From: Mycobacteroides salmoniphilum
Lineage (GTDB): Bacteria; Actinomycetota; Actinomycetes; Mycobacteriales; Mycobacteriaceae
DNA length: 64,000 bases
Direction: 5' to 3'
Assembly (NCBI RefSeq): GCF_004924335.1
Contig: NZ_CP024633.1
Span: 2,232,001 to 2,296,000 of the forward strand
Positions 1 through 64,000 of this stretch are shown piece by piece. The position numbers were made by a program, and so were the translations under genes. The notes beneath the pieces are model-generated. The model saw only the letters and a list, made by a program, of their open reading frames with translations. It was not told where the DNA came from and did not search any database. Every line of letters starts with the position of its first letter. Within the stretch, counting starts at the first letter, position 1.

Positions 1-1313
<1,313 letters not shown>

Positions 1314-1772
1314 TCACGTGTGTGATCCCGAAATTCGTGTGGGCGCTTGCGGGGAAGCGCAGTCGGGGCATAGGCCCCAATAGATAACCTCGGCCTCCTC
1401 AAGGACGAAACCGTTGTAGTCGGATGGGGTGAGGCACGGCGCGGCGCCGACGGCGCAGTCGACGTCCGCGATAACGCCGCACGAGCGGCATACGACATGG
1501 TGATGGTTGTCGCCGACCCGCGATTCGTACCGGGCGACGGAGCCGGAGGGCTGGATCTTGCGCACCAGGCCCGCCGAAGTCAGCGCCGCCAAGACGTCGT
1601 AAACGGCCTGCCGGGACACTTCGGGCAGACCGGTCCTGACGACACCAAAGACGGTCTCGGTGTCGGCGTGCGGGTGCGCTTCCACGGCTTCGAGGACGGC
1701 CACCCGGGGCCGGGTCACCCGCAGATCAGCAGTCCGCAGCAGCGCCGCGTACTCATCCGAACTGAAGGCCAC
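1314..1772 (-). CDS. furA: Fur-family regulator FurA
   Basis: Iron/peroxide-sensing repressor of itself and katG. The protein closely matches mycobacterial FurA: winged helix (LRTADLRVTRPRV, VSRQAVYDVL), the histidine-rich metal site VGDNHHHVVCRSCG and a second Cys pair GLCPDCA. About 152 residues, the family's usual length. The GTG at 1772 gives VAFSSDEYAALL, matching the usual N-terminus; a TTG at 1790 would add six residues. A leaderless start is likely, as known for mycobacterial furA. It lies immediately upstream of katG, and a FurA-box-like palindrome precedes it. Confidence 0.95.
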   Translation of the reverse strand: MAFSSDEYAALLRTADLRVTRPRVAVLEAVEAHPHADTETVFGVVRTGLPEVSRQAVYDVLAALTSAGLVRKIQPSGSVARYESRVGDNHHHVVCRSCGVIADVDCAVGAAPCLTPSDYNGFVLEEAEVIYWGLCPDCASPQAPTRISGSHT

Positions 1773-1787
1773 GAGGTCAGTATGCCT

Positions 1788-1812
1788 CAATTATCTGGAA
1801 TGAATCCAGGAA
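1788..1812 (-). promoter_or_regulatory. FurA-box-like operator of furA-katG
   Basis: An AT-rich stretch just before the furA start contains the dyad CTGGA-ATGAA-TCCAG at 1795-1809. On the coding strand it reads GATTCATTCCAGATAATTG, similar to the mycobacterial FurA box (a core like ATTCCAGAAAA). It covers the expected promoter of a leaderless furA, so autorepression is the likely role. The box identity comes from memory of the published motif. Confidence 0.6.
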
Positions 1813-1925
1813 ATACGCAAAAGAGTCGGAAAGAGTTCACAACCAGCCTGACCAGCGCAAAGGAGTCGACAATGACCGTCACATGGCGTCGGCGCCGAGC
1901 GCTTTGCGCCCGGCAATGGGGAGAA

Positions 1926-2357
1926 TTACCTCGCCGACATGGTTTCGATCACACCGCCGAGCAGCCTGCGCAGCTGGGCGCGATCTTTCTCTGTCATGTT
2001 GGCGAGTACCTCGTCGTCGTCCTCGCGCAGAGTGGCATCGGCACGCTCGAAGAGCTTGCGCCCTTTGGCGGTCAACTCGGTGGTCAGCACTCTGGCGTCG
2101 GCTTGTCGACGCGACCGAAGCACCAGACCTGCCTCTTCAAGGGACCGCTGGACCAGACTTACCGCCTGGGGCGTGATGCGAAGCTCTGCGGCGATCTCAA
2201 CATTGGATATCCCCGGCTGTGCGGACAGCACGGCCAGACATTCCATCTGCGGAACCGTCACGCCGAAGTCGCGCACGATCACCGAGGCTCGTGACCACAG
2301 CACGCGATAGATCTGAGACACCAGAATGCCCATCGGAGATTCCTCGTGTGTGCTCAT
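1926..2357 (-). CDS. MarR-family transcriptional regulator
   Basis: A 143-residue winged-helix repressor. The helix-turn-helix region reads ISNVEIAAELRITPQAVSLV, followed by the wing (LVLRSRRQADARVLTTELTAKG) and a dimerisation helix (LRRLLGGVIETMSAR). The ATG at 2357 has no clear ribosome site. An in-frame ATG at 2333 (MGILVSQIYRVLW) follows GAGGAA at good spacing and starts directly at the first dimerisation helix, so it may be the true start. The ligand and targets cannot be read from the sequence. The gene lies in the same direction between the GNAT gene and furA. A 30-base nested dyad lies 98 bases upstream and may be its operator. Confidence 0.88.
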   Translation of the reverse strand: MSTHEESPMGILVSQIYRVLWSRASVIVRDFGVTVPQMECLAVLSAQPGISNVEIAAELRITPQAVSLVQRSLEEAGLVLRSRRQADARVLTTELTAKGRKLFERADATLREDDDEVLANMTEKDRAQLRRLLGGVIETMSAR

Positions 2358-2455
2358 ACCGTGTCAACAGTAGCGGACTTCGCCAATGTTCCACCGCCCG
2401 AAGAGGAACGCGAGGGCGGCGTGTCGTCCAGAAAATTCGCGCCAATTCGTCAGTG

Positions 2456-2485
2456 CATCAAGCACATTGATTAATGCTCTTGATG
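2456..2485. promoter_or_regulatory. Nested AT-rich dyad, candidate MarR operator or terminator
   Basis: CATCAAG (2456-2462) pairs with CTTGATG (2479-2485), and inside them CATT pairs with AATG around GATT. This makes one symmetric 30-base element. It lies 22 bases past the stop of the GNAT gene and about 100 bases before the MarR start. A T-tract is absent, which argues against a simple intrinsic terminator. MarR-type operators are AT-rich dyads of this kind, so an operator role is inferred. Confidence 0.4.
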
Positions 2486-2506
2486 AGCGCCCGGCTACCT
2501 CCACAC

Positions 2507-3172
2507 TCACGACGTGGCGGCTCCGGGGGCCCGCACCACCATGGGGACGGCGGGGAAGTAGGCCGCCATCACCGACCGGGACTTCCGCAAAGCCGCTGTG
2601 CCGTAACCCTTCTTTCGATGATCGGGATGAACCCAGATCCGCACGTTCACCTCACCGTCGACCAGTTCGCCAAAGACGAGACCCACCTTGCTGGGCCCTT
2701 CGAGCGCGACAAACCAGGCCGCTTCCTCGTCGTCAATGCGCGCGAGTGCCGCCCTCAGCTCGTCTTCGAGACCGCCCGCCGGGGCACCGGAACCGTCGCC
2801 CGCCTGGCCTACCTCGTCGGTGCGGGCCGCGAAGATATCGGCGTCGGAATCACCGGAGAACGGTCGCAGTTCGAGGCTGTCTCCCGAACTCGCGGGGCGT
2901 TCCATGAGGGTGAAGGTGAGCTGGCTGTTGAGATCCTCGAGCTCTGCGGCGTTCTTGCGGCGCTCATCCTTGGTCAGCTGGTTGAAGGACATGCCCATGA
3001 CCGCTTCGCCGCCCAGGTGCGAGGTGCCCAGCAATGTAGCGATCGCATCGACGGCGTTCTTTCGGTCATCGGATTCCACAATCAGATCAAGCACCTCATG
3101 ACGCCGTTCGAAGGCGTTCGTGAGTGCATCGGCAATCTCGCGGCGGGTGGCAAGGCGGTCGTGATCGGTCAT
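2507..3172 (-). CDS. GyrA-tail-like / GNAT acetyltransferase fusion protein
   Basis: A 221-residue protein in two parts. Residues about 1-85 resemble the coiled-coil segment of DNA gyrase subunit A and topoisomerase IV (RREIADALTNAFERRHEVLD, then GEAVMGMSFNQLTKDERRK). Residues about 145-221 look like a GNAT N-acetyltransferase: AWFVALEGPSKVGLVFGELV, then VRIWVHPDHRKKGYGTAAL, where RKKGYGTA is the acetyl-CoA loop. A low-complexity Gly/Ala/Asp linker joins them. The gyrase breakage-reunion domain and catalytic tyrosine are absent, so it is not a topoisomerase. The substrate is unknown. It is followed by marR on the same strand after 149 bases. Confidence 0.75.
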   Translation of the reverse strand: MTDHDRLATRREIADALTNAFERRHEVLDLIVESDDRKNAVDAIATLLGTSHLGGEAVMGMSFNQLTKDERRKNAAELEDLNSQLTFTLMERPASSGDSLELRPFSGDSDADIFAARTDEVGQAGDGSGAPAGGLEDELRAALARIDDEEAAWFVALEGPSKVGLVFGELVDGEVNVRIWVHPDHRKKGYGTAALRKSRSVMAAYFPAVPMVVRAPGAATS

Positions 3173-3289
3173 GGCGTCAGCCTACGACCGGTAGGCCGAG
3201 CGCGCTCAAGAAACGTTGAGCGCAAGGGTTGACTTGTCGCCGTACAGCGTCCCAGTGTCACCGTTCGGTTACAGTACGACAACTCATTG

Positions 3290-3415
3290 GCCATGTCCGA
3301 GAACCTAATTGGGATCTACACGATGTCGGCGGTAGAAAGGATCTTGGTGGTCGTCGCCGGCCGGAAGGAACCACCCGGGAGTCAGAGTTCACGGCCGGAG
3401 AGAAGTGACAATCGA
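3290..3415 (+). promoter_or_regulatory. Structured leader before ripD, candidate cis-regulatory RNA
   Basis: The region before the RipD start can fold: CCGGCCG (3357-3363) pairs with CGGCCGG (3392-3398), and the right arm lies beside the GGAGAGAAG used as ribosome site. The loop contains CCACCCGGGAG. Mycobacterial resuscitation and cell-wall hydrolase genes can carry long riboswitch leaders, but the known c-di-AMP riboswitch consensus could not be matched here. The role in translation control is inference. Confidence 0.3.
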
Positions 3416-3976
3416 ATGAAACGCACCTACGCAGTCATGCTCGGCATCGCCCTGTTGTTCGCCACGCCGGGGCTGGCCTCCGCCGACGTCCACAGAAGCC
3501 CCGCCGACGCCCAGAAGGCCATCAACGCGGTAATCGCGCGGGGCCTGAGTCAGCGCGGCGTGCCGTTCACGTATGGGGGCGGCAACACCGAGGGGCCGAC
3601 CACGAGCACCGACACGGCGCCGGCCGCACCCGAGGCGACCACGAGCCTGCTGGGGTTGATTCCGGCTCCGGTGGCTGCGCCCGCCCCGAAGGTCCCGGGA
3701 TTCGACGCCTCCGGGCTCATGGTCTACTCCTACGCCGCCGCGGGCATCAAACTGCCCCGCCGGTCCGGCGACCAGTACGACTACAAAGGCGGCCGGAAAG
3801 TACTTCCAGCACAGGCGCTCCCGGGAGACCTCATCTTCTATGGACCCAATGGCAGCCAGAGCGTGACGATGTTCCTGGGTAACAACCTCATGCTGGAGGC
3901 ATCCGAACCCGCGGTGCAGGTATCGCCGGTGCGCTTCAACGACATGGCCCCCTACCTGGTTCGCGTGATCGAGTAG
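3416..3976 (+). CDS. ripD: RipD-like NlpC/P60 protein lacking the catalytic Cys and His
   Basis: A secreted 186-residue cell-wall protein. A signal peptide (MKRTYAVMLGIALLFATPGL, then ASA cleavage) precedes an NlpC/P60 fold. The motif that normally reads FDCSGL is FDASGLMVYSYAAAGIKLPR, so the catalytic cysteine is alanine. The HVA motif of active enzymes is replaced by SVTMFLG, so the histidine is lost too. Both changes match mycobacterial RipD, which binds peptidoglycan without hydrolysing it. An Ala/Pro-rich insert lies around residues 60-95. ATG 3416 is chosen because it starts the signal peptide. Longer in-frame starts would bury the signal sequence. Confidence 0.85.
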   Translation: MKRTYAVMLGIALLFATPGLASADVHRSPADAQKAINAVIARGLSQRGVPFTYGGGNTEGPTTSTDTAPAAPEATTSLLGLIPAPVAAPAPKVPGFDASGLMVYSYAAAGIKLPRRSGDQYDYKGGRKVLPAQALPGDLIFYGPNGSQSVTMFLGNNLMLEASEPAVQVSPVRFNDMAPYLVRVIE

Positions 3977-4001
3977 CCAGATCAGCGCGCATTCTGCGCG
4001 A

Positions 4002-4448
4002 TCACTGCTCGCGCAGAAAGTCGTCAATCCGCTCCAGTACGGCGGGCCAGCCCACGAGACACAGCTGCCTGAATCGCATCTGGTCATGGTCATTCGGATC
4101 GAACCCGGTCGCCTCGACCGATAGTCGTGTTCCGTCCGAGTCCGGCTCCAGGATCCAGCGCGAGTTGATGACGATCGAACCGTCACGGGTGGCCATCCGG
4201 TAGGCCAACACCTCATCGTCGACCACCTCGGTGAACCGGCCGTCGATCTCTCCGACGAATCCGCTTCCCACGAACGGGAAGACGCTAAACGAAAAGTTCA
4301 GTCCCGTTTCGTATTTCGTCGGCCCGAAATCTCTGACCCACTGCCCGAAGAACTGTGGCGAGTTGAGCACCGACCACACGCTGTGAGCAGGATACGCGTA
4401 GTGGTACTCAAAGTTGACAGTAGTGAGGTCCCCGACCTGCTCAGCCAC
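4002..4448 (-). CDS. SRPBCC (START/AHSA1-like) family protein
   Basis: A 148-residue protein with the polyketide-cyclase/AHSA1-type helix-grip pattern: N-terminal YHYAYPAHSVWSVLNSPQFF, strands rich in aromatic residues, and a C-terminal helix (QLCLVGWPAVLERIDDFL). This fold makes a deep hydrophobic pocket for small lipid-like ligands. No catalytic residues can be named. GTG 4448 is preferred over the adjacent TTG because AAGGGG lies six bases upstream. It is divergent from the FhuF-like gene and convergent with ripD. Confidence 0.8.
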   Translation of the reverse strand: MAEQVGDLTTVNFEYHYAYPAHSVWSVLNSPQFFGQWVRDFGPTKYETGLNFSFSVFPFVGSGFVGEIDGRFTEVVDDEVLAYRMATRDGSIVINSRWILEPDSDGTRLSVEATGFDPNDHDQMRFRQLCLVGWPAVLERIDDFLREQ

Positions 4449-4557
4449 CAAACACCCCTTCCGTGCACACCACCAATCGATGCAGTGGACGCCAACAACC
4501 TAATCCCAATGCCTCGCCCGCGCGTGATCTTGATCGTGCTGGTGGCATCATCGGCGT

Positions 4558-5232
4558 GTGAGCGCGGTTGAGCTGTCGGCTTTTGGGCCCTTCTTCGCCG
4601 TTGAGATGCATGACGCCGGGGAGACACCGAGGCCCCCGTGGCGGTCTATGGCGGAGCTGACCGACGAATCAAGCGCGCTCGCGGACCGGATCGATAGCGT
4701 CCGAAGCAGTCTCGCCACGCGCACGGCGGCAGGTCCCGCCGACATCGATCTGCGGGTAGCGGCCTCGGTGGCACATCTGGGCCTTGTCGCCCGCATCCTC
4801 GCGCCAACCATCGCCGCCGCGACCTGCGGTGAGCTGCGAATCTCGCAGGAATTGCACGAGTTGTGGTGGCAGGACCAATTGGGTGGCCCCTTTCCGCTGT
4901 CGGTGGTCGTACGGGCGGGGGAGTGCAACGCCCTTGCCGGGTCGGCCGTCGAATCGATTACGCAGGGCGTCATCGACCACACCGGCGTGAGTCACCGCGT
5001 TCTCTGGGGAAATATCGGATCGGCCGTCAATAGCGCGGCGCGTCTCATCGCGTCGTCGCGACCTGAGCTGACCGATGTCGCCCGCGACATCGCCAACGCA
5101 CACCTTCGCGACCGGCGCATCGACGACGGCACCCTACGCGCGGGACCGGATTTCCGGAGGCGCAGCTGCTGCCTCATCTACCAGCTCACCGACGACCGTT
5201 CTGCGGTCTGCGGTGATTGTGTCCTCACCTAG
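4558..5232 (+). CDS. FhuF-like ferric (siderophore) reductase with C-terminal 2Fe-2S motif
   Basis: A 224-residue protein whose C-terminus carries the FhuF [2Fe-2S] signature: RRSCCLIYQLTDD followed by VCGDCVLT (C-C-x10-C-x2-C). FhuF proteins reduce ferric iron in siderophore complexes in the cytosol to release it. The upstream part (RVAASVAHLGLVARILAPT, LWWQDQLGGPFPLSV) is the usual divergent helical domain. It starts with GTG at 4558, 109 bases from the divergent SRPBCC gene. An AACCTAA half-site resembling half an IdeR box lies near 4497-4505. That is too weak to call, but iron control would fit the function. Confidence 0.82.
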   Translation: MSAVELSAFGPFFAVEMHDAGETPRPPWRSMAELTDESSALADRIDSVRSSLATRTAAGPADIDLRVAASVAHLGLVARILAPTIAAATCGELRISQELHELWWQDQLGGPFPLSVVVRAGECNALAGSAVESITQGVIDHTGVSHRVLWGNIGSAVNSAARLIASSRPELTDVARDIANAHLRDRRIDDGTLRAGPDFRRRSCCLIYQLTDDRSAVCGDCVLT

Positions 5233-5247
5233 CCAGATCAGAACCGA

Positions 5248-6729
5248 CTAGGCCAACTGGTACGCCTCGAGCGGGAACGACTCCTGCTCCTTGTACGCGC
5301 TGGCCGTCGACGTCGGACGCAGCAGCGCTGCCTCACCGTGCTGATTGAAGTAGTAGCTTCGTGCTGTCTGGCAGCTGCCGAGGTAGAACACCGAACTGTC
5401 CAAGTTGTGGTTCATGCGGTTCAGGAATTCGGTGTTGGCCTCGTCGGTGACCTCGAAGGTTTCCGCACCGGTGCGCGCCATTTCTCCGAAGAGCCGCTTC
5501 ATGTGTCGCATTTGCGACTCGATGGTGTCGAAGTAGGACAATCCGCTGTAGGAGTACGGACCGTTCAGCGTCAACAGATTCGGGAACTTGGGGACGGTGA
5601 TCCCCTCGAAGGCCTGGAAACGGTTGTCTCGCCAGAACTTTCCGAGGTTATAGTCCTCACGGCCGATCACCTCGAATGCCGGGAAGGCCGATTCCCACAG
5701 ATTGAATCCGGTGGCCAGCACCAAGGTGTCGATGACCGTCTTGCGACCATCGCTCGTGACGATGCCGTCGGGCTCGATGCGCTCGATGGATGCCGTCTCG
5801 AGGCTGACATTCTTCTTGGCAAACGCGCGGAAATAGGTGTTCGAGAAGGTCGGCCGCTTACAGCCGAAGTCATAGTCGGGTGTCAGCTTGCGGCGCAGCT
5901 CGCGATCGCGCACCTGTGCGAACAAATGCGCCTTGGCCAGCATCGCGGCCCCATTGTTGGCCTGCCGGAACTGGCGGAAATGCAATACTCCGCCCACCAT
6001 GATCACCTCGAGGATCGCCGAACCCACTGTGCGAGCGATCTTTTGGGTTCGTGGCACCCGGGCGAAGAGCTTCTTGATCACACCCGGGACCTTCGCGTCT
6101 GCCTTGGGCACCACCCAGATCGGCGTGCGCTGGTACACGGTGAGATGTTGCGCATCCTTGGCCAGCTCGGGAATGAGCTGAACGGCGGTTGCTCCGGTGC
6201 CAATCAGGCCAATCTTGTGACCCGCCGCACGAAAGCTGTTGTCCCATTTGGTGGTGTGGATGATCTTGCCGGCGAAGGATTCGATGCCCTCGATATCGGG
6301 CATCTTCGGCTGCGACAGGTAGCCGGTGGCGGTGAGCAGGTACTTGCCGGTGACGGTATCGCCGGCCTCGGTGGCCACCACCCAGTGCTGCCCCTCCTCG
6401 TCCCAGCGCGCACCCGATACCGGGGTGTTGAAGCGCATGTACTTGCGCAGATCGTGCTTCTCGGCCACATGCGCGGCGTACTGCTTGAGCTCGGCGCCCG
6501 GCGCGAACAACCGCGACCAGTACGGGTTCGGCTCGAATGAGTACGAATAGGTTGCCGAAGGGATGTCGACAGCCAGGCCGGGGTAGTGATTGACATGCCA
6601 GGTACCGCCGAGATCATCCTCGCGATCCAGGATCGCCAGATTGGTCAGGCCGAGCTCCTTGAGCTGGATCGCCGCGCCCATCCCGCCGAAACCGGCCCCG
6701 ACGATCACGGCATCAAACTGCGTTGTCAT
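5248..6729 (-). CDS. Flavin-containing (Baeyer-Villiger-type) monooxygenase
   Basis: A 493-residue FAD/NADPH enzyme inserting oxygen into ketones or sulfur compounds. The FAD Rossmann motif GAGFGG is at residues 11-16. GGTWHVNHYPGLAVD follows, then the BVMO fingerprint FAGKIIHTTKW at about 155-165 and the NADPH motif GTGATAVQLIPELA. The family includes mycobacterial EtaA/EthA, which activates ethionamide, but the sequence does not prove which member this is, so no symbol is given. No EthR-type TetR gene is adjacent. The upstream region has TGACAC repeats that could be a regulator site. Confidence 0.92.
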   Translation of the reverse strand: MTTQFDAVIVGAGFGGMGAAIQLKELGLTNLAILDREDDLGGTWHVNHYPGLAVDIPSATYSYSFEPNPYWSRLFAPGAELKQYAAHVAEKHDLRKYMRFNTPVSGARWDEEGQHWVVATEAGDTVTGKYLLTATGYLSQPKMPDIEGIESFAGKIIHTTKWDNSFRAAGHKIGLIGTGATAVQLIPELAKDAQHLTVYQRTPIWVVPKADAKVPGVIKKLFARVPRTQKIARTVGSAILEVIMVGGVLHFRQFRQANNGAAMLAKAHLFAQVRDRELRRKLTPDYDFGCKRPTFSNTYFRAFAKKNVSLETASIERIEPDGIVTSDGRKTVIDTLVLATGFNLWESAFPAFEVIGREDYNLGKFWRDNRFQAFEGITVPKFPNLLTLNGPYSYSGLSYFDTIESQMRHMKRLFGEMARTGAETFEVTDEANTEFLNRMNHNLDSSVFYLGSCQTARSYYFNQHGEAALLRPTSTASAYKEQESFPLEAYQLA

Positions 6730-6791
6730 GTCCCAATGCTAGCCGTGACCGCCGATAAATGGTTCGTCCGTCTAGATGTGCTCCACGCCAC

Positions 6792-6825
6792 ATGACACTG
6801 CGTTTACTTAATGACACGTAGTGTC
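6792..6825. promoter_or_regulatory. TGACAC repeats and GACAC-GTA-GTGTC palindrome between divergent genes
   Basis: ATGACAC occurs at 6792-6798 and again at 6811-6817, 19 bases apart. The second copy is part of the perfect palindrome GACAC-GTA-GTGTC (6813-6825). The element sits between the monooxygenase start (6729, minus) and the secreted-protein start (6861, plus). A TetR-type operator is inferred; no cognate regulator gene is adjacent. Confidence 0.4.
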
Positions 6826-6860
6826 TTATGGTGGACCTCAGAGCGAGAGGAGCAACTCCA

Positions 6861-7217
6861 ATGATCCGTCAATGCGCAGGTCAACGCCGAAGAATGCTCG
6901 TCCGAGTGGTGTCCGCGACGGGACTCGTCTCGGCAGCGGTGTTCGCGGCCGAAGCCGTCGCTGGATCCCCGGTTGCCGCCGCGGGCCCGGCCGCGGTGGG
7001 TGGCGCCCAAGGGGTGATCAACATGCTCACCTCTGAGGGGTATCGCGTCATCGTCACCAAGGTGGGCGGACGAGACATCGAGGACTGCACGGTGCGTTCG
7101 ATCCTGACCCAAACTCCGGTGCAGCACCTCCATACGAGCGATATCAGGCCGGCTCCGGCCCGCGACCCGGAGCCCCCGGATTTCAAGATCGCCTACGTGA
7201 CCCTCAACTGCGCATAG
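6861..7217 (+). CDS. Small secreted protein, mycobacterial-type
   Basis: A 118-residue protein with an N-terminal export signal: Arg-rich start, then a hydrophobic stretch ending about SPVAAAG. The mature part has the pattern MLTSEGYRVIVTKVGGRDIE then DCTVRSILTQTP. This resembles small mycobacterial exported proteins carrying a 'GY-V ... CTV' PASTA-like segment, and it ends in a second Cys (YVTLNCA) that could form a disulfide. ATG 6861 follows GAGAGGAG at eight bases. It is first in a run of small exported-protein genes (7262, 7521). Function unknown. Confidence 0.65.
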   Translation: MIRQCAGQRRRMLVRVVSATGLVSAAVFAAEAVAGSPVAAAGPAAVGGAQGVINMLTSEGYRVIVTKVGGRDIEDCTVRSILTQTPVQHLHTSDIRPAPARDPEPPDFKIAYVTLNCA

Positions 7218-7261
7218 GCCAAGCAGTGAATACCCAGTGCACCACAGAAGGGACACAACCG

Positions 7262-7495
7262 ATGCTCGCCACCAATCTGGGCATTTCGCTGGCCGCCGGA
7301 TGCGCGGTCGTGATGCTGCTCTTGCCCGCCGATGGCGCGCTCAGTCTGTCTCGCGTGGCATATCAAACACCGTGCGACACCGACGCGTTCGACTACTGCC
7401 TGCCGGGCGGAACCAATCCCCGTGTCCCGGCGGGCACCAATCCCGACGTCCCGTGGGGAGTCAGCATTCAGAACTTCCCCTACGGACAGCACTGA
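7262..7495 (+). CDS. Small secreted protein with GTNP repeats (copy 1)
   Basis: A 77-residue protein. The signal peptide is MLATNLGISLAAGCAVVMLL followed by LPADGALS. The mature part has a Cys pair (PCDTDAFDYC) and then a repeat of about eight residues: GGTNPRVP, AGTNPDVP, WGVSIQNFP. AGAAGGGA lies nine bases before ATG 7262. The gene stops 25 bases before a second gene of the same design and is probably co-transcribed with it and with the gene at 6861. A third relative lies at 25817-26092. No known function is recognised. A short Pro/Gly/Asn surface protein, perhaps disulfide-linked, is inferred. Confidence 0.6.
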   Translation: MLATNLGISLAAGCAVVMLLLPADGALSLSRVAYQTPCDTDAFDYCLPGGTNPRVPAGTNPDVPWGVSIQNFPYGQH

Positions 7496-7520
7496 CCAGA
7501 ACGATAGGAAGGTCCGGATC

Positions 7521-7784
7521 ATGCAGATCGCACACGTCAGCGGGCATCATGCCGCGAAAGCGTTGGTATTTATCGGCGCGGCCGTCGCCGTGGCGCTACC
7601 GATACCAACGCAGACCCCGCGGGCGCTCCTCGCCGGTGGTGAGACCCCCTGCCATGGACAGATCTTCTGCCCGGCGGGAGGCACCAATCCGTGGCTTCCT
7701 TATGGAACCAACCCCTTGGTGCCCTGGGGTACCAACCCTCCGGTCATGACCTACGACCCGAACTCGACGTCGACGTCGCGCTAA
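7521..7784 (+). CDS. Small secreted protein with GTNP repeats (copy 2)
   Basis: An 87-residue protein, the tandem relative of the 7262 gene. A hydrophobic export segment (KALVFIGAAVAVALPIP) is followed by a Cys pair (TPCHGQIFCPAG) and three clear repeats, GGTNPWLP, YGTNPLVP and WGTNPPVM, then a Ser/Thr tail. AGGAAGG precedes ATG 7521 by eight bases. The order Cys pair, then GTNP repeats, is the same as in copy 1, although the signal peptides differ. This suggests an old duplication with selection on the repeat pattern. Function unknown. Confidence 0.6.
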   Translation: MQIAHVSGHHAAKALVFIGAAVAVALPIPTQTPRALLAGGETPCHGQIFCPAGGTNPWLPYGTNPLVPWGTNPPVMTYDPNSTSTSR

Positions 7785-7938
7785 CGACTCATCCGAGAAA
7801 CACCGGAGGCCTGCGGCGCGGCACGGGGGCGAGGTCGACGGCGGGAACCTAGCAGGACGAATGACAAGTGGCATGGAACTGCCGCGGCCCCGCATCCGAC
7901 CTCTAGTCTCAGAGATGTTCGGATTTGGGAGGCATTGA

Positions 7939-8421
7939 GTGAAGACGCAGCGCCAGGACGTTGGGCTTGAAGACACGCTTCGCGCGATCGAGCGCGGCGT
8001 GCTCGAGGACGTCTGGATGAGCAGACCACGCCGCTGGACCGCGCTCGTGGCGGCCATCATCCTGGGCGTGGCCGCGGCAAGCCGCTGGTCAAACCTCGGT
8101 GCCCAGGTCGGCCCGTCGCTGCATGTCGACGCCGTGGTGCCGGGAACATCGATCATGTTCCTGACGGCATGCGTTGTCTCGCTGATAGCTCTGCGGCGTC
8201 GACACTTCCGGTGGTGCTGCGCGGCGGCGTACACCGCGGCGCTCAGCATGGTGACCAGTCTCGCCGCGCTGTGGTGGCATCAGACCGCAGACGGCTCCGA
8301 TCCGCTGGTGTGGACGCTGCTCGCCGCACTCGCCTCGGCGACCCTGACGGTGACCTGGCTCGCGACAATCCTTACTCCTCTGGAGGATTCGCAGCCCGAT
8401 ATGAGAGCCGGCGGCTTCTAG
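7939..8421 (+). CDS. Four-helix membrane protein of unknown function
   Basis: A 160-residue protein with a cytosolic N-terminus of about 35 residues (LEDTLRAIERGVLEDVW) and four hydrophobic segments: WTALVAAIILGVAAAS, TSIMFLTACVVSLIAL, AAAYTAALSMVTSLAAL and TLLAALASATLTVTWLATIL. No family motif was recognised. The GTG at 7939 is preceded by GGGAGG. It lies 70 bases upstream of the transporter gene in the same direction and may be co-transcribed with it. Confidence 0.6.
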   Translation: MKTQRQDVGLEDTLRAIERGVLEDVWMSRPRRWTALVAAIILGVAAASRWSNLGAQVGPSLHVDAVVPGTSIMFLTACVVSLIALRRRHFRWCCAAAYTAALSMVTSLAALWWHQTADGSDPLVWTLLAALASATLTVTWLATILTPLEDSQPDMRAGGF

Positions 8422-8491
8422 CCCCTGCCGCTGAAATCCCGCCGAGCGCAAAGGTTCCCACCGGCCGCCGGGCCGTACAGCATGGCGTCAC

Positions 8492-9829
8492 GTGACCTCC
8501 ACCAGCACGGCGCCTGCCGTCCGCGCGGACGGAACGGCTGACAAAGGCAGTCCCGGTGCCCGCACCGTCGCGCTGAGTTGCATGGTCGGCACCACGATCG
8601 AATGGTACGACTTCTACCTCTACGCGACGGCCGCAGCGCTTGTCCTCAGGCCGCTGTTCTTCCCGACCGTCTCGCCGACCGCCGGCACGCTTGCCTCGTT
8701 CGCCACCTACGCGGCAGGTTTCGGCGCGCGTCCCATCGGGGCGGTGATCGCCGGACACGTGGGAGACCGCGTGGGGCGTAAGGCCGTTCTCGTCGGCGCC
8801 CTGCTGCTCATGGGCACCGCCACCGCGATCATCGGCGCCCTGCCGACCTATGCCGAGGTGGGTGTTCTCGCACCGGCCGCGCTTGCGGTGCTACGGGTCC
8901 TACAGGGCCTTGCTGCCGGCGCGGAATGGGGCGGGGCCGCCCTGTTGTCGGTTGAACACGCACCGGCCGGCCGCCGGGGCCTATTCGGCAGCTTCACCCA
9001 GCTGGGCTCGCCCGCGGGAATGCTCTTGGCCACCGGGGTATTCGGTCTGACCCACGCAGTCACCGGGCCGGAGGCATTTCTTGCCTACGGCTGGCGGATC
9101 CCGTTTCTGAGCAGCGTCATCTTGGTAGGCATCGGCCTGGCGATCCGGCTGCGGCTGAATGACTCGGCGGTCTTCCGGCAGGTGCGCGAACGCGGTGAGG
9201 TAGCGCGGCTTCCTGTGGTGGAAGTGATGCGCACACAGCCCCGTAATGTTCTGCTCACCATTGGCTTACGGCTATCGCAGATCGCATTGTTCGTGCTGTT
9301 GACGACGTACTCGCTGACGTACCTGCAGGACCTATTCGGAAAGGATAGTCAGGTTGGATTGACCGCCGTCCTGATCTCCTCGGCGATCGGCATCCTGAGC
9401 ACTCCCGCGTGGGCGGCGCTCTCGGACAAGGTGGGCCGCCGCGCCCTCTACCTGTTCGGTGCCGCCGCCGGTCCGGTGGCCTTGACGCTGTTCTTCCTGG
9501 CCGCCGGGAGCGGGTCGACGGTCCTGGTCGTGCTCTCTATTGTGTTCGGCATCAACATCGTTCACGACGCCATGTACGGGCCGCAGGCCGCGTGGTTCGC
9601 CGAGCTGTTCGACACCCGTGTCCGGTACAGCGGGGCATCCCTCGGCTATCAGATCGGGGCTGTGCTGTCCGGCGGGTTTGCCCCGCTGATTGCCGCGGCG
9701 CTGCTGGCCGCGAATCACGGCAGCCCCTGGCTCATCGTCATCTACTACCTGGTGCTGGCGGTGCTCACCTTCGCCTCGGCACGGGCCGCGCGCGAGACCT
9801 ACCGCGATCGGATCGGAGATTCCCTGTGA
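8492..9829 (+). CDS. MFS transporter, metabolite:H+ symporter (MHS) type
   Basis: A 445-residue, twelve-segment transporter. The N-terminal TTIEWYDFYLYATAAAL is the hallmark of the MHS subfamily (shikimate, citrate, proline/betaine and alpha-ketoglutarate symporters). The loop 2-3 motif GHVGDRVGRK and its second-half counterpart SDKVGRRALY are both present. Substrate is not readable. Its TGA stop overlaps the GTG start of the next gene (GTGA), so transporter and monooxygenase are translated together. The transporter probably brings in the compound the monooxygenase attacks. Confidence 0.88.
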   Translation: MTSTSTAPAVRADGTADKGSPGARTVALSCMVGTTIEWYDFYLYATAAALVLRPLFFPTVSPTAGTLASFATYAAGFGARPIGAVIAGHVGDRVGRKAVLVGALLLMGTATAIIGALPTYAEVGVLAPAALAVLRVLQGLAAGAEWGGAALLSVEHAPAGRRGLFGSFTQLGSPAGMLLATGVFGLTHAVTGPEAFLAYGWRIPFLSSVILVGIGLAIRLRLNDSAVFRQVRERGEVARLPVVEVMRTQPRNVLLTIGLRLSQIALFVLLTTYSLTYLQDLFGKDSQVGLTAVLISSAIGILSTPAWAALSDKVGRRALYLFGAAAGPVALTLFFLAAGSGSTVLVVLSIVFGINIVHDAMYGPQAAWFAELFDTRVRYSGASLGYQIGAVLSGGFAPLIAAALLAANHGSPWLIVIYYLVLAVLTFASARAARETYRDRIGDSL

Positions 9830-11196
9830 GCCGGATCTATCTCAACGCCTTCGATATGGCATGTGTCGGTCACCAATCGCCCGGCCTGTGGCGCCATCCC
9901 GAAGACCAAGGGCACCGCTACCGCGCGCTGGGCTACTGGACCGGGCTAGCCCGGTCCCTTGAGGCCGGTGGTTTCGATCTGCTGTTCCTCGCCGATGTGC
10001 TGGGTGCCTACGACGTCTACGGCGGTTCCCGGGATGCCGCCGTGGTCGATGCCGCGCAATTCCCCGTCAACGACCCGACATTGGCCGTCTCGGCGATGGC
10101 GGCAGTCACCGAAACACTCGGGTTTGGTATCACGCTGTCTCTCACCTATGAACAGCCGTACGCGCTGGCTCGTCGTCTCTCAACACTCGACCACCTCACC
10201 GAGGGGCGGGTCGCCTGGAACATCGTGACTTCCTATCTCGATAGTGCCGCAAGGAATTTGGGTATGGACTCGCAGATACCGCACGATCAGCGCTACGACA
10301 TCGCCGACGAGTACTTGCAGGTCTGCTACAAGCTCTGGGAGGGTTCCTGGGAGACCGATGCCGTGGTGCGTGACCGTGCGCGCGGCATCTTCACCGACCC
10401 CGCCAAGGTCCACGACATCGAGCACGACGGCCGGTACTTCACCGTTCCCGGACCATTCCTGTGCGAACCGTCCGCTCAACGCACGCCGGTGCTGTTCCAG
10501 GCCGGCACCTCGCCACGGGGAGTTCAGTTCGCGGCCGCGCACGCCGAAGCGGTGTTCGTGTCGGGCCCGACGCCCGAGGTGGTGCGCGGGCCGGTGCGGG
10601 CACTGCGCGAGGAGGCCGCCCGGCTGGGCCGCGACCCGCGGTCCATCAAGGTGTTCACCATGGTGACGCCGGTTGTTGCCGAGACCCACGACCTGGCGCA
10701 TGCCAAGTTGCGCGAGTACCGCCAATTCATCAGTGCCACTGGTGCATTGGCACTCTTCGGCGGCTGGACCGGTGTCGACCTGGCCGAACTGGACCCCGAT
10801 GAGCCACTGCGTCATGTCGATACCGATGCCAACCGTTCGGCGTTGGCCTCATTCACCAAGGACCCGAGCCGAACGTGGACCACACGGGAACTGGCACAGG
10901 AGATCGGGATAGGCGGACGCGGGCCGGTTCTCGTCGGCTCGGCCTCCGGCATCGCCGACGAGCTCGAACGCTGGGTCGATGAGGCCGACATCGACGGGTT
11001 CAACGTCGCGTACGTCACCACACCCGGGACCTTCGTCGATTTCGCCCGCTTCGTCGTACCCGAGCTGCGCCTCCGTGGCCGGGTGCCGCATCATCGGGAA
11101 ACGCGCACGCTGCGTGAGCATCTCGGTAATGACGGCCCGCACCTGGCCGACAGTCACCCAGGCACGACGTACCGCCGGGCGGAATTACCCGGCTGA
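9826..11196 (+). CDS. NtaA/SnaA/DszA-type FMN-dependent monooxygenase
   Basis: A 456-residue flavin-dependent monooxygenase of the bacterial luciferase superfamily, nitrilotriacetate/DszA branch. Typical segments are LYLNAF-like MSRIYLNAFDMACVGHQSPG, GFDLLFLADVLGAYDVYGGS, LSTLDHLTEGRVAWNIVTSY, DQRYDIADEYLQVCYKLWE and TPVLFQAGTSPRG. The family uses FMNH2 from a separate reductase to cleave C-S or C-N bonds in sulfonates, sulfones or aminocarboxylates. The GTG start at 9826 overlaps the transporter stop. Sulfur scavenging is a plausible role, but there is no ABC sulfonate system or reductase beside it. Confidence 0.88.
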   Translation: MSRIYLNAFDMACVGHQSPGLWRHPEDQGHRYRALGYWTGLARSLEAGGFDLLFLADVLGAYDVYGGSRDAAVVDAAQFPVNDPTLAVSAMAAVTETLGFGITLSLTYEQPYALARRLSTLDHLTEGRVAWNIVTSYLDSAARNLGMDSQIPHDQRYDIADEYLQVCYKLWEGSWETDAVVRDRARGIFTDPAKVHDIEHDGRYFTVPGPFLCEPSAQRTPVLFQAGTSPRGVQFAAAHAEAVFVSGPTPEVVRGPVRALREEAARLGRDPRSIKVFTMVTPVVAETHDLAHAKLREYRQFISATGALALFGGWTGVDLAELDPDEPLRHVDTDANRSALASFTKDPSRTWTTRELAQEIGIGGRGPVLVGSASGIADELERWVDEADIDGFNVAYVTTPGTFVDFARFVVPELRLRGRVPHHRETRTLREHLGNDGPHLADSHPGTTYRRAELPG

Positions 11197-11475
11197 CAGG
11201 GTCGAGTGGTCTCCGAATCGATCGCCCAGCGCCCCGATCAGCTGATCAAGGGCGGCCAGTTCTGCACGCTTGGCGCCGACGAGCCGGTGCAGGCGCGAGA
11301 GGCTGGATGGCTTGCCGCTCTGTCTTCTTCGCTCCACTGATGCGAGGTGGTCGTCCAATTCTCGCCGTGCTGCCGAACGCAGCTCGCCGAGGACATCCTG
11401 GTAGTACTGCGCCTGCCGCAGGTCCGCGTTCCGACCGGGCAGAATCGGATCGCCGATCTTGGCCAGGCTGCTCAC
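11185..11475 (-). CDS. Hypothetical short helical protein
   Basis: A 96-residue protein rich in Arg, Leu and Ala (RQAQYYQDVLGELRSAARRE, RLHRLVGAKRAELAALDQLI) and probably mostly alpha-helical or coiled-coil. The GTG start lies at 11475, and the last 12 bases overlap the convergent monooxygenase gene. No family recognised. Codon use fits the neighbours, so it is likely real, but there is no supporting homology argument. Confidence 0.5.
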   Translation of the reverse strand: MSSLAKIGDPILPGRNADLRQAQYYQDVLGELRSAARRELDDHLASVERRRQSGKPSSLSRLHRLVGAKRAELAALDQLIGALGDRFGDHSTLSAG

Positions 11476-11641
11476 GGTTCACGGCCCATGTTGCACACTC
11501 CTGGTGTCGCTCTCATGGACATACGCTAGGTCCGCACAATTTCCCGGACGCTGCCCCCAATTCACCGGGACATCTCAATCTGTTCACACGCCGCCGACCG
11601 GCCGCTGTGAGCAAAGCGCCGAAACATCCGTCCTACGGCGG

Positions 11642-12478
11642 TCAAACACCGTCCGGCAGTGAGGAAACCATGTGCTCCCATGCCTGGTGCAGCCGGGCCG
11701 TGATAGGCCCGGTCTGCGTAATGGCGGTGACACAACGGTGGCTGTGGTCGTACAGCTCCACCGAGGAGGTCAGCCCCTGGGTGCCGTACGCCTGCGTTAC
11801 CCAGCTTTCGGCGATGAACACCGGATCCATGGCGTACCGCGAGGCACCGAAGATGACGGCGATATGTGCACCCGCCTGTTCGACCATCGCGGCGTGGCCA
11901 CGGTGCAACTGGACACAGCCTCCGCCGGGAACCGCGACGGTAAACGGCATGTCCACATCGACGAGGTGGGCCAGGAGATGAGGCACAACTCCGGAATCGA
12001 TCGTGCGGGCGCCGGTAAAGGGGAGCACGCGGTAACGCCCGGGGGTGAGGGCGTCGAGATGGGTGAGCTGATCGGTGTCACGCCAGCTGACGTCCGACCA
12101 GTCCGTGACAGGGAATGCCTCCGGATCGGCCGCCGACGCCAGTTCGAGGGCGCTGACCGTCAGGGGGTCCGAGAGCGGCGTGAGATAGGCACGGTGGGTG
12201 CCCGTGTCACCGACTATCGTCAGTCCCCGCGGAGCCAGGAACGCGTCGCGGACGAGGGCCGGATTCAGCCGGAGCGCAACGTACTCGTCATCGCAGCTGA
12301 GCGCATCGCCGGGAAATGAGGGGTCAAGGTACTCGCCGGTGTGGCTCAGCAGGGCGGCGTCGTTCGCGGTGACCGCGACCACCGTGCCGAGAGCGGGTAG
12401 CGCTTCGGCGATGGCCCTGGGCCCCGCCACGATTCGCCGGGCGGGGCAGTGCTCGCAACGTCGGCCGTCAGTACACAT
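11642..12478 (-). CDS. HemS/ChuX-like heme-handling protein with N-terminal Cys motif
   Basis: A 278-residue protein. The second half follows the heme-degrading factor pattern (HemS/HmuS/ChuS repeats): MPFTVAVPGGGCVQLHRGHA, then FIAESWVTQAYGTQGLTSSV and ELYDHSHRCVTAITQTGP. The N-terminus carries a compact Cys cluster, MCTDGRRCEHCPARR, which could bind a metal or Fe-S cluster. The ATG overlaps the end of the diflavin reductase gene by 11 bases, so the two are translationally coupled. This suggests that the reductase supplies electrons here or that all three gene products work together. Family assignment is by pattern only. Confidence 0.6.
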   Translation of the reverse strand: MCTDGRRCEHCPARRIVAGPRAIAEALPALGTVVAVTANDAALLSHTGEYLDPSFPGDALSCDDEYVALRLNPALVRDAFLAPRGLTIVGDTGTHRAYLTPLSDPLTVSALELASAADPEAFPVTDWSDVSWRDTDQLTHLDALTPGRYRVLPFTGARTIDSGVVPHLLAHLVDVDMPFTVAVPGGGCVQLHRGHAAMVEQAGAHIAVIFGASRYAMDPVFIAESWVTQAYGTQGLTSSVELYDHSHRCVTAITQTGPITARLHQAWEHMVSSLPDGV

Positions 12479-14210
12479 CGCGGACGTACCGCTTTTCCCG
12501 CTTGAGTGTGTTCACGTACTCAGAGGCTTCGTCGGGGCTCAAGCTGCCGTGCTCACCGACGATCTCGTGCAGTGCCTTGTCCACATCCTTGGCCATGCGC
12601 GTGGCATCGCCACACACATAGAAGTGCCCACCGTCCTGGAGCCACGTGAACAGATCCCGGCCGTGTTCGCGCATCCGCGTCTGTACGTAGACCTTCTCCG
12701 CCTGATCGCGGGAGAAGGCCAGGTCAAGGCGGTTAAGGAGGCCGGAGGCATGCCAGCCGTCGAGCTCGGTCTCGTAGATGTAATCGTGGTCCCGGTGCTG
12801 GTCACCGAAGAACAGCCAGTTACGGCCACTGGCACCACGGTGCTCACGTTCCTGCAGGAACGCCCGGAACGGCGCTACGCCGGTGCCGGGACCGACCATG
12901 ATCATCGGAGCGTCGTCGTCGCTGGGCACCCGGAATGACTTGTTGGGCTGCAGGAAGATTCGGCCGCTGCTGCTGCGGTCTGCCAGGAAGGTGGAACACA
13001 CGCCGCCGCGCTCGCGGCCCAGGCTCTGGTAGCGGACGCTGGCCACCGTCAGGTGGATGCGGTCGGGATGAGCCAGCGCGCTGGACGAGATCGAGTAGGC
13101 GCGGTGCGGAAGCGGCTTGAGGAGTCCGACGAACTCTTCAAGGCTCAGCGCATCCCCGCCGATGCGAAGGATGTCCAGGATGTCCTTGCCGTACAGCCAG
13201 GCGTCCAGCACCTCCTTCACCCCGCCACGGAAGGCGTGTGAGAACTCCTCGCTCTCCGCACGGCTCTCCACCTCGCTCAACAGGTCCCGTGACGGGGTGC
13301 TGATCTCGTACCGGGTGCCCAGCAGCTCGCCCAACGGCTCACCGTCGACAAGCGTGCCGACCGAGACACGGAAGTGATCGGCGATCGCCTCCACGAGTGC
13401 CGGGTCGTTCTCCGCGATGACCGCGAGGGCATCGCCGGCCTCGTACGCGATTCCGCTGTCGGCGAGCGCGAACTCGTAGTGTCGTATCTCCTTGTCCGAA
13501 CCCGCCCGTGAGAGCAGCCGGTTGACCCGCAGCTCCGCCGAGAATGGGTTCTTTCGGGTCCAGCCGGATCGCGCCGCGATACTCGGCGGGGGAGTACCGG
13601 GACCGCCGCTGGCCCCGGCCAGGGTGGCCAGGCTTCCCACCGCCCCCTGGACCCATTCCGCGGCCTGCACCTCGTAGTCGATATCGCAGTCGCTGCGCCC
13701 CACCACCCGGCTCGCGCCGAGCTGCTCGAGCCGGGTATCGATGAGCTTGCCCGCCTGGCAGAAGCCGTCATAGCTGGTATCGCCGAGCGCGAGCACTCCG
13801 TAGGACACGCCCTCGAGCCGCGGCGCCAATGTCGAAGACAGCGCCTCCCAGAACAATTCGGCATTGTCGGGCATCTCGCCCTCGCCATAGGTGGACGTGA
13901 CGATGAGGACATACTTCAGCCCGGCGAATTCGTCGAGTGCTATCTCGTCGAGTCCGCTGACCGTGGCGTCGAACCCCTGCGCCTTGGCGGCCGCCGCGAT
14001 GTCACCCGCCACGCCCTCGGCGTTGCCGGTCTGTGTTCCGTAGAGGACCCGCAGCGGCGGGCGCGGGGCCGCCAGGTCTGCGGTGGCCGGCGGAGGCGGA
14101 GCTGCCAGGTTCATGGCAAGGCGGGAATGAAGCCCCGCCAGGAAGCCCGAGAGCCAGGCGCGCTGGTCCTCGTTGAATGGGGCGTCTTCGGGAATGTAGG
14201 CGATCTTCAT
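12468..14210 (-). CDS. CysJ-like NADPH diflavin reductase (glutamate synthase-linked)
   Basis: A 580-residue FMN/FAD reductase of the sulfite reductase alpha/P450 reductase type. The flavodoxin domain begins at about residue 54 (LYGTQTGNAEGVAGD, then STYGEGEMPDNAELFW). The FAD module contains HRAYSISSSAL. NADPH binding shows MVGPGTGVAPFRAFLQE, and the C-terminus YVCGDATRMAKDVD leads to YVRDVY. Such enzymes pass electrons from NADPH through FAD and FMN to a partner. No sulfite reductase hemoprotein is adjacent. Instead the gene starts seven bases after the glutamate synthase stop and overlaps the HemS-like gene, so its partner may be the GltB-like protein. Confidence 0.9.
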   Translation of the reverse strand: MKIAYIPEDAPFNEDQRAWLSGFLAGLHSRLAMNLAAPPPPATADLAAPRPPLRVLYGTQTGNAEGVAGDIAAAAKAQGFDATVSGLDEIALDEFAGLKYVLIVTSTYGEGEMPDNAELFWEALSSTLAPRLEGVSYGVLALGDTSYDGFCQAGKLIDTRLEQLGASRVVGRSDCDIDYEVQAAEWVQGAVGSLATLAGASGGPGTPPPSIAARSGWTRKNPFSAELRVNRLLSRAGSDKEIRHYEFALADSGIAYEAGDALAVIAENDPALVEAIADHFRVSVGTLVDGEPLGELLGTRYEISTPSRDLLSEVESRAESEEFSHAFRGGVKEVLDAWLYGKDILDILRIGGDALSLEEFVGLLKPLPHRAYSISSSALAHPDRIHLTVASVRYQSLGRERGGVCSTFLADRSSSGRIFLQPNKSFRVPSDDDAPMIMVGPGTGVAPFRAFLQEREHRGASGRNWLFFGDQHRDHDYIYETELDGWHASGLLNRLDLAFSRDQAEKVYVQTRMREHGRDLFTWLQDGGHFYVCGDATRMAKDVDKALHEIVGEHGSLSPDEASEYVNTLKREKRYVRDVY

Positions 14211-14217
14211 GGCTTCT

Positions 14218-17200
14218 TCACGTGGTCAGGAGGGACGGTCCGGAGAGGGCGACGACAGGCAACGCTTGATGTGCGAACAGCTCTTCGAAGGAAGGCAAAC
14301 GGCCGATCTTGTCCAGGTTCTTGGCGCTCTGGTAGAGGATCCAGCCATAGGTGCCGGGGCTGTCCATCGACAGGACGTTGCGCTGGTTCAGCGCGTCCTT
14401 GTAGTCGGTGAGGCGCTTGTCCGCGATGAGCACGGCCAAGTCCTCGTCGCTGTATCCGTCGATCGCCTCCCGGGCATACTTCTGCAGCTTTTGGATCAGG
14501 AAAAAGTCCTCGGTGAGCACGAGATTGCGCACCGCTTTGTCGATCCGCGGATCCGTCACGTTCGTGATGCTCGGCATTCTCGACAGGGCGAGCTGCTGCG
14601 CCATGTTCAGGACCGTGTAGGTGTTGAGCAGCGCGTACATGCCCTCGGTATCGGTGTCGCCATAGGCGGGCACCGATCCGCCGAGGACATCGCGCCGGTC
14701 GCGATACGACCGCTTCAACTTATGCACCTGGTACCCGGCCAGGGCGGCGGTGAGCTCGTCCAGCAGCTCCTTGCGTGTCTTGCCGTGCAGAATGGCGTCG
14801 GAATCCTGGTATTGCAGCAGAGCCCGCGACATCGTATAGACCAGGTGCTCTCGGGTGGACTGCCAATCATCAAGCAAGGCTTGACCTCTGGCTGATCCGG
14901 TGGCCGAGACATGCCACTCGAGCAGGATGCGTGCGGCCGCCTCGTGGAATGGCGCATCGGTGACGGGCAGTACCAGCACCGAGTCGGTGCTCACCTTCGA
15001 CGGCAGTTCGCCCTGTGGGTCGTACTGGTACAGGAATCCGCCGCTCATCCCGTTCGCAACGCCCTTACCGAACCCACCGATGTTCAGAACAGCGCCGTTT
15101 GTCATGTATTCGCACAGGAATTCGCCGACTCCTTCGACCACTGCTGTGGCACCCGAGTTCCGAACGGCGAAGCGGTCCCCGGCCTGGCCCTCGACAAAGA
15201 GTCGGCCGCCGGAGGCGCCGAACAGTGCGAAGTTACCGATCAGAACGTTGCCTCCGACAGCATCGGAACCGCCGCCCGGCGAGCGCACCGTGATCGTGCC
15301 ACCGCAGGCACTCTTGCCGACGCCGTCATTGCAGGTGCCCGTATGCGTGAGCACCATGCCGTCGTTACAGAAGACGCCGTAGCTCTGACCCGCCGAACCG
15401 GTGGTGGTGATGGTGACGCTCTCCGGCAGCAGATAGTGGCGGCCGCGCTCATCGGCGGCGACCGCGGATCCGCTTGCCCCCTGGTAGTTGAGCATCCGCT
15501 CGATGTCGATCGCGAACTGCCCGCCGACGCTCTTGTTCTGATTGGTCAACCGCATGGGCGGCAGTACCGCGCCGTCAAGGTCGAGCTGGGCGGCGAACGC
15601 GTCGTCCACCGAGTAGTCCTTCTCCATGTACACGGGGTTGTCGACTACGAATTCCTCTGCCACCGCAAGCATTCGGCGCAGATCGAGGGTGCCGATGCTC
15701 GAGGGATGGTCCAGTAGATGCAGCAGGTCGCTGCGCCCACGCGCTTCGCGCAGTGTCCGCAGGCCAAGCGCCGCCAGGATCTCGCGCACCTCGTGCGCGA
15801 TGTTCAGCAGATACTGCGCGAGTGCGCGTGGGTCACCCTCGAACACCTCGGCGTTGGTCGTCAGCCCGGCGGGGCACTTGATATTGCAGTTCTTGGCCAT
15901 CACGCACTTGAGCATCATCAACGCGGTGGTTCCGAACTCGAAGCTGTCCGCGCCCAGCAGCGCCGACTTGATGACGTCACTGGCGGTCTGGTGCGCACCC
16001 GAGCAGCGCAGCACCACCTTCTGCCGGATTCCATTGGCACAGAGCGCCTGATGCACTTCCGCCACGCCGATCTCGGCGGACCGGCCCGCATACTTCAGGC
16101 TCGTCACGGCCGCGGCACCGGTGCCGCCGGTGTTTCCGGCGACGTTGATGACGTCGGCGCCGGCCTTGGCGACACCCACCGCGATCGTGCCGATGCCCTC
16201 CGAAGACACCAGTTTCACGATTACCCGGACGCGCGCCGCCTTGCAATCGTGGATGAGCTGGGCAAGGTCCTCGATCGAGTACGTGTCGTGATGGGGTGGG
16301 GGAGAAACGAGTTCAACGCCAGGGGTGCCGCCGCGGGCCGCCGCGATCTGCACGGTCACCTTGGGTGCCGGGAGTTGGCCGCCCTCCCCGGGTTTGGCGC
16401 CCTGACCGATCTTGATCTCCAACTCCCGCAGCATCGGGTCGGCGAGGTAACCCGCCCACACCCCGAAGCGGCCCGAGGCGAACTGCTTGATGCGAGAGCC
16501 ACGGATGGTTCCGTAACGGCTGATGTGCTCTCCGCCTTCGCCGCAGTTCGATAGGCCGCCAACCAGGTTGGTTCCGTGTGCCACCGCCTCATGTGCGGGA
16601 GCAACCAACGCGCCGTGGCTCATGGCTCCTGATGTCAGGGTCGGCGTGATCTCGCTGGCCGGCTGCACAGAGGACAACGGAACCGACTCCGGCGCCGTCC
16701 TGATCTTCGCCAGGTAGATCGCCGCCTGACCTGTCGCACTCACCCGCAGCTCGTCGCCGACGATCTCCTGGCCGGTGATGTCGCCACCGAACCGCACGCG
16801 CAGCGAGGCCGCCAGCGCCGCCAGCCGTTCGTGGGTGTGCGAGAGCCGCAGCACGAACTGACCGTCCGTCTGCTGGCAGGACAGGCCGCGCACCTGAAAG
16901 TCGTTGTTCCCAAACCGTGCGAATTGCCCCATTTCCCTGCGGAACTCATTGGCCGTACGCACAAAGTTGACATCAGCGGGCAGGGCCAGCACGTCGCGAA
17001 GAGCCGCCGGGCGCCGGGTGCGTTCCGTGTTCATCGCCCGGACGAAGCTGCGGTACCCGGGCGTGATGTCGAAACTGTCGACGGCACGTGTGGGCAGCTC
17101 GTCAAAGCTGTTGTTGCGGTATGCACCATCGTCCAGGCCGAACGCACCCTCGAGCTGGTGCAGTGGCAGCAGCCGCAGGTACGTGGGGTCGGCCATGTCG

Positions 17201-19722
17201 GGGTTCTCCGGGCGTGCGTCGTCCCCGAATGAGATCTCTTCCTCGGTCATGTCCACGAACCCGCGGACGGCTGTTGTCCCGTACGAGTGGCCCGCGCCTT
17301 CGGCCCGCTCCTTGAACAGCCCAAGTAACGGAACGTCGTTCTCACCTGTCACCTCCAGTGCCCGCGCATGCCAGTCGGCGACGGCGGCCGCAAGCGTGGA
17401 GAATCCAACACCGGCGACCGGTGACGTCACATTGGGGAAGTACCTGTGCAACACCGGATCTGACGTATCCAGATAATTCGGCTCGAAGAACTCTCCACCG
17501 ATGTAACTCTCGACGGTACAGAGACCGACCCGACCCATCGTCTTCATCAGGGATTTCTCGGCAGCCTTGGCGAAATGCTTGAACGCCTTATCGGCGTCGG
17601 CACCGTACTTTTCCTCTGCCCGCATCTGCACCGCGAGCGGATACACGGCCGAAGCCCCGAAACCCAGCACGGCGGCCACATGATGCGAGGAGCACAGTTG
17701 TCCACTCTCAGCGATCAGCGAAACGCGCAGCCGCAGGCCTTCCTCGATCAGCCGCTGGTTGATGGCAGAGATCACGATGATGAGGGGCATCGCGGCGCGG
17801 TCGCTGGAGACATGGCGATCGGAGATGACGGCAATACCGCCGGTCTCCCGGGCGAATTCCTCTACCGCATCGCATAGTTCGTCGATGGCCCGCACGATCC
17901 GCTCGGCGTTCGACTCAGGGTCGGACAGCTCGACTCGGTAGCGCATCCCGAAACGCCGCACCGGGGTGCCTTGCTGCTCGCGGATCTTGAGCATGTCGAG
18001 ATGGGTGAGGACGGGGGAGGGCACCACGATCTGCGGTGCTGACTGTGCTCCGCTGTTGGGTTTCGCGCCGAGCGCTACACGCAAGGTCATTCCATCCGCC
18101 TCGCGGATGGAGTCCAGCGGCGGGTTGGTCACCTGAGCGAACCGCTGCGAGAAGTATTTCGCAACGCCGCCTTCCTGATTGGAGAGCGCGTTGATGGCCG
18201 CGCCGTATCCCATCGCGGAGATCTTCTCCTGGCCAGTGGCCAGCATCGGATCCATCAGAAACTTGAAGCTCTCCTGGTTGAGCGAGTAGGCCACGTACCG
18301 CTGGTGCCGGTCGAGGTCGCCGTCATACCGGGCCGGCGAACCCTGACCCAACGGGGGTACATGGGGCAGATCAGCGATGTTCACGCGGGCCTGCGCCAGC
18401 ATGGTGCGGTAATCATGCCGTGCTGCAAGCTTTTCCAGCGCTTCGATGGTGCCGTAGGACCGACGCTCGGCGTGATCGTAGTAGCGCATGCCGCCGGCCT
18501 CGATACGGCCTCGCTCGAGCACCGTGTTGGGGTCAAAGTAGATCTGCCCGGCCTCGGACATCACACCCAGGTACTCGGCCGTCTCGACGGTGCGCAGCGG
18601 CCGAAGGCCCAGCCGGTCCAGGCGCGCGCCGATAATGGTGCCGTCTCCGAAGATCAACGCGGCCGGGCCGTCGTTCTTCTCCTCATAGAGGCTGAAGTAC
18701 TCCAGCATGGCCGTCACCTCGGGCGAGAGTGTCGTGTCGTTCTCCCACGCGGGCGGCATCATCGCGACAACGGCGGTGACGAGGTCGAGGTCATCCTCGA
18801 GCACACGGCTCTGCAGGGTCTGGTCCAGCCTGCAGCTGTCCGATTGCCCCACCGGGCGAATGATCGCTCGATTACGTGCGCGTGCCATCGCGTTCTCGGA
18901 CAGGCGATTTTTCTTGTCCGTGTTGAGCTCGCCGTTGTGCGCCATCAACCGGAACGGCTGGGCCATGGTGGCGTTCGGCGCGGTGTTCGTCGAGAACCGG
19001 GTGTGGAAGAACATCGAGTGCACTTCCATGCGCGGGTCGGATAGGTCACTGAAGTAGGGCACCACCTCATTTGAGTTGAGGCGCCCCTTGAGGACCTGAG
19101 TCTGCGTGCTGAGCGAGAGTGGGTACAGCCCTAGCAATTCCGGGCGTGTGTAGCCGATAGCTTCGATCGCCATCAGCGCCTCGTGGGTCTTGCGGTCGGA
19201 GTCGGAGAGGAACACCCACTGCCGTATCGGCAGCTGGTATCTGATGGCCGCCGGACGGATCGCCGCATTGTTCACCGGCACATCGCGTTTGAGCAGAATC
19301 GTGAATCCCTGGGCGAGCAGTGCCTGCTCGATGACTGCCTCGGCCTCGGGGTGGAACGCCGGGTCGTTGGGCAGGAAGAAGTTGCCCACGCCGAACTGGC
19401 CCGGCTGCAAGTCGGGATCGCCCGTCAATTCGGAGAAGAAGCGCAAGGACAGGTCCATATTGACACCGGCTCCGTCACCGACACCTTCGGAAGACATCCC
19501 ACCGCGGTGCGGAACGGCGCAGAGCGCCTCGTGGAGCATCCGCACGACATCGTGTGTCTGGATGCCGTCCTTGCGGGTCAGGAAGCCGACACCGCAGCTA
19601 TTTTTCTCCTGGCTCTGGTCATACAGCCCGTTCAGCCGATTCTCCTCACCCAGCGCCGCGCACGGCGTATCCAGCGTGTGACGTTGGGTCTCTCGTTCGT
19701 TGAGCGAACCCGCCCTGACCAG
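14218..19722 (-). CDS. Glutamate synthase large-subunit-like protein (5' end unresolved)
   Basis: A protein of at least 1,775 residues with the full GltB layout. It has a class II glutaminase (FFHTRFSTNTAPNATMAQPF, MAHNGELNT), a central domain (SDRHVSSDRAAMPLIIVISA), an FMN-binding synthase barrel (PGEGGQLPAPKVT, IVKLVSSEGIGTIAVGVAKA, AGNTGGTGAA) and a C-terminal GXGXG domain (GGNVLIGNFALFGASGG). Iron-sulfur cysteines are spaced C-x5-C-x3-C (15874-15906). The nucleophile motif NSCGVGF lies at 19594-19596, upstream of the first standard start (GTG 19545). The frame stays open to a TGA at 19774 with no ATG, GTG or TTG, so a CTG (19722 chosen) or a frameshift must be invoked. The operon has no GltD. 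Confidence 0.85.
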   Translation of the reverse strand: MVRAGSLNERETQRHTLDTPCAALGEENRLNGLYDQSQEKNSCGVGFLTRKDGIQTHDVVRMLHEALCAVPHRGGMSSEGVGDGAGVNMDLSLRFFSELTGDPDLQPGQFGVGNFFLPNDPAFHPEAEAVIEQALLAQGFTILLKRDVPVNNAAIRPAAIRYQLPIRQWVFLSDSDRKTHEALMAIEAIGYTRPELLGLYPLSLSTQTQVLKGRLNSNEVVPYFSDLSDPRMEVHSMFFHTRFSTNTAPNATMAQPFRLMAHNGELNTDKKNRLSENAMARARNRAIIRPVGQSDSCRLDQTLQSRVLEDDLDLVTAVVAMMPPAWENDTTLSPEVTAMLEYFSLYEEKNDGPAALIFGDGTIIGARLDRLGLRPLRTVETAEYLGVMSEAGQIYFDPNTVLERGRIEAGGMRYYDHAERRSYGTIEALEKLAARHDYRTMLAQARVNIADLPHVPPLGQGSPARYDGDLDRHQRYVAYSLNQESFKFLMDPMLATGQEKISAMGYGAAINALSNQEGGVAKYFSQRFAQVTNPPLDSIREADGMTLRVALGAKPNSGAQSAPQIVVPSPVLTHLDMLKIREQQGTPVRRFGMRYRVELSDPESNAERIVRAIDELCDAVEEFARETGGIAVISDRHVSSDRAAMPLIIVISAINQRLIEEGLRLRVSLIAESGQLCSSHHVAAVLGFGASAVYPLAVQMRAEEKYGADADKAFKHFAKAAEKSLMKTMGRVGLCTVESYIGGEFFEPNYLDTSDPVLHRYFPNVTSPVAGVGFSTLAAAVADWHARALEVTGENDVPLLGLFKERAEGAGHSYGTTAVRGFVDMTEEEISFGDDARPENPDMADPTYLRLLPLHQLEGAFGLDDGAYRNNSFDELPTRAVDSFDITPGYRSFVRAMNTERTRRPAALRDVLALPADVNFVRTANEFRREMGQFARFGNNDFQVRGLSCQQTDGQFVLRLSHTHERLAALAASLRVRFGGDITGQEIVGDELRVSATGQAAIYLAKIRTAPESVPLSSVQPASEITPTLTSGAMSHGALVAPAHEAVAHGTNLVGGLSNCGEGGEHISRYGTIRGSRIKQFASGRFGVWAGYLADPMLRELEIKIGQGAKPGEGGQLPAPKVTVQIAAARGGTPGVELVSPPPHHDTYSIEDLAQLIHDCKAARVRVIVKLVSSEGIGTIAVGVAKAGADVINVAGNTGGTGAAAVTSLKYAGRSAEIGVAEVHQALCANGIRQKVVLRCSGAHQTASDVIKSALLGADSFEFGTTALMMLKCVMAKNCNIKCPAGLTTNAEVFEGDPRALAQYLLNIAHEVREILAALGLRTLREARGRSDLLHLLDHPSSIGTLDLRRMLAVAEEFVVDNPVYMEKDYSVDDAFAAQLDLDGAVLPPMRLTNQNKSVGGQFAIDIERMLNYQGASGSAVAADERGRHYLLPESVTITTTGSAGQSYGVFCNDGMVLTHTGTCNDGVGKSACGGTITVRSPGGGSDAVGGNVLIGNFALFGASGGRLFVEGQAGDRFAVRNSGATAVVEGVGEFLCEYMTNGAVLNIGGFGKGVANGMSGGFLYQYDPQGELPSKVSTDSVLVLPVTDAPFHEAAARILLEWHVSATGSARGQALLDDWQSTREHLVYTMSRALLQYQDSDAILHGKTRKELLDELTAALAGYQVHKLKRSYRDRRDVLGGSVPAYGDTDTEGMYALLNTYTVLNMAQQLALSRMPSITNVTDPRIDKAVRNLVLTEDFFLIQKLQKYAREAIDGYSDEDLAVLIADKRLTDYKDALNQRNVLSMDSPGTYGWILYQSAKNLDKIGRLPSFEELFAHQALPVVALSGPSLLTT

Positions 19723-19778
19723 CGCTCCGCATGGTCGCGACCCGACAGACGCCGGTAACCCGGCCTCCTGGGGTCAGT

Positions 19779-19797
19779 TAAACCAAGCCTAGCCTAA
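19779..19797 (-). promoter_or_regulatory. IdeR/DtxR-like iron box upstream of the glutamate synthase operon
   Basis: On the coding strand the site reads TTAGGCTAGGCTTGGTTTA. It matches the 19-base IdeR consensus TTAGGTTAGGCTAACCTAA at 13 positions, with the left half and centre nearly perfect and the right half degenerate. It lies directly before the operon that includes a HemS-like gene. Control by iron through IdeR is inferred; no promoter hexamers were assigned. Confidence 0.45.
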
Positions 19798-19876
19798 GTC
19801 CGTGAGGGCTGATAGCCAGCGGGATATACGTCACACCGACTACCAGCCCTAGCAAGCGTGCCGACGCATCAGTGGA

Positions 19877-19912
19877 CCGGCCGCCCCATCACCATTATGG
19901 GGTAGCGGCCGG
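19877..19912 (-). terminator. Strong GC hairpin terminator after the hemophore-like gene
   Basis: CCGGCCGC (19877-19884) pairs with GCGGCCGG (19905-19912), and CCCAT pairs with ATGGG inside. It lies 12 bases beyond the stop of the hemophore-like gene (minus strand). There is no T-run, as is common for mycobacterial terminators. It could also separate this gene from the glutamate synthase promoter. Confidence 0.65.
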
Positions 19913-19923
19913 GAAATCGCCGA

Positions 19924-20256
19924 TCAGTAGTTATTGCAGGAGCTGGCGACCTGGTTGATCAGGACGGTGTACTCCTGAACTGCCGGCATGCCCCGCACCT
20001 CGTTGACCATCTGCTGCCGCTTCGCTCGCGGGGAGGCCACGAACTGCTGCAGCCATGCGCCGGCGATCGGATTCGCGTTCACCTGCTGTGCCGCCGCGGG
20101 CGACTGCTCGTTCAGTGCCGCCATGATCTGTGGGTAGGTGCACGTGGTGTTGACGATGGCCGTCACATCCGGGTCAGCGGAAGCGATTCCACCGCCCGCA
20201 ACCAGCGACAATGCCACCGCACCAGAACCAACAATCAACTTCGCCGTCAAGGGCAT
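19924..20256 (-). CDS. Secreted hemophore-like protein (mycobacterial hemophore-related family)
   Basis: A 110-residue exported protein. The signal peptide (LIVGSGAVALSLVAGGGIAS, then ADPD) precedes a small four-helix domain with two Cys: NTTCTYPQIMAALNEQSPAA, then QQFVASPRAKRQQMVNEVRG and NQVASSCNNY. The pattern 'CTY..V/I..AL....P' with a closing Cys is that of the mycobacterial hemophore-related family, whose relatives (such as Rv0203) bind heme outside the cell. Whether this member binds heme is not shown by the sequence. A strong terminator follows it. Confidence 0.75.
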   Translation of the reverse strand: MPLTAKLIVGSGAVALSLVAGGGIASADPDVTAIVNTTCTYPQIMAALNEQSPAAAQQVNANPIAGAWLQQFVASPRAKRQQMVNEVRGMPAVQEYTVLINQVASSCNNY

Positions 20257-20460
20257 TCTCGTCTACCTTCCACCAGTTCCCCCGACGTCCATATCGACTG
20301 CCGGCAAGATTCCGTTACGTACAACGCTAGCAGGATCGTCAGAGTCCTTAGTCATGCTATCTACCAGTCCATGAGCTCCAAATGGGATCTCCGCCAACAC
20401 GACTGACACGCATATCGAGTGATGCAGCACACGTTTGTATGGGCGAAAGTCACTGGAAAT

Positions 20461-20474
20461 GGGGATTTTGGCCC
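20461..20474 (+). promoter_or_regulatory. Candidate DosR-like box upstream of the universal stress protein
   Basis: GGGGATTTTGGCCC matches the DosR core GGGACTWWAGTCCC at 10 of 14 positions and lies 70 bases before the Usp start. A weaker related motif (GGGCGAAAGTCAC) starts at 20441. Universal stress protein genes are typical DosR (hypoxia) targets in mycobacteria. The site is inferred by eye. Confidence 0.4.
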
Positions 20475-20543
20475 ATGGGAGCCACGGCAGATCGTCCATA
20501 GAGTCGGTGGTGAGAGCAATCGGGCTACCGCATCGGAGGAGCC

Positions 20544-21425
20544 ATGACCACCACGCCTCGCCCACACATTCTTGTAGGTATCGACGGATCGACATCGGCT
20601 CTTCATGCACTGACATGGGCGGGCGCCGAGGCCGAGAGGCGGAACCTGCCGCTCACGCTGGTCCACGCCATCGACCACAGCAGCTTCGGTCAGGGCTACA
20701 ACCTGGGGGCATCGGCGAGCTTCTTCGATCACCTGGACACCGACGGGGCCGAGTTCCTCAGCCAGGCAAAGGACCACGCCTACGCGCTGTACCCCAGCAT
20801 TGAGGTGTCCACGGTCAAGGCGGCCGGTAGGCCGGTGGCGATCCTCGTTGAGCTGTCCAGAAATTCCATCATGACGGTGCTTGGTTCCAGCGGACTCGGC
20901 GGATTCACCGGGATGATGGCGGGCTCGGTGTCGGTGTCGCTGACTGCGAAGGGACACGGCCCGGTTGTCGTCGTCAGGGCAGCACCGGGACCGGCGGGGC
21001 CGGTCGTCGTGGGCGTCGCCGACTCCGATTCCAGCGACGGCGCGATCGCCTGGGCGTTCGAGGAGGCCGCGATGCGAGACGCCGAGCTGGTAGCAGTGCA
21101 TGTCTGGAACAACATTCCGCCGGGCTACGTGTACGCCTATACCGCGTGGAGCACGATGGATTCGGCCAGGGAGGAGCAGCGCCAGCAACAGATCCTTGCC
21201 GAGCGACTCGATGGCTGGCAGGAGAAGTACCCGGATGTGCCGGTTCGGCGCGTTGTCGCGGTCGGGCATCCCGCCGACGTCTTGCTCGGCGAGGCCGAGG
21301 GTGCGCAGTTGCTCATCACGGGCAGCCGCGGCCGCGGTGATGTCGCGGGCTTCTTTCTCGGATCCACCAGCCATGCGCTGATACACAAGGCCACCTGCCC
21401 GGTGCTGGTGACATCCCGGCCGTAG
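20544..21425 (+). CDS. Tandem universal stress protein (two UspA domains)
   Basis: A 293-residue protein made of two UspA domains (about 1-145 and 150-293). Each has the ATP-binding G-2x-G-9x-G-S/T motif: GSSGLGGFTGMMAGS in the first and GSRGRGDVAGFFLGS in the second. Each ends in a PVVVV- or PVLVT-type strand. Tandem Usp proteins in mycobacteria are often induced by hypoxia and nitric oxide. A DosR-like box is present upstream and AGGAGCC precedes the ATG. The DUF1802 gene follows within 10 bases and may be co-transcribed. Confidence 0.93.
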   Translation: MTTTPRPHILVGIDGSTSALHALTWAGAEAERRNLPLTLVHAIDHSSFGQGYNLGASASFFDHLDTDGAEFLSQAKDHAYALYPSIEVSTVKAAGRPVAILVELSRNSIMTVLGSSGLGGFTGMMAGSVSVSLTAKGHGPVVVVRAAPGPAGPVVVGVADSDSSDGAIAWAFEEAAMRDAELVAVHVWNNIPPGYVYAYTAWSTMDSAREEQRQQQILAERLDGWQEKYPDVPVRRVVAVGHPADVLLGEAEGAQLLITGSRGRGDVAGFFLGSTSHALIHKATCPVLVTSRP

Positions 21426-21434
21426 TCTCGCGAT

Positions 21435-21998
21435 GTGACCGAGATTCCGAGCCGGCTCGCCCTGAAGGAGTGGAGCGCCGCGATTCACGGCATGCTCGAT
21501 GGCCGACAGACAATTCTGCTGCGCAAGGGTGGAATCCACGAGAAGCGTTTCACCCTTGCCGATTCCCGGTTCCTGCTCTTCCCGACAGCGGTGCACGGCC
21601 ATGCCGAGCGGGTGCGGCCAGAACATCACGACCTGCTCGCACGTGGGGCCGCCGATAGCACCGAAACGCACGTCGTGGTGCGAGCCGGGGCCGAGGTCGT
21701 CGCCGCTGTCGAGGTCAACCGGCCAGAGGCGCTTGAAGAGCTTGCCGCACTACATATCTGGACAATCGAATCAATTCGCGCGGACCGTGTGGATTTTCGG
21801 CCCAAGCACCGCCTCACGGCGCTGGTGGTGTGTGCGTACCCCTTGGTCGCGCCGGTGCGAATTCTTCGCGGTGACGAACACGGCGGCTGCACCAGCTGGG
21901 TTCCGCTGACGATCGCCCCGCAATGGGGATCGCCGGTGCACGAGGAATCAACACTCGCCGAGATCGCTCAGCGCGTCCGCGACTCTGTAGGTGGGTGA
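21435..21998 (+). CDS. DUF1802 family protein
   Basis: A 187-residue protein with the DUF1802 hallmarks: an N-terminal LALKEWSAAIHGMLDGRQTI then LLRKGGIHE, followed by FLLFPTAVHGHAERV. The domain is conserved in bacteria, but its activity is unknown. The GTG start at 21435 lies 10 bases after the Usp stop. The 3' end overlaps the convergent membrane-protein gene by 31 bases. Functional link to the stress protein is only by position. Confidence 0.8.
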   Translation: MTEIPSRLALKEWSAAIHGMLDGRQTILLRKGGIHEKRFTLADSRFLLFPTAVHGHAERVRPEHHDLLARGAADSTETHVVVRAGAEVVAAVEVNRPEALEELAALHIWTIESIRADRVDFRPKHRLTALVVCAYPLVAPVRILRGDEHGGCTSWVPLTIAPQWGSPVHEESTLAEIAQRVRDSVGG

Positions 21999-22744
21999 GT
22001 AAGCTCGGGCGTCGGTGTGCCACCGATCGCGTCGAGCCATCGCCGACGTACCGGACCCCACCGACGGTCAAATACCAAGGCACGCTGCCGCGCCCGCGCG
22101 AGTTTGTCCGCCGGGTAGCGCCACCGCGCCCATGGGGATGTTGGGCGGGCGAGACGCACCGCGGACCACCAGGCGACGGGAGCGATGAAGATCCCGATCA
22201 TCGCGGTGGGGTACTTGCCCTTGAGCGCGGTAATCGCCACCAGCGCAAGGTGGATCAGCAGCAGCAGCACCGCGACCCCGCGAGCGATCGCGATCACGCC
22301 GGTCAGGCCGTCCACATTCAGCGGTGACACACCGACAGCGGCCAGACCGATACACGCGGTGGCGAGCGTGACCATGTCGACCGATAACTGCCCCTCGTTG
22401 GACCAGTAGACATCCTCCAGATGGAAGATCATCGCGAACTCGTCGAGCACCAACGAGGCGCCGATTCCCACCAACAGGCCCGCCGCGTACGTCCACACCG
22501 ACAGCGGCGGGGACCCGAGCGCCGTGAAACCACCGACGATCAGCAACACCACGCCCGGTACCGAATGGTGGATGTGCACACCGCCGCCGGAAATGTTGTG
22601 GAAGGGCCCCTTCCCATCGCGGATGAGCCGCGTGATGGTGCGTGTCACGACGAAGGTCACCACGAACGCGACGAATCCGAGCAGCAGGGGACCTTTGTAA
22701 CCGTCCACCACGTCGTAGTGCCACCAGGAATTGAGCCAGACCAC
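21968..22744 (-). CDS. Conserved multi-pass membrane protein
   Basis: A 258-residue protein with about six hydrophobic segments (LLLGFVAFVVTFVVTRTIT, VPGVVLLIVGGFTALG, VWTYAAGLLVGIGASLVLDE, MVTLATACIGLAAVGV, IARGVAVLLLLIHLALVAI, TAMIGIFIAPVAWW). Between the first and second is a conserved-looking polar loop (GPFHNISGGGVHIHHSVPG) with several His, a possible metal site. DEFAMIFHLEDVYW is another charged loop in the membrane part. The C-terminal tail is basic and cytosolic (ARARQRALVFDRRWGPVRRR). No function recognised. Confidence 0.75.
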   Translation of the reverse strand: MVWLNSWWHYDVVDGYKGPLLLGFVAFVVTFVVTRTITRLIRDGKGPFHNISGGGVHIHHSVPGVVLLIVGGFTALGSPPLSVWTYAAGLLVGIGASLVLDEFAMIFHLEDVYWSNEGQLSVDMVTLATACIGLAAVGVSPLNVDGLTGVIAIARGVAVLLLLIHLALVAITALKGKYPTAMIGIFIAPVAWWSAVRLARPTSPWARWRYPADKLARARQRALVFDRRWGPVRRRWLDAIGGTPTPELTHPPTESRTR

Positions 22745-22819
22745 GTTCGGATGCTAGCCGGTTAGGCGGCCCACGCAGGGAAAAGAGGGGGGCGATCCCC
22801 ATGACATCTCTCGCCAAAG

Positions 22820-22833
22820 TAAGGTCGCCCTTA
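22820..22833 (+). promoter_or_regulatory. Inverted repeat TAAGG-TCGC-CCTTA before a diflavin reductase
   Basis: A perfect 5-base dyad lies 45 bases before the GTG start at 22878. Aligned to the IdeR box it keeps AGGT and CTTACC but only about 11 of 19 positions, so iron control is possible but weak. It could instead be an operator for another regulator. Confidence 0.3.
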
Positions 22834-22877
22834 CCCAGCGCTGGGACCAGCCCCGCGCGCGCGAGCGAGGGAGTGTT

Positions 22878-24494
22878 GTGACCGCCCAGCCGGACTTCTC
22901 GTTGATCGTCGGCTATGGCACCGATATGGGCAATGCCGAGGACGCCGCCATGTCGTTCTCCGAGGCCCTGGAAGAGGCCACCGGCATCAAGTCCGAGGCG
23001 ATCGAACTCAACCAGGTCGACGTCGCGGATCTGCGATCGGCATCGCATTTCGTTGTCGTGGTGTCGACATTCGGCGACGGTGAATTTCCCGATAATGCGC
23101 TGCTGTTCTGGGAGGCGATCAGCGCCGAGGCCGCCGATCGGCTGGAGCATCTGAATTTCTCGGTGCTCGCGCTCGGTGACAGCAGCTACGAATTCTTCTG
23201 CAACGCGGGTCTGCTGCTCGACCAACGTCTGGAGGCCCTGGGCGCCGCCCGGTTGACCGAACGCGTTGACATCGATGGGCCTTATCTCCAGCAGTCGAAG
23301 GAGTGGACCACCGATCTGGTCAAGCGTCTGGCGGCGGGACACATCAGTACCACCGCAACGCCTGTGGCGACGGAGGCGCCCGCACCGCCCAAGCGTGACC
23401 GCAACGAGCCCGTCGAGGCGCGGTTGCTCGTCAACCGGCTGCTCACCACTGGCGAATCCGACAAAGAGGTACGCCATTACGAAGTAGACCTTGCCGGCTC
23501 CGGGATCTCGTATGAGGCAGGCGATTCGATTGCCGTGCACGCGACCAATGATCCCGCGCTCGTCGCGGCGATACTTGCCGAACTGGGCGTCGGGGCTGAC
23601 CATCGGGTGGCCGGTCACGACGAGCCGCTCGCCGAACTACTGTCCGACCATCTCGAAATCCGCACTCCCTCAAGGACTCTTCGCGCCTTGGTCGCCACCC
23701 GCACGGACAACATGGACGCGGTCGCCGCGCTCGGAGGCGACGTCACTCCCGCGCCCGGTTCCTGGTTGTACGGAAAGGATGTCCTCGACCTGATCAGGTT
23801 GGGGGAGTTGACCGTTGACGAGCTGTTCGACAATCTGCGCCCGCTTCAGTTCCGTGATTACTCCATTGCATCGAGCCCGGCCCTGCACCCCGAGACCGTG
23901 CACCTGACAGTGGCGACTATTCGGTACGCCGATGCCGATCGCACCTATGGGGGTGTGGCATCGACATTTCTGGCCGACCGCGGGCAGACGATGCGGGTGC
24001 ATCTGCGACCCAACCACACCTTCCGGCTGCCGGCGGCCGACGTGCCGATCATCATGATCGGGCCGGGAACCGGGATCGCTCCCTTCCGCGGCTTCCTCCA
24101 GGAGCGCCAGGCCGCGGGAGCGCCCGGGCGTTCGTGGCTGTTCTTCGGAGACCGGCGCCGCGCCACTAGCTTCCTCTATGGCGAGGAGCTTCAGGGCTTC
24201 GTCGATTCGGGCATACTGACCCGGCTCGACCTCGCGTTCTCACGAGACGGCGCCGACGGTCAGCCGAAACAGTATGTCCAGCATCGCATGCTGGAGAGCG
24301 AGGCGGAGCTATTCGCCTGGCTGCAGGACGGCGCGTACGTGTTTGTGTGCGGCGACGCCGAGAACATGGCCAAGGATGTCGACGCGACGTTGCACGAGAT
24401 CGTGGCCCGCTGCGGCGGCATGGACGCCGCAGCGGCGCACGCGTACGTCAACGACCTCATCAAGAGCCACCGGTACGTACGCGACGTCTACTGA
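22878..24494 (+). CDS. CysJ-like diflavin reductase with variant FMN loop
   Basis: A 538-residue NADPH-FAD-FMN reductase. The flavodoxin domain starts at the N-terminus. Its phosphate loop reads VGYGTDMGNAED rather than the usual GTQTGNAE, so the Gln-Thr pair is replaced by Asp-Met. TFGDGEFPDNALLFWEAI is intact. The FAD/NADPH half is canonical: FRDYSIASSPALHP, MIGPGTGIAPFRGFLQE, YVFVCGDAENMAKDVD and C-terminal YVRDVY. It is monocistronic in appearance, with no sulfite or nitrite reductase next to it. The GTG start follows GAGGGAG. The partner is unknown, and the FMN loop change suggests altered FMN affinity. Confidence 0.88.
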   Translation: MTAQPDFSLIVGYGTDMGNAEDAAMSFSEALEEATGIKSEAIELNQVDVADLRSASHFVVVVSTFGDGEFPDNALLFWEAISAEAADRLEHLNFSVLALGDSSYEFFCNAGLLLDQRLEALGAARLTERVDIDGPYLQQSKEWTTDLVKRLAAGHISTTATPVATEAPAPPKRDRNEPVEARLLVNRLLTTGESDKEVRHYEVDLAGSGISYEAGDSIAVHATNDPALVAAILAELGVGADHRVAGHDEPLAELLSDHLEIRTPSRTLRALVATRTDNMDAVAALGGDVTPAPGSWLYGKDVLDLIRLGELTVDELFDNLRPLQFRDYSIASSPALHPETVHLTVATIRYADADRTYGGVASTFLADRGQTMRVHLRPNHTFRLPAADVPIIMIGPGTGIAPFRGFLQERQAAGAPGRSWLFFGDRRRATSFLYGEELQGFVDSGILTRLDLAFSRDGADGQPKQYVQHRMLESEAELFAWLQDGAYVFVCGDAENMAKDVDATLHEIVARCGGMDAAAAHAYVNDLIKSHRYVRDVY

Positions 24495-24497
24495 CGC

Positions 24498-24875
24498 TCA
24501 TTCCCGGCCCGCACGCCACTTATCCAACATTCGCCGGTCCCGTTTAGTCGGGCGACCCGCGCCGCGATCACGCGCTGCCACCAATACCCGAGGGACCTCG
24601 GGCCGGGCAGGCGTTCGGTCGAGGTAGCAGGTCACGGCGTCGGCGGCGCCAACCCGTTTCTGGATCACCCTCACCACCTTGACGATTCGCGTCGTGTCAC
24701 CCACCAATACGCGAATCTCGTCACCGGGTGCCACCATCGTCGACGGCTTCGCCGGTCGATCGTTGACCCGTACGTGCCCGCCTCGGCATGCCGCAGCGGC
24801 GTCCGGGCGGGTCTTCGTCAGCCGGACCGCCCACAGCCACCGATCGACGCGGGACGACTCCATGATGTCCATCAT
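24498..24875 (-). CDS. hslR: Hsp15-like S4-domain RNA-binding protein
   Basis: A 125-residue basic protein with an N-terminal S4 domain: SRVDRWLWAVRLTKTRPDAA, GGHVRVNDRPAKPSTMVAPG, DEIRV. The C-terminal Arg/Lys-rich tail ends KRDRRMLDKW. Hsp15 binds stalled 50S subunits carrying nascent chains and helps recycle them. The family's usual length is about 130. The ATG at 24863 (MESSRVDR) may be the true start, since the upstream MMDI residues add nothing to the domain. It is convergent with the diflavin reductase, with only three bases between the stops. Confidence 0.88.
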   Translation of the reverse strand: MMDIMESSRVDRWLWAVRLTKTRPDAAAACRGGHVRVNDRPAKPSTMVAPGDEIRVLVGDTTRIVKVVRVIQKRVGAADAVTCYLDRTPARPEVPRVLVAARDRGAGRPTKRDRRMLDKWRAGRE

Positions 24876-24923
24876 GCCGGGCGCAGGGGCTGGGCCTCGG
24901 CGGGTGCTGGTGTTAGCAGCCTC

Positions 24924-25736
24924 CTAAGCGCGCAGCGACAGGATCTGCTCAATCTCGCGCCGCAGCCGTTCGTGACGAAACGGTTTGAAACCGAGGGCGG
25001 CGCCGGTACGTGCCGACAGCCGCGCGAACAGGTCCACCGTCCGCCGCAGCGTGTTGACGGTGTCGTCGGCATCGAAATGCGCCCAACAGCCCTCGACTTC
25101 GTCGCGCACATCAGCATCCATCCAGCTGTTCATGCGGGTTCCCAGGTAGCGCGTGTCATGCGCGGTGCCATACCGAACGCGGTGGTCCCACTCAATGATG
25201 CGCAGCAGCTCTTCCTTGAGGTCTTGGTCGCGTAGTTTCGCCGACCAGAGCTCCTCGCGTACTACGGCTTTCGCACACATCAGCGCCGCGGCGTAGCCCC
25301 AGTGCACGCTCTCGTCGAACTCCTCCTCGTCGGGCAGGTCGCCCTCCGGTGCGTTCACCGCGCTCGGGTCAGGTGCCTGACCGTCCTTGTCGACCAACAC
25401 GTGGAAAGGCCGATCATGCTCCATGTCGGCGAGATCCTCGGCGGGAATCAGGGTGAAGTCGAGCTTGCCGCCGGCGTAGTAGATCAGGCGGGTCTGATAC
25501 CCGGAGTCCTCGTCTTCCAGACGCTCGACCACAAGAACTTCGCCCAGCGATGCCCACCACGAATCCTCGTCCGCCAGGTCATCGGGCTCGGACGCGTAGA
25601 GCTCGATGTCCCGATCCGACAGAGGGTGAACGTCCCCCTTGGCCGCGGAGCCGGTGACGATGACCGCCCGGACGGCATCCACCTCGGTCGCCCATGCGAC
25701 CAACTTCTCAAGCACCTCACCGTAATTCACACCCAT
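24924..25736 (-). CDS. AadK/AadE-type aminoglycoside 6-adenylyltransferase-like protein
   Basis: A protein of about 270 residues in the streptomycin 6-adenylyltransferase family. The nucleotidyltransferase motif is VTGSAAKGDVHPLSDRDIEL (G-S-x9-D-x-D), and the C-terminal helical domain holds ALMCAKAVVREELWSAK and LGTRMNSWMD. Family members inactivate streptomycin by AMP transfer; many chromosomal homologs have no proven drug activity. The ATG at 25736 is only one base from AAGGA. The GTG at 25730 (VNYGEVLEKL) sits seven bases from it and is the likelier start. It is probably transcribed with the GxNP-repeat gene 80 bases upstream. Confidence 0.85.
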   Translation of the reverse strand: MGVNYGEVLEKLVAWATEVDAVRAVIVTGSAAKGDVHPLSDRDIELYASEPDDLADEDSWWASLGEVLVVERLEDEDSGYQTRLIYYAGGKLDFTLIPAEDLADMEHDRPFHVLVDKDGQAPDPSAVNAPEGDLPDEEEFDESVHWGYAAALMCAKAVVREELWSAKLRDQDLKEELLRIIEWDHRVRYGTAHDTRYLGTRMNSWMDADVRDEVEGCWAHFDADDTVNTLRRTVDLFARLSARTGAALGFKPFRHERLRREIEQILSLRA

Positions 25737-25816
25737 ATCCTTGGCTGCCCGGCGTGGAGTTCTCAAGGGCTCTTCCGCGTGTCGGTCAGGTGTTTCGCGC
25801 GCGTCGCGGGTGTCCG

Positions 25817-26092
25817 CTAGCCGGCGTTGTTCTTGTTCGTGCCATCCGGCACGAATGGGTTGACCCCGGTTGGCGTCAACGGATTGGCGCCCTCGTAGGT
25901 GGGCTGATGGGCGCCTTGCTGGTACTCGACATCGCCCGGGGCAAGACACGGATCGAAGTCGGTCGAACCGACGCTCGGCTGGTTCGCGTAACACACGGGC
26001 GGGGGCTCCGGTGCCGCCTCGGCCACCGGGGACCCGATCAGCGTGACTACGCCGACGACCATTGCCGAACTCACTGCCACAAATACCTTCAT
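25817..26092 (-). CDS. Small secreted protein with GxNP repeats (copy 3)
   Basis: A 91-residue protein. The signal peptide is MKVFVAVSSAMVVGVVTLIG, with likely cleavage after VAEAA. The mature part has two Cys (PVCYANQ, FDPCLAPG) followed by repeats EGANPLTP, TGVNPFVP and DGTNKNNAG. The order and spacing match the proteins at 7262 and 7521: STDFDPC here corresponds to TDAFDYC in copy 1. GGAGAGG lies seven bases before the ATG at 26092. It stands upstream of the AadK-like gene. Function unknown. The recurrence shows a small exported family in this genome. Confidence 0.6.
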   Translation of the reverse strand: MKVFVAVSSAMVVGVVTLIGSPVAEAAPEPPPVCYANQPSVGSTDFDPCLAPGDVEYQQGAHQPTYEGANPLTPTGVNPFVPDGTNKNNAG

Positions 26093-26118
26093 GCCCGTAC
26101 CTCTCCGCCTTTCCATCA

Positions 26119-26249
26119 ATCAGCTAATCGAATCTGGTGCAACCCGCGCACGCAAATACATTGCTATCTATGCATATATCAATTTGAGTCGGCATGTCTA
26201 GACAGCCTCCAAGGAAATCAGGAAGCTCTCATGTAGATATCAGCTAATC
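26119..26249. repeat. Direct repeat ATCAGCTAATC in an AT-rich promoter region
   Basis: The 11-mer ATCAGCTAATC occurs at 26119-26129 and again at 26239-26249. Between them is AT-rich DNA with an imperfect palindrome centred on TATGCATA near 26168-26180. The region lies upstream of the secreted-protein gene (minus) and downstream of the TetR gene. A shared regulator site or a remnant of a duplication are both possible. Confidence 0.35.
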
Positions 26250-26298
26250 CTCAGGATACCGGCGCGGGGTAGGGGTAGGTGACGCCAGCGACCGAATC

Positions 26299-26925
26299 TC
26301 AGAGTTGCGTGGAGCGTTCCGGCCCGTGGGCCAGGAGCATCTCGACCAACTGATCGATGAGCGCTTCTTCGGTGCCCGCGATGTCCTGATTCAGCCATGC
26401 CGCGACGGCCTGCCCAACGCCGCCCACGACGAAATGGGCCAGCACCGGAAGGCTGCCGTCGTCATCGCGGCGAAACCAGTCGCGCAGATGCTGGGCGAAC
26501 AGCGACACAAACATCGCCGTGGCCTCGAACCTCTTGCGCACCAGAACCGGATTGACCTGGCGCGGGCTATAGAGCAGCTGCCCGATGCGACGGTCCGCGT
26601 TGATGACACGCACCACGCTGCTGATACCGGCCCTCACCTGCTGGCGCGGCGCCGCCGCGGCCACCTCGGCCTCGATGGTGGACGTCAGTCCCTCAACGGC
26701 CCAATCGAAGATCGCGATGGCGAATTCGTCCTTGTCGGCAAAGCTTTCGTAGAAATAGCGTTGCGCCAGACCGGAGCGCTGACAGACGGTACGCAGCGTG
26801 AGGTCGCCGGGCCCGTCCGGGGCGCCGAGGATGTCGAGTCCCACCTCCATCAGCTGCTGCCGACGCCGAGCCACGCGTTCGTCGGCGGGAAGACCGCTGT
26901 ACGAGCGGCCGGCTGGAGATGACAC
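26299..26925 (-). CDS. TetR-family regulator, divergent from acyl-CoA dehydrogenases
   Basis: A 208-residue repressor. The N-terminal helix-turn-helix (DLTLRTVCQRSGLAQRYFYE SF..., split here) is typical of TetR, with the recognition helix AQRYFYESF. The C-terminal ligand domain is helical (FEATAMFVSLFAQHLRDWF, ALIDQLVEMLLAHG). It starts with GTG at 26925, 124 bases from the divergent fadE pair. A 26-base nested palindrome lies between them. Control of the fadE genes in response to an acyl-CoA or related ligand is inferred. Confidence 0.88.
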   Translation of the reverse strand: MSSPAGRSYSGLPADERVARRRQQLMEVGLDILGAPDGPGDLTLRTVCQRSGLAQRYFYESFADKDEFAIAIFDWAVEGLTSTIEAEVAAAAPRQQVRAGISSVVRVINADRRIGQLLYSPRQVNPVLVRKRFEATAMFVSLFAQHLRDWFRRDDDGSLPVLAHFVVGGVGQAVAAWLNQDIAGTEEALIDQLVEMLLAHGPERSTQL

Positions 26926-26975
26926 TCACCCAGTCTTACAGGAACCGGTATTTGCCTGTGGGCAGAACGGGCACT

Positions 26976-27001
26976 AATCTGAATGCGCTTGCATCCAGAT
27001 T
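26976..27001. promoter_or_regulatory. 26-base nested palindrome, candidate TetR operator for fadE genes
   Basis: AATCTG (26976-26981) pairs with CAGATT (26996-27001), and inside ATGC pairs with GCAT around GCTT. The symmetry spans the divergent promoter region between the TetR gene and the first acyl-CoA dehydrogenase. This is the size and position expected for a TetR operator. Confidence 0.55.
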
Positions 27002-27049
27002 GGTTGGATTCATCGCTTCCCACCACAGCCTCGACACAACGGAGTGCAC

Positions 27050-28279
27050 ATGGACCTGGCCTTCTCGGCAGAGGAAGAACAATTCCGTACGGAGGTCCGG
27101 GAGTTCCTGGAAACGAGCCTCACCGAGGATCTGCGCACCGCAGGTCGCCTGCAAACGAGTGTGTACAGCGACCACGAGGCGAGCCTCCAATGGCAGGCCA
27201 TCCTTCACGAGAAGGGATGGGCGGCACCGGCCTGGCCAGTGAAACACGGTGGGCAGCCCTGGACTGTGGCGCAGCACTACATCTTCGCGGTCGAATCGAC
27301 CCTTGCTGGGGCGCCCGCGTTGTCGCCCATGGGCATTCGGATGGTCGCGCACGCAATCGTCAAGTTCGGTACGCAGGAGCAAAAGGACTATTTCCTACCC
27401 CGCATTCTGACGGGGGAGGTCTTCTTCTGTCAGGGTTACAGCGAGCCCGAGTCCGGCTCGGACCTGGCGTCGTTGCAGATGTCGGCGGTCTCCGACGGTG
27501 ACGACGTGATCCTCAATGGCTCCAAGATCTGGACAACCCATGCACGCGAGGCCAATTGGATGTTCGCCCTGGTCCGCACGACCAAGGGCCCGAAGAAGCA
27601 GCTCGGTATCACCTTCATCCTGATCGATTTCACCTCACCCGGCATCGACGTCAAGCCACTGGTGATGAGCTCGGGCGAGGAGGTGCAGAACGTGGTGTTC
27701 TTCGACAACGTGCGCGTCCCCAAAACGAACGTCCTCGGTGAGATCGACGAGGGGTGGACCGTCGCCAAGTACCTCCTTGAGTTCGAGCGTGGTGGTGGGG
27801 CAGTGGCCCCCATGCTGCAGGTGGGCCTCGACCAGCTGAGTGCGGCCACCCAGTCGGTGCCCGCCGAGAATGGCACCCTGGCAGACGATCCCGTGTTCGG
27901 CGCGAAGCTCGCCGATCTCGCCATACGTATCGACGTCATGGAAGTTCTTGAGCACCGGGTGCTGGCGGTCGTCGCGGGTGGCGGTAATCCGGGAACGGCG
28001 TCCTCGATGCTCAAGATTCTTGGCACCGAACTGTCCCAGGCGTTGACCACGCTCACACTGGAGGCCGCAGGTCCGCGTGGCCGCGTGTATCAGCCCCATG
28101 TCACGAAGCCGGGCGGTCCGGTCGTCGAGTACACCCCGCCCGCCGACGGCTACCACAGCGGTGAGCTGTGGCAGGCGGTAGCGCCACTGCACTACTTCAA
28201 CGACCGTGCGGGGTCAATCTATGCAGGTTCCAACGAGATTCAGCGCAACATCCTCGCCAAGGCCCAACTCGGCCTCTGA
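27050..28279 (+). CDS. Acyl-CoA dehydrogenase (FadE family), first of a pair
   Basis: A 409-residue FAD enzyme that introduces a double bond into an acyl-CoA. Recognisable segments are MDLAFSAEEEQFRTEVREFL, GYSEPESGSDLASLQMSA (FAD/substrate loop), GSKIWTTHAREANWMFALVR and the C-terminal YAGSNEIQRNILAKAQLGL. ATG 27050 is five bases after GGAG. A second, diverged fadE follows 21 bases later. Such adjacent pairs in mycobacteria often form heteromeric dehydrogenases for sterol side chains or other CoA esters, and KstR-type control is common. Here the local TetR is the likelier regulator. Confidence 0.92.
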   Translation: MDLAFSAEEEQFRTEVREFLETSLTEDLRTAGRLQTSVYSDHEASLQWQAILHEKGWAAPAWPVKHGGQPWTVAQHYIFAVESTLAGAPALSPMGIRMVAHAIVKFGTQEQKDYFLPRILTGEVFFCQGYSEPESGSDLASLQMSAVSDGDDVILNGSKIWTTHAREANWMFALVRTTKGPKKQLGITFILIDFTSPGIDVKPLVMSSGEEVQNVVFFDNVRVPKTNVLGEIDEGWTVAKYLLEFERGGGAVAPMLQVGLDQLSAATQSVPAENGTLADDPVFGAKLADLAIRIDVMEVLEHRVLAVVAGGGNPGTASSMLKILGTELSQALTTLTLEAAGPRGRVYQPHVTKPGGPVVEYTPPADGYHSGELWQAVAPLHYFNDRAGSIYAGSNEIQRNILAKAQLGL

Positions 28280-28300
28280 CAGACAAGAGCGAACACCACC

Positions 28301-29449
28301 ATGGATTTCAGTCTTACCGACGAACAACAGCTCCTGAAGAACTCTGTTTCGGATTTCCTGTCCACCCGTTACGCCCTGGCCGCCAGCCGCCGCGCGGCAC
28401 GCTCGGACGTCGGCTGGCAGCCGCAGGTGTGGAAGTCCTTCGCCGAGGAGCTCGGGATCCTTGCCGCGCCGCTGCCTGAGGACCGTGGCGGTCTGGGTGG
28501 CGGCGCGGAGGAGGTACTAGTCATCGCGGAGGTGCTCGGACAGCATCTCGTCGTCGAGCCCTTCATCGGCACGGTGGTGCTTGGCGGCGGCCTGCTCCGG
28601 CGCTCGAACAGCGACCTTGCCAAGGACCTCGTCGGTGGCATTGCGGCTGGCGATGTGGTGACTGGATTCGCCGCTCTGGAGCCAACTTCCGGGCAATCGT
28701 TTCACTCGGTGCGGACAACTGCCCGTCGCGAGGGACAAGAGTGGGTACTCGACGGCGAGAAGATCGTGGTGAGCGACGCGCCGATCGCCAGTCATCTGTT
28801 GATCACCGCCCGTACCGCGGGCAACGACGCCGACACCGCGGGTCTCACGCTGTTCGCGATACCGTTCGATCCCGCGAGCCCACCCCAGGGAATCGCTGCA
28901 CATCACTATCGGACAATCGATGATCACCATGCCAGCGACCTCGTAATGACCGGTCTACGCGTGCCGGATTCTGCGCGTATCTCGGAGGTGAACGAGGCCT
29001 GGCCGCTGATCGATGCGGCCCTCGACGAAGCTACGGCCGCCACCGTGGCTGAGGCAGTGGGAATGCTGCGTAAGGTGTTGGCCGACACGGTCGAATACAC
29101 CAAGCAACGTCAGCAATTTGGCGTGACAATCTCCAATTTCCAAGCTTTGCAACACCGCATGGTAAATATGCACATTGAGGTCGAGCAGGCGGTGGCCGCC
29201 TCCTACTTGGCCTCGCTTAATCTCGGTGGCCCGCGCCGCACCCGTGCAGTGTCGGCAGCCAAGGCAACCATCTCGCGCGCGGCCCGTCTGGTCGGGCAGG
29301 AGGCCGTCCAGCTGCACGGCGGTATGGGGATGACCGAGGAGCTGGCGATCGGGCATTACTTCAAGCGCCTCACTGCAATTGAGTCAGAATTCGGCAATCG
29401 CGACTTCCACACCACGCGGTATCAGCGCGCGCGTAGTGCCCAGGCTTAG
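28301..29449 (+). CDS. Acyl-CoA dehydrogenase (FadE family), second of a pair
   Basis: A 382-residue partner of the preceding gene: MDFSLTDEQQLLKNSVSDFL, PEDRGGLGGGAEEVLVIAEV, YTKQRQQFGVTISNFQALQH and VGQEAVQLHGGMGMTEELAI. The C-terminal QLHGGMGMT and FGV..S.FQAL motifs are standard, while the N-terminal part is more diverged, as expected of a heteromer partner. Its stop overlaps the convergent DUF1345 stop by four bases. Confidence 0.92.
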   Translation: MDFSLTDEQQLLKNSVSDFLSTRYALAASRRAARSDVGWQPQVWKSFAEELGILAAPLPEDRGGLGGGAEEVLVIAEVLGQHLVVEPFIGTVVLGGGLLRRSNSDLAKDLVGGIAAGDVVTGFAALEPTSGQSFHSVRTTARREGQEWVLDGEKIVVSDAPIASHLLITARTAGNDADTAGLTLFAIPFDPASPPQGIAAHHYRTIDDHHASDLVMTGLRVPDSARISEVNEAWPLIDAALDEATAATVAEAVGMLRKVLADTVEYTKQRQQFGVTISNFQALQHRMVNMHIEVEQAVAASYLASLNLGGPRRTRAVSAAKATISRAARLVGQEAVQLHGGMGMTEELAIGHYFKRLTAIESEFGNRDFHTTRYQRARSAQA

Positions 29450-30063
29450 CCGACGAGGTTGATGACCAGGTTGATCGTGCACGCGATGATGACGGTGCCG
29501 TAGATGTAGCTGAAAAGGCAGTGCTTCAACACCACATCGCGAATGTGTGACTCGGTGACGGCGGTATCGGAGACCTGATAGGTCATACCGAGATTGAAGG
29601 AGAAGTAGTAGAAGTCGACGTAGCGAGGCGGGACTTCGGAGTTGAAGTCGATACCTCCCGGGGCGCCCTGATAGTAGATCCGTGCGTATCGAGCAGCGTA
29701 GATCGTGTGCAGCATCGCCCACACCGTCAGGATCGCTCCGATGCATAGTCCTGCGTAGGCACCCTTGTCCTCCTCGTTGGCCGAGATCAGAAGTATCCCG
29801 ATTGCGGACAAGCTGGCCACCAGCACTAGCAGCATCGCCAGGTCGCCCAGCTCGCCGTCCATGTCCTCGCTGCTCGCGCGGGCACGTGTTTGGTCGGGAT
29901 CCATGGGCCACAACACAGTGAGCGCCCACACGACATTGACGACGGCGGACATGATGACTACCGCGAGCAATGCAACCTGCCACCGCTGCAAGAGCGTCCA
30001 TGTCAAGGCGCCGGCCGTCAACCCCGCTACGAGCGCGATCCAGAATCGCCTGGCGCCGGTCAT
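29446..30063 (-). CDS. DUF1345 membrane protein
   Basis: A 205-residue protein with five or six membrane segments: FWIALVAGLTAGALTWTLL, VALLAVVIMSAVVNVVWAL, DLAMLLVLVASLSAIGILL, AGLCIGAILTVWAMLHTIYA, YFSFNLGMTYQVSD and YGTVIIACTINLVINLVG. The motif PPRYVDFYYFSFNLGMTYQV is characteristic of DUF1345. Function unknown. ATG 30063 follows GAGGAGAAGGC; in-frame residues upstream lack a ribosome site. It is convergent with the fadE pair. Confidence 0.85.
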   Translation of the reverse strand: MTGARRFWIALVAGLTAGALTWTLLQRWQVALLAVVIMSAVVNVVWALTVLWPMDPDQTRARASSEDMDGELGDLAMLLVLVASLSAIGILLISANEEDKGAYAGLCIGAILTVWAMLHTIYAARYARIYYQGAPGGIDFNSEVPPRYVDFYYFSFNLGMTYQVSDTAVTESHIRDVVLKHCLFSYIYGTVIIACTINLVINLVG

Positions 30064-30226
30064 GCCTTCTCCTCGAACAACACCATCCCGACATCCAACA
30101 GTGCTGACACGAAAAAAGGAAGGCACATCACGCCTTCCGACTCTTACTTTTATAGCTCACATCGGTGCGTGCCGCGAGGCTCGGATACCACTCAGAACCG
30201 CTGGCCTAAAACAGGATTCACGAGGA

Positions 30227-31639
30227 CTAGGGGTGCGGCGAGGTGGTCACTGTCGTCGTGGTTGATGTCCGGTTGCTCGGAGACGGAGCATCGTCGCGGT
30301 CCTGCCACGCGATAAACAGTGCGGTAAATATGGCCCCGGAGAACACTGCCGCGGCAAGGAACCAGAGGAACGGTCGCTGGAACCAACGCATCCGGTCGGT
30401 GTCACGGTAGTCGCCCGGTCCGGGGCTGAACGTCACCTCGGGTCGGGCGGCGGTGACGGGAGTCGAGTAGTCCTGGTACTCCTGCAATTCCGGGGAGGTG
30501 TCGCCTTCTGACCAGGCCAACCTGTCGGATTCGACGGTGTCGATGGGTTTGGATGCGGGGCTCTTGGCGGTTTCTTCACCCGCGGGTACCGGCCGCATCA
30601 TGGTTGCTTCCGGGGACGGCGTTTCCTCTGGTTGACCGGCCATGACGGCAGCCCCGAACGCAGCGGCGAGCTGAGGCTGCGGTGCGGCGATGATCGGGCA
30701 GCGCAAGCGTTCGGAAAGCTGTTGGGTGACAAGGGGGATGCCGGAACCGCCGCCGATGCTAAGGACGGCACTGACCCCGGCAGAAGGAATGTTGTTGCTT
30801 TCCAAGGTTTCTTGAATCCCGGTGATCAGCATGGTCAACGGCTCCCGAATCCAGTCCTCCAGCTCACTGCGGGTAAGCCGCACATCAGAGGCGAGGCCGG
30901 GCAGCTCAACGGGAACCACGGTCGTCGTGTCGGCCGACAGATGCTCCTTCGCCGCGCGGCAGCGATCACGCAGGCGCGTCAAGGCGCCCAGGGATGCCGT
31001 TCCGTCCGGGTCCTGGTTGAGGCCGGCAAGAACCCGCGTCAAGAGCTCCTGGTCAATGCGCTGCCCCGAGAAGTCACGATGGCGAACGGTCTGGCCGATG
31101 GGCTCGAAGTTACGTGCGGCGTCGGCGAGCGTGATGCTGGTGCCGGTTCCGCCAAAATCGCAGACAATGACGACACCATGAGCGGGGAGGCGATCACGCG
31201 CGCTCTCCAGTGCGGCGCGTGCGTCGGGCACCAGCTTCATCGGGGTGCCGCCGGGTGCCAGGGCGGGCACCTTGTCGATGGCGGCGCGCAACGCGGCGAT
31301 GGAGTGCGTACCCCAATGGGCCGGGACGGCAGCCGCGAGTGCCGGGGGAGTATCGAAGTTCGCCACCACGGCCGCGTCGGCGATCATGACCCGGATGGCC
31401 TCGGCCATCACCCAATCGGCACTGTGCACGGATCCGTCGGCCCCGACGATTCCGACAGGGTCACCGATGCGATCGACGAATCCGGTGAGGGCCAGGCCAG
31501 GTTCCTTCGGGATACCGACCTCCGAGGGCCGATCCTCGTGGAGCGTGAGCATCGAGGTCCGCACGACGGGGACGCCGTCAGGGTTGCCGTCGGTGGCGAC
31601 CAGCTGTGTAGCCCCGATCGACATTCCGAGTGAGTTCAT
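30227..31639 (-). CDS. Membrane-anchored Hsp70/actin-fold protein
   Basis: A 470-residue protein. Residues about 1-330 follow the Hsp70 ATPase fold: MSIGATQLVATDGN (phosphate 1 region), VVIVCDFGGTGTSITLADAA (phosphate 2), GVSAVLSIGGGSGIPLVTQQ (adenosine site). A Pro/Glu-rich linker follows, then one membrane segment (FLWFLAAAVFSGAIFTALFI) and a short Thr/Ser tail. The peptide-binding domain of DnaK is missing. Membrane-anchored Hsp70-like proteins of this type occur in mycobacteria, with unknown clients. The first ATG is kept; an in-frame ATG at 31624 is also possible. Confidence 0.8.
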   Translation of the reverse strand: MNSLGMSIGATQLVATDGNPDGVPVVRTSMLTLHEDRPSEVGIPKEPGLALTGFVDRIGDPVGIVGADGSVHSADWVMAEAIRVMIADAAVVANFDTPPALAAAVPAHWGTHSIAALRAAIDKVPALAPGGTPMKLVPDARAALESARDRLPAHGVVIVCDFGGTGTSITLADAARNFEPIGQTVRHRDFSGQRIDQELLTRVLAGLNQDPDGTASLGALTRLRDRCRAAKEHLSADTTTVVPVELPGLASDVRLTRSELEDWIREPLTMLITGIQETLESNNIPSAGVSAVLSIGGGSGIPLVTQQLSERLRCPIIAAPQPQLAAAFGAAVMAGQPEETPSPEATMMRPVPAGEETAKSPASKPIDTVESDRLAWSEGDTSPELQEYQDYSTPVTAARPEVTFSPGPGDYRDTDRMRWFQRPFLWFLAAAVFSGAIFTALFIAWQDRDDAPSPSNRTSTTTTVTTSPHP

Positions 31640-31696
31640 TCCCTACCTGTTCGCCTGTTCCTCAGTGATTCTAGGCGGGCGGCTTCTGGGGGAAGC

Positions 31697-32698
31697 CTAA
31701 AGGGCGTTGGCGTCGATGATCGCGGTGGCGAATTCTTTGGGCGCTTCCTGCGGGACGTTGTGGCCGATTCCGTCGAGTATCCGGTGGGTGTACTTGCCGG
31801 TGAACATCTTCCGGTAGGTCGCCCCGTCCTTGGCCACCCCGTCGAAATCGCTGCCGATCGTGATGGCCGGCACGCCGATGATCGGCTTGGCCGCCAGTTT
31901 GGCCTCAATAGCGTCATAGCGCGGCTCGCCTGTGGCCAGCCCGAGTCGCCAGCGGTAGTTGTGAATGACGATGTCGACATGGTCGGGGTTGTCGAATGCC
32001 CCGGCCGAGCGGTTGTAAGTGATGTCATCGAAGTGCCACATCGGAGAGGCGTTGTGCCAGATGAGCTCGTTGAAGTCGCGGGTGTTTTGCCGGTAGCCGC
32101 GCACGCCACGATCGGTGGAGAAGTAGTACTGGTACCACCAGCCCAGTTCCGCCTGCGGCGACAGCGGCTGCTGGTTGGCTTCCAGATTCACGATGATGTA
32201 ACCGCTGACCGCCACCAGCGCTTTCACCCGCTCAGGCCAGATAGCGGCGACAATGTCGGCGCTACGGGCACCCCAGTCGAATCCACCGAGGATGGCCGAG
32301 GGAATCTTCAGCGCGTCCATGAAGTCGATGACGTCGGTGGCAAGCGCTGCTTGTTGACCATTGCGGAAGGTATCGGTGGACCTGAACCGGGTGCTGCCGT
32401 ACCCCCGCAGATATGGGACCAGAACCCGAAATCCCTTGGTGGTCAGCAGCGGTACCACATCGAGATAACTGTGAATGTCATAGGGCCAGCCGTGTAGCAG
32501 GATCACCGGCTGTCCGTCGGAAGGCCCTTCATCGACGTATCCGACGTTGAGCAGGCCGGCGTCGATCTGTGTGAGGGGCGGGAACTGTGTGCGTGGTCGA
32601 GTCGTGTCGACACTGGCGCCGTTCGAGCAGGCCCCGAGGGTGGTTGCGCCGACCGCCGCGGCCAGCGCCACCTTGGAAAATCCACGTCTGCTGATCAT
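31697..32698 (-). CDS. Alpha/beta hydrolase lipoprotein, epoxide hydrolase/dehalogenase type
   Basis: A 333-residue exported enzyme. The N-terminus has twin arginines and a lipobox (MISRRGFSKVALAAAVG, then TTLGAC), so it is likely a Tat-exported lipoprotein. The hydrolase core shows the oxyanion motif LLHGWPYDIHSYL, the nucleophile elbow GGFDWGARSA with Asp as nucleophile, and the catalytic His in GIGHNVPQEAP. Asp nucleophiles define epoxide hydrolases and haloalkane dehalogenases. The substrate is unknown. It is 57 bases downstream of the Hsp70-like start, in the same direction. Confidence 0.85.
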   Translation of the reverse strand: MISRRGFSKVALAAAVGATTLGACSNGASVDTTRPRTQFPPLTQIDAGLLNVGYVDEGPSDGQPVILLHGWPYDIHSYLDVVPLLTTKGFRVLVPYLRGYGSTRFRSTDTFRNGQQAALATDVIDFMDALKIPSAILGGFDWGARSADIVAAIWPERVKALVAVSGYIIVNLEANQQPLSPQAELGWWYQYYFSTDRGVRGYRQNTRDFNELIWHNASPMWHFDDITYNRSAGAFDNPDHVDIVIHNYRWRLGLATGEPRYDAIEAKLAAKPIIGVPAITIGSDFDGVAKDGATYRKMFTGKYTHRILDGIGHNVPQEAPKEFATAIIDANAL

Positions 32699-32889
32699 GT
32701 CAGGGAACCGATTCCGTGAGAGGTCTGTTGGTGTCGCCCCAGGTGATGACGCCGTGGGACTCTACAACGGCGGGGTAACCATCCGGAGGAGCTTCGTGAT
32801 GCTCGGCGAAGATCAGCCCCAGGCGCGGCATCGCCGCACTGCACCGCCAGTGACCAGCAGCTGCTGATCGTCTATGCGACGATGACTCG

Positions 32890-33417
32890 ATGGATGTAGC
32901 CAAGCTGTTCGTCGCTGGCGTGATTGTCGCCGGTGCCGCGCTATCCCTGCCGACTCCCGCCGGAGCCGATCCTGTGGCACCTGGCCCCCAGCCCGGGCCG
33001 TCGGTTCCGGATGCGGCGGCCTCGGCCACCGCACCTGTCGGTCCGCCGCCCCCGCCGCCTGCTCAGCCATCAGTTCCCGAGGTCGCGAACCCCTCGTATG
33101 GCTCGGGGTCCGGAGGTCCGCTGGGGACCATCCGCGACCTATACCATCAGGCAAAAGACGGGCCGATGGACACGCCGGAAGGCGTCGCCGGGCGACCGGC
33201 CGGTGCGGGGCCCGCACCGCAGCTGCCCCCGGGTTATATCTCGACGAATGCCCCGGAGTCCTCCAACCCGGGGCGGATACGCGACCCCTACGCACCGGCC
33301 CCCTCGGGACCGCCGCTGCCACCCGGGTACACCTCGTTGACGGGCCCTCCTCCACCCGGCTATGAGCCGACCGGACCCGCTCCGGACAATGCTGCCCAAA
33401 CCAACCCCGCGCCGTGA
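32890..33417 (+). CDS. Proline-rich secreted protein
   Basis: A 175-residue exported protein. The signal peptide (LFVAGVIVAGAALSLPTP, then AGADP) is followed by low-complexity Pro/Gly/Ala sequence with repeated tyrosine motifs: LPPGYISTN, LPPGYTSLT and PPPGYEPTG. Such Pro-rich proteins usually sit in or cross the cell wall. Function unknown. Its last four bases overlap the GTG start of the YdeI-like gene. Confidence 0.7.
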   Translation: MDVAKLFVAGVIVAGAALSLPTPAGADPVAPGPQPGPSVPDAAASATAPVGPPPPPPAQPSVPEVANPSYGSGSGGPLGTIRDLYHQAKDGPMDTPEGVAGRPAGAGPAPQLPPGYISTNAPESSNPGRIRDPYAPAPSGPPLPPGYTSLTGPPPPGYEPTGPAPDNAAQTNPAP

Positions 33418-33680
33418 GCAGCCCGAAGGTCGCCGGGGGAGTCGTACACACGCTGCCTGCCGACCTGCGCTCGGCACTGATCGAGAACCCCACGGCCCTG
33501 GCCCTGTGGCAGGACATCACGCCATTGGGGCGCAACGAGTTCATCTGCTGGGTCGAGGACGCGAAGCAGGAGGCCACTCGGGTGCGCCGTATTCGGCGGA
33601 CACAAGAGGAACTCGAAGAGGGCAAGCGCCGGCCCTGCTGCTGGCCCGGGTGTAAGCACCGCGAGCGCACCGGCAGGTAG
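33414..33680 (+). CDS. YdeI/OmpD-associated family protein (short form)
   Basis: An 88-residue protein matching the C-terminal half of the YdeI/OmpD-associated (bacteriocin-protection-like) family: LPADLRSALIENPTALALWQ, then LGRNEFICWVEDAKQEATRV and RRIRRTQEELEEG. It ends in a short Cys/Arg tail (CCWPGCKHRE), an uncommon addition that may bind metal. The GTG start at 33414 overlaps the upstream stop. Molecular activity of the family is unknown. Confidence 0.75.
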   Translation: MSSPKVAGGVVHTLPADLRSALIENPTALALWQDITPLGRNEFICWVEDAKQEATRVRRIRRTQEELEEGKRRPCCWPGCKHRERTGR

Positions 33681-33691
33681 CCGCAGTAACC

Positions 33692-34339
33692 TCAGGCAGA
33701 GGGGATGTTATCAACGGCCAGTACGTGATTCGTCACCGTCAACAGGAGATCGGCGCTCAGATCGATCAGCTGCTCCTTGCCGATGGCGAGATCACCGGCA
33801 AGCCAACTCGTCACACTCTCCATGAGCGCGCCGAACAATTGGACGCCCGCAAGCGTGACCCTGTGTTCCCGATCCCGCGATAGGGCTTCGGAAGCCATTC
33901 GATCCGCCTGGGCACGCATCAGGGCAATAAACATGCCGCGTATCTGGGTGCGGTGTTGGTGTGAATTGTGCGCGGGGGATTCGACAAACACCACACGCGC
34001 CTTACGCGGATCTCCGGTGAGCAGATCAATACACGCACCTAACCCGGCCCGCACGATCTGCCGTCCATTGCTCCCTGAGGCGGCGATGGCAGCGGTCATG
34101 GCCGCCAACGTCTGAGCCGCCAGCTCATCGACCAGTGCCACGAAGATCGCGTGGCGGTTCTCGAAATGCTCATAGAAATACCGGTCGTTCAGTCCCGTGG
34201 CCTGGCACAAACCCGAGACCGAGAGGCTGTTGTACCCCTGTGAACCGACAATCTCGAGCGACGCATCGAGGAGGCGCGCACGACGCTCGGCCCGTCGCTG
34301 CTCTGCAGGTATCCCGCCGTAACCGCGTGTGGCCGTCAT
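33692..34339 (-). CDS. TetR-family regulator next to MpaB-like oxygenase
   Basis: A 215-residue repressor with helix-turn-helix LSVSGLCQATGLNDRYFYEH and a helical ligand domain. ATG 34339 (MTATRGYGGIPAEQRRAE) is preferred over codons further upstream, because this family usually begins a few residues before the 'RRAERRARLLDA' helix. It is divergent from the MpaB/Lcp-like gene. The first TTCTGGTGGA half-site (34347-34356) lies eight bases upstream of its ATG, and a full palindrome lies 20 bases further on. Autoregulation is therefore likely. Confidence 0.88.
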   Translation of the reverse strand: MTATRGYGGIPAEQRRAERRARLLDASLEIVGSQGYNSLSVSGLCQATGLNDRYFYEHFENRHAIFVALVDELAAQTLAAMTAAIAASGSNGRQIVRAGLGACIDLLTGDPRKARVVFVESPAHNSHQHRTQIRGMFIALMRAQADRMASEALSRDREHRVTLAGVQLFGALMESVTSWLAGDLAIGKEQLIDLSADLLLTVTNHVLAVDNIPSA

Positions 34340-34375
34340 TCTCCAATTCTGGTGGAGTCCTTGCACAAAAGCAAC

Positions 34376-34399
34376 TTCTGGTGGAGACTTCCACCAGAA
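34376..34399. promoter_or_regulatory. Perfect 24-base operator palindrome with nearby half-site
   Basis: TTCTGGTGGA (34376-34385), four bases, then TCCACCAGAA (34390-34399): both 10-base arms are perfect. A third copy of TTCTGGTGGA is at 34347-34356, 29 bases upstream in the same orientation. Together they cover the divergent promoter space between the TetR gene and the oxygenase gene. Confidence 0.75.
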
Positions 34400-34428
34400 T
34401 TGCCTCCCACTCCGGAAGGAACCCGCTC

Positions 34429-35667
34429 ATGGCACCTCACGCAGCCCCCGTCGCCCCCGCCCGCCACCCTCAAGACCGCCGTAAGGTGCCCGTGGTCGGC
34501 CTCCTGGCCAAGGCAATGTTGATCGACCCGCCAACCGACGCGGAGTGGTGCACCATCGGCGCTGCCCTGAACGCGGGGGACCAGCCGATGGACGACTTGG
34601 TTGACTGGATGTACGCACAGGGGATGGACTCCACCCGACCCCTTTTCAACCAGGCAATGGCCCAAGGGATCCGCAGTGTCGAGAACCCGCCCGAACCGTT
34701 ACTAGACTTCTTCACACACATCGAAGCAACACCGGATTGGGTTGACTGGAAGCGAATTCGGTCCGGGCAAAGATTCTTTCAGCGTGGCGGCCTCGACACG
34801 ATCTTCCTGGCGCGAGACGTCCCGTTCTTGGGCGGTTTCGCTGCGTCAGGCATCAACCGGACGCTTCTTCTCACCAAGACGGGACAGAGCGGGGAAAGTG
34901 GGAGCGCCCAGCGCTTCGCCGAAACTATGCAGTGGGCACTCAGCACGATTGCCGATGACGGCCTGTCGCCGCAGGGGAGCGGTTATCAAGCGACCCTGCA
35001 TGTTCGGATGATTCACGCGTTCGTGCGACGGCATGTCGGAGCATTACCCGAATGGCAGGCCGAGGATTGGGGGACACCGGTCAATCAAACCGACATGGCG
35101 GCAACCATTCTCGGTGCAATCTACGTACCGGCGGTGCTGTCGCTGTCGTTCGGTATCGTCGCGACACCTCGCGAGCTGGACGGTGTTGCACACCTGACCC
35201 GATATGTGGGGTGGCTCATGGGTGTCGAGGAACAATACCTTCCCGTGAGTTTTCGCGATGCGATGAAGCGGCTGTACCACTACCTGATGTCATTGCACCG
35301 CCCTGATGAGACCAGCCGAGCGATGGCGGTGCCGATGGCCAATGATCCGCTGCATTGGCGCTACTCGAATTTCGAAGCCATCCGCCGTCGAATCGCATGG
35401 GCACAACATATTTCGATCACCACGATGTACATCGGGCGGGCGCAAATGCGCAGACTTGGGCTGCCCACCTATATGCCTCCGTGGTATCCGATGCTGCGAA
35501 TCCCGGTGAACCTGCTACGCACCGGCGCGAACTTCATACTGCCCGGCGGCCGCCTCAGGCAAGCGCACAACGGCTCACGTCGGCAGTATGAGTTCATGCA
35601 GGCCCTTAGCGCCGAGGGACATGCGAAGATCGGACATTCCGCCAGCTGGGTGGGGCATGCCGCCTAG
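34429..35667 (+). CDS. MpaB/Lcp-like heme oxygenase (DUF2236)
   Basis: A 412-residue protein of the DUF2236 family, which includes latex-clearing protein Lcp (rubber oxygenase) and MpaB. Typical segments are GLDTIFLARDVPFLGGFAAS, HVRMIHAFVRRHVGALPEW (the I-H-x-x-V-R region holding the heme ligand His in Lcp) and YVGWLMGVEEQYLPVSF. Lcp binds heme b and cleaves polyisoprene; DUF2236 homologs in mycobacteria have unknown substrates, possibly other isoprenoids. ATG 34429 follows GGAAGGA by eight bases. The flavin reductase-like gene follows after 10 bases. Confidence 0.8.
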   Translation: MAPHAAPVAPARHPQDRRKVPVVGLLAKAMLIDPPTDAEWCTIGAALNAGDQPMDDLVDWMYAQGMDSTRPLFNQAMAQGIRSVENPPEPLLDFFTHIEATPDWVDWKRIRSGQRFFQRGGLDTIFLARDVPFLGGFAASGINRTLLLTKTGQSGESGSAQRFAETMQWALSTIADDGLSPQGSGYQATLHVRMIHAFVRRHVGALPEWQAEDWGTPVNQTDMAATILGAIYVPAVLSLSFGIVATPRELDGVAHLTRYVGWLMGVEEQYLPVSFRDAMKRLYHYLMSLHRPDETSRAMAVPMANDPLHWRYSNFEAIRRRIAWAQHISITTMYIGRAQMRRLGLPTYMPPWYPMLRIPVNLLRTGANFILPGGRLRQAHNGSRRQYEFMQALSAEGHAKIGHSASWVGHAA

Positions 35668-35677
35668 CGTGTGAGGA

Positions 35678-36196
35678 ATGGTCAGCGCGGCAGCTTCAGG
35701 GGAGTCGGATGTGCCTGCAGATTTCGCCAGCCTCATGAGCCAACTGGACCACCCTATGTATGTGGTGACGGTGCAGGGAGCCGACGGCCCCTCGGGATGT
35801 CTCGTCGGTTTCGCCAGTCAGGTCAGCATCGACCCACCACTATTTCTCGTAGGGCTGTCCGAACAGAACCACACCTGGCGGGTTTCGCACGAGGCAAGCC
35901 ATCTGGCAGTGCATGTGATCCCCCGGGCGCAAGGTGAGCTGGTCCACCTTTTTGGGGAGATGACGGGCGACTGCGTCGACAAGTTCGCGGCATGTTCCTG
36001 GCTCAAGGGCCCGCACGGTGCCCCGATACTGCAGGATGCGTCGGCCTGGTTTGTCGGTGAGATCGCCACACGCGTCAAGCTTGGCGACCACGTGGGGCAC
36101 GTACTGGCGCCGGTAGCCGTGTGTCAGGCATCGGAAATTTCTGGATACGTGACATCCCGCAATGCCACACATCTCCATCCGGGCCACGAAGCGTGA
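35678..36196 (+). CDS. Flavin reductase-like (FMN-binding split barrel) protein
   Basis: A 172-residue protein of the flavin reductase (HpaC/DIM6-NTAB) family: DHPMYVVTVQGADGPSGCLV then GFASQVSIDPPLFLVGLSEQ and NHTWRVSHEASHLAVHVIP. Family members reduce FMN or FAD with NAD(P)H for partner oxygenases, or carry bound flavin. It is 10 bases downstream of the MpaB-like gene and probably in the same operon. MpaB/Lcp enzymes do not need flavin, so the pairing is unexplained. Confidence 0.85.
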   Translation: MVSAAASGESDVPADFASLMSQLDHPMYVVTVQGADGPSGCLVGFASQVSIDPPLFLVGLSEQNHTWRVSHEASHLAVHVIPRAQGELVHLFGEMTGDCVDKFAACSWLKGPHGAPILQDASAWFVGEIATRVKLGDHVGHVLAPVAVCQASEISGYVTSRNATHLHPGHEA

Positions 36197-36611
36197 GAAC
36201 CGGGCCGGACGACATTCATTGGCGGGCGCCGAACAAGAGCCTCCAGCCATCGGTGCCGAATCGCATTGCAGCGCATAAACACCCGGGCAAACGCGAATCG
36301 CAGGGCCGAGGGTGTAGTCAAACGATATCGGCGATCCCCTTCGGGATCCGGCGGACGGCCATTCGATGGTGGACTACCCGCGGGCCGCAGAACCAAACCT
36401 GCATTTTCTAGCGGACACCGGGTGGTGCCCATCGCAATATCCGCTTAGTGTGGGGGAAGCAGCGCCTATGGTTGACATAGGAGGACAGGGTCCCGCCGGC
36501 ACAGGAACGGCAAGCGATCCGCCATCGGAATGCGGGCGCAGCTCGCCGACGCGGACGCAGTTGGCCCAGTCGAACGAGCTGTTTCGTCGACAGCGTTGAG
36601 AGGGTTCATAA
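36197..36611. other. Gene-poor leader of the SigF-type gene
   Basis: 415 bases with no convincing gene. A 43-codon open frame (ATG 36469, MVDIGGQGPAGTG..., stop 36597-36599) ends 12 bases before the sigma factor start and could be a leader peptide, but it has no clear ribosome site. A SigF-type promoter (GTTT with GGGTA) could be placed only so close to the sigma gene start that it was not accepted. Confidence 0.4.
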
Positions 36612-37430
36612 ATGGAATGCCCTGTGGATGCTCCGGAGACCGGGCGCACGGAGGCTAGATCCAAACCAAGTGGAACATCCGACGACTACTCGGACGTTCC
36701 CGACATGTTTCTGGCGCTCCGCGACCTGCCGCCCGATAGCCCCGCGTACCACCGTCTCCGTGAGCAGATCGTGACCAGGTGTCTCCATTTGGCCGACAAT
36801 GTCGCACGCCATTTCGATCGCCGTGGTGAGGATCTCGAAGACCTGACCCAAGTGGCGCGTGTTGGACTACTCAATGCGGTTAACCGCTTTGATCCCGAAA
36901 AAGGTTCGAGCTTCCTTGGTTTCGCCGTTCCTACCATGATGGGGGAGGTGCGTCGGCATTTCCGCGACCATAGTTGGTCAATGCACGTGCCCCGTTCCAT
37001 CCGGGACAGGCATGCCCAGATCGCTAGGGCCACTGCGGAATTAACGCAGAACCTGCAACGGTCACCCACCGCCAGTGAATTGGCAACCGAATTGGGTATC
37101 AGCCGTGAAGAAGTCGTGGAGAGCCTGGTTGCGGCGGATGCATATCAGCCCCAGTCAATCGACGCACCTGTGGCGTACGGAGATGACGAATCCAAGCATT
37201 TGGCCGACTTGCTGGGTGACAACGACCCAGCGCTTGAACACGTCACGAATCGCGAGGCAGTACGTCCGCTGTTGGCTGGCTTGCCGCCTCGCGAGCGCAT
37301 CGTCCTGGAACTTAGGTTCTTCAAAGGGATGACGCAGAGTCAAATAGCTGAGCAGATCGGCGTGTCCCAGATGCATGTGTCACGGATTCTCAGCGACACA
37401 CTGCGATACCTCCGGGAACAACTGCAGTAG
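36612..37430 (+). CDS. sigF: SigF/SigB-type stress sigma factor
   Basis: A 272-residue sigma factor of the SigB/SigF family with regions 2, 3 and 4 in order. Region 2 is ADNVARHFDRRGEDLEDLTQ then VARVGLLNAVNRFDPEKGSS. Region 3 is SMHVPRSIRDRHAQIARATA. Region 4.2 is MTQSQIAEQIGVSQMHVSRI. These sigmas direct RNA polymerase to general-stress promoters and are held by RsbW-type anti-sigma factors. GAGAGG lies eight bases before the ATG. Genomes of this group hold several SigF paralogs, so the symbol marks the family. The usual upstream rsbW gene is absent, but a UsfX-like gene lies 0.8 kb downstream on the other strand. Confidence 0.88.
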   Translation: MECPVDAPETGRTEARSKPSGTSDDYSDVPDMFLALRDLPPDSPAYHRLREQIVTRCLHLADNVARHFDRRGEDLEDLTQVARVGLLNAVNRFDPEKGSSFLGFAVPTMMGEVRRHFRDHSWSMHVPRSIRDRHAQIARATAELTQNLQRSPTASELATELGISREEVVESLVAADAYQPQSIDAPVAYGDDESKHLADLLGDNDPALEHVTNREAVRPLLAGLPPRERIVLELRFFKGMTQSQIAEQIGVSQMHVSRILSDTLRYLREQLQ

Positions 37431-37756
37431 TCGCCACTCCGACCGATACGTGGCTTCGCGCATGACTACCCGCAGCATGCCCCGCTGGGGGAGCCCAACC
37501 GGATCAGCGTCACGATCATCAAAATTAGCTTGATAGCTCGAGTACCTGACAATGCGGTTCGCCGATGTTTGCGCTGAACGACCCCGCTCGCTAGAAACAT
37601 TGTGCACGAATGCGAGTCGGCGTAACGTCGTCATCAGGTTGAGTCCACAGCCGCGCAGGATCTGTAGATGCCAGTGCAGTGTTGGGCCCCTTGTATCGGG
37701 CGAGCAGCCTGGTGTCTCCAATCCGAAAGAATGCACGCTTCGATCGATGGAGTCAT
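37431..37756. other. Intergenic region between sigma factor and STAS genes
   Basis: 326 bases without a supported gene. A weak GC hairpin (CCCC-GCT-GGGG) about 50 bases past the sigma stop could terminate transcription. AT-rich DNA near 37515-37545 may hold a promoter for the STAS gene, but no confident hexamers or SigF-type sequence were found. Confidence 0.4.
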
Positions 37757-38179
37757 ATGTCTGTCATTGACCAGAATGCATCACGTTTCTCGGCTCGAAC
37801 CAAAACCGGTGTCATTTCTCTATTTTCATCAACGGACGACACGGCGCGGTTCACGGCTCATTGGCACCGTCCATCTGCAGTCCTGGTGAGTGTCACCGGG
37901 GAGATCGATGCAGTCAACGCCAGCCACCTCACGGAGTATGCAACACGTTACCTAGATGGGCACCGGACTTTGGTGCTCAATCTAGAAGGACTGCGCTTCT
38001 TCGGAACCGACGGCCTGGTGGCCCTGGACGAAATACGTCGCCATTGTGCGATGCAAGGGATCGAATGGTCCGTGATTCCGGGTCGCGCCGTGACGAGGCT
38101 CCTCGACATCAGTGGGGACAGCAGCACTTTCCCGCTGAGCGATTCAATACCCGAGGTATGGAGAAAGTTGGCACTGTAG
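37757..38179 (+). CDS. STAS-domain anti-sigma factor antagonist
   Basis: A 140-residue protein. After about 40 divergent residues it has a STAS domain: SAVLVSVTGEIDAVNASHLT, then RTLVLNLEGLRFFGTDGLVA and VIPGRAVTRLLDISG. In SpoIIAA/RsbV the phospho-accepting Ser follows the 'LRFFGTDG' strand; here the position carries Gly-Thr-Asp-Gly, so Thr may be the phosphorylated residue. It would bind the RsbW-type protein and free the sigma factor. ATG 37757 follows GGAG. It is convergent with the rsbW-like gene, 26 bases apart. Confidence 0.82.
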   Translation: MSVIDQNASRFSARTKTGVISLFSSTDDTARFTAHWHRPSAVLVSVTGEIDAVNASHLTEYATRYLDGHRTLVLNLEGLRFFGTDGLVALDEIRRHCAMQGIEWSVIPGRAVTRLLDISGDSSTFPLSDSIPEVWRKLAL

Positions 38180-38205
38180 CCGTAAGCGGTATTTGAGGGG
38201 CGGCA

Positions 38206-38661
38206 CTATCCATGCGCCACACGCACCGCAGCAGTGGCGTCTCGTGCCGTAGTCATGGTGACACCGACGATCCGGCCGGCACTGCCTGCCGGTTCCTCCT
38301 CTTCGAAAGTTTCGATGTGGTCTACCAATGAGGTGAGGACGTGCCAGCTGAAGCTTTCGAGCGGAAAAACCTCCCCAGACAAACAGTGCGTGAACGCCAC
38401 GATGCCGAAATGATCCGGATGAAAATCCAATCGGACGGTGAGCGTGGCCTCGGGCACAGATGCTCTGATGAGTCGAGTGCACGCTTCATCTGTGGCCAGT
38501 TTCAGATCGGCCACAGTATCCATATCCACGTCGTCAAATGTCGCGGCCGCCGCTACGACCGTACGTACCATCGCCAGATTGTCTAGCCGAGCGGCGGTTT
38601 GGAACGTGAGAGACCGGTCGTCCGCCTGACTACCGGATTGTGCGGTGTGAGTCTCGGTCAT
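38206..38661 (-). CDS. rsbW: UsfX/RsbW-like anti-sigma F factor (GHKL ATPase)
   Basis: A 151-residue protein that closely follows mycobacterial UsfX, the anti-SigF factor. It has FDDVDMDTVADLKLATDEAC then TRLI (the N-box region) and SFSWHVLTSLVDHIETFE near the C-terminus. RsbW/UsfX proteins bind SigF and, when an antagonist is unphosphorylated, release it. ATG 38661 is preceded by GGGAGAG. A SigF-like promoter is visible about 30 bases upstream. In M. tuberculosis usfX lies directly before sigF; here it faces the STAS antagonist instead, with the sigma gene beyond. Confidence 0.85.
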   Translation of the reverse strand: MTETHTAQSGSQADDRSLTFQTAARLDNLAMVRTVVAAAATFDDVDMDTVADLKLATDEACTRLIRASVPEATLTVRLDFHPDHFGIVAFTHCLSGEVFPLESFSWHVLTSLVDHIETFEEEEPAGSAGRIVGVTMTTARDATAAVRVAHG

Positions 38662-38688
38662 GTCTCTCCCAAGATTTCTGCGTTCGAG

Positions 38689-38714
38689 ATTACCTGGATC
38701 ATCGGTGCACAACC
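38689..38714 (-). promoter_or_regulatory. SigF-like promoter of the anti-sigma gene
   Basis: On the minus strand GGTTG (38714-38710), 14 bases, then AGGTAAT (38695-38689) resembles the mycobacterial SigF consensus GGTTT-N15-GGGTAT. The predicted start would be about 20 bases before the rsbW-like ATG. Feedback of the sigma factor on its own inhibitor is implied. Confidence 0.35.
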
Positions 38715-39599
38715 AATACGTGCCTGCAGCCGATCAGCATCCACGCCGAGCTATGCGTGCCGCCATTGGAATTGGGTAGCGCGAGTATACGTCTGCCGCT
38801 GTCGTCGTATGACGGGCCAAAGGAATCCATGGCCGATCGCTGTTCACAAGAAGGTTCGCACAGGCCGACATGCATGTCGGAGAGCACCGCGGCGCGGGGC
38901 ACGAGTAGGGCCTGTTCGTTCATGATGGGTGTGGCCTACCCGGTGAACCGTCGACTCAATCATCGATTACGCAAGTCGACGCGTAACGAATGAGCACTTC
39001 CGCACGGAAACGCCGACTCTGGGTTCCACTCGTCCCTCTCTCCGCTATCTGTGTTAGCTCAATCGTGGGTAGGTTCCGAATGTTTCTGGTGACATTGTCT
39101 TTCCATCTGGCGAATCCGCCTACGTTCGGTGTGGAGCCAGGGCCTCTCCTATTGGTAAGAGGGGCAAAGGTACTCACCTAACAGCTGCGCGAGATGCGCG
39201 GCGTTTGGGAGCCGGTATCCCAGCAGTACCCGCGATCCCGTTGATCAAACCGGTGGGCGCAGTCAGGTCGTCATCATCCTTCCGGCCAGCATGAGATTCG
39301 CCACCATGAGCAACAGCAGGAACCAACCGGCGCCTTGCCAGATCCACAGCTCTCACGGCGCCTCCAGACCCGGTAGGTCTGGACAGAGGCAACGATGCCG
39401 CCTATCTCGGAATCTTCGCGCCGGGTCGCTGTACATCGGGGCGTTCATATGCGTGGCAACTAGCTATCGCAGGCTCCCGTAAAACAGGTCTGGCGCGCGG
39501 AGTAGGCGCACTCCGGCAGCGGCTTCTCGCGTGCGCACACAGTCACAGCTTTCAGATCCCGCATCGGCAGGCTTCCCGGACGGACGGGGTGTCAAACCC
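38715..39599. other. Gene-poor stretch between rsbW-like and PAS-ANTAR genes
   Basis: About 0.9 kb in which neither strand has an open frame with a ribosome site, family motif or codon pattern like the neighbours. Short frames exist (for example 38990-39181 plus and 38956-39177 minus) but look random. A small broken reading frame at 39263-39448 is listed separately. The stretch may be decayed DNA or may hold non-coding RNA. Confidence 0.5.
39263..39448 (-). pseudogene. Possible broken small membrane-protein gene
   Basis: In one minus-strand frame, ATG 39448 begins MNAPMYSDPARRF and reaches TGA at 39355-39353. The same frame continues as ELWIWQGAGWFLLLLMVANL then MLAGRMMTT and a stop at 39263. 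The second part is a convincing membrane helix after an aromatic belt. An in-frame stop, or a frameshift near it, would explain a small decayed membrane protein. The evidence is only the hydrophobic pattern. Confidence 0.25.
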
Positions 39600-40280
39600 T
39601 TATCGAGGAACTCGCTGATGAGTGGTCAGAAGCAGGCGGTCGTACTCCGATCGTGAGGGCAAGCTCGTCCCGAAATCCAAACTTTGGAAGTCTGCGACGA
39701 TCTGTTGGGCAAGCGCGCGCAGTTTCACGTTGCTCTCTTGTGACCGCCATTTCAGCAACTCAAATGCTGTGTCGGCATTGAGCCTGTAGATCAGCATCAG
39801 CATGCCCTTCGCCTGCTCGATGATCCCGCGGCTCTCCGCAATCTCGACGACGGCGGCGGTCAGCGAATCCTCACGGTCCTGATGGGCCGACGGGGTGACA
39901 TCGACATAGAACCCGTGGGTGCCGACCACGGTGCCGTCATCGTCACAGAGCCGGTCGCCAATCACCACGACGTGGTGAACTTGCTGCTGCAAATCGATGA
40001 TGCGATGACGAGTGCTGAAGGGCTGCGCCGTACGGCGGATCTCGTCGAGCGTTGCGGCGACCTGACGAAAGTCGTCGGGGTGTTTATGGGAAAGTACGAT
40101 TTCCGTGGTCGGCGTGATTTCTCCCGACCCATAACCATGCATCTGTGCAACCTCGGCGGACCACTCCCAGCGCTCATCGGCAAAATAAAAACGAAACCAG
40201 CCGACGTGTTGGGGTGCCCCGCCCGCCAACGCCTGCTCCAAGTTGGCGTCGGCCGCCGTCTCCATAAGTTCATCAGACAT
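39600..40280 (-). CDS. PAS-ANTAR RNA-binding antitermination regulator
   Basis: A 226-residue protein: PAS domain at about 25-140 (WFRFYFADERWEWSAEVAQM, GTHGFYVDVTPSAHQ) and ANTAR domain at about 160-215 (ESRGIIEQAKGMLMLIYRLN, ADTAFELLKWRSQESNVKLR). ANTAR proteins bind paired hexaloop RNA hairpins and control antitermination or translation; PAS senses a ligand or redox state. It has no kinase partner adjacent, so the PAS domain itself is probably the sensor. It lies near SigF-pathway genes, where such proteins are common in mycobacteria. Confidence 0.88.
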   Translation of the reverse strand: MSDELMETAADANLEQALAGGAPQHVGWFRFYFADERWEWSAEVAQMHGYGSGEITPTTEIVLSHKHPDDFRQVAATLDEIRRTAQPFSTRHRIIDLQQQVHHVVVIGDRLCDDDGTVVGTHGFYVDVTPSAHQDREDSLTAAVVEIAESRGIIEQAKGMLMLIYRLNADTAFELLKWRSQESNVKLRALAQQIVADFQSLDFGTSLPSRSEYDRLLLTTHQRVPR

Positions 40281-40540
40281 GCTCTGACCACAACCTCACC
40301 ATCCGACACCCCTCGGAGGCATCGGCCATGCGGGCCGTACCTGTGGTGTTTAGCCAATTGCCCACAGGATATTCGCCTCATCATGCGCCGCACAAGACAG
40401 GCTCATACGACGCGTGGATCTGGAAGCGGTGGTTAGCGGGCAGCTCCGATGACCGCGGTCAGCAGCAGAGCACCTAAACTCAGCTAACTTCCCGGTTAAG
40501 CCATAACTCGGAATGTGGCCACGCGATAGGAGTTCGCCCT

Positions 40541-41911
40541 GTGAACAGCACGCCGGAGACGCTCACGCGCGGGCTCTCTGCTCGCCATATCCGGTTCATC
40601 GCATTGGGTTCGGCCATCGGGACGGGGCTGTTCTACGGATCGGCCGAGGCGATCAGGCAAGCGGGACCTTCGGTTCTGCTGGCTTATCTACTGGGCGGGG
40701 CCGTGATCTACATCGTGTTGCGGTCGCTGGGGGAGATGGCCGTGCGCAGCCCGGTCGCGGGATCGTTCGGCGAGTACGCAACTCAATACCTGGGCCCGCT
40801 GGCCGGCTTTCTTACCGGCTGGACGTACGCCCTGGAGATGATCGTCGTCTGCTTGGCCGATGTCACCGCGTTCGGTGTGTACATGGGCTTTTGGTTCCCG
40901 GAGGTGCCGCGCTGGATTTGGGTTCTGTCGATCATCTTCTTCATCGGTGCGGTAAATCTTCTCAGCGTCAAGGTGTTCGGGGAGGTCGAATTCTGGCTGA
41001 GCCTGGTGAAGGTCCTCGCCATCGTGGCGATGATCGGCGGCGGCATCGCGATCCTGTTGTGGGGTACATCTGCCGATCACGGCGAACAGCACGGCATTGC
41101 GAATTTATGGAATGACGGGGGGTTCTTTCCCCACGGGCTCGCAGGTTTCGTGGGCAGCTTCATGATCGTGATGTTCGCGTTCGGTGGCACCGAGATCATC
41201 GGTATCACCGCGGGTGAGGCTAAGGACCCCGCGCGCACGATTCCCCGGGCCATCAACACGGTCCCAGCCCGCATCATGCTCTTCTACGTCCTGACACTCG
41301 CCGTCATCATGTGCCTGAATCCCTGGCGATCAATCGATGCGCATAGCAGCCCCTTCGTGCAGATATTTGAACGTCTGGGACTCACATCGGCTGCGACCGT
41401 GCTGAACATCGTCGTGGTGACGGCAGCACTGTCCGCCATCAACAGCGATATCTTCGCCGCCGGGCGAATGATCTACGGGATGGCTCAGCGGGGACAGGCT
41501 CCGGCGATTATGCGACGGGTATCGCGTAACGGTGTCCCGTGGATGACAGTGGTCGTCATGACGGCGGCCTTGTTCGTCGGCGTCGTGTTGAACTATGCGA
41601 TAGAAGAGCGCGTTTTCGTCATGATCGCGTCCGTCGCCACCTTCGCGACGATCTTTGTCTGGCTGATGATCCTATTGTCCCACTTCAAATTCCGGGCACA
41701 GTCGAGTATCGGCGATGCATCGGCCCCGGCGTTTCCCGCGCCGGGGTGGCCGTATCTGCAGATGTTCGCGACGGGATTTTTGGTTTTCGTTATGGTCCTG
41801 CTGGCCTTTGGTGCCGATACCCGCGTTGCGCTCGTCGTCGGGGCGGTATGGCTGCTGCTACTCGCCGCCGGGTACCGAATGTCGCGTACGCCGTCACGTA
41901 CAAGGACGTGA
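40541..41911 (+). CDS. Amino-acid permease (APC superfamily)
   Basis: A 456-residue, twelve-segment permease of the AAT type (GabP/AnsP/ProY-like). The N-terminus [20 protein letters not shown] is the classic APC signature, followed by [20 protein letters not shown] then [40 protein letters not shown] is the segment 6 region. Substrate is not certain. It is convergent with the agmatine operon further on, so import of an amino acid or polyamine precursor is possible. The start is GTG at 40541 with AGGAG upstream. Confidence 0.9.
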
Positions 41912-41985
41912 GAGCGCTAACTCACATCCGCGAGCGGAACCAGCACCTACAGTGAGGTAGCGCAGTTCATGGAAGGGATTCAGTC

Positions 41986-42438
41986 GTGACAGACATATCC
42001 GCATTCGCCGAGCTGGTTCATCTCGATCACGGCCTGTGCGTGCTCAGCACGGTTCGGGGCGACGGCAGCATCCAATCTTCGGTGATCAATGCCGGCGTCA
42101 TGCGGCATCCCCAAACCGGCGAGCCGGTCGTCGCGCTGGTGGCGGCAGGGGGTACCCGCAAGCTCGACCATCTGCGGGCGGACCCGCGGGCCACCATCGT
42201 CGTGCGTGCCGGGTGGCAATGGGCCACGGTCGAGGGAGCCGCGGAGATCATCGGTCCTGACGACCCGCATCCAGGCGTCGACAGCGAAGCGTTACGTCTG
42301 TTGTTGCGCAATATCTTTCAGGCTGCCGGCGGCACGCATGACGACTGGGATGCCTACGACAGCGTGATGGCAGAGGAACGACGCGCCGCCGTCCTCATCA
42401 CGCCCCGCCGCGTCTACTCCAATCCGACGGCCGGATAG
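41986..42438 (+). CDS. PPOX-class flavin/F420-binding protein
   Basis: A 150-residue split-barrel protein. It shows LCVLSTVRGDGSIQSSVINA, then RKLDHLRADPRATIVVRAGW then QWATVEGAAEII, the FMN/F420 pyridoxamine-oxidase-like pattern. Many mycobacterial homologs are F420H2-dependent reductases or heme/biliverdin-type proteins. The precise reaction is unknown. It lies 74 bases after the permease in the same direction. Confidence 0.8.
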   Translation: MTDISAFAELVHLDHGLCVLSTVRGDGSIQSSVINAGVMRHPQTGEPVVALVAAGGTRKLDHLRADPRATIVVRAGWQWATVEGAAEIIGPDDPHPGVDSEALRLLLRNIFQAAGGTHDDWDAYDSVMAEERRAAVLITPRRVYSNPTAG

Positions 42439-42451
42439 CGGCACTGCCGCG

Positions 42452-43069
42452 TCATCCGCGAATTGGCTGAATACCCTTGGGGCTACGGCCATGTGCGGGG
42501 AGCATCAACTCGGCAGTGGCACGCAGATGAGCACGCGCCTCGGCGGCAGTGAGTTCTTGGGAAAGCCACCGGGACGCCAGCCCCTCGGTGAGCGCATTGA
42601 GAACTAAGGCGATACTGTCGGCGTCCACGGTTTTGGATACTTCGTTGATGTCCTGAGCGGCTTGGATGGCGGCAGCGGTTTCGCGCGTCCACTCCGCTGA
42701 TGTGCGCGCGAGGGGTTCGCGCAGGGGTTCCTCGTAGACCGCCGAAGCACGTAACTCGTTCCACACCAACGAGTTCTCCACTACCGCCGCGGAATCCTGA
42801 ATCTCCCCGAGAATGTGCTCAATAAGCTGGCCCCGTGATACTCCGGAACCGCTGGCGGCCTGCCGGTACGCGCGTGCCTGGTCGTTGATGTAGGTGAGGG
42901 CGGCCGCCAGCAGGCCATCGCGGTCTTTGAAGTGGTAGTAGAGCAGACCCGACGAGACCCCAGCCACGCGTGCGATATCGCTCACGCGGAGGCCCCGGAC
43001 GCCGTTCTCGGCGATAGCGGCGGCACTGGCCCGCAGGATCGCTTCCTGTCGACTGATCACCCGACACAC
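42452..43069 (-). CDS. TetR-family regulator at the end of the agmatine operon
   Basis: A 205-residue regulator with helix-turn-helix LRVSDIARVAGVSSGLLYYH FK (split) and a BetI-like C-terminal domain (LNALTEGLASRWLSQELTAA). Its GTG start (43069) overlaps the aguA stop by 13 bases, so it is translated with aguA. Regulators placed last in the operon they control usually feed back on its promoter. A TetR-type operator with perfect arms is present before aguB. The likely ligand is agmatine, putrescine or a related amine. Confidence 0.88.
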   Translation of the reverse strand: MCRVISRQEAILRASAAAIAENGVRGLRVSDIARVAGVSSGLLYYHFKDRDGLLAAALTYINDQARAYRQAASGSGVSRGQLIEHILGEIQDSAAVVENSLVWNELRASAVYEEPLREPLARTSAEWTRETAAAIQAAQDINEVSKTVDADSIALVLNALTEGLASRWLSQELTAAEARAHLRATAELMLPAHGRSPKGIQPIRG

Positions 43070-44097
43070 TTCCTTGCGCTCTGGAGAGGCTGTTGCTGGG
43101 TGATGCAGTGGATACCACCGCCACGCGCGAAGATCTCACGTGCATCTACGGTCACCACTGCGCGGCCCGGATATTCCTCGGCGAGAATGGCTTTAGCGAT
43201 GTTGTCGGCCGGATCGCCGAACCGGCAGGCGATCACACCGTCATTGACCACGAGATGGTTGATGTAGCTGTAATCCACCCAGCCCTCGCTGTCGCGCAGC
43301 ACCTCCGGCGCCGGTACTTGTGTTATCTCCCAGGGCTTTCCGTGAGCGTCGTGACTCTGTGTCAGCAGGTCGATGATCTCCCTGGTGACCTCATGGTCCG
43401 GGTGTGTGGCGTTGTTCTGTGTGTGTACCAGCAGCCGTCCCGGCGACGGGATGGCGACCACAATGTCGACATGGCCATTCGTACCGAACCGCTGCGCGTC
43501 ACGAGTCAGGCCGCGCGGCAGCCAGATCACATGCCGCGCGCCGATCGTGCGGGCCAGCTCTGCTTCCACTGCGGGCTTGTCCAGCCCCGGGTTGCGGGCG
43601 GGATCGAGCTGCACCGTTTCGGTGACCAGCACCGTGCCCTCACCATCAACCTGGATACCCCCGCCCTCATTGACCAAGGGGGAGGAGACAATCTCAGCCC
43701 CGGCGAGCCGGCCGACAAGCCCACCGATGTGCGCGTCTTTATCCCAGCGCGCCCAGTCGCGGGCACCCCATCCGTTGAACACCCAGTCCACGGCACCCAG
43801 ACCGCCATCTGCGCCGCGCACAAAGGTGGGGCCGATGTCCCTCATCCAGGCATCATCGAGCGGCGCCTCGAATACCTCGATTTCCCGTGATAGGTAGGTA
43901 CGTGCCGCCGTGCGATCGGCTGGGTCGACGATCATCGAGACCGGTTCGAAGTCGAGGATGGTGTGCGCGACCGCGGCCCATGCGATGCGTGCTTGGTGCG
44001 TGGATTCCGCGTTCTCGAAGACGGTCGCCCCCTGCGAAGGAAATGCCATCCAGATACGTTCCTGCCGGGAGGTTTCCGGCGGCATGAGCCAGGTCAT
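43057..44097 (-). CDS. aguA: Agmatine deiminase
   Basis: A 346-residue peptidyl-arginine-deiminase-fold enzyme that converts agmatine to N-carbamoylputrescine plus ammonia. The catalytic features are DDAWMRDIGPTFV, VDWVFNGWGARDWARWDKDA, GGGIQVDGEGT, GHVDIVVAIPSPGRLLV and the nucleophile Cys in ARGGGIHCITQQQP. The ATG at 44097 overlaps the aguB stop (ATGA). The next step, from carbamoylputrescine to putrescine, is coded by the gene just upstream. Confidence 0.92.
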   Translation of the reverse strand: MTWLMPPETSRQERIWMAFPSQGATVFENAESTHQARIAWAAVAHTILDFEPVSMIVDPADRTAARTYLSREIEVFEAPLDDAWMRDIGPTFVRGADGGLGAVDWVFNGWGARDWARWDKDAHIGGLVGRLAGAEIVSSPLVNEGGGIQVDGEGTVLVTETVQLDPARNPGLDKPAVEAELARTIGARHVIWLPRGLTRDAQRFGTNGHVDIVVAIPSPGRLLVHTQNNATHPDHEVTREIIDLLTQSHDAHGKPWEITQVPAPEVLRDSEGWVDYSYINHLVVNDGVIACRFGDPADNIAKAILAEEYPGRAVVTVDAREIFARGGGIHCITQQQPLQSARKCVG

Positions 44098-45077
44098 GAC
44101 GCTTGCGACCCATAGGGATTGGCGGTATCGACAGGTGCGGTGAGCTGGGCGTAGGTGTCGGGCCGGCGGGTCATGTTGAACGGGAACAGATCCAGCCAAT
44201 CTTGGCGCTGCTCAAGATCCAGATCTGCTACCAATACCGCCGCCGCATCGCGCGGCGCCTGCGCGAGAATCCGGCCATACGGATCGGAAATGAACGAGGA
44301 ACCATAGAAGTTCACACTTCCCTCATCGCCAAAACGGTTGGGCACGACCATGAATGTCCCTGCGGTAATCCCGTTTCCCACGATCACGTGTTGCCAGAGC
44401 GGCTGAGTGTCAAAAGCTGGAAAAGTCGGTTCGGAACCGATCGCTGTCGGATAGACCAGGATCTCCGCGCCGGCCAGCGAGTACATCCGCGAGACCTCAG
44501 GAAACCACTCATCCCAACAGGTGGGCATCCCGACTGCGGCATCATCAAGTTGGGCCACGCGGTACAGCGGATACGCGTCTTTTGCGGGTCCTGGGCGAAA
44601 GTACGTGTCCTCGTAATAGCCCGCAGTGACAGGAATGTGCAGTTTGCGGGTGCGGCCGATGAGCTCGCCGCCGGGGGATACCAGGATGGCCGAGTTGTAG
44701 CCGAGCCCATCAGCGTCATCTGCGCGCTCGTACAGGGACGCATGTACCAGCACGCCGTTCTCCTTCGCGGCCTGTGCGGCGAAGGAGAACGTGGGCCCCG
44801 ACAGCAGGTCCTCGGCACGAGCGCCCGGGTTCCTGCCTGCCCGTACATCCGCGGGGTAGCGGGAAAGCGTCAGCTCCGGCAGGAACACGGCCCTTGCGCC
44901 CTCGTCGGCGGCCAATCGGATGCCTTCGGAGAGTTGGTCGCGCAGGTGCTCGGGATCGGCGAGCCAGCGGTGCTGCACGAGGCCCACACGGAGCGGCGCT
45001 CGCCGTGGTTCGCGCACGCGCGCCGGCGAGATTGGCGGTGTAAACGCGGTTTCGACGATAAATCCCGACTCGGGCAT
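44094..45077 (-). CDS. aguB: N-carbamoylputrescine amidase (nitrilase superfamily)
   Basis: A 327-residue carbon-nitrogen hydrolase. The catalytic triad is visible: Glu in AVFLPELTLSRYP, Lys in RTRKLHIPVTAGYYE and Cys in GMPTCWDEWFPEVSR. LHIP..GYYED.YF is typical of carbamoylputrescine amidases. It hydrolyses N-carbamoylputrescine to putrescine, ammonia and CO2. The ATG at 45077 is preceded by a strong AGGAGGT. It is first in the aguB-aguA-tetR operon, with a promoter and palindrome directly upstream. Confidence 0.92.
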   Translation of the reverse strand: MPESGFIVETAFTPPISPARVREPRRAPLRVGLVQHRWLADPEHLRDQLSEGIRLAADEGARAVFLPELTLSRYPADVRAGRNPGARAEDLLSGPTFSFAAQAAKENGVLVHASLYERADDADGLGYNSAILVSPGGELIGRTRKLHIPVTAGYYEDTYFRPGPAKDAYPLYRVAQLDDAAVGMPTCWDEWFPEVSRMYSLAGAEILVYPTAIGSEPTFPAFDTQPLWQHVIVGNGITAGTFMVVPNRFGDEGSVNFYGSSFISDPYGRILAQAPRDAAAVLVADLDLEQRQDWLDLFPFNMTRRPDTYAQLTAPVDTANPYGSQAS

Positions 45078-45105
45078 TGCTTACCTCCTGGTGGTGATAA
45101 CTGCG

Positions 45106-45134
45106 ACGGTAGAACAAACTGAAAATTCAGTCAA
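45106..45134 (-). promoter_or_regulatory. Promoter and TetR-type operator of the agmatine operon
   Basis: On the minus strand: -35 TTGACT (45134-45129), 17-base spacer, -10 TACCGT (45111-45106), about 30 bases before aguB. The palindrome ACTGAA-AA-TTCAGT (45118-45131) covers the -35 box and spacer, the standard position for repression by a TetR protein. The regulator encoded last in the operon is the obvious candidate. Confidence 0.7.
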
Positions 45135-45176
45135 GATTCGGTATTGTGCGGATATGTGCTGCCGATACCCATGTGA

Positions 45177-46337
45177 TCAGTCCTTCTGGGGAGGTTGGAG
45201 CGCGTCGATGGCGGACGCAAGCGGCCGGTTCTCGCGGATGCCGCGGTAGATCCCGCGGCGGACGATCCAGGGTTGCAGTACGCGCTCGATCGACCACACC
45301 GGGAAGCGGAACGCGTGGCCAGAGGGCGCGAAGACTTCCAGCCCGTTGGGCTGCACACCGAGCACCGAGCCCCACCGGTACCTGGGTGGGCGGTAGGTAC
45401 GCAACGGCCGCCCAGAGGCCCCGGCCCGAATATTGTGCGCCACAAGCCGGTCGGCACGATTGCGGGCAGAGGTGCGGAGCGGATCGGTGGCTGCGACGTC
45501 TCCGACAGCGAAGACATCCCGGGAGTGCGGAATATGCAGGTGCGGTGTCACCCGCACGAAGCCGTGCTCGTCGAGTAGCTCCGCGGGCAGCCAGCCCGTA
45601 TTGGGCCGGACGTGACCGATGGCCCACACCACCGCATCGGCGGACGTCGGAGACTGCCCCGAACTCCAGTGAACCGGCTCGCCCGTGATCCGGTTGCACG
45701 TGAATCCATCGGGGATGAGCGCACGGTGCCCGGGATGCAGTCCCACGCGAAGTTCCTTCAGCCGCCGGCGGATCCGCTCCCACACTCTCGGCGCGTGCTG
45801 TGTCAGCGCGTGTTCACCGGGGAAATAAAGATCGACGCCTAGGTTCGGCCATGTCATCGCCAGGTTGGCGGCGCTGCTCACGGCGGCGGCCCCTCCACCG
45901 ATGACGATCACTGTGTCCGCAGCGGCCAGCCGATGATGCGCCGTACGCAGGTCCGTGGCCACTTCGGTGCTCGACTGCAGAGTTGGCTGCCGCCAGAAGC
46001 CGTTACTGACGCCGGTCGAGATGATCAACGTGTCATACGGTTCCGCTAGCGGTGAACCGTCACTATTCTGGCCGAAAACTGTTCGGGCGCCCAGGTCTAC
46101 GCCGGTAAGGCTGGCATGCACCGTACGCACGCGGTCCAGTTCGCGGAACCGGTCGAAGGGCACCCAGTAGTTCTGCGCCCACTCTTCCGGGCGCGACAGC
46201 CGTACGCCCAGTTCTTGTCCGCTGACCAACCCGGGTTTGGCGGAGATTCCGACGACATCGCAGTGGCGAGCGAGCCGGATCGCGGTGAGCAGCCCGCTGT
46301 CGCCGAGACCGGCGACCAGGACCCGTTGACGTCTCAC
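45177..46337 (-). CDS. NAD(P)/FAD-dependent oxidoreductase, third gene of a coupled operon
   Basis: A 386-residue two-dinucleotide-binding flavoprotein: N-terminal VLVAGLGDSGLLTAIRLA, central VIVIGGGAAAVSSAANLAM (NAD(P) Rossmann) and C-terminal SRDVFAVGDVAATDPLRTSA (FAD). It resembles the AIF/FSP1/NDH-2-like group but also shows a GxGDSG variant of the first motif. The GTG start (46337) overlaps the stop of the DUF1295 gene (GTGA). Substrate unknown. Its operon partners suggest reduction or oxidation of a lipid or quinone intermediate. Confidence 0.82.
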   Translation of the reverse strand: MRRQRVLVAGLGDSGLLTAIRLARHCDVVGISAKPGLVSGQELGVRLSRPEEWAQNYWVPFDRFRELDRVRTVHASLTGVDLGARTVFGQNSDGSPLAEPYDTLIISTGVSNGFWRQPTLQSSTEVATDLRTAHHRLAAADTVIVIGGGAAAVSSAANLAMTWPNLGVDLYFPGEHALTQHAPRVWERIRRRLKELRVGLHPGHRALIPDGFTCNRITGEPVHWSSGQSPTSADAVVWAIGHVRPNTGWLPAELLDEHGFVRVTPHLHIPHSRDVFAVGDVAATDPLRTSARNRADRLVAHNIRAGASGRPLRTYRPPRYRWGSVLGVQPNGLEVFAPSGHAFRFPVWSIERVLQPWIVRRGIYRGIRENRPLASAIDALQPPQKD

Positions 46338-47239
46338 GCCGATTTCCGTGGTGGGCGTGGCACGAATCGTGACACCCGCGCGATCACGTCCTGGTACTCG
46401 GGGCGACGCTGCAGACTGCGCTGCTCCATCATCGGGATGCTCGAACCCAGGAACATCCCCAACATGCCCGCGGCGCCGAGACACAGCCACCACGCGTCCC
46501 CAGGGGAGACTGCTATGCCGAAGAGCGCCAGGGAAAGCCAGAAACTGAATTCTCCGAAGTAGTTTGGATGGCGCGACCACGACCACAGGCCACGGTCCAT
46601 CACCTCGCCGGGGCGACGGGTGCGGGTAAACCGGTGCATTTGTGTATCGGCGACCAGCTCCAGGGCGACCGCCGCGAGGCCAACCGCACAGGCGATCGCC
46701 GTCAGCCAGCCCACGTCGTCTCCGGGTCGTGTCACGGCGACATACGCGGGAAGCATCCCGGCGAAAACCAGCAGCGTGGGAATGAGATGGATCGCCACCA
46801 GATCGGCCAGGAAGCTCCATCGCCCAGCACTCGCGCGCAGCATGGGGTAGCGCCAATCCTCATGGTGCAGACCCGGAAACGCATACACCCAGTTGGCCGT
46901 GAGACGCACTGCCCACATCATGACCACCAGCGCGATGAGCCAACAACGCAACTCCTGCACCCCGGACTGAGACCACCAGTAGAGCAGCAGCAGCGGGGGT
47001 ATCAGGCTCCAGTAGGCGTCGTAGAAGCTCGAATTGCGGTACAGCCTGCTGAATATGAATATCACCACGGTGGCCAGCACATCGGCGATCAAGGTGTCCA
47101 GCCACATGCGTCCCGTACCTGGCCCCCAGACAAGCCACGCGGCGCCCACGCACACAGCGATGACGTACGCGATGCCCACCAACGCCAGTGATTGTGGCTT
47201 GCCCCGTGTGACGGTCGTGCTGTGTGCCTCAGAGTTCAT
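46334..47239 (-). CDS. DUF1295 membrane oxidoreductase (steroid 5-alpha-reductase-like)
   Basis: A 301-residue protein with about seven membrane segments. The C-terminal motif RGLWSWSRHPNYFGEFSFW (S-R-H-P-N-Y) is the NADPH-binding signature shared with steroid 5-alpha-reductases and isoprenylcysteine methyltransferases. DRGLW follows the basic loop QMHRFTRTRRPGEV. Family members reduce a C=C bond in lipid substrates, though most bacterial ones are untested. The ATG (47239) overlaps the methyltransferase stop by 11 bases and its own stop overlaps the FAD gene, so the three genes form one coupled unit. Confidence 0.85.
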   Translation of the reverse strand: MNSEAHSTTVTRGKPQSLALVGIAYVIAVCVGAAWLVWGPGTGRMWLDTLIADVLATVVIFIFSRLYRNSSFYDAYWSLIPPLLLLYWWSQSGVQELRCWLIALVVMMWAVRLTANWVYAFPGLHHEDWRYPMLRASAGRWSFLADLVAIHLIPTLLVFAGMLPAYVAVTRPGDDVGWLTAIACAVGLAAVALELVADTQMHRFTRTRRPGEVMDRGLWSWSRHPNYFGEFSFWLSLALFGIAVSPGDAWWLCLGAAGMLGMFLGSSIPMMEQRSLQRRPEYQDVIARVSRFVPRPPRKSA

Positions 47240-47852
47240 GAGGGGCGTCTCCTGCGCGAAGCAGCGCGACGAGAAAGTCGGAGTCATCGGTGAAGGGCCG
47301 CAAGTCCCAGGTGGACAGCAGAAGATCTGGGATGAGGCCAGCCTCGGCCGCATCGCCGAAGAAGCGGTTGAACTCGTAGTCACGGCCGGCGCCAAAGCCG
47401 ATCACCGCGCGGCCGTCGCCCGCCAGGTGCGCACGCAGCCGGGTCAACACCTGAACGCGGGTGCTCGGGGCAAGAAATGCCATCACGTTGCCCGCCGACA
47501 CGATGACGTCGAAGGGCTCGGCGATACCGCGCGAGGGCAGGTCCAGATCGGCGAGATCACTAACAATCCAACGTGATCCGGGATGGTCCTGCTCGGCCGC
47601 GTCGATGAGCACGGGGTCGACGTCGACACCGACCACATGGTGACCGGCCGCCGCCAGAAATCCGCCCACTCGACCGGAGCCGCACCCGGCATCGAGGATG
47701 CGGGTACCACGCGGCACCATCGCATCCACGAGGCGAGCCTCGCCCGCCAAATCAGCGCCCTCACGCGCCAGCGCGCGAAAGCGCTCGATGTACCAATGCG
47801 AATGGTGTGGATCGGCCGCGACTTTTTGCATCCAGAGGCTCTGCTCAACCAT
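47229..47852 (-). CDS. SAM-dependent methyltransferase
   Basis: A 207-residue class I methyltransferase. Motif I is RILDAGCGSGRVGGFLAAAG, with acidic VVGVDVDPVLIDAA next and FDVIVSAGNVMAFLAPSTR as motif IV. ATG 47852 (MVEQSLWMQKVAADPHHSHW) is chosen because the methyltransferase pattern starts close after it. The small size suggests a soluble small-molecule or lipid methyltransferase. It begins a three-gene operon in which every junction overlaps. Confidence 0.85.
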   Translation of the reverse strand: MVEQSLWMQKVAADPHHSHWYIERFRALAREGADLAGEARLVDAMVPRGTRILDAGCGSGRVGGFLAAAGHHVVGVDVDPVLIDAAEQDHPGSRWIVSDLADLDLPSRGIAEPFDVIVSAGNVMAFLAPSTRVQVLTRLRAHLAGDGRAVIGFGAGRDYEFNRFFGDAAEAGLIPDLLLSTWDLRPFTDDSDFLVALLRAGDAPHEL

Positions 47853-47989
47853 GCAGCCATTGTCGCAAGTGAATCTCGCGCCGCAGATCAGGCCATAGGA
47901 ATGCATGGTTGAACCCCGGCGGATCACCGATTCCGGTGCTAATCTCAACTCCAGCCCCGCACGTTGTTGCCACGAAGAGGGGGTACGGA

Positions 47990-48202
47990 ATGCCTTACAG
48001 TGCATGTGTCACAGCAGTATTGGTGGCAGCGGTGACATTCGCCGCGCCGGCCAGGGCCGAACCCCCGTGCCAGTTCTCGGGAGGCTTGGGCCCCGATGCC
48101 GCGTGTACACAAAGTACCGATGATGACCTTTCACCGTGGATGTGGGCAGACGACGACGGATTTGGGTACGGGTTTGGCGCACCCGGCTATGGCTGGCGCT
48201 GA
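47990..48202 (+). CDS. Very small secreted protein
   Basis: A 70-residue protein: signal peptide MPYSACVTAVLVAAVTFAAP then ARAEPP, followed by a short acidic and aromatic mature part of about 40 residues (CQFSGGLGPDAAC, SPWMWADDDGFGYGFGAPGY). Two Cys may form a disulfide. It is divergent from the methyltransferase operon and convergent with chrA. No family recognised; a real gene is supported by signal peptide and ribosome site (AGAGGGGG). Confidence 0.5.
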   Translation: MPYSACVTAVLVAAVTFAAPARAEPPCQFSGGLGPDAACTQSTDDDLSPWMWADDDGFGYGFGAPGYGWR

Positions 48203-48216
48203 TCCGGACAGCGGTA

Positions 48217-48762
48217 CTACACCAGGCCGAAGTAGCCGAACACTCCCGCCACGGCGACCACGATCAAGGGATTCATCTTCGTAATGACGAAGATGAGCGT
48301 GCAGACACCGGTCAGCGTGTACGCACGCCAATCGTGATCCGCCGCGCGACTCATCACCAGTGACGTCGCCAGGATCAGCCCAACGGTCAGCGGCGCCAGG
48401 CCTCTCTCCATCGCGATGCGCCATTTCGACTTCTGCGCCCGCTGCCAGAATCGCGTCACCGCGTACACCAACGATGCGGCGGGAAACACCATGGCGACCG
48501 TCGCGACGACTCCGCCGAGAATGCCCCCCGCGACGCCACCAACCGGAAGCCCGGCGGCATACCCGACCATCGCCACGATCAGAATGCTCGGGCCCGGCGT
48601 GGTCTGGGAAATCGAAAAGATGTCGGCGAATTGCGAATTGGTCAACCAGTGTTCGCCGCTCACTGAGCGCAGGTGCATCTCGGGCAGCACCGCATTGCCG
48701 CCGCCGATGGACATCAGCGAGAGTGATCCGAACAACACCACCAACTGCCAGTAGGTGCTCAT
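48217..48762 (-). CDS. chrA: Chromate transporter, C-terminal-half-type subunit
   Basis: A 181-residue CHR-domain protein: STYWQLVVLFGSLSLMSIGG GN (split), LPEMHLRSVSGEHWLTNSQF and DIFSISQTTPGPSILIVAMV. It has the CHR motif 'G-G-G-N-A-V-L-P' and TTPGP. Paired short CHR proteins form a split chromate efflux or ion transporter. The ATG (48762) overlaps the stop of the partner gene by four bases. Real substrate may be chromate or sulfate-like anions. Confidence 0.88.
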   Translation of the reverse strand: MSTYWQLVVLFGSLSLMSIGGGNAVLPEMHLRSVSGEHWLTNSQFADIFSISQTTPGPSILIVAMVGYAAGLPVGGVAGGILGGVVATVAMVFPAASLVYAVTRFWQRAQKSKWRIAMERGLAPLTVGLILATSLVMSRAADHDWRAYTLTGVCTLIFVITKMNPLIVVAVAGVFGYFGLV

Positions 48763-49328
48763 GCGGACACCTTCCTGGGCCATGCCCAGAAGAGAGCCAG
48801 CGGTGCGAGCAGTGCCAGTGTGACCAGCAAGGGCCAGCGCATCAATCCGTTGAGCGCGAAGCTGGCAGTGAACAAGAGAACCGGTATCGCACCGGTCAGG
48901 CACGTGCGGCCCGTCTTGATCACCATTGCCAGGGTGAGTGCCACGGCGGCTGCCGAGGCGCCATGCAGCACGCCTTTGACGGCGGGCACTTCCTTGAAGC
49001 GAAAGTAGAAGTAGGACACCGTCAACACGAGGACCAGCGGTATCAGGCATAGGCCTGCCACCGCCGCGGCGGCACCCGGTGCACCACGCATCTTGGTGCC
49101 GACAAAGACGGCCATGTTGATCTGGTTGGCGCCCGGAAGAATTCGGCACATCGTCATCGCGGACAAGAACTCCTCTTCGCCCAGCCACTTCCTTTCGACG
49201 ACGAGCACCTCCCGCGACCATGCCGAGAGGCCGCCCCCGAACGAGGCGAGCGCGATGTGGTTGAACGTCCAGGCCAACCGAAACAGGGACACCCGCGGCA
49301 GTGGGGGATCGTCATCCCTGTTACTCAT
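48759..49328 (-). CDS. chrA: Chromate transporter, N-terminal-half-type subunit
   Basis: A 189-residue CHR-domain protein: LFRLAWTFNHIALASFGGGL SAW (split), REVLVVERKWLGEEEFLSAM and CRILPGANQINMAVFVGTKM. It is the usual first half of a split CHR transporter. The ATG (49328) lies inside the end of the phospholipase D-like gene, overlapping it by eight bases, so three genes share overlapping junctions. Confidence 0.88.
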   Translation of the reverse strand: MSNRDDDPPLPRVSLFRLAWTFNHIALASFGGGLSAWSREVLVVERKWLGEEEFLSAMTMCRILPGANQINMAVFVGTKMRGAPGAAAAVAGLCLIPLVLVLTVSYFYFRFKEVPAVKGVLHGASAAAVALTLAMVIKTGRTCLTGAIPVLLFTASFALNGLMRWPLLVTLALLAPLALFWAWPRKVSA

Positions 49329-50352
49329 GCATCAATTCCGGATCGTGCGGGAAGTCGTCCTCGTGGTGTTGGTATGAATCGAGCGGATCCGGCGGGTCAT
49401 ATTGATGCGACAGGTCCCAGTCGGTGTTGAACACATCCTGCAACCGGGCGACCACAAGTTCATCGGTGATAGTGATCCCAAGTTCGCGGCGCAGATCGAA
49501 GGCGCTGCGATCGATGTTCATCGAGCCCACCAGGGCGTGAGCGTTGTCGACGACGAGCAGCTTGGCGTGCACCCTGAGGTTCTTCTGCTTGTGCACCTTC
49601 ACCCCGATGCGGCGCAGTGTCCGGAGCGACGCGAACGTGTCGAGGATGTCCCATTCGCTGATGCCATGTCTGCCTCCGCACAGCACACGCACCCGGACAC
49701 CTCGGTCCACCGCTGCGGCGACGCGGTCCAGGATGACCGCATCGACGTACTTCGGATGTTGGATGTCGAGCCGCTGTTCGGCCGCGTCGATGAACTCCGC
49801 CATGTGGTAGCGAGAGTTCGCATTGCTCCACAGCAGCCCCTCGAAGACCGACGGCACCCAATCCCGGTGCTCCCAGTCGGCCTCGAACACCTCGACGATC
49901 TGTCTGACATGGCTGGGCACCACCGTGATGACGCCGTAGTCGCGGGTCCGTGTGAAGTACTTCTCACAGAGGTTGAAGGTGGCCACCAGCGCCGCTTTGT
50001 TGTCAGCGACTATCGACTTCTCATGTGTCACATAGAATTTCGGACTAGACCAGGCGACCTTCACTCCGGCCGCGGAGAGCGTCTCAAACGTTTCGTCGTT
50101 GGCTCGGTCGCCGCCCGACCGCTGCGGGTTAAGCATCACGCGGACATCCACACCTGCCCGACAACGGCCGATCACCGCCCCGATCAAGCTTCCCTCGGTG
50201 AAGGTGAATTGTTTGATGAGAAGCGATGTCTCCGCGCTCTCGATGAATTCGCGAACCGGTTCCAGGCCGTCATTCGGCTCGACGATCAGGCGAGGCGTGA
50301 AGGGGAGCACAAGAGCAGAAGCTAGCACCAAGATCGCGCATTGTTCTGCCAT
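49321..50352 (-). CDS. Phospholipase D-like protein with two HKD motifs
   Basis: A 343-residue PLD-superfamily protein. Two HxK motifs are present: THEKSIVADNKAALVATFN and VHAKLLVVDNAHALVGSMN. The first domain starts with a short hydrophobic stretch (CAILVLASALVLPF), possibly a membrane anchor. PLD enzymes transfer or hydrolyse phosphodiesters (phospholipids, cardiolipin synthesis) or act as nucleases. The split motif is like cardiolipin synthase, but length and N-terminus differ. It is upstream of, and coupled to, the chromate transporter genes. Confidence 0.82.
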   Translation of the reverse strand: MAEQCAILVLASALVLPFTPRLIVEPNDGLEPVREFIESAETSLLIKQFTFTEGSLIGAVIGRCRAGVDVRVMLNPQRSGGDRANDETFETLSAAGVKVAWSSPKFYVTHEKSIVADNKAALVATFNLCEKYFTRTRDYGVITVVPSHVRQIVEVFEADWEHRDWVPSVFEGLLWSNANSRYHMAEFIDAAEQRLDIQHPKYVDAVILDRVAAAVDRGVRVRVLCGGRHGISEWDILDTFASLRTLRRIGVKVHKQKNLRVHAKLLVVDNAHALVGSMNIDRSAFDLRRELGITITDELVVARLQDVFNTDWDLSHQYDPPDPLDSYQHHEDDFPHDPELMHE

Positions 50353-50414
50353 TCACATGAACACTTCGATCCTGTCCGCAACGACATTGAACCCCAACGC
50401 AACTGGCGCCGCCG

Positions 50415-51524
50415 TCAGGGCATCGCCACCCTCTGTGCGGTGGGCTGCTCGACCGACTTCCGGTGGATCCGAGATTTGAGAGCTGCGGCACGCTTCTCCA
50501 CCGCAAACCAGCTCAGCGCGGCAAGCGGAAGGGTGACTGTGGCGGCAAGAAGAAAGAACAGGAACGGATTCAACCGCGTAAGCCCACAGCAAGCCAGCAA
50601 CTGCTGGACCGGGAATGCATAGATATACACCCCGTACGAAAGATCGTTGCGCAGTCGCGTTTTGCGGATGAGGGCGCCAGAAACAACGACCGCGTAGGCC
50701 AGCGGCAGGGCGCCGATGACTCGGTAGTTTTGCGTGAATCCCGACGCGACGACGACGGCGACGCTCAACGCGACCAATGACCAGCGAGCCGGTACGTGAT
50801 CTTGGTACTGGTAGAGCATCGCGCCTGCGAGGAACACGACGAAGAATCGGGCCAGCACCTGCGGCCAGCTGTACAGCGGTGGAGTGTACGAAACGTAGGC
50901 CGCCCACACTGTCGCCACGACGAACAGAGTCGGAATGACCCAGCGGTGTCTCAGTAGGCCGACAATGCCAAGCACCGAAACCATGACGTCGCAGAGCAGA
51001 ACGAAGAAGACCGTCCAGATGGATCCGTTCCAGACTCCCGGATAGGGCACATCCGCAGGGGTGCCGTCGATATCGAAATAGGCCACATTGAGCAGGGCAT
51101 TGTTGACCACATACGCGAGCTCTGAGGAGAGGGTGACTGTGGAGTGCTGGACCTTGGCGGCGATCGGCGCTATGACGAAGGCGACCACGAGCAGGCATAC
51201 CCACAGGCCCGGGAAGATTCGCAATACACGGGATGCCCAGTACTCCTTGAGGTACGGGCGACGCATCCACGCCGCGGTGATGAGGAACCCGGAGATGACA
51301 AAGAATCCATCGGCAAATATGTTGCTGAGCAGCCGCACCGCTGGTGCGTAGTCAATCTGGCGACCAGTAAGGGGCCAGGAATGGTAGAGGACCACTCCGA
51401 TCGCCAGAACGAGACGCCACATGGTCAGTGCATTGTGGTGTCTATCGAATACCTGCCCAAGCTTCATAATTCCTCGAGGCGCCGATGCTGTGCTTTTACC
51501 TTTGCGAATGAACATACTGCACAA
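50415..51524 (-). CDS. Acyltransferase-3 family membrane protein (OafA-like)
   Basis: A 369-residue protein with about ten membrane helices: MWRLVLAIGVVLYHSWPLTG, IFADGFFVISGFLITAAWMR, WASRVLRIFPGLWVCLLVVA and FFVVFLAGAMLYQYQDHVP. The catalytic-type His of this family (R..A...V...H) appears as RLVLAIGVVLYHSW. Such enzymes O-acylate polysaccharides or lipids. The start is uncertain: TTG 51524, ATG 51515 and ATG 51467 (MKLGQVFDRHHNALTMW) are all in frame. The gene and the DNA upstream are AT-richer than the surroundings, suggesting transfer. Confidence 0.85.
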   Translation of the reverse strand: MCSMFIRKGKSTASAPRGIMKLGQVFDRHHNALTMWRLVLAIGVVLYHSWPLTGRQIDYAPAVRLLSNIFADGFFVISGFLITAAWMRRPYLKEYWASRVLRIFPGLWVCLLVVAFVIAPIAAKVQHSTVTLSSELAYVVNNALLNVAYFDIDGTPADVPYPGVWNGSIWTVFFVLLCDVMVSVLGIVGLLRHRWVIPTLFVVATVWAAYVSYTPPLYSWPQVLARFFVVFLAGAMLYQYQDHVPARWSLVALSVAVVVASGFTQNYRVIGALPLAYAVVVSGALIRKTRLRNDLSYGVYIYAFPVQQLLACCGLTRLNPFLFFLLAATVTLPLAALSWFAVEKRAAALKSRIHRKSVEQPTAQRVAMP

Positions 51525-51875
51525 TCCCGACCAGCACCTGCTCTACGTCTAGCGTAAGAATCTCCGCGTCTTCGATCCTCAAGGTGTTTGCGAATTACTA
51601 CAGCTTTTCTGAAATCGAGCGAGCGAATTTAATGTTTTCCGCAATGCGCTTTACTAAGCGGCACCCGCAGGGCATCGGAAATGGCCTGTAACAGAACATA
51701 AGGCATGTTCAAGAGCATGGTGAGTGTAAATTCTCTGTACGCTCATATTGGCGAAGGCAAATAATAGGAACGGTGCCGTGTCGATGGATGCATTTGCCGT
51801 CGGAGTATGCCGAACAGCCCTCCGGGGGAGGGACAGGTGTGGCCCGGGGTGTTTATCCGCTGATGTTGGCAACCG
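51525..51875. other. AT-rich intergenic region upstream of the acyltransferase
   Basis: About 350 bases with no supported gene, and visibly richer in A and T than the rest of the window (51560-51780). It contains TTTTCTGAAATCG-type and AATAATAGG-type sequence. A promoter for the acyltransferase lies here presumably, but none could be fixed. The composition suggests foreign DNA. Confidence 0.5.
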
Positions 51876-52262
51876 CTACGAAGCCGGGGAGATCTCGATG
51901 GCGACCGACGCCTGCTGGCGACGGGCAATCCAGACTCCGAGTTCACTCAACGGCCCCAAAAGCCAATACTTGCGACTGACGATCTTGCGGACCCGCGGAG
52001 TGTCCTCGAGGCCTAGCACCCGCGCGGTACCTGCCACGACCGGCGCACCAGGGGTGAGCTGCCCGCGAACACTGCACGGCTGCAACGTCACCGCAGGATT
52101 GCGCCGGATGCGTTTGACCTTGTACGCGCCCGCCTCCGAGAAGAAGTAGAGCTTGCCGTCGGCCGGAGCAATCCATACCGGTGTGGACACCGCCGTGCCG
52201 TCCTTGCGATAGCTCGTCAACGCCACATAGTTCGCCCGGCCGGCCACATCCCAATCGGTCAT
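51876..52262 (-). CDS. PPOX-class F420-dependent enzyme
   Basis: A 128-residue split-barrel protein: NYVALTSYRKDGTAVSTPVW, then IAPADGKLYFFSEAGAYKVK RIRRNPAVTLQP (split). It is typical of the mycobacterial F420/FMN-binding PPOX family (such as Rv1155-like proteins). ATG 52262 follows GAGGAAGAGAG at eight bases. It is divergent from the nitrate reductase gene, with 174 bases between starts. Substrate unknown. Confidence 0.85.
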   Translation of the reverse strand: MTDWDVAGRANYVALTSYRKDGTAVSTPVWIAPADGKLYFFSEAGAYKVKRIRRNPAVTLQPCSVRGQLTPGAPVVAGTARVLGLEDTPRVRKIVSRKYWLLGPLSELGVWIARRQQASVAIEISPAS

Positions 52263-52436
52263 TCGTTGTCTCTCTTCCTCATCACGCACTCCATCCACGA
52301 TTCTGTCGCAGAGGGCGCCGGATTGCATTCGACTGCCGATGCTTACATGTGCACCGGGCGCACTGTGAGGTGGGTTTTTCCTGCACATAGCGTCCACGGA
52401 AACCCTGGGGAAACACATCTCGGCGACAGTGGTGAC

Positions 52437-55400
52437 ATGGCCGGTCCAGCGGATACGAGCACGTCGACACGTACGGCGTGTTCGTACTGCGGGGTGGGCT
52501 GCGGGATCGAGGTCCAGACGAAGCCTGGCCCGACGGGTCCGGTGATCGCACGCGTTTCGGGCGACAAGCTTCATCCGACCAATTTCGGCCGCTTATGCAC
52601 GAAGGGCGCCACCCATGCCGAGCTCATGGCGGCGGTCGATGGTCGGCTGACAACCGCTTTGGCCCGCCCGTCGCGTGGTGCCGAACTTGTCGAGACGCCC
52701 GTTGATGTCGCCGTCACCGAGGCGGGGCAGAGACTGCGCTCAATTCTCGATGAGCACGGGCCCGACGCCATCGCGCTGTACGTATCGGGCCAGATGTCGA
52801 TCGAGGCTCAGTACCTGGCCAATAAGCTGGCCAAGGGATTCATCCGCACCGTACACATTGAGTCGAACTCGCGACTCTGCATGGCCAGCGCCGGGACTGG
52901 ATACAAACAGTCGCTCGGGGCAGATGGCCCGCCGGGGTCGTACACCGATTTCGATTGCGCTGACGTATTTTTCGTCATCGGCGCGAATATGGCGGATTGC
53001 CATCCGATCCTATTCCTACGGATGGCTGACCGGCTCAAAGCCGGTGCAAAACTGATCGTCGTGGACCCGCGGCGCACGGCGACCGCCGACAAAGCCGACC
53101 TGTTCTTGCAGATTAATCCCGGCACCGACTTGGCACTTCTCAATGGGCTGCTGCATCTTTTGGTGAAATCCGGAGATATCGACGAGGAGTTCATCGCCGA
53201 GCACACCGAGGGCTGGGCGGCGATGCCCGAGTTCCTGGCCGACTATCCACCCGAGGTGGTAGCCGAGATCACCGGCATTCCCGAATCCGATATCCGCGCG
53301 GCCGCCACGATGATTGGTGAGGCCGGCGAGTGGATGACGTGCTGGACCATGGGCTTGAACCAAAGTACCCACGGCACCTGGAACACCAACGCGATATGCA
53401 ATCTTCACCTCGCGACCGGTGCGATTTGTCGGCCCGGCAGCGGCCCCATGTCCTTGACCGGTCAACCCAATGCCATGGGCGGGCGCGAGATGGGTTACAT
53501 GGGTCCGGGCCTGCCCGGTCAGCGATCGGTGGTCAGCCCGGAAGACCGGGTGTTCGTGGAGACGGAGTGGGGGCTCGCTCCGGAGACCATCCGGACCGAG
53601 GTGGGCCCAGGAACCGTCGCCATGTTTGAGCACATGACCGCGGGAGAGATCAAGGCGTGCTGGATCATCTGCACGAATCCCGTGGCAACAGTGCCTAACC
53701 GGGGAAACACAATCACCGGGCTGGAGACCGCGGAATTGGTCATCACCCAGGACACCTATGCGGCCACGGCCACAAATCACTACGCGGACATCGTCCTACC
53801 TGCCGCATTGTGGGCCGAAGCCGACGCGGTGATGATCAACTCAGAACGCAACCTCACCTTGCTCCAACGCTCGGTCGAGCCGATCGGCGAAGCCCGACCC
53901 GACTGGCAATTGATCTGCCAGGTCGCTACCGCCATGGGATTTGGTGACCAGTTCAGCTACACCTCCAGCGAGGACGTGTTCAACGAGATCCGTCGGTTCT
54001 GGAATCCTAAAACGGGCTATGACCTGCGCGGTGCCAGCTACGGGCGCCTGCGCGAAACTCCGTTGCAGTGGCCCTGCCCGCCGGACGATGCCAACGATCG
54101 CCACCCCATTCGCTACCTCAACGACGGCGTCAGCCAGAGCCTTTTCGAAGATGCCGCCGGGCGCCGGCCGCGGTTGGCGTTCGCGACTCCCTCGCGCCGT
54201 GCGGTCTTCCACCCGCGCCCGCATATGGATGCGCGGGAGCTGCCCGACGACGACTACCCGTTCATCCTGAACACGGGCCGCCTGCAACACCAATGGCACA
54301 CCATGACCAAGACAGGCCAGGTGGCCAAACTCAACAAGCTCAACAGTGACCCCTTCGTCGAAATTCATCCCGACGATGCCGCGGGACTGAACATCACTGA
54401 CGGGCAACCGATCGAACTACAGTCGCGGCGCGGACGAGCCGTGCTGCCCGCCGTCGTCACCGATCGGGTGCGGCCCGGAAACTGTTTTGTGCCCTTCCAC
54501 TGGAACGACGAGCACGGCGAGTACCTCGCGATCAATGCGCTCACGAGTGATGCAGTGGATCCTGACTCGCTACAGCCCGAGCTCAAAGTATGTGCGGTCA
54601 GCATGCGGCCCACGGTGGTTATCCAGAAACCGGACCGACCGGAGGCAACGTCTATGCACCCTGTCGCTGAAGCCCTCGGCCTGATGTCGCAGCCGATTCC
54701 CACTCTTGCCGAGAGCGAACAGGCCTATCTATCAGGATTTTTCACCACGCTCGACCAAGGCGCGGAGGGTGTTCCCGTCCTGCCCGCAGGGGCACCGGTC
54801 GGTACTGCGGTACGACTATGGATCGATGGCGCGCTGGCCGGCATGTATTCCCGTACCACCGGTGGCGTGACGGTCCCGGGCGGCCTACCATTGCCTGCCG
54901 CCCGGCCAACAGCATTGGTGCTGTGGGCATCTCAGACGGGCAACGCCGAGGAATACGCCACCAATCTGGCGGCGCAGCTGGGGTCCACGGGCACCCCGCC
55001 GCGGATCGTCAACATGGATGACTGCGGGCTCGACGACCTCGCGGCGGCCACCGATGTCCTCATCGTCACCAGCACATTCGGAGACGGTGGCCCGCCGGAT
55101 AATGGCGCTGGCTTCTGGGACCGCCTGCATACCCCCGAGGCGCCGCCATTGACGGGGATCCGTTTCGCCGTGTTGGGTATTGGCGACCGTGCTTACGAGA
55201 ACTTCTGCGGCCACGCCAAATCCATCGACGAACGGCTGGCCAGCCTGGGCGCGGTCCGGCTGATAGACCGGTTGGACTGCGAGATATACGACGACGAACC
55301 CCTGGCGCAATGGGCCCGACAGGTGACCAGCCTGGTCACCACGCAGGAGGACACCGTCGCGGTAGCAGCACCGGTCACCGCAAGCCCGTGCCCATCGACC

Positions 55401-56531
55401 GCAGCCACGGCCGAGCCGTTCACCCGCAACAGCCCCATCGCGGCGCGCCTGAGCCGCAACACCGTGCTGACGCCTCGGTCCTCCTCAAAGGAGGTACGGC
55501 ACTTTGGATTCGATATCTCCGAGCACGGCGTCACCTACAGTGCCGGCGACGCCCTCGGGGTGTGCCCAACCAATTCCGACAGCGCCGTCGCCGCATGGCT
55601 TGCCAGCACCGGGCTGCGCGCCGACGACATCGTCGAGGTCGACGGCGCAGAACGGACCTTGCGCGATGCCCTGACGTTCGCGTACGACATCGGCCGGGTA
55701 ACGCCCAATCTGCTGAGTTTCCTCGCCGACAACATCACAGACACCGCGGCGGCCAAGGATCTACGCGACGCACGAAAAGACCTTGCATCGTGGGCGATTG
55801 GCCGCAACGGAGTGGATGCGGTGCACGAATTCCCCGTGCGCGCCACCGCCGAGCAGTGGCAAGACGTACTGGTGCGGCTGACTCCGCGCTGCTACTCGAT
55901 TTCCTCCAGTCCGCTTGTCAGCCCCCATGAAATCCAGCTGACGGTGTCGGTGGTCCGCTACCGGGGAACCGCCGGCGCCGAGCGCGGGGGAGTGTGCTCA
56001 ACATTTCTCGCCGATCGCGCCGACGACACGCGGGTTCCCGTGTTCCTGCAGAAGTCCCCGCATTTCCGCCCCCCGGAAGAGTCGCGGATTCCGATGATCA
56101 TGATTGGCCCGGGGACCGGTATCGCGCCGTTTCGGGGATTCCTGCATGAGCGGCGCGCACTCGGCCATACCGGCCGAAACTGGCTCTTCTTCGGTGATCA
56201 GCATGCGGCACAACACTTCTACTATCGTGACGACCTGTCCGCAATGACTGATGACGGCTTCCTGTCCAAGCTCGACGTCGCCTTCTCCCGCGATCAGAAG
56301 GACCGGGTCTATGTGCAGCACAAGATGCGGGACAACGGCGCCGAGCTATGGGCATGGTTGCAGGACGGCGCTCACCTCTACGTATGCGGCGATGCCTCTC
56401 GAATGGCCAAAGACGTCGACACCGCGCTGACCTCAATCATCGAAAAGCACGGGCGGCTCTCCGCGGAGGGTGCACACGACTACAAACGCGAACTGGTCGC
56501 CAGCAAGCGGTATCTCCGGGACGTCTACTAG
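52437..56531 (+). CDS. nasN: Assimilatory nitrate reductase fused to diflavin reductase (NasN-like)
   Basis: A 1,364-residue fusion. Residues about 15-720 are a molybdopterin bis-MGD oxidoreductase with an N-terminal 4Fe-4S motif C15-x2-C18-x3-C22-x31-C54 (ACSYCGVGCGIEV ... GRLCTKG). Molybdenum-domain segments include AGEWMTCWTMGLNQSTHGTW and MSLTGQPNAMGGREMGYMGP. A linker leads to a flavodoxin domain at about 826 (LVLWASQTGNAEEYA) and FAD/NADPH modules to the end (RCYSISSSPL, MIGPGTGIAPFRGFL, CGDASRMAKDVD, RYLRDVY). Electrons would flow from NADPH through FAD, FMN and Fe-S to Mo in one chain. This matches NasN of M. smegmatis. No nitrite reductase is next to it. Confidence 0.9.
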   Translation: MAGPADTSTSTRTACSYCGVGCGIEVQTKPGPTGPVIARVSGDKLHPTNFGRLCTKGATHAELMAAVDGRLTTALARPSRGAELVETPVDVAVTEAGQRLRSILDEHGPDAIALYVSGQMSIEAQYLANKLAKGFIRTVHIESNSRLCMASAGTGYKQSLGADGPPGSYTDFDCADVFFVIGANMADCHPILFLRMADRLKAGAKLIVVDPRRTATADKADLFLQINPGTDLALLNGLLHLLVKSGDIDEEFIAEHTEGWAAMPEFLADYPPEVVAEITGIPESDIRAAATMIGEAGEWMTCWTMGLNQSTHGTWNTNAICNLHLATGAICRPGSGPMSLTGQPNAMGGREMGYMGPGLPGQRSVVSPEDRVFVETEWGLAPETIRTEVGPGTVAMFEHMTAGEIKACWIICTNPVATVPNRGNTITGLETAELVITQDTYAATATNHYADIVLPAALWAEADAVMINSERNLTLLQRSVEPIGEARPDWQLICQVATAMGFGDQFSYTSSEDVFNEIRRFWNPKTGYDLRGASYGRLRETPLQWPCPPDDANDRHPIRYLNDGVSQSLFEDAAGRRPRLAFATPSRRAVFHPRPHMDARELPDDDYPFILNTGRLQHQWHTMTKTGQVAKLNKLNSDPFVEIHPDDAAGLNITDGQPIELQSRRGRAVLPAVVTDRVRPGNCFVPFHWNDEHGEYLAINALTSDAVDPDSLQPELKVCAVSMRPTVVIQKPDRPEATSMHPVAEALGLMSQPIPTLAESEQAYLSGFFTTLDQGAEGVPVLPAGAPVGTAVRLWIDGALAGMYSRTTGGVTVPGGLPLPAARPTALVLWASQTGNAEEYATNLAAQLGSTGTPPRIVNMDDCGLDDLAAATDVLIVTSTFGDGGPPDNGAGFWDRLHTPEAPPLTGIRFAVLGIGDRAYENFCGHAKSIDERLASLGAVRLIDRLDCEIYDDEPLAQWARQVTSLVTTQEDTVAVAAPVTASPCPSTAATAEPFTRNSPIAARLSRNTVLTPRSSSKEVRHFGFDISEHGVTYSAGDALGVCPTNSDSAVAAWLASTGLRADDIVEVDGAERTLRDALTFAYDIGRVTPNLLSFLADNITDTAAAKDLRDARKDLASWAIGRNGVDAVHEFPVRATAEQWQDVLVRLTPRCYSISSSPLVSPHEIQLTVSVVRYRGTAGAERGGVCSTFLADRADDTRVPVFLQKSPHFRPPEESRIPMIMIGPGTGIAPFRGFLHERRALGHTGRNWLFFGDQHAAQHFYYRDDLSAMTDDGFLSKLDVAFSRDQKDRVYVQHKMRDNGAELWAWLQDGAHLYVCGDASRMAKDVDTALTSIIEKHGRLSAEGAHDYKRELVASKRYLRDVY

Positions 56532-56722
56532 GCAACGGCTTGGCTCGCGTACCCGAGCACCAGCACCGCTTCAGGCTCTCCGGCACCACCTAGCCCCTCG
56601 AGCCGGCAAGTTGCGTCGAGGACGCCGTCAGAGAGACATGGGTATTCCTGCCAAATCCTGGCCCTCTTCACCAGATACTTGTTGACGCCAGGAAGCTCAG
56701 CACAGCAGGAATGGGAAGCAAC

Positions 56723-58420
56723 ATGCCGGACGTCATCTTGACCGCCGCCACCGTGATCACCATGGACGATGACCGGCCCCGGGCCGAGGCTGTCGCAGTA
56801 TCGGATAGCCGCATCGTCGCCGTGGGCTCGCTGGCCGAGTGCGCCTCAGCGTTGCCCGGCGCAGAGGTGATCGACACCGGAGCCGGCGCTCTTCTTCCCG
56901 GTTTCGTAGAGCCACATGGTCATCCGTTCATGAGTGGTGTCATCACCGAAGCGCCGGTCCATTCGGTCGCACCCTGGAAGACATCAAGCTGGGCCGATGT
57001 CACTACCGCATTCCGGGCTGCGCTCGCGGACACTGATCCTTCAGAGCCCCTGATTTTCAGCGGATTCGACGCACTCTTGCATGAGCATCCCGCGCCCAAT
57101 GTCGATGAGCTGGATCAGATATTCGGTGAGCGGGTCGCGGCCCTCACCGACAACTCCGGCCACGGGGTCTACTTCGGCACCGCATTGATCAAGCTGCACG
57201 GCTGGGACAGCGCTCCGCCGGCGGACCCGGTGGGCGGGCACTACCAACGCAACCCCGACGGCACCCTCAATGGGCGCGGGTTTGAAGTTCCGGCGCTGAC
57301 GGAAGTGCTCGCCCCGTTGATCGCCGGGCTGGGCAATCCCTTGCACTCAGCCGCACAATTCTTCGCCGTGATGTCCCGTGCCGGGTACACATCGACCTCC
57401 GATATGACGTATGACCCTCAGCTCAAGCCCGCGTACGAGGCGCTCGCCGCGGCCCCGTCATGCCCACTGCGGGTCAGCCTGTGGGAGATGTCGACTACCG
57501 AAACCTACACCGAGCCAGAAACATTCACCGCCAGCGATGACATGCTGTGCAAGACGGGTGTCAAGCTGTGGACCGATGGAGCGGTCTGGGTCGGGTCAGG
57601 CGCGACGTCCTTTGCGTATGTCGACTCGGCGGCCACCAGGCGTGCGGCTATCGACCCCGCCACTGCGGGCGGGACCCGCTCGTTGAACTACTCCCGCGAG
57701 CAGCTCGATGCCATTCTCGACAAAGCCGCACCCCATGGTTGGCAGATGGCATTCCATTCCAATGGGGATCTCGCCGTGGAACTTGCGCTCGATGCCTACG
57801 AGGCAGCATTACTGCGTCATGGCCTGCTCGGCACCGATCACCGGTGGCGGCTCGAACACGCCGGTGGTGCTACCCGGGCCCAGCTCGACCGCGCCGCGCG
57901 GTTGGGCGTGCACGTATCCATGTCGCCGTTCCAGTACTACTACTGGGGTGATCTGCTGGACGGCCAGATCTTTGACCACGAGAACGGCAGCAGATGGCAG
58001 CCGTTCTCGGACGCGGTCGCATCCGGGGCCTGCATTTCCTTGCACAACGACGGCTCGGTATCGCCTCCCTCGCCGCTGACGAACATCCAGACGGTGACGT
58101 CGCGACGCACACGCGCCGGCAACGTCCATGGCGCCGGACAGGCCATCTCCATCCATGAGGCGTTGCGCGCACAGACCATCAATGCCGCCCGCACGCTGCG
58201 ACGAGACCACCTGGTTGGTTCCATCGCCGTCGGCAAGCTGGCCGACTTCGTCGAGCTGTCCGCGGACCCCTACGACCTCGACCCGGCTCGGCTCATCGAG
58301 GTAGTCGGCGTCAACGGCACCTGGATCGGCGGTCGCAGGGTCGACCTGGACGTGTTCCTCGACGCCTCACGAACAGAACATGGCGCGCCACCGGTGGCGC
58401 CCATCAAGCACTGCTGTTAG
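56723..58420 (+). CDS. YtcJ-like amidohydrolase (amidohydrolase family 3)
   Basis: A 565-residue metal-dependent amidohydrolase. Features: GALLPGFVEPHGHPF (first His-x-His), FHSNGDLAVELALDAYEAAL (metal His region), RWRLEHAGGATRAQL (His) and ACISLHNDGSVSPPSPLTNI (Asp). The C-terminal GKLADFVELSADPYDLDP is typical of the family. Relatives act on N-substituted formamides, cyclic amides or similar, and the substrate is unknown. ATG 56723 (MPDVILTAATVITMD) follows GGGAAG. Its stop overlaps the convergent DesA stop. Confidence 0.88.
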   Translation: MPDVILTAATVITMDDDRPRAEAVAVSDSRIVAVGSLAECASALPGAEVIDTGAGALLPGFVEPHGHPFMSGVITEAPVHSVAPWKTSSWADVTTAFRAALADTDPSEPLIFSGFDALLHEHPAPNVDELDQIFGERVAALTDNSGHGVYFGTALIKLHGWDSAPPADPVGGHYQRNPDGTLNGRGFEVPALTEVLAPLIAGLGNPLHSAAQFFAVMSRAGYTSTSDMTYDPQLKPAYEALAAAPSCPLRVSLWEMSTTETYTEPETFTASDDMLCKTGVKLWTDGAVWVGSGATSFAYVDSAATRRAAIDPATAGGTRSLNYSREQLDAILDKAAPHGWQMAFHSNGDLAVELALDAYEAALLRHGLLGTDHRWRLEHAGGATRAQLDRAARLGVHVSMSPFQYYYWGDLLDGQIFDHENGSRWQPFSDAVASGACISLHNDGSVSPPSPLTNIQTVTSRRTRAGNVHGAGQAISIHEALRAQTINAARTLRRDHLVGSIAVGKLADFVELSADPYDLDPARLIEVVGVNGTWIGGRRVDLDVFLDASRTEHGAPPVAPIKHCC

Positions 58421-58428
58421 CGGCTAAC
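58385..58428. terminator. Palindromes at the convergent amidohydrolase/DesA ends
   Basis: GCGCCACCGGTGGCGC (58385-58400) is a perfect 16-base palindrome, and GTTAGC-G-GCTAAC (58416-58428) is a second dyad spanning both stop codons. The first has no T-run and has only a CCGG centre as loop. A shared, two-way transcription-end region is inferred. Confidence 0.3.
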
Positions 58429-59406
58429 CAAAACCTTCGCGGCATTGCGCTCGGCGCGCTTGGCCTGGCGATCCAGGTACTTGGCCTTGACTTCCTCGAA
58501 GTCCTCGGAGGTCTTCCGGAGGTCGCCGACGATGCGGGCGAGGTCCTCGCGGTACCACTCGCCCTCGCCGGTGATGTCGTCACGATCGAAGATGCGCCAT
58601 TTGCGCAGCACCGGCAGCACCACCTCGTCGAGGTGTGACTGCGGGTCGTACACGCCGCCGGTGGCGATGGTGACGGCGCTCCTGCGGAATCCGGGGATCG
58701 TGTAGCCGGGCATCGTGAAGTTATCAAGCACCTTATGTACGGCCTGAACAGCCTGATTCGGGGCGAACTCCAGACCGGCCGTCACCATGTTGCGGTAGAA
58801 GATCATGTGCAGGTTCTCGTCGGTCGAGATCCGCTTGAGCAGCTCGTCGGCCACCGGCTCGTTGCAGGCCTTGCCGGTGTTGCGGTGCGAGACGCGGGTG
58901 GCCAGCTCCTGGAAAGTCACATAGACCACCGAGTCGAACAGGCCCTCCGAGAACGGTACGTTCTGCCGGTTCTGGCCGGGGGAGAAGCCGCTCGTCATCT
59001 GCGCGATACGGAGTTTCTCGAGTTCCACGGGATCTACCGAGCGGGTGACCACGAGGTAGTCGCGGATGGCAATGCCGTGGCGATTCTCCTCGGCGGTCCA
59101 CCGGTTCACCCAGGTGCCCCACGGCCCGTCCATGGTGAAGTTCATCGCGATCTCGCGGTGATATGAGGGCAGATTGTCCTCGGTGAGCAGGTTGGTGATC
59201 ATCGCGACCTTGGCCAGCTCCGAGAGCTTGGACTGCTCCGGATCCCAGTCCTGCCCACCCAGTGCCTTGTAGTTCTTGCCCTCGGACCACGGCACGTAGT
59301 CGTGGGGGTTCCAGTCCTTGGTGACACCGAGGTGGCGGTTGACATTCTCCTCGACCACGGGCTCGAGCTCATGGAGCAACTCAAGGTCGGTGAAGGCCTT
59401 CTGCAT
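58417..59406 (-). CDS. desA1: Acyl-ACP desaturase, DesA1-like
   Basis: A 329-residue soluble diiron desaturase. The two Glu-x-x-His motifs are in WTAEENRHGIAIRDYLVVTR and ISTDENLHMIFYRN, the diiron ligands of the stearoyl-ACP desaturase family. The protein closely follows mycobacterial DesA1 (LLHELEPVV, DWNPHDYVPWSEGKNY, SHRNTGKACNEPVADE). DesA1 puts double bonds into mycolic-acid precursors and is essential in M. tuberculosis. ATG 59406 follows GAGGAA. The gene may be a paralog, so the symbol marks closest likeness. Confidence 0.88.
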   Translation of the reverse strand: MQKAFTDLELLHELEPVVEENVNRHLGVTKDWNPHDYVPWSEGKNYKALGGQDWDPEQSKLSELAKVAMITNLLTEDNLPSYHREIAMNFTMDGPWGTWVNRWTAEENRHGIAIRDYLVVTRSVDPVELEKLRIAQMTSGFSPGQNRQNVPFSEGLFDSVVYVTFQELATRVSHRNTGKACNEPVADELLKRISTDENLHMIFYRNMVTAGLEFAPNQAVQAVHKVLDNFTMPGYTIPGFRRSAVTIATGGVYDPQSHLDEVVLPVLRKWRIFDRDDITGEGEWYREDLARIVGDLRKTSEDFEEVKAKYLDRQAKRAERNAAKVLVSR

Positions 59407-59784
59407 GGACACGTTCCTCAGATCGGGGAGCCAGACGGATACCGCAACTAGCGGTACACGTATCCGGCAGTTACAGAAAGCTAGCATGTTCATGCCGCGA
59501 ATGGGCGCCTACTTGCAGCACTCGCTCAATTGAAAGCATTCCGTGACCGCCCCTACTTCGGCCGGCGTAGTCATCCGATCGCCGGTAGCGCCAGCCGATC
59601 GCAAACTTTTGACTTATTCAAAATTGTTGAGCGTCAACCATTTACGAATCGGCGTGAACGGAGTCGCTCAAAGGGGGGGTAATATTGGTCAAGTAACTAT
59701 CGCGATGGCACGTACCTAGCACCAACTGTTTCGGCTCATACGGATTCCCTTGTCTGAGTCTCATTGAGCAACAAGGAAGTACGT
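59407..59784. other. Divergent promoter region between DesA and DUF5994 genes
   Basis: 378 bases without a gene. It contains the dyad GTTGA-GCG-TCAAC (59626-59638) next to AT-rich sequence (TTTGACTTATTC, a possible -35/-10 area), and a run of seven G at 59672-59678. This is probably the control region for both genes; no assignment to a known regulator could be made. Confidence 0.45.
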
Positions 59785-60210
59785 ATGACACAGGCCGAAT
59801 ATCCTGGTCCGCCGATCCGCTATACGTTGGGTCCGCGCAAGACCGGCAGGATGAACGGCGCGTGGTGGCCGCAAGACGACGGATTCATCGCGCGCGAACT
59901 GTCACCGTTGATTGAAGAGCTCGCCGAGCACATTGGTCCGGTCAATCAGGTATCCCTGAACTGGAAGGCCGGCTCGCCCCGGTCGAGTATGAGGTCGGCG
60001 GCCATGCCTCCGACTCTCGCCAACCGTGCGTTCCATTGGGTGGTCACACTGCAGGGCGAGCATCGGACGGTCCGGATCCTCATGGTGCCGGCACGCACCA
60101 ACCGGATTCTCGCCAGGGTGATCATGCGCTTGGCCGCGCAAATGCCCCTGCTCGATTCTCCCAAGGAGGACGAAGTCTCCGCGGCGCTCCGAATCATCAT
60201 GGCCGCTTAG
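59785..60210 (+). CDS. DUF5994 family protein (first copy)
   Basis: A 141-residue protein. Hallmarks of DUF5994 are the 'G-x-x-x-G-A-W-W-P' motif near the N-terminus (TGRMNGAWWPQDDGFIAREL) and a following helical part with SLNWKAGSP. A homolog at 62635-63090 has GHVDGAWWPHSRDL. The second half reads HWVVTLQGEHRTVRILMVPA. No function is known. ATG 59785 follows AAGGA at seven bases. It is convergent with the arsenic operon; the last bases overlap ArsC. Confidence 0.7.
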   Translation: MTQAEYPGPPIRYTLGPRKTGRMNGAWWPQDDGFIARELSPLIEELAEHIGPVNQVSLNWKAGSPRSSMRSAAMPPTLANRAFHWVVTLQGEHRTVRILMVPARTNRILARVIMRLAAQMPLLDSPKEDEVSAALRIIMAA

Positions 60211-60617
60211 CCCGTGATGTTGAGTTCCACCAGTAGGTTGCGGACCCGCTGTTCGATGTCGTCCCGGATAGGGCGCACGGCCTCAATCGGCTGGCCGGCC
60301 GGGTCGGGTAGGTCCCAGTTCTCGTAGCGTTTCCCGGGGAAGTATGGGCAGGTGTCGCCGCAGCCCATGGTGACCACGACATCTGCGCCTTGCGCGATCT
60401 CGTCGGTCCAGGGTTTGGGGTACTCGCCGGTGATATCGATGCCCCGCTCGGCCATGACTTCGACAGCGGTGGAGTTGATTTCCTTTCCGGGTTCCGAACC
60501 GCCCGACCACCCAACAGCTCGATGACCGGCCATATGCGTGAAGAATCCGAGTGCCATCTGGGAGCGGCCCGCGTTGTGGGTGCACAGAAAAAGCACAGCG
60601 GGCTTACCTTCGGTCAT
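60207..60617 (-). CDS. arsC: Arsenate reductase (low-molecular-weight PTP type)
   Basis: A 136-residue enzyme with the catalytic loop VLFLCTHNAGRSQMA (C-x5-R) and the Asp loop ENWDLPDP. A Cys pair CGDTC lies in VVTMGCGDTCPYFPG. It reduces arsenate to arsenite; the CGDxC pattern is like actinobacterial mycothiol/mycoredoxin-coupled ArsC proteins. The ATG (60617) overlaps the stop of the ACR3 gene (ATGA). Confidence 0.92.
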   Translation of the reverse strand: MTEGKPAVLFLCTHNAGRSQMALGFFTHMAGHRAVGWSGGSEPGKEINSTAVEVMAERGIDITGEYPKPWTDEIAQGADVVVTMGCGDTCPYFPGKRYENWDLPDPAGQPIEAVRPIRDDIEQRVRNLLVELNITG

Positions 60618-61708
60618 TGAACCGCCTCCTTGCGTACGGCTTCGGACATATTCTGTTGCAGCACAGGGGCAAATCGGCGGCGCAGCGCCAGAGAAACGTA
60701 GACGAGCGCAACCAGGACCGGTACTTCGATCAGGGGGCCGACAACGCCGGCCAGCGCTTGGCCGGAAGTGGCGCCCCAGGTGGCGATCGCGACGGCGATG
60801 GCCAATTCGAAATTGTTCCCCGCGGCGGTGAACGCGAGCGTGGCGGTGCGCGGGTAGCCCAACCCCAGGGCAGCGCCAAGTAGATATCCGCCGCCCCACA
60901 TGATCGCGAAGTAGGCCAGCAACGGCACCGCAATCCGAGCGACATCCCATGGCCGAGAAGAGATCTGAGCGCCCTGGAGAGCGAACAAGATCACGATGGT
61001 GAACAGCAGCCCCCATAGGGCCCACGGGCCGACGGTTGGCAGGAATCGTGTTTCGTACCAAGAGCGACCCTTGACCCGTTCTCCGAGACGGCGCGAGATG
61101 TATCCGGCTGCGAGGGGGATTCCCAGGAAGAGAAGCACCGACTTGGCGATCTGCCACGGGGAGGTGTCGATGGCGGTTTGCGGCAGGTGCAGCCAACCGG
61201 GCAGGACGGACAGGTAGAACCAGCCCAGCGCCGCGAACATAAACACCTGAAAGACGGAATTCAACGCAACCAGGAGGGCTGCGGCTTCACGGTCACCGCA
61301 GGCCAGATCGTTCCAGATGATCACCATAGCGATGCAGCGGGCCAGGCCGACAACGATCAAACCAGTTCGGTATTCGGGAAGGTCCGGCAACATCAGCCAT
61401 GCCAGCGCGAACATCAACGCCGGGCCGAGCACCCAGTTCAGGACCAGTGAGCCGATCAGCAGCCCGCGGTCGGCGGTAACGGCATCGAGGCGGTCGTAGC
61501 GCACCTTCGCCAGGACCGGGTACATCATGACGAGCAGCCCGATCGCGATTGGCAGTGAGATCCCGTCGACCTGAACCCTTTCCAGCGCACCGCTCAGTCC
61601 GGGAATCCAACGGCCCAGCAGGAGCCCGCCAGCCATCGCGAGGCCGATCCATACCGGCAGGAACCGGTCCAGCGTCGACAATCTCGTTGCCGCGGTGGGC
61701 ACGCTCAT
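60614..61708 (-). CDS. acr3: Arsenite efflux transporter ACR3
   Basis: A 364-residue transporter with ten membrane segments. The signature RCIAMVIIWNDLACGD contains the essential Cys, and NNFELAIAVAIATWG the conserved Glu region of ACR3. It exports arsenite using the proton gradient. The ATG at 61708 (MSVPTAATRL) overlaps the stop of the ArsI/CadI gene (ATGA). In this operon order, demethylation or binding, export and arsenate reduction are all present. Confidence 0.93.
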   Translation of the reverse strand: MSVPTAATRLSTLDRFLPVWIGLAMAGGLLLGRWIPGLSGALERVQVDGISLPIAIGLLVMMYPVLAKVRYDRLDAVTADRGLLIGSLVLNWVLGPALMFALAWLMLPDLPEYRTGLIVVGLARCIAMVIIWNDLACGDREAAALLVALNSVFQVFMFAALGWFYLSVLPGWLHLPQTAIDTSPWQIAKSVLLFLGIPLAAGYISRRLGERVKGRSWYETRFLPTVGPWALWGLLFTIVILFALQGAQISSRPWDVARIAVPLLAYFAIMWGGGYLLGAALGLGYPRTATLAFTAAGNNFELAIAVAIATWGATSGQALAGVVGPLIEVPVLVALVYVSLALRRRFAPVLQQNMSEAVRKEAVQ

Positions 61709-62136
61709 CCGGGGTGCTCGCACTGGCAGTCTGCGTCGTGAGCGAGGAGCTCGGGACTGGTGCCAAAGGTCTCAGAATCGGCCAAAACTGTGTAGATTTC
61801 CCACTTCTCACGATCGGGCGCGGCCACCCACACCTTGTCTTGCGTCGCGAAGCAGCACGTGGTGCCGATCTCTTCCTCGGTGAACATGCCGGCCTCGGTG
61901 AGGCGAGCAATCTCGGCGTGTACGTGCGCACTGGATTCCACCTGGACTCCCAGATGGTTGATCGTGCCGCCATGACCGGGGTTCTCCAACAGCACCAGCT
62001 TCAGCGGTGGGGAATCGATTGCGAAGTTCGCGTAACCCGGTCTGTGTTTGGCGGGCTGCATGCCAAAGAGCTTGGAGTAGAAGTCGATTGACGCATCGAG
62101 GTCGTCCACATTGAGAGCCAGCTGCACACGGGACAC
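61705..62136 (-). CDS. arsI: ArsI/CadI-family VOC protein (organoarsenical lyase or metal binder)
   Basis: A 143-residue vicinal-oxygen-chelate protein: RVQLALNVDDLDASIDFYSK, INHLGVQVESSAHVHAE and TTCCFATQDKVWVAAPDREK. The adjacent Cys pair (TCCF) and the HLGVQV and KWEIY motifs agree with ArsI, which cleaves the C-As bond of trivalent organoarsenicals, and with mycobacterial CadI. It ends in a Cys-rich tail (DADCQCEHPG). GTG 62136 is preceded by GGAGG at seven bases. It is divergent from arsR. Confidence 0.85.
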   Translation of the reverse strand: MSRVQLALNVDDLDASIDFYSKLFGMQPAKHRPGYANFAIDSPPLKLVLLENPGHGGTINHLGVQVESSAHVHAEIARLTEAGMFTEEEIGTTCCFATQDKVWVAAPDREKWEIYTVLADSETFGTSPELLAHDADCQCEHPG

Positions 62137-62195
62137 CGGTCCACCTCCGGAACTAATGAGATATTCATCGAACTTGTTGTACGCGTTCAGTGTGC

Positions 62196-62223
62196 CACGT
62201 CTTTGACATATGTCAAATACGTG
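62196..62223. promoter_or_regulatory. 28-base ArsR operator palindrome
   Basis: TTTGACATATGTCAAA (62202-62217) is a perfect 16-base palindrome. The flanks CACGT and ACGTG extend it to 28 bases with one mismatched pair. It lies exactly between the divergent arsI start (62136) and arsR start (62238), as expected of an ArsR operator. Confidence 0.8.
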
Positions 62224-62237
62224 GGCATGCTGGAACC

Positions 62238-62597
62238 ATGCCCAAGGCGCTTCCCGTGGTAGACACCACCGGCCCCGTGTGTTGCGCGCCGGTCGCGGCC
62301 GGCCCGATGACTGACGAACAGGCCCTTGAAGTCGCATTGCGGCTCAAGGCACTTGCCGATCCGGTACGGGTCAAAATCATGTCCCAGCTGTTCGGCGCAC
62401 CCCAGGGCGAGATCATCAGTGGTGACCTTGCAGGCATCCTCGGACTCACCGAGTCAACCGTCAGTCACCACATGAACCAATTGCGTAGGGCAGGGCTGGT
62501 GGAATCCGACCGTCGCGGAATGAATGTCTATCACCGACCGGTTCCGGATGCGCTCACCGCGCTCTGCGCAGTTCTGGATCCCACCTGCTGTCGGTAA
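62238..62597 (+). CDS. arsR: ArsR/SmtB-family arsenic repressor
   Basis: A 119-residue winged-helix repressor: LRLKALADPVRVKIMSQLFG, DLAGILGLTESTVSHHMNQL (recognition helix) and YHRPVPDALTALCAVLDPTC. Two vicinal Cys pairs frame it, PVCCAPV near the N-terminus and PTCCR at the end. These differ from the E. coli 'ELCVCDL' site, so arsenite would bind a different thiol set. It is divergent from the efflux operon with a palindrome in between. ATG 62238 is used because nothing upstream looks like the family. Confidence 0.9.
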   Translation: MPKALPVVDTTGPVCCAPVAAGPMTDEQALEVALRLKALADPVRVKIMSQLFGAPQGEIISGDLAGILGLTESTVSHHMNQLRRAGLVESDRRGMNVYHRPVPDALTALCAVLDPTCCR

Positions 62598-62634
62598 GGG
62601 CCGGACAGTGGCGAGTATCGACAGGCCGGCTCTG

Positions 62635-63090
62635 TCAACTAGCTCTACGCGTCGCCGCCAACAGCTCAGCAGACAGCAGCTCCGTCGGGGCCGCGGTGCT
62701 ACCCGGGATGGATGCGTCGGTCATCACATCGTGCGCAAAGTGCGGGTCAGTCATCGGAGGGACCACGAGCAGCACTAGTTGACGACGATCCAGATCGCTG
62801 ATGTAGATGGTGTCCGCCTGCTGAGTGTGGTAGCCGTCCAACGACACCGTACGATCGCCGCAGCGCAGCTGTTTTGGGGCGGCATCCCATTCCTGGATGC
62901 GGTAGATCACCCGCTTGATGGCCCCCAATCGGGGCGCTATCGCATCCAAAAGCATTGGCAGATCTTGTGTTAAATCTCGCGAGTGCGGCCACCATGCGCC
63001 GTCGACGTGCCCGCTCCCGTCACCGTCGGGCTTTAACCGAAGGCGAACGGAGTCGTCACTTTCGAATGGCGAGAATATTTGATGCGTCAT
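62635..63090 (-). CDS. DUF5994 family protein (second copy)
   Basis: A 151-residue homolog of the gene at 59785. It carries GHVDGAWWPHSRDLTQDLPM, then IKRVIYRIQEWDAAPKQLRC and the strand QLVLLVVPPMTDPHFAHDVM. TAGGAGCG precedes the ATG. The two copies bracket the arsenic operon and share the AWWP core but little else. Function unknown. Confidence 0.75.
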   Translation of the reverse strand: MTHQIFSPFESDDSVRLRLKPDGDGSGHVDGAWWPHSRDLTQDLPMLLDAIAPRLGAIKRVIYRIQEWDAAPKQLRCGDRTVSLDGYHTQQADTIYISDLDRRQLVLLVVPPMTDPHFAHDVMTDASIPGSTAAPTELLSAELLAATRRAS

Positions 63091-63386
63091 CAGACGCTCC
63101 TAGCTTCAGCGCCCGTGTCCGGTGCTGAACATTTCGACGACGCCACGCCCATGTGTGGGCGGGTGCAAAATTACCGTCTTCCAGCCAGCTTACTCCGATC
63201 GATAACTCACACAAGTTGGCTGTAAATCTTTGGGTGGAGGTGGTTTTCGGACAACCAGCACTGGACTATCGGCGTTCGCTTAGCCGATCAGCTTGCAGGT
63301 ACTGCCGGTAACAACCGGCGACGCAGAACCAGCCGTAACTACAATCGACTGATGTCGACGACCGCACGCCATGACACCGCTATTCC
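63091..63386. other. Divergent intergenic region before the last gene
   Basis: About 296 bases with no gene. The hairpin-forming GCCCA-TGTG-TGGGC lies near 63149-63162, and GTAACTACAATCG-like AT-richer sequence lies near 63342-63352. It presumably contains promoters for the DUF5994 gene and the membrane-protein gene, but none is convincing. Confidence 0.4.
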
Positions 63387-64000
63387 ATGCTGATCGGCAT
63401 CGCCGCCGCCGTGCTGGCGTGCGTTGGGTATGGGACCGCCTCGGTTCTGCAGGGTTACGGTGCCCGTGAATCCGCGACGAAAGTCCACGGGCCGGCGGGC
63501 GACGGCGCCCCGCCGCTGAAATCGACCATCGCCGCGATGCTGACTCCGGCATTCATCGCCGGGATGGTTCTCGATCTGGTCGGGTTCGCGGGCAGCCTGG
63601 TGTCGGCACGGTTGATTCCGCTGTTCCTCTCCCAGACGATCATGAGCGCCAACCTGGTGGTCACCGCAGTACTTGGTATCGCAGTGTTGGGTGTGCGTCT
63701 GCAACGACGGGACTGGCTGGCAATCTCGGCCGTGCTGCTGTCGTTGTGCGTCCTCGCGATGACGGCCGGCCATCGCGGCGAGGATGCCGCACCGGCGGCC
63801 GTGCACTGGGGTGTGCTGATCGCATCGGTGGTGGTGCTGCTCACTGGCCTCGGCTCTATCCGCCTGCTTGGCACCCGCGCCGCGATCCCGGCGGGATTGT
63901 GCGCCGGGATTCTTTATGGGGCAATGGCTGTCGCGGTCAGAGTCCTCGATGGCCTGGATCCGTTGCGCATCAAGGTCATGCTGTCCGATCCTGCCGCCTA
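63387..64000 (+). CDS. EamA/DMT-like membrane protein (3' end cut by window edge)
   Basis: The first 204 codons of a membrane protein with six visible helices: MLIGIAAAVLACVGYGTASV, MLTPAFIAGMVLDLVGFAGS, NLVVTAVLGIAVLGVRL, WLAISAVLLSLCVLAMTAG, WGVLIASVVVLLTGLGSI and AGLCAGILYGAMAVAVRVL. The arrangement suggests a DMT-superfamily transporter or a permease-like protein of actinobacteria. An in-frame TGA lies just upstream, so the ATG at 63387 is the first possible start. It is cut by the window edge. Confidence 0.7.
   Translation, partial: MLIGIAAAVLACVGYGTASVLQGYGARESATKVHGPAGDGAPPLKSTIAAMLTPAFIAGMVLDLVGFAGSLVSARLIPLFLSQTIMSANLVVTAVLGIAVLGVRLQRRDWLAISAVLLSLCVLAMTAGHRGEDAAPAAVHWGVLIASVVVLLTGLGSIRLLGTRAAIPAGLCAGILYGAMAVAVRVLDGLDPLRIKVMLSDPAA

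What the first reader, a model, noticed from the sequence alone, without database searches (positions are those of the whole stretch)
11642..19797. Glutamate synthase, diflavin reductase and HemS-like protein form one operon behind an IdeR-like box
A GltB-type protein with glutaminase, FMN barrel and GXGXG domains has no GltD. Seven bases later lies a CysJ-like NADPH-FAD-FMN reductase, and the HemS-like gene overlaps that by 11 bases. The reductase may replace GltD as electron donor to the Fe-S/FMN site, giving a new glutamate synthase architecture. Alternatively the three act in iron or heme metabolism, as the IdeR-like site (13/19) and HemS-like gene suggest. The sequence shows gene order and domains; the electron path is inference.
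Basis: partly seen in the sequence, partly recalled or inferred. Interest (0 to 1): 0.8.

Follow-up and report, generated by a model that had tools for sequence, protein, structure and literature searches.

The report
Diflavin-linked glutamate synthase operon
This operon most likely makes a form of glutamate synthase, a central nitrogen-assimilation enzyme, that gets its electrons from an iron-free flavin reductase instead of the usual iron-sulfur partner; the same gene pair occurs in many unrelated bacteria and in some of them is the only glutamate synthase found.

Summary
A GltB-like gene (14218-19635, minus strand, CTG start), a CysJ-like diflavin reductase 7 bases on and a HemS-like gene overlapping it by 11 bases form one unit behind an IdeR-like site (19779-19797). 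All 80 loci fetched with the reductase carry the GltB-like gene just upstream; all 23 found with the GltB-like C-terminal region carry the reductase just downstream (3 genomes in both sets). Hosts are Actinomycetota and Pseudomonadota. In 15 of 41 genomes tested (9 Erwiniaceae, 5 methanotrophs, Pseudovibrio) no canonical GltB was found, nor GltD. In 10 Erwinia-type loci the pair sits where E. coli K-12 has gltBD. GltB-like proteins form a separate clade with a [3Fe-4S] motif one residue shorter and two extra regions. In Actinomycetota an IdeR-like site tracks the HemS-like gene, suggesting an iron-sparing isozyme; the window's own genome also keeps canonical gltBD. Electron transfer, product and regulation are inferred, not shown. 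Ten paper searches found no description.

The parts
19779..19797 (-). IdeR/DtxR-like operator, 13 of 19 to the (recalled) consensus
   Evidence: Only match of 13/19 or more in the window; 19 of 33 actinobacterial loci have one upstream of the same gene, as do 13 of 22 loci with upstream sequence in the second set, 3 of whose genomes were in the first set
14218..19635 (-). GltB-like large subunit, 1805 aa from CTG start (1775 aa from GTG 19545)
   Evidence: Pfam domains; homologues of 1805 aa with the same N-terminus; alignment to own canonical GltB; SD-like GAGGAG upstream of CTG
19594..19596 (-). Codon of the presumed catalytic Cys1 of the glutaminase domain (motif CGVGF)
16624..17433 (-). 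Region between central and FMN domains that is about 140 residues longer than in the own canonical GltB
   Evidence: Pairwise alignment; family alignment A2, 38 sequences
15874..15906 (-). [3Fe-4S]-type motif C-x5-C-x3-C (canonical spacing is C-x5-C-x4-C)
   Evidence: 120 of 120 listed homologues and 74 of 74 window and locus proteins against 10 of 10 canonical GltB with x4
14221..14958 (-). C-terminal region (residues 1560-1805): its first part is shared with canonical GltB, the rest is a helical extension of about 175 residues
   Evidence: Alignment A1; lengths; AlphaFold2 model mean pLDDT 87, all helical; PDB sequence search matches GltB only at profile positions 10-53; Foldseek best E 0.62
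12468..14210 (-). CysJ-like NADPH diflavin reductase (FMN + FAD), 580 aa; proposed electron donor in place of GltD
   Evidence: Pfam and NCBIfam; adjacency in all loci fetched; tree
11642..12478 (-). HemS/ChuX-like protein, 278 aa; optional third gene
   Evidence: Pfam PF05171 54.8 bits; family alignment A3

Best explanation
The operon encodes a diflavin-linked glutamate synthase. The GltB-like subunit hydrolyses glutamine at its N-terminal Cys, channels ammonia to the FMN barrel and reduces 2-iminoglutarate to glutamate. Electrons come from NADPH through the FAD and FMN of the CysJ-like reductase and enter at the altered [3Fe-4S] site. The family-specific insertion and C-terminal helical region are candidate docking sites. 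This replaces GltD, which carries two [4Fe-4S] clusters, so the enzyme needs less iron. In the window's genome and many other actinobacteria the operon is an extra isozyme that is probably derepressed by IdeR/DtxR on iron limitation and travels with a HemS-like protein, probably for heme or iron handling. In Erwiniaceae and some methanotrophs it has taken over as the only glutamate synthase found. Shown: gene order, domains, motifs, distribution, locus position, conserved site. Inferred: physical complex, electron path, product, regulation, iron saving. I put the reductase-to-GltB link at about 0.85 and the iron-sparing role at about 0.6.
For: Adjacency: 80 of 80 loci fetched with the reductase have the GltB-like gene just upstream; 23 of 23 loci found with the C-terminal region alone have the reductase just downstream (3 of these genomes are also in the first set). 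Co-divergence: distance correlation 0.946 over 74 pairs, not corrected for shared ancestry. Replacement: canonical GltB not found in 15 of 41 genomes; GltD (TIGR01318) not found in those 15, found in 4 of 4 comparators beside canonical GltB. Locus: 10 Erwinia-type loci carry the pair between arcB and sspB-sspA-rpsI-rplM-zapE-yhcB-degQ-degS-mdh-argR, the gltBD position in E. coli K-12; an eleventh keeps arcB only. Glutaminase and FMN-barrel motifs kept. No CysI-type partner found in the own genome. Iron: IdeR-like site and HemS-like gene go together, 16 of 17 against 3 of 16 loci, and 11 of 11 against 1 of 8 in genomes not used before. On Ketogulonicigenium plasmid 1 siderophore-uptake genes follow the pair. 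Caulobacter lowers canonical gltBD under iron limitation (PMC3751524, passages).
Against: No biochemistry. The GltB-like subunit keeps three Cys, so it is not iron-free. Among proteobacterial loci only Pseudovibrio L051 has a Fur-type site that beats its shuffles, and RirA/Irr-type patterns were uninformative (4 of 12 and 1 of 12 loci), so iron regulation is not general. The pair is patchy: 24 of 151 genomes of the family, and 0 of the 9 other sampled genomes of the own genus. The five methanotrophs and Pseudovibrio have a large NAD-GDH, and all nine Erwiniaceae have a PF00208 match at E 6e-77 or better, so the pair is the only GOGAT found there but not provably the only route to glutamate. 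The 4 GltD comparators are themselves below the TIGR01318 cut-off, and the second GltD model did not complete. The reductase passes one 'sulfite reductase subunit alpha' model, NF004859 (458 against 432 bits). An unpaired Paracoccus reductase falls inside the paired group on a long branch; that group has 89/94 support, below the starred level. One of the 23 second-set loci (L123) lacks an internal stretch of the GltB-like gene. Loci are not phylogenetically independent.
Confidence: 0.8

Rival explanations
1. The GltB-like enzyme is a diflavin-fed amidotransferase that aminates a different 2-oxo acid, for example for a siderophore or another metabolite, and is not a glutamate synthase.
For: Separate clade on a long branch, extra insertion and C-terminal region, and in actinobacteria it exists beside canonical GltBD.
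Against: Canonical FMN-barrel and glutaminase motifs are kept, and it is the only GltB found in 15 of 41 genomes; eight of the nine Erwiniaceae among these are among the 10 loci at the gltBD position.
Confidence: 0.1
2. The operon is a heme/iron-utilisation unit: the diflavin reductase reduces HemS-bound heme and the GltB-like protein has an accessory role.
For: HemS-like third gene and IdeR-like site; siderophore genes next door in Ketogulonicigenium.
Against: HemS-like gene counted in 17 of 33 actinobacterial loci and found in 4 of 45 proteobacterial loci, while GltB-like and reductase stay together in all 80 and 23; the HemS heme ligand (His196, recalled) falls in a gap of the alignment and no clearly matching His is conserved.
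Confidence: 0.06
3. The reductase serves another acceptor (sulfite, nitrite or nitrate reductase, P450) and its place behind the GltB-like gene is incidental.
For: CysJ-like reductases elsewhere lie beside CysI, NirA-family or P450 genes or are fused to nitrate reductase; the window holds two more, one of them fused to a molybdopterin oxidoreductase; the reductase passes the NF004859 'sulfite reductase subunit alpha' cut-off.
Against: Adjacency in 80 of 80 and 23 of 23 loci across phyla; those other reductases fall outside the paired group; the sulfite/nitrite reductases found in the own genome are a 605-aa protein closest to ferredoxin-nitrite reductase/NirA models, all below cut-off, and an 847-aa protein taken as NirB by size.
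Confidence: 0.02
4. The GltB-like protein is ferredoxin- or flavodoxin-dependent and the diflavin protein only recharges that carrier.
For: Fd-GOGAT is a GltB relative without GltD (recalled; PDB matches include Fd-GOGAT). In Rhodococcus koreensis L030 a 149-aa flavodoxin follows the reductase.
Against: None of the 20 neighbour proteins scanned is a ferredoxin or a small flavodoxin, though proteins under 70 aa were not called; the reductase has its own flavodoxin domain.
Confidence: 0.02

Closest known systems
Bacterial NADPH-glutamate synthase (GltB-GltD; Azospirillum, E. coli)
   Same: Class II glutaminase, central, FMN and GXGXG domains with the same core motifs; NADPH as likely source; same locus in 10 Erwinia-type loci
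   Different: GltD (FAD + two [4Fe-4S]; PMC8097209, passages) replaced by an FAD/FMN reductase; C-x5-C-x3-C instead of C-x5-C-x4-C; about 140 residues more before the FMN domain and about 175 more at the C-terminus than the own canonical GltB; separate clade
Ferredoxin-dependent glutamate synthase (cyanobacteria, plastids; 1llw/1ofd)
   Same: GltB-type subunit without a GltD partner (recalled; PDB match)
   Different: Here a diflavin reductase gene lies behind it; lower PDB match score than the best NADPH-type GltB (686 against 750 bits)
Assimilatory sulfite reductase flavoprotein CysJ
   Same: Flavodoxin, FAD and NAD domains in the same order; TIGR01931 586 bits and NF004859 458 bits, the latter over its cut-off of 432; best PDB match 6efv at 405.7 bits
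   Different: Below the TIGR01931 (668) and NF008197 (838) cut-offs; beside a GltB-like gene and not CysI; outside the branch with the three CysJ in the tree
HemS/ChuX/HutX heme-handling proteins
   Same: PF05171 match over the cut-off; weak match to Yersinia HemS structures (E 2e-5)
   Different: 278 aa against 345; N-terminal Cys motif CTDGRRCxxCP in the mycobacterial/Nocardia branch; HemS heme ligand not clearly conserved

Membership tests
Glutamate synthase (GltB family) | Class II glutaminase with N-terminal Cys, central, FMN and GXGXG domains | tested here: met
Glutamate synthase (GltB family) | Three Cys for a [3Fe-4S] cluster | tested here: met
   Three Cys kept, with one residue fewer between the last two, 120 of 120 and 74 of 74; the cluster itself is not testable here
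Glutamate synthase (GltB family) | Forms glutamate from glutamine and 2-oxoglutarate | not testable with these tools
   Indirect only: the only GltB found in 15 of 41 genomes
Canonical NADPH-GOGAT (GltBD) | GltD subunit beside GltB | tested here: not met
   Reductase in its place in all loci fetched; no GltD match in 15 genomes that have only this GltB
Canonical NADPH-GOGAT (GltBD) | GltB within the canonical clade | tested here: not met
   10 canonical and 23 GltB-like proteins fall on two sides of one branch, SH-aLRT 100
CysJ of sulfite reductase | Over the curated model cut-offs | tested here: inconclusive
   Below TIGR01931 (586 of 668) and NF008197 (470 of 838), above NF004859 (458 against 432)
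CysJ of sulfite reductase | CysI partner | tested here: not met
   GltB-like neighbour instead; the PF01077 search of the own genome found two proteins, neither of CysI type: the 605-aa one scores 163 against the CysI cut-off of 757, the 847-aa one was judged by size
HemS/ChuX | PF05171 domain | tested here: met
   Window protein 54.8 bits against 24; the Roseobacter-type relatives L045, L047, L050 and L096 stay below the cut-off
HemS/ChuX | Conserved heme-ligand His (position recalled) | tested here: inconclusive
   Falls in a gap of the alignment to 2j0p; no clearly matching conserved His
IdeR/DtxR regulon | 19-bp operator upstream, conserved in relatives | tested here: met
   19 of 33 and 13 of 22 actinobacterial loci
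IdeR/DtxR regulon | Derepression on iron limitation | not testable with these tools
   No expression data found

The most novel reading that the evidence does not exclude
A further class of glutamate synthase beside the GltD-linked and ferredoxin-linked ones: NADPH-driven with diflavin electron input, spread by horizontal transfer through Actinomycetota and Pseudomonadota, working as an iron-sparing isozyme under IdeR/DtxR control in some hosts and having displaced GltBD outright in Erwiniaceae and several methanotrophs.
Probability: 0.6. Interest if true: 0.82.

Novelty: new variant of a known kind. Interest (0 to 1): 0.72.

Why it matters
Glutamate synthase is a central enzyme of nitrogen assimilation, and the review I consulted describes its bacterial NADPH form with the Fe-S protein GltD (PMC8097209, passages; the word diflavin does not occur in its text). 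A widespread form fed by a diflavin reductase would change how nitrogen metabolism is annotated in Erwiniaceae, methanotrophs, rhizobia and mycobacteria, where database names such as 'glutamate synthase-related protein' and 'sulfite reductase subunit alpha' hide it. It would also give a concrete, testable case of an iron-sparing isozyme swap in central nitrogen metabolism, comparable to flavodoxin replacing ferredoxin (recalled).

Tried and rejected
Sulfite reduction as the reductase's role: rejected for lack of a CysI-type partner and because of reciprocal adjacency. HemS-like gene as core part: rejected, absent from many loci. General iron regulation: rejected; among proteobacterial loci only Pseudovibrio L051 (15/19) has a Fur-type site that beats its 60 shuffles, and RirA- and Irr-type patterns were uninformative. 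Sole route to glutamate in methanotrophs: weakened by a large NAD-GDH; papers on Methylococcus capsulatus and Methylomicrobium alcaliphilum also speak of GDH (PMC10623323, PMC6570963, passages). Fold of the C-terminal region: no convincing PDB match. First GltB tree held three wrong-frame rows; rebuilt with correct frames (a script in between failed). Defence-system models: no match. Phage collection: only matches under 60% identity. Ten paper searches found no description; I saw their listings, and passages of five papers (PMC3751524, PMC8097209, PMC10623323, PMC4658805, PMC6570963), none as a whole.

Rows dropped or judged: L026 (HemS-like match over its first 27 residues only) and L036 (truncated) were left out of the HemS/site count; L014 (a short HemS-like remnant) was counted as lacking the gene; that HemS list was set by hand. 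Five of 80 loci have no upstream sequence. Seven of 80 loci have no GltB match long enough for the alignment, which holds 73 loci and the window. For genome tests I chose 41 of 80 loci, then 19 and 15.
Full report
WHAT IS THERE. On the minus strand, window 11642-19635 holds three tightly packed genes: a GltB-like protein, a CysJ-like diflavin reductase 7 bases later, and a HemS-like protein overlapping the reductase by 11 bases. The GltB-like gene needs a CTG start at 19635 (GAGGAG just upstream) to include the N-terminal catalytic Cys; several homologues in public records start at the same place (for example P0001, 1805 aa). The window lies at G000:C1:2232001-2296000 of a 4.78-Mb single-contig genome; the closest named relatives by reductase are Mycobacterium sp. 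strains and Mycobacteroides (91-98% identity). That genome also has a canonical gltB-gltD at 70602-76497.

THE PROTEINS. Aligned to its own canonical GltB, the GltB-like protein keeps glutaminase motifs (CGV, HRG, RFSTNT, AHNGE) and FMN-barrel motifs (GAMS, ASGRFGV, QGAKPGEGGQLP, SPPPHHD, GGTGA), but has about 140 residues more before the FMN domain and about 175 more at the C-terminus. The cluster motif is C-x5-C-x3-C in 120 of 120 listed homologues (the best 120 of 4049 matches) and in 74 of 74 window and locus proteins, against C-x5-C-x4-C in all 10 canonical GltB examined. The C-terminal region folds in AlphaFold2 as a helical domain (mean pLDDT 87) with no convincing PDB fold match (best E 0.62). 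In a tree of 23 GltB-like and 10 canonical proteins the two groups lie on opposite sides of one branch (SH-aLRT 100; 23 of the 74 available GltB-like sequences were used). The reductase scores 586 bits against the CysJ model TIGR01931 (cut-off 668), but passes NF004859, 'sulfite reductase subunit alpha' (458 against 432).

CONSERVATION OF THE PAIR. The reductase was used to fetch 80 loci from a genome collection (best 80 of 283 relatives). In 80 of 80 a GltB-like gene lies just upstream. As the reverse test, the C-terminal region alone was searched in 151 genomes of the window's family. It matched 24 of 151, the own genome included, but none of the 9 other sampled genomes of the own genus. One of the 23 (L123) lacks an internal stretch of the GltB-like gene, and one (L118) is cut by a contig end. 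Distances of the two proteins correlate at 0.946 over 74 pairs, uncorrected for relatedness. In a tree of 39 of 81 paired reductases, four plasmid ones and outgroups, the paired ones form a 44-row group with 89/94 support that includes one unpaired Paracoccus protein on a long branch. CysJ, NirA-linked and nitrate-reductase-fused reductases form another group (100/99), and the second reductase of the window and an Arthrobacter one lie outside both.

REPLACEMENT OF GltBD. In 41 genomes chosen from the 80, a full-length canonical GltB (over 1600 bits) is present in 26 and was not found in 15: nine Erwiniaceae, Pseudovibrio stylochi and five methanotrophs. In those 15 no GltD match was found at E 1e-40 with TIGR01318; 4 of 4 comparators have one beside canonical GltB, though below the model's cut-off. 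In ten Erwinia-type loci the pair lies between arcB and sspB-sspA-rpsI-rplM-zapE-yhcB-degQ-degS-mdh-argR; an eleventh (L056) keeps arcB only. E. coli K-12 has gltBD at that position. A Methylococcaceae locus (L082) has canonical gltB-gltD directly upstream of the GltB-like/reductase pair. In Porticoccaceae L046 hemE follows the pair, as it follows gltBD in Pseudomonas (recalled). PF00208-type GDH gave no match in three methanotrophs, but a large NAD-GDH is present in all five methanotrophs and in Pseudovibrio, and all nine Erwiniaceae have PF00208 matches. The pair is therefore the only GOGAT found there, not provably the only route to glutamate. M. buryatense 5G can use nitrate, ammonia or urea as sole nitrogen source (PMC4658805, passages).

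IRON LINK. The window has a single IdeR-like match of 13/19 or better, at 19779-19797; five shuffled windows gave 0-3. Across 33 actinobacterial loci (711 kb, both strands) there were 46 matches, 40 of them directly upstream of the GltB-like gene, in 19 loci. Loci with the HemS-like gene have the site in 16 of 17 cases, those without in 3 of 16 (Fisher p 1.3e-5; relatives are not independent). In genomes not used before the figures are 11 of 11 against 1 of 8. On Ketogulonicigenium plasmid 1 the pair is followed by a 305-aa protein that aligns to the HemS-like one at 25% identity but only reaches E 0.028 with Pfam HemS, then AraC, a TonB siderophore receptor and siderophore ABC-transporter genes. 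Methylobacillus L032 has FecR and TonB-receptor genes upstream. Against generality: among proteobacterial loci only Pseudovibrio L051 has a Fur-type site better than its shuffles. Canonical gltBD is lowered in iron-limited Caulobacter (PMC3751524, passages), which gives an iron-saving isozyme a purpose.

MECHANISM. Canonical bacterial NADPH-GltS has FAD and two [4Fe-4S] clusters besides the [3Fe-4S] cluster and FMN of GltB, and electrons pass from FAD through the clusters to FMN (PMC8097209, passages). I propose NADPH to FAD to FMN in the reductase, then to the altered cluster and FMN of the GltB-like subunit, with the insertion and C-terminal region as candidate docking surfaces. That would save the two [4Fe-4S] clusters of GltD. 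None of the electron-transfer steps is shown here. A carrier between the two is not excluded: in Rhodococcus koreensis L030 a 149-aa flavodoxin follows the reductase.

WHAT IS KNOWN. Ten full-text searches found no paper describing a GltB paired with a diflavin reductase; the library holds open-licence papers only, and I saw listings and passages, no whole paper. Databases call the proteins 'glutamate synthase-related protein' and 'sulfite reductase subunit alpha' or similar. I rate it a new variant of a known kind.

Noticed in passing
window 22878-24494 (+): A second stand-alone CysJ-like diflavin reductase (538 aa, about 50% identical to the operon's), some 3 kb upstream of the operon on the other strand; its partner is unknown and it falls outside the GltB-paired group.
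   Followed up: partly
window 52266-56531 (+), and G000:C1:2201696-2203309: A molybdopterin oxidoreductase (nitrate-reductase-like) fused to a diflavin reductase in the window, and another reductase inside a 1297-aa frame about 30 kb outside it: four diflavin reductases within roughly 90 kb.
   Followed up: partly
L082:50-11743: Methylococcaceae MAG with canonical gltB-gltD directly upstream of the GltB-like/diflavin pair, possibly a snapshot of the replacement.
   Followed up: partly
window 11642-12478, N-terminus: The HemS-like protein starts with CTDGRRCxxCP, conserved in the mycobacterial/Nocardia branch; a possible metal-binding motif.
   Followed up: partly
L030:11805-12254: A 149-aa flavodoxin gene directly behind the reductase in Rhodococcus koreensis.
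   Followed up: partly
   Followed up: partly
L077, L078, L080: A zapE homologue lies downstream of the pair in three methanotroph loci; the older neighbourhood there was not worked out.
   Followed up: no
L099, L100, L104: Other CysJ-like reductases have non-CysI neighbours: glutamine synthetases and aldehyde dehydrogenase, a NirA-family protein, and glnA/glutamine amidotransferase/P450.
   Followed up: no
L026 and L120 (contigs of the same length): HemS-like gene matches only over its first 27 residues although the IdeR-like site is kept; possibly degraded in that strain.
   Followed up: no
window 24924-25994 (-): Nucleotidyltransferase weakly matching aminoglycoside 6-adenylyltransferase models, far below their cut-offs.
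   Followed up: no
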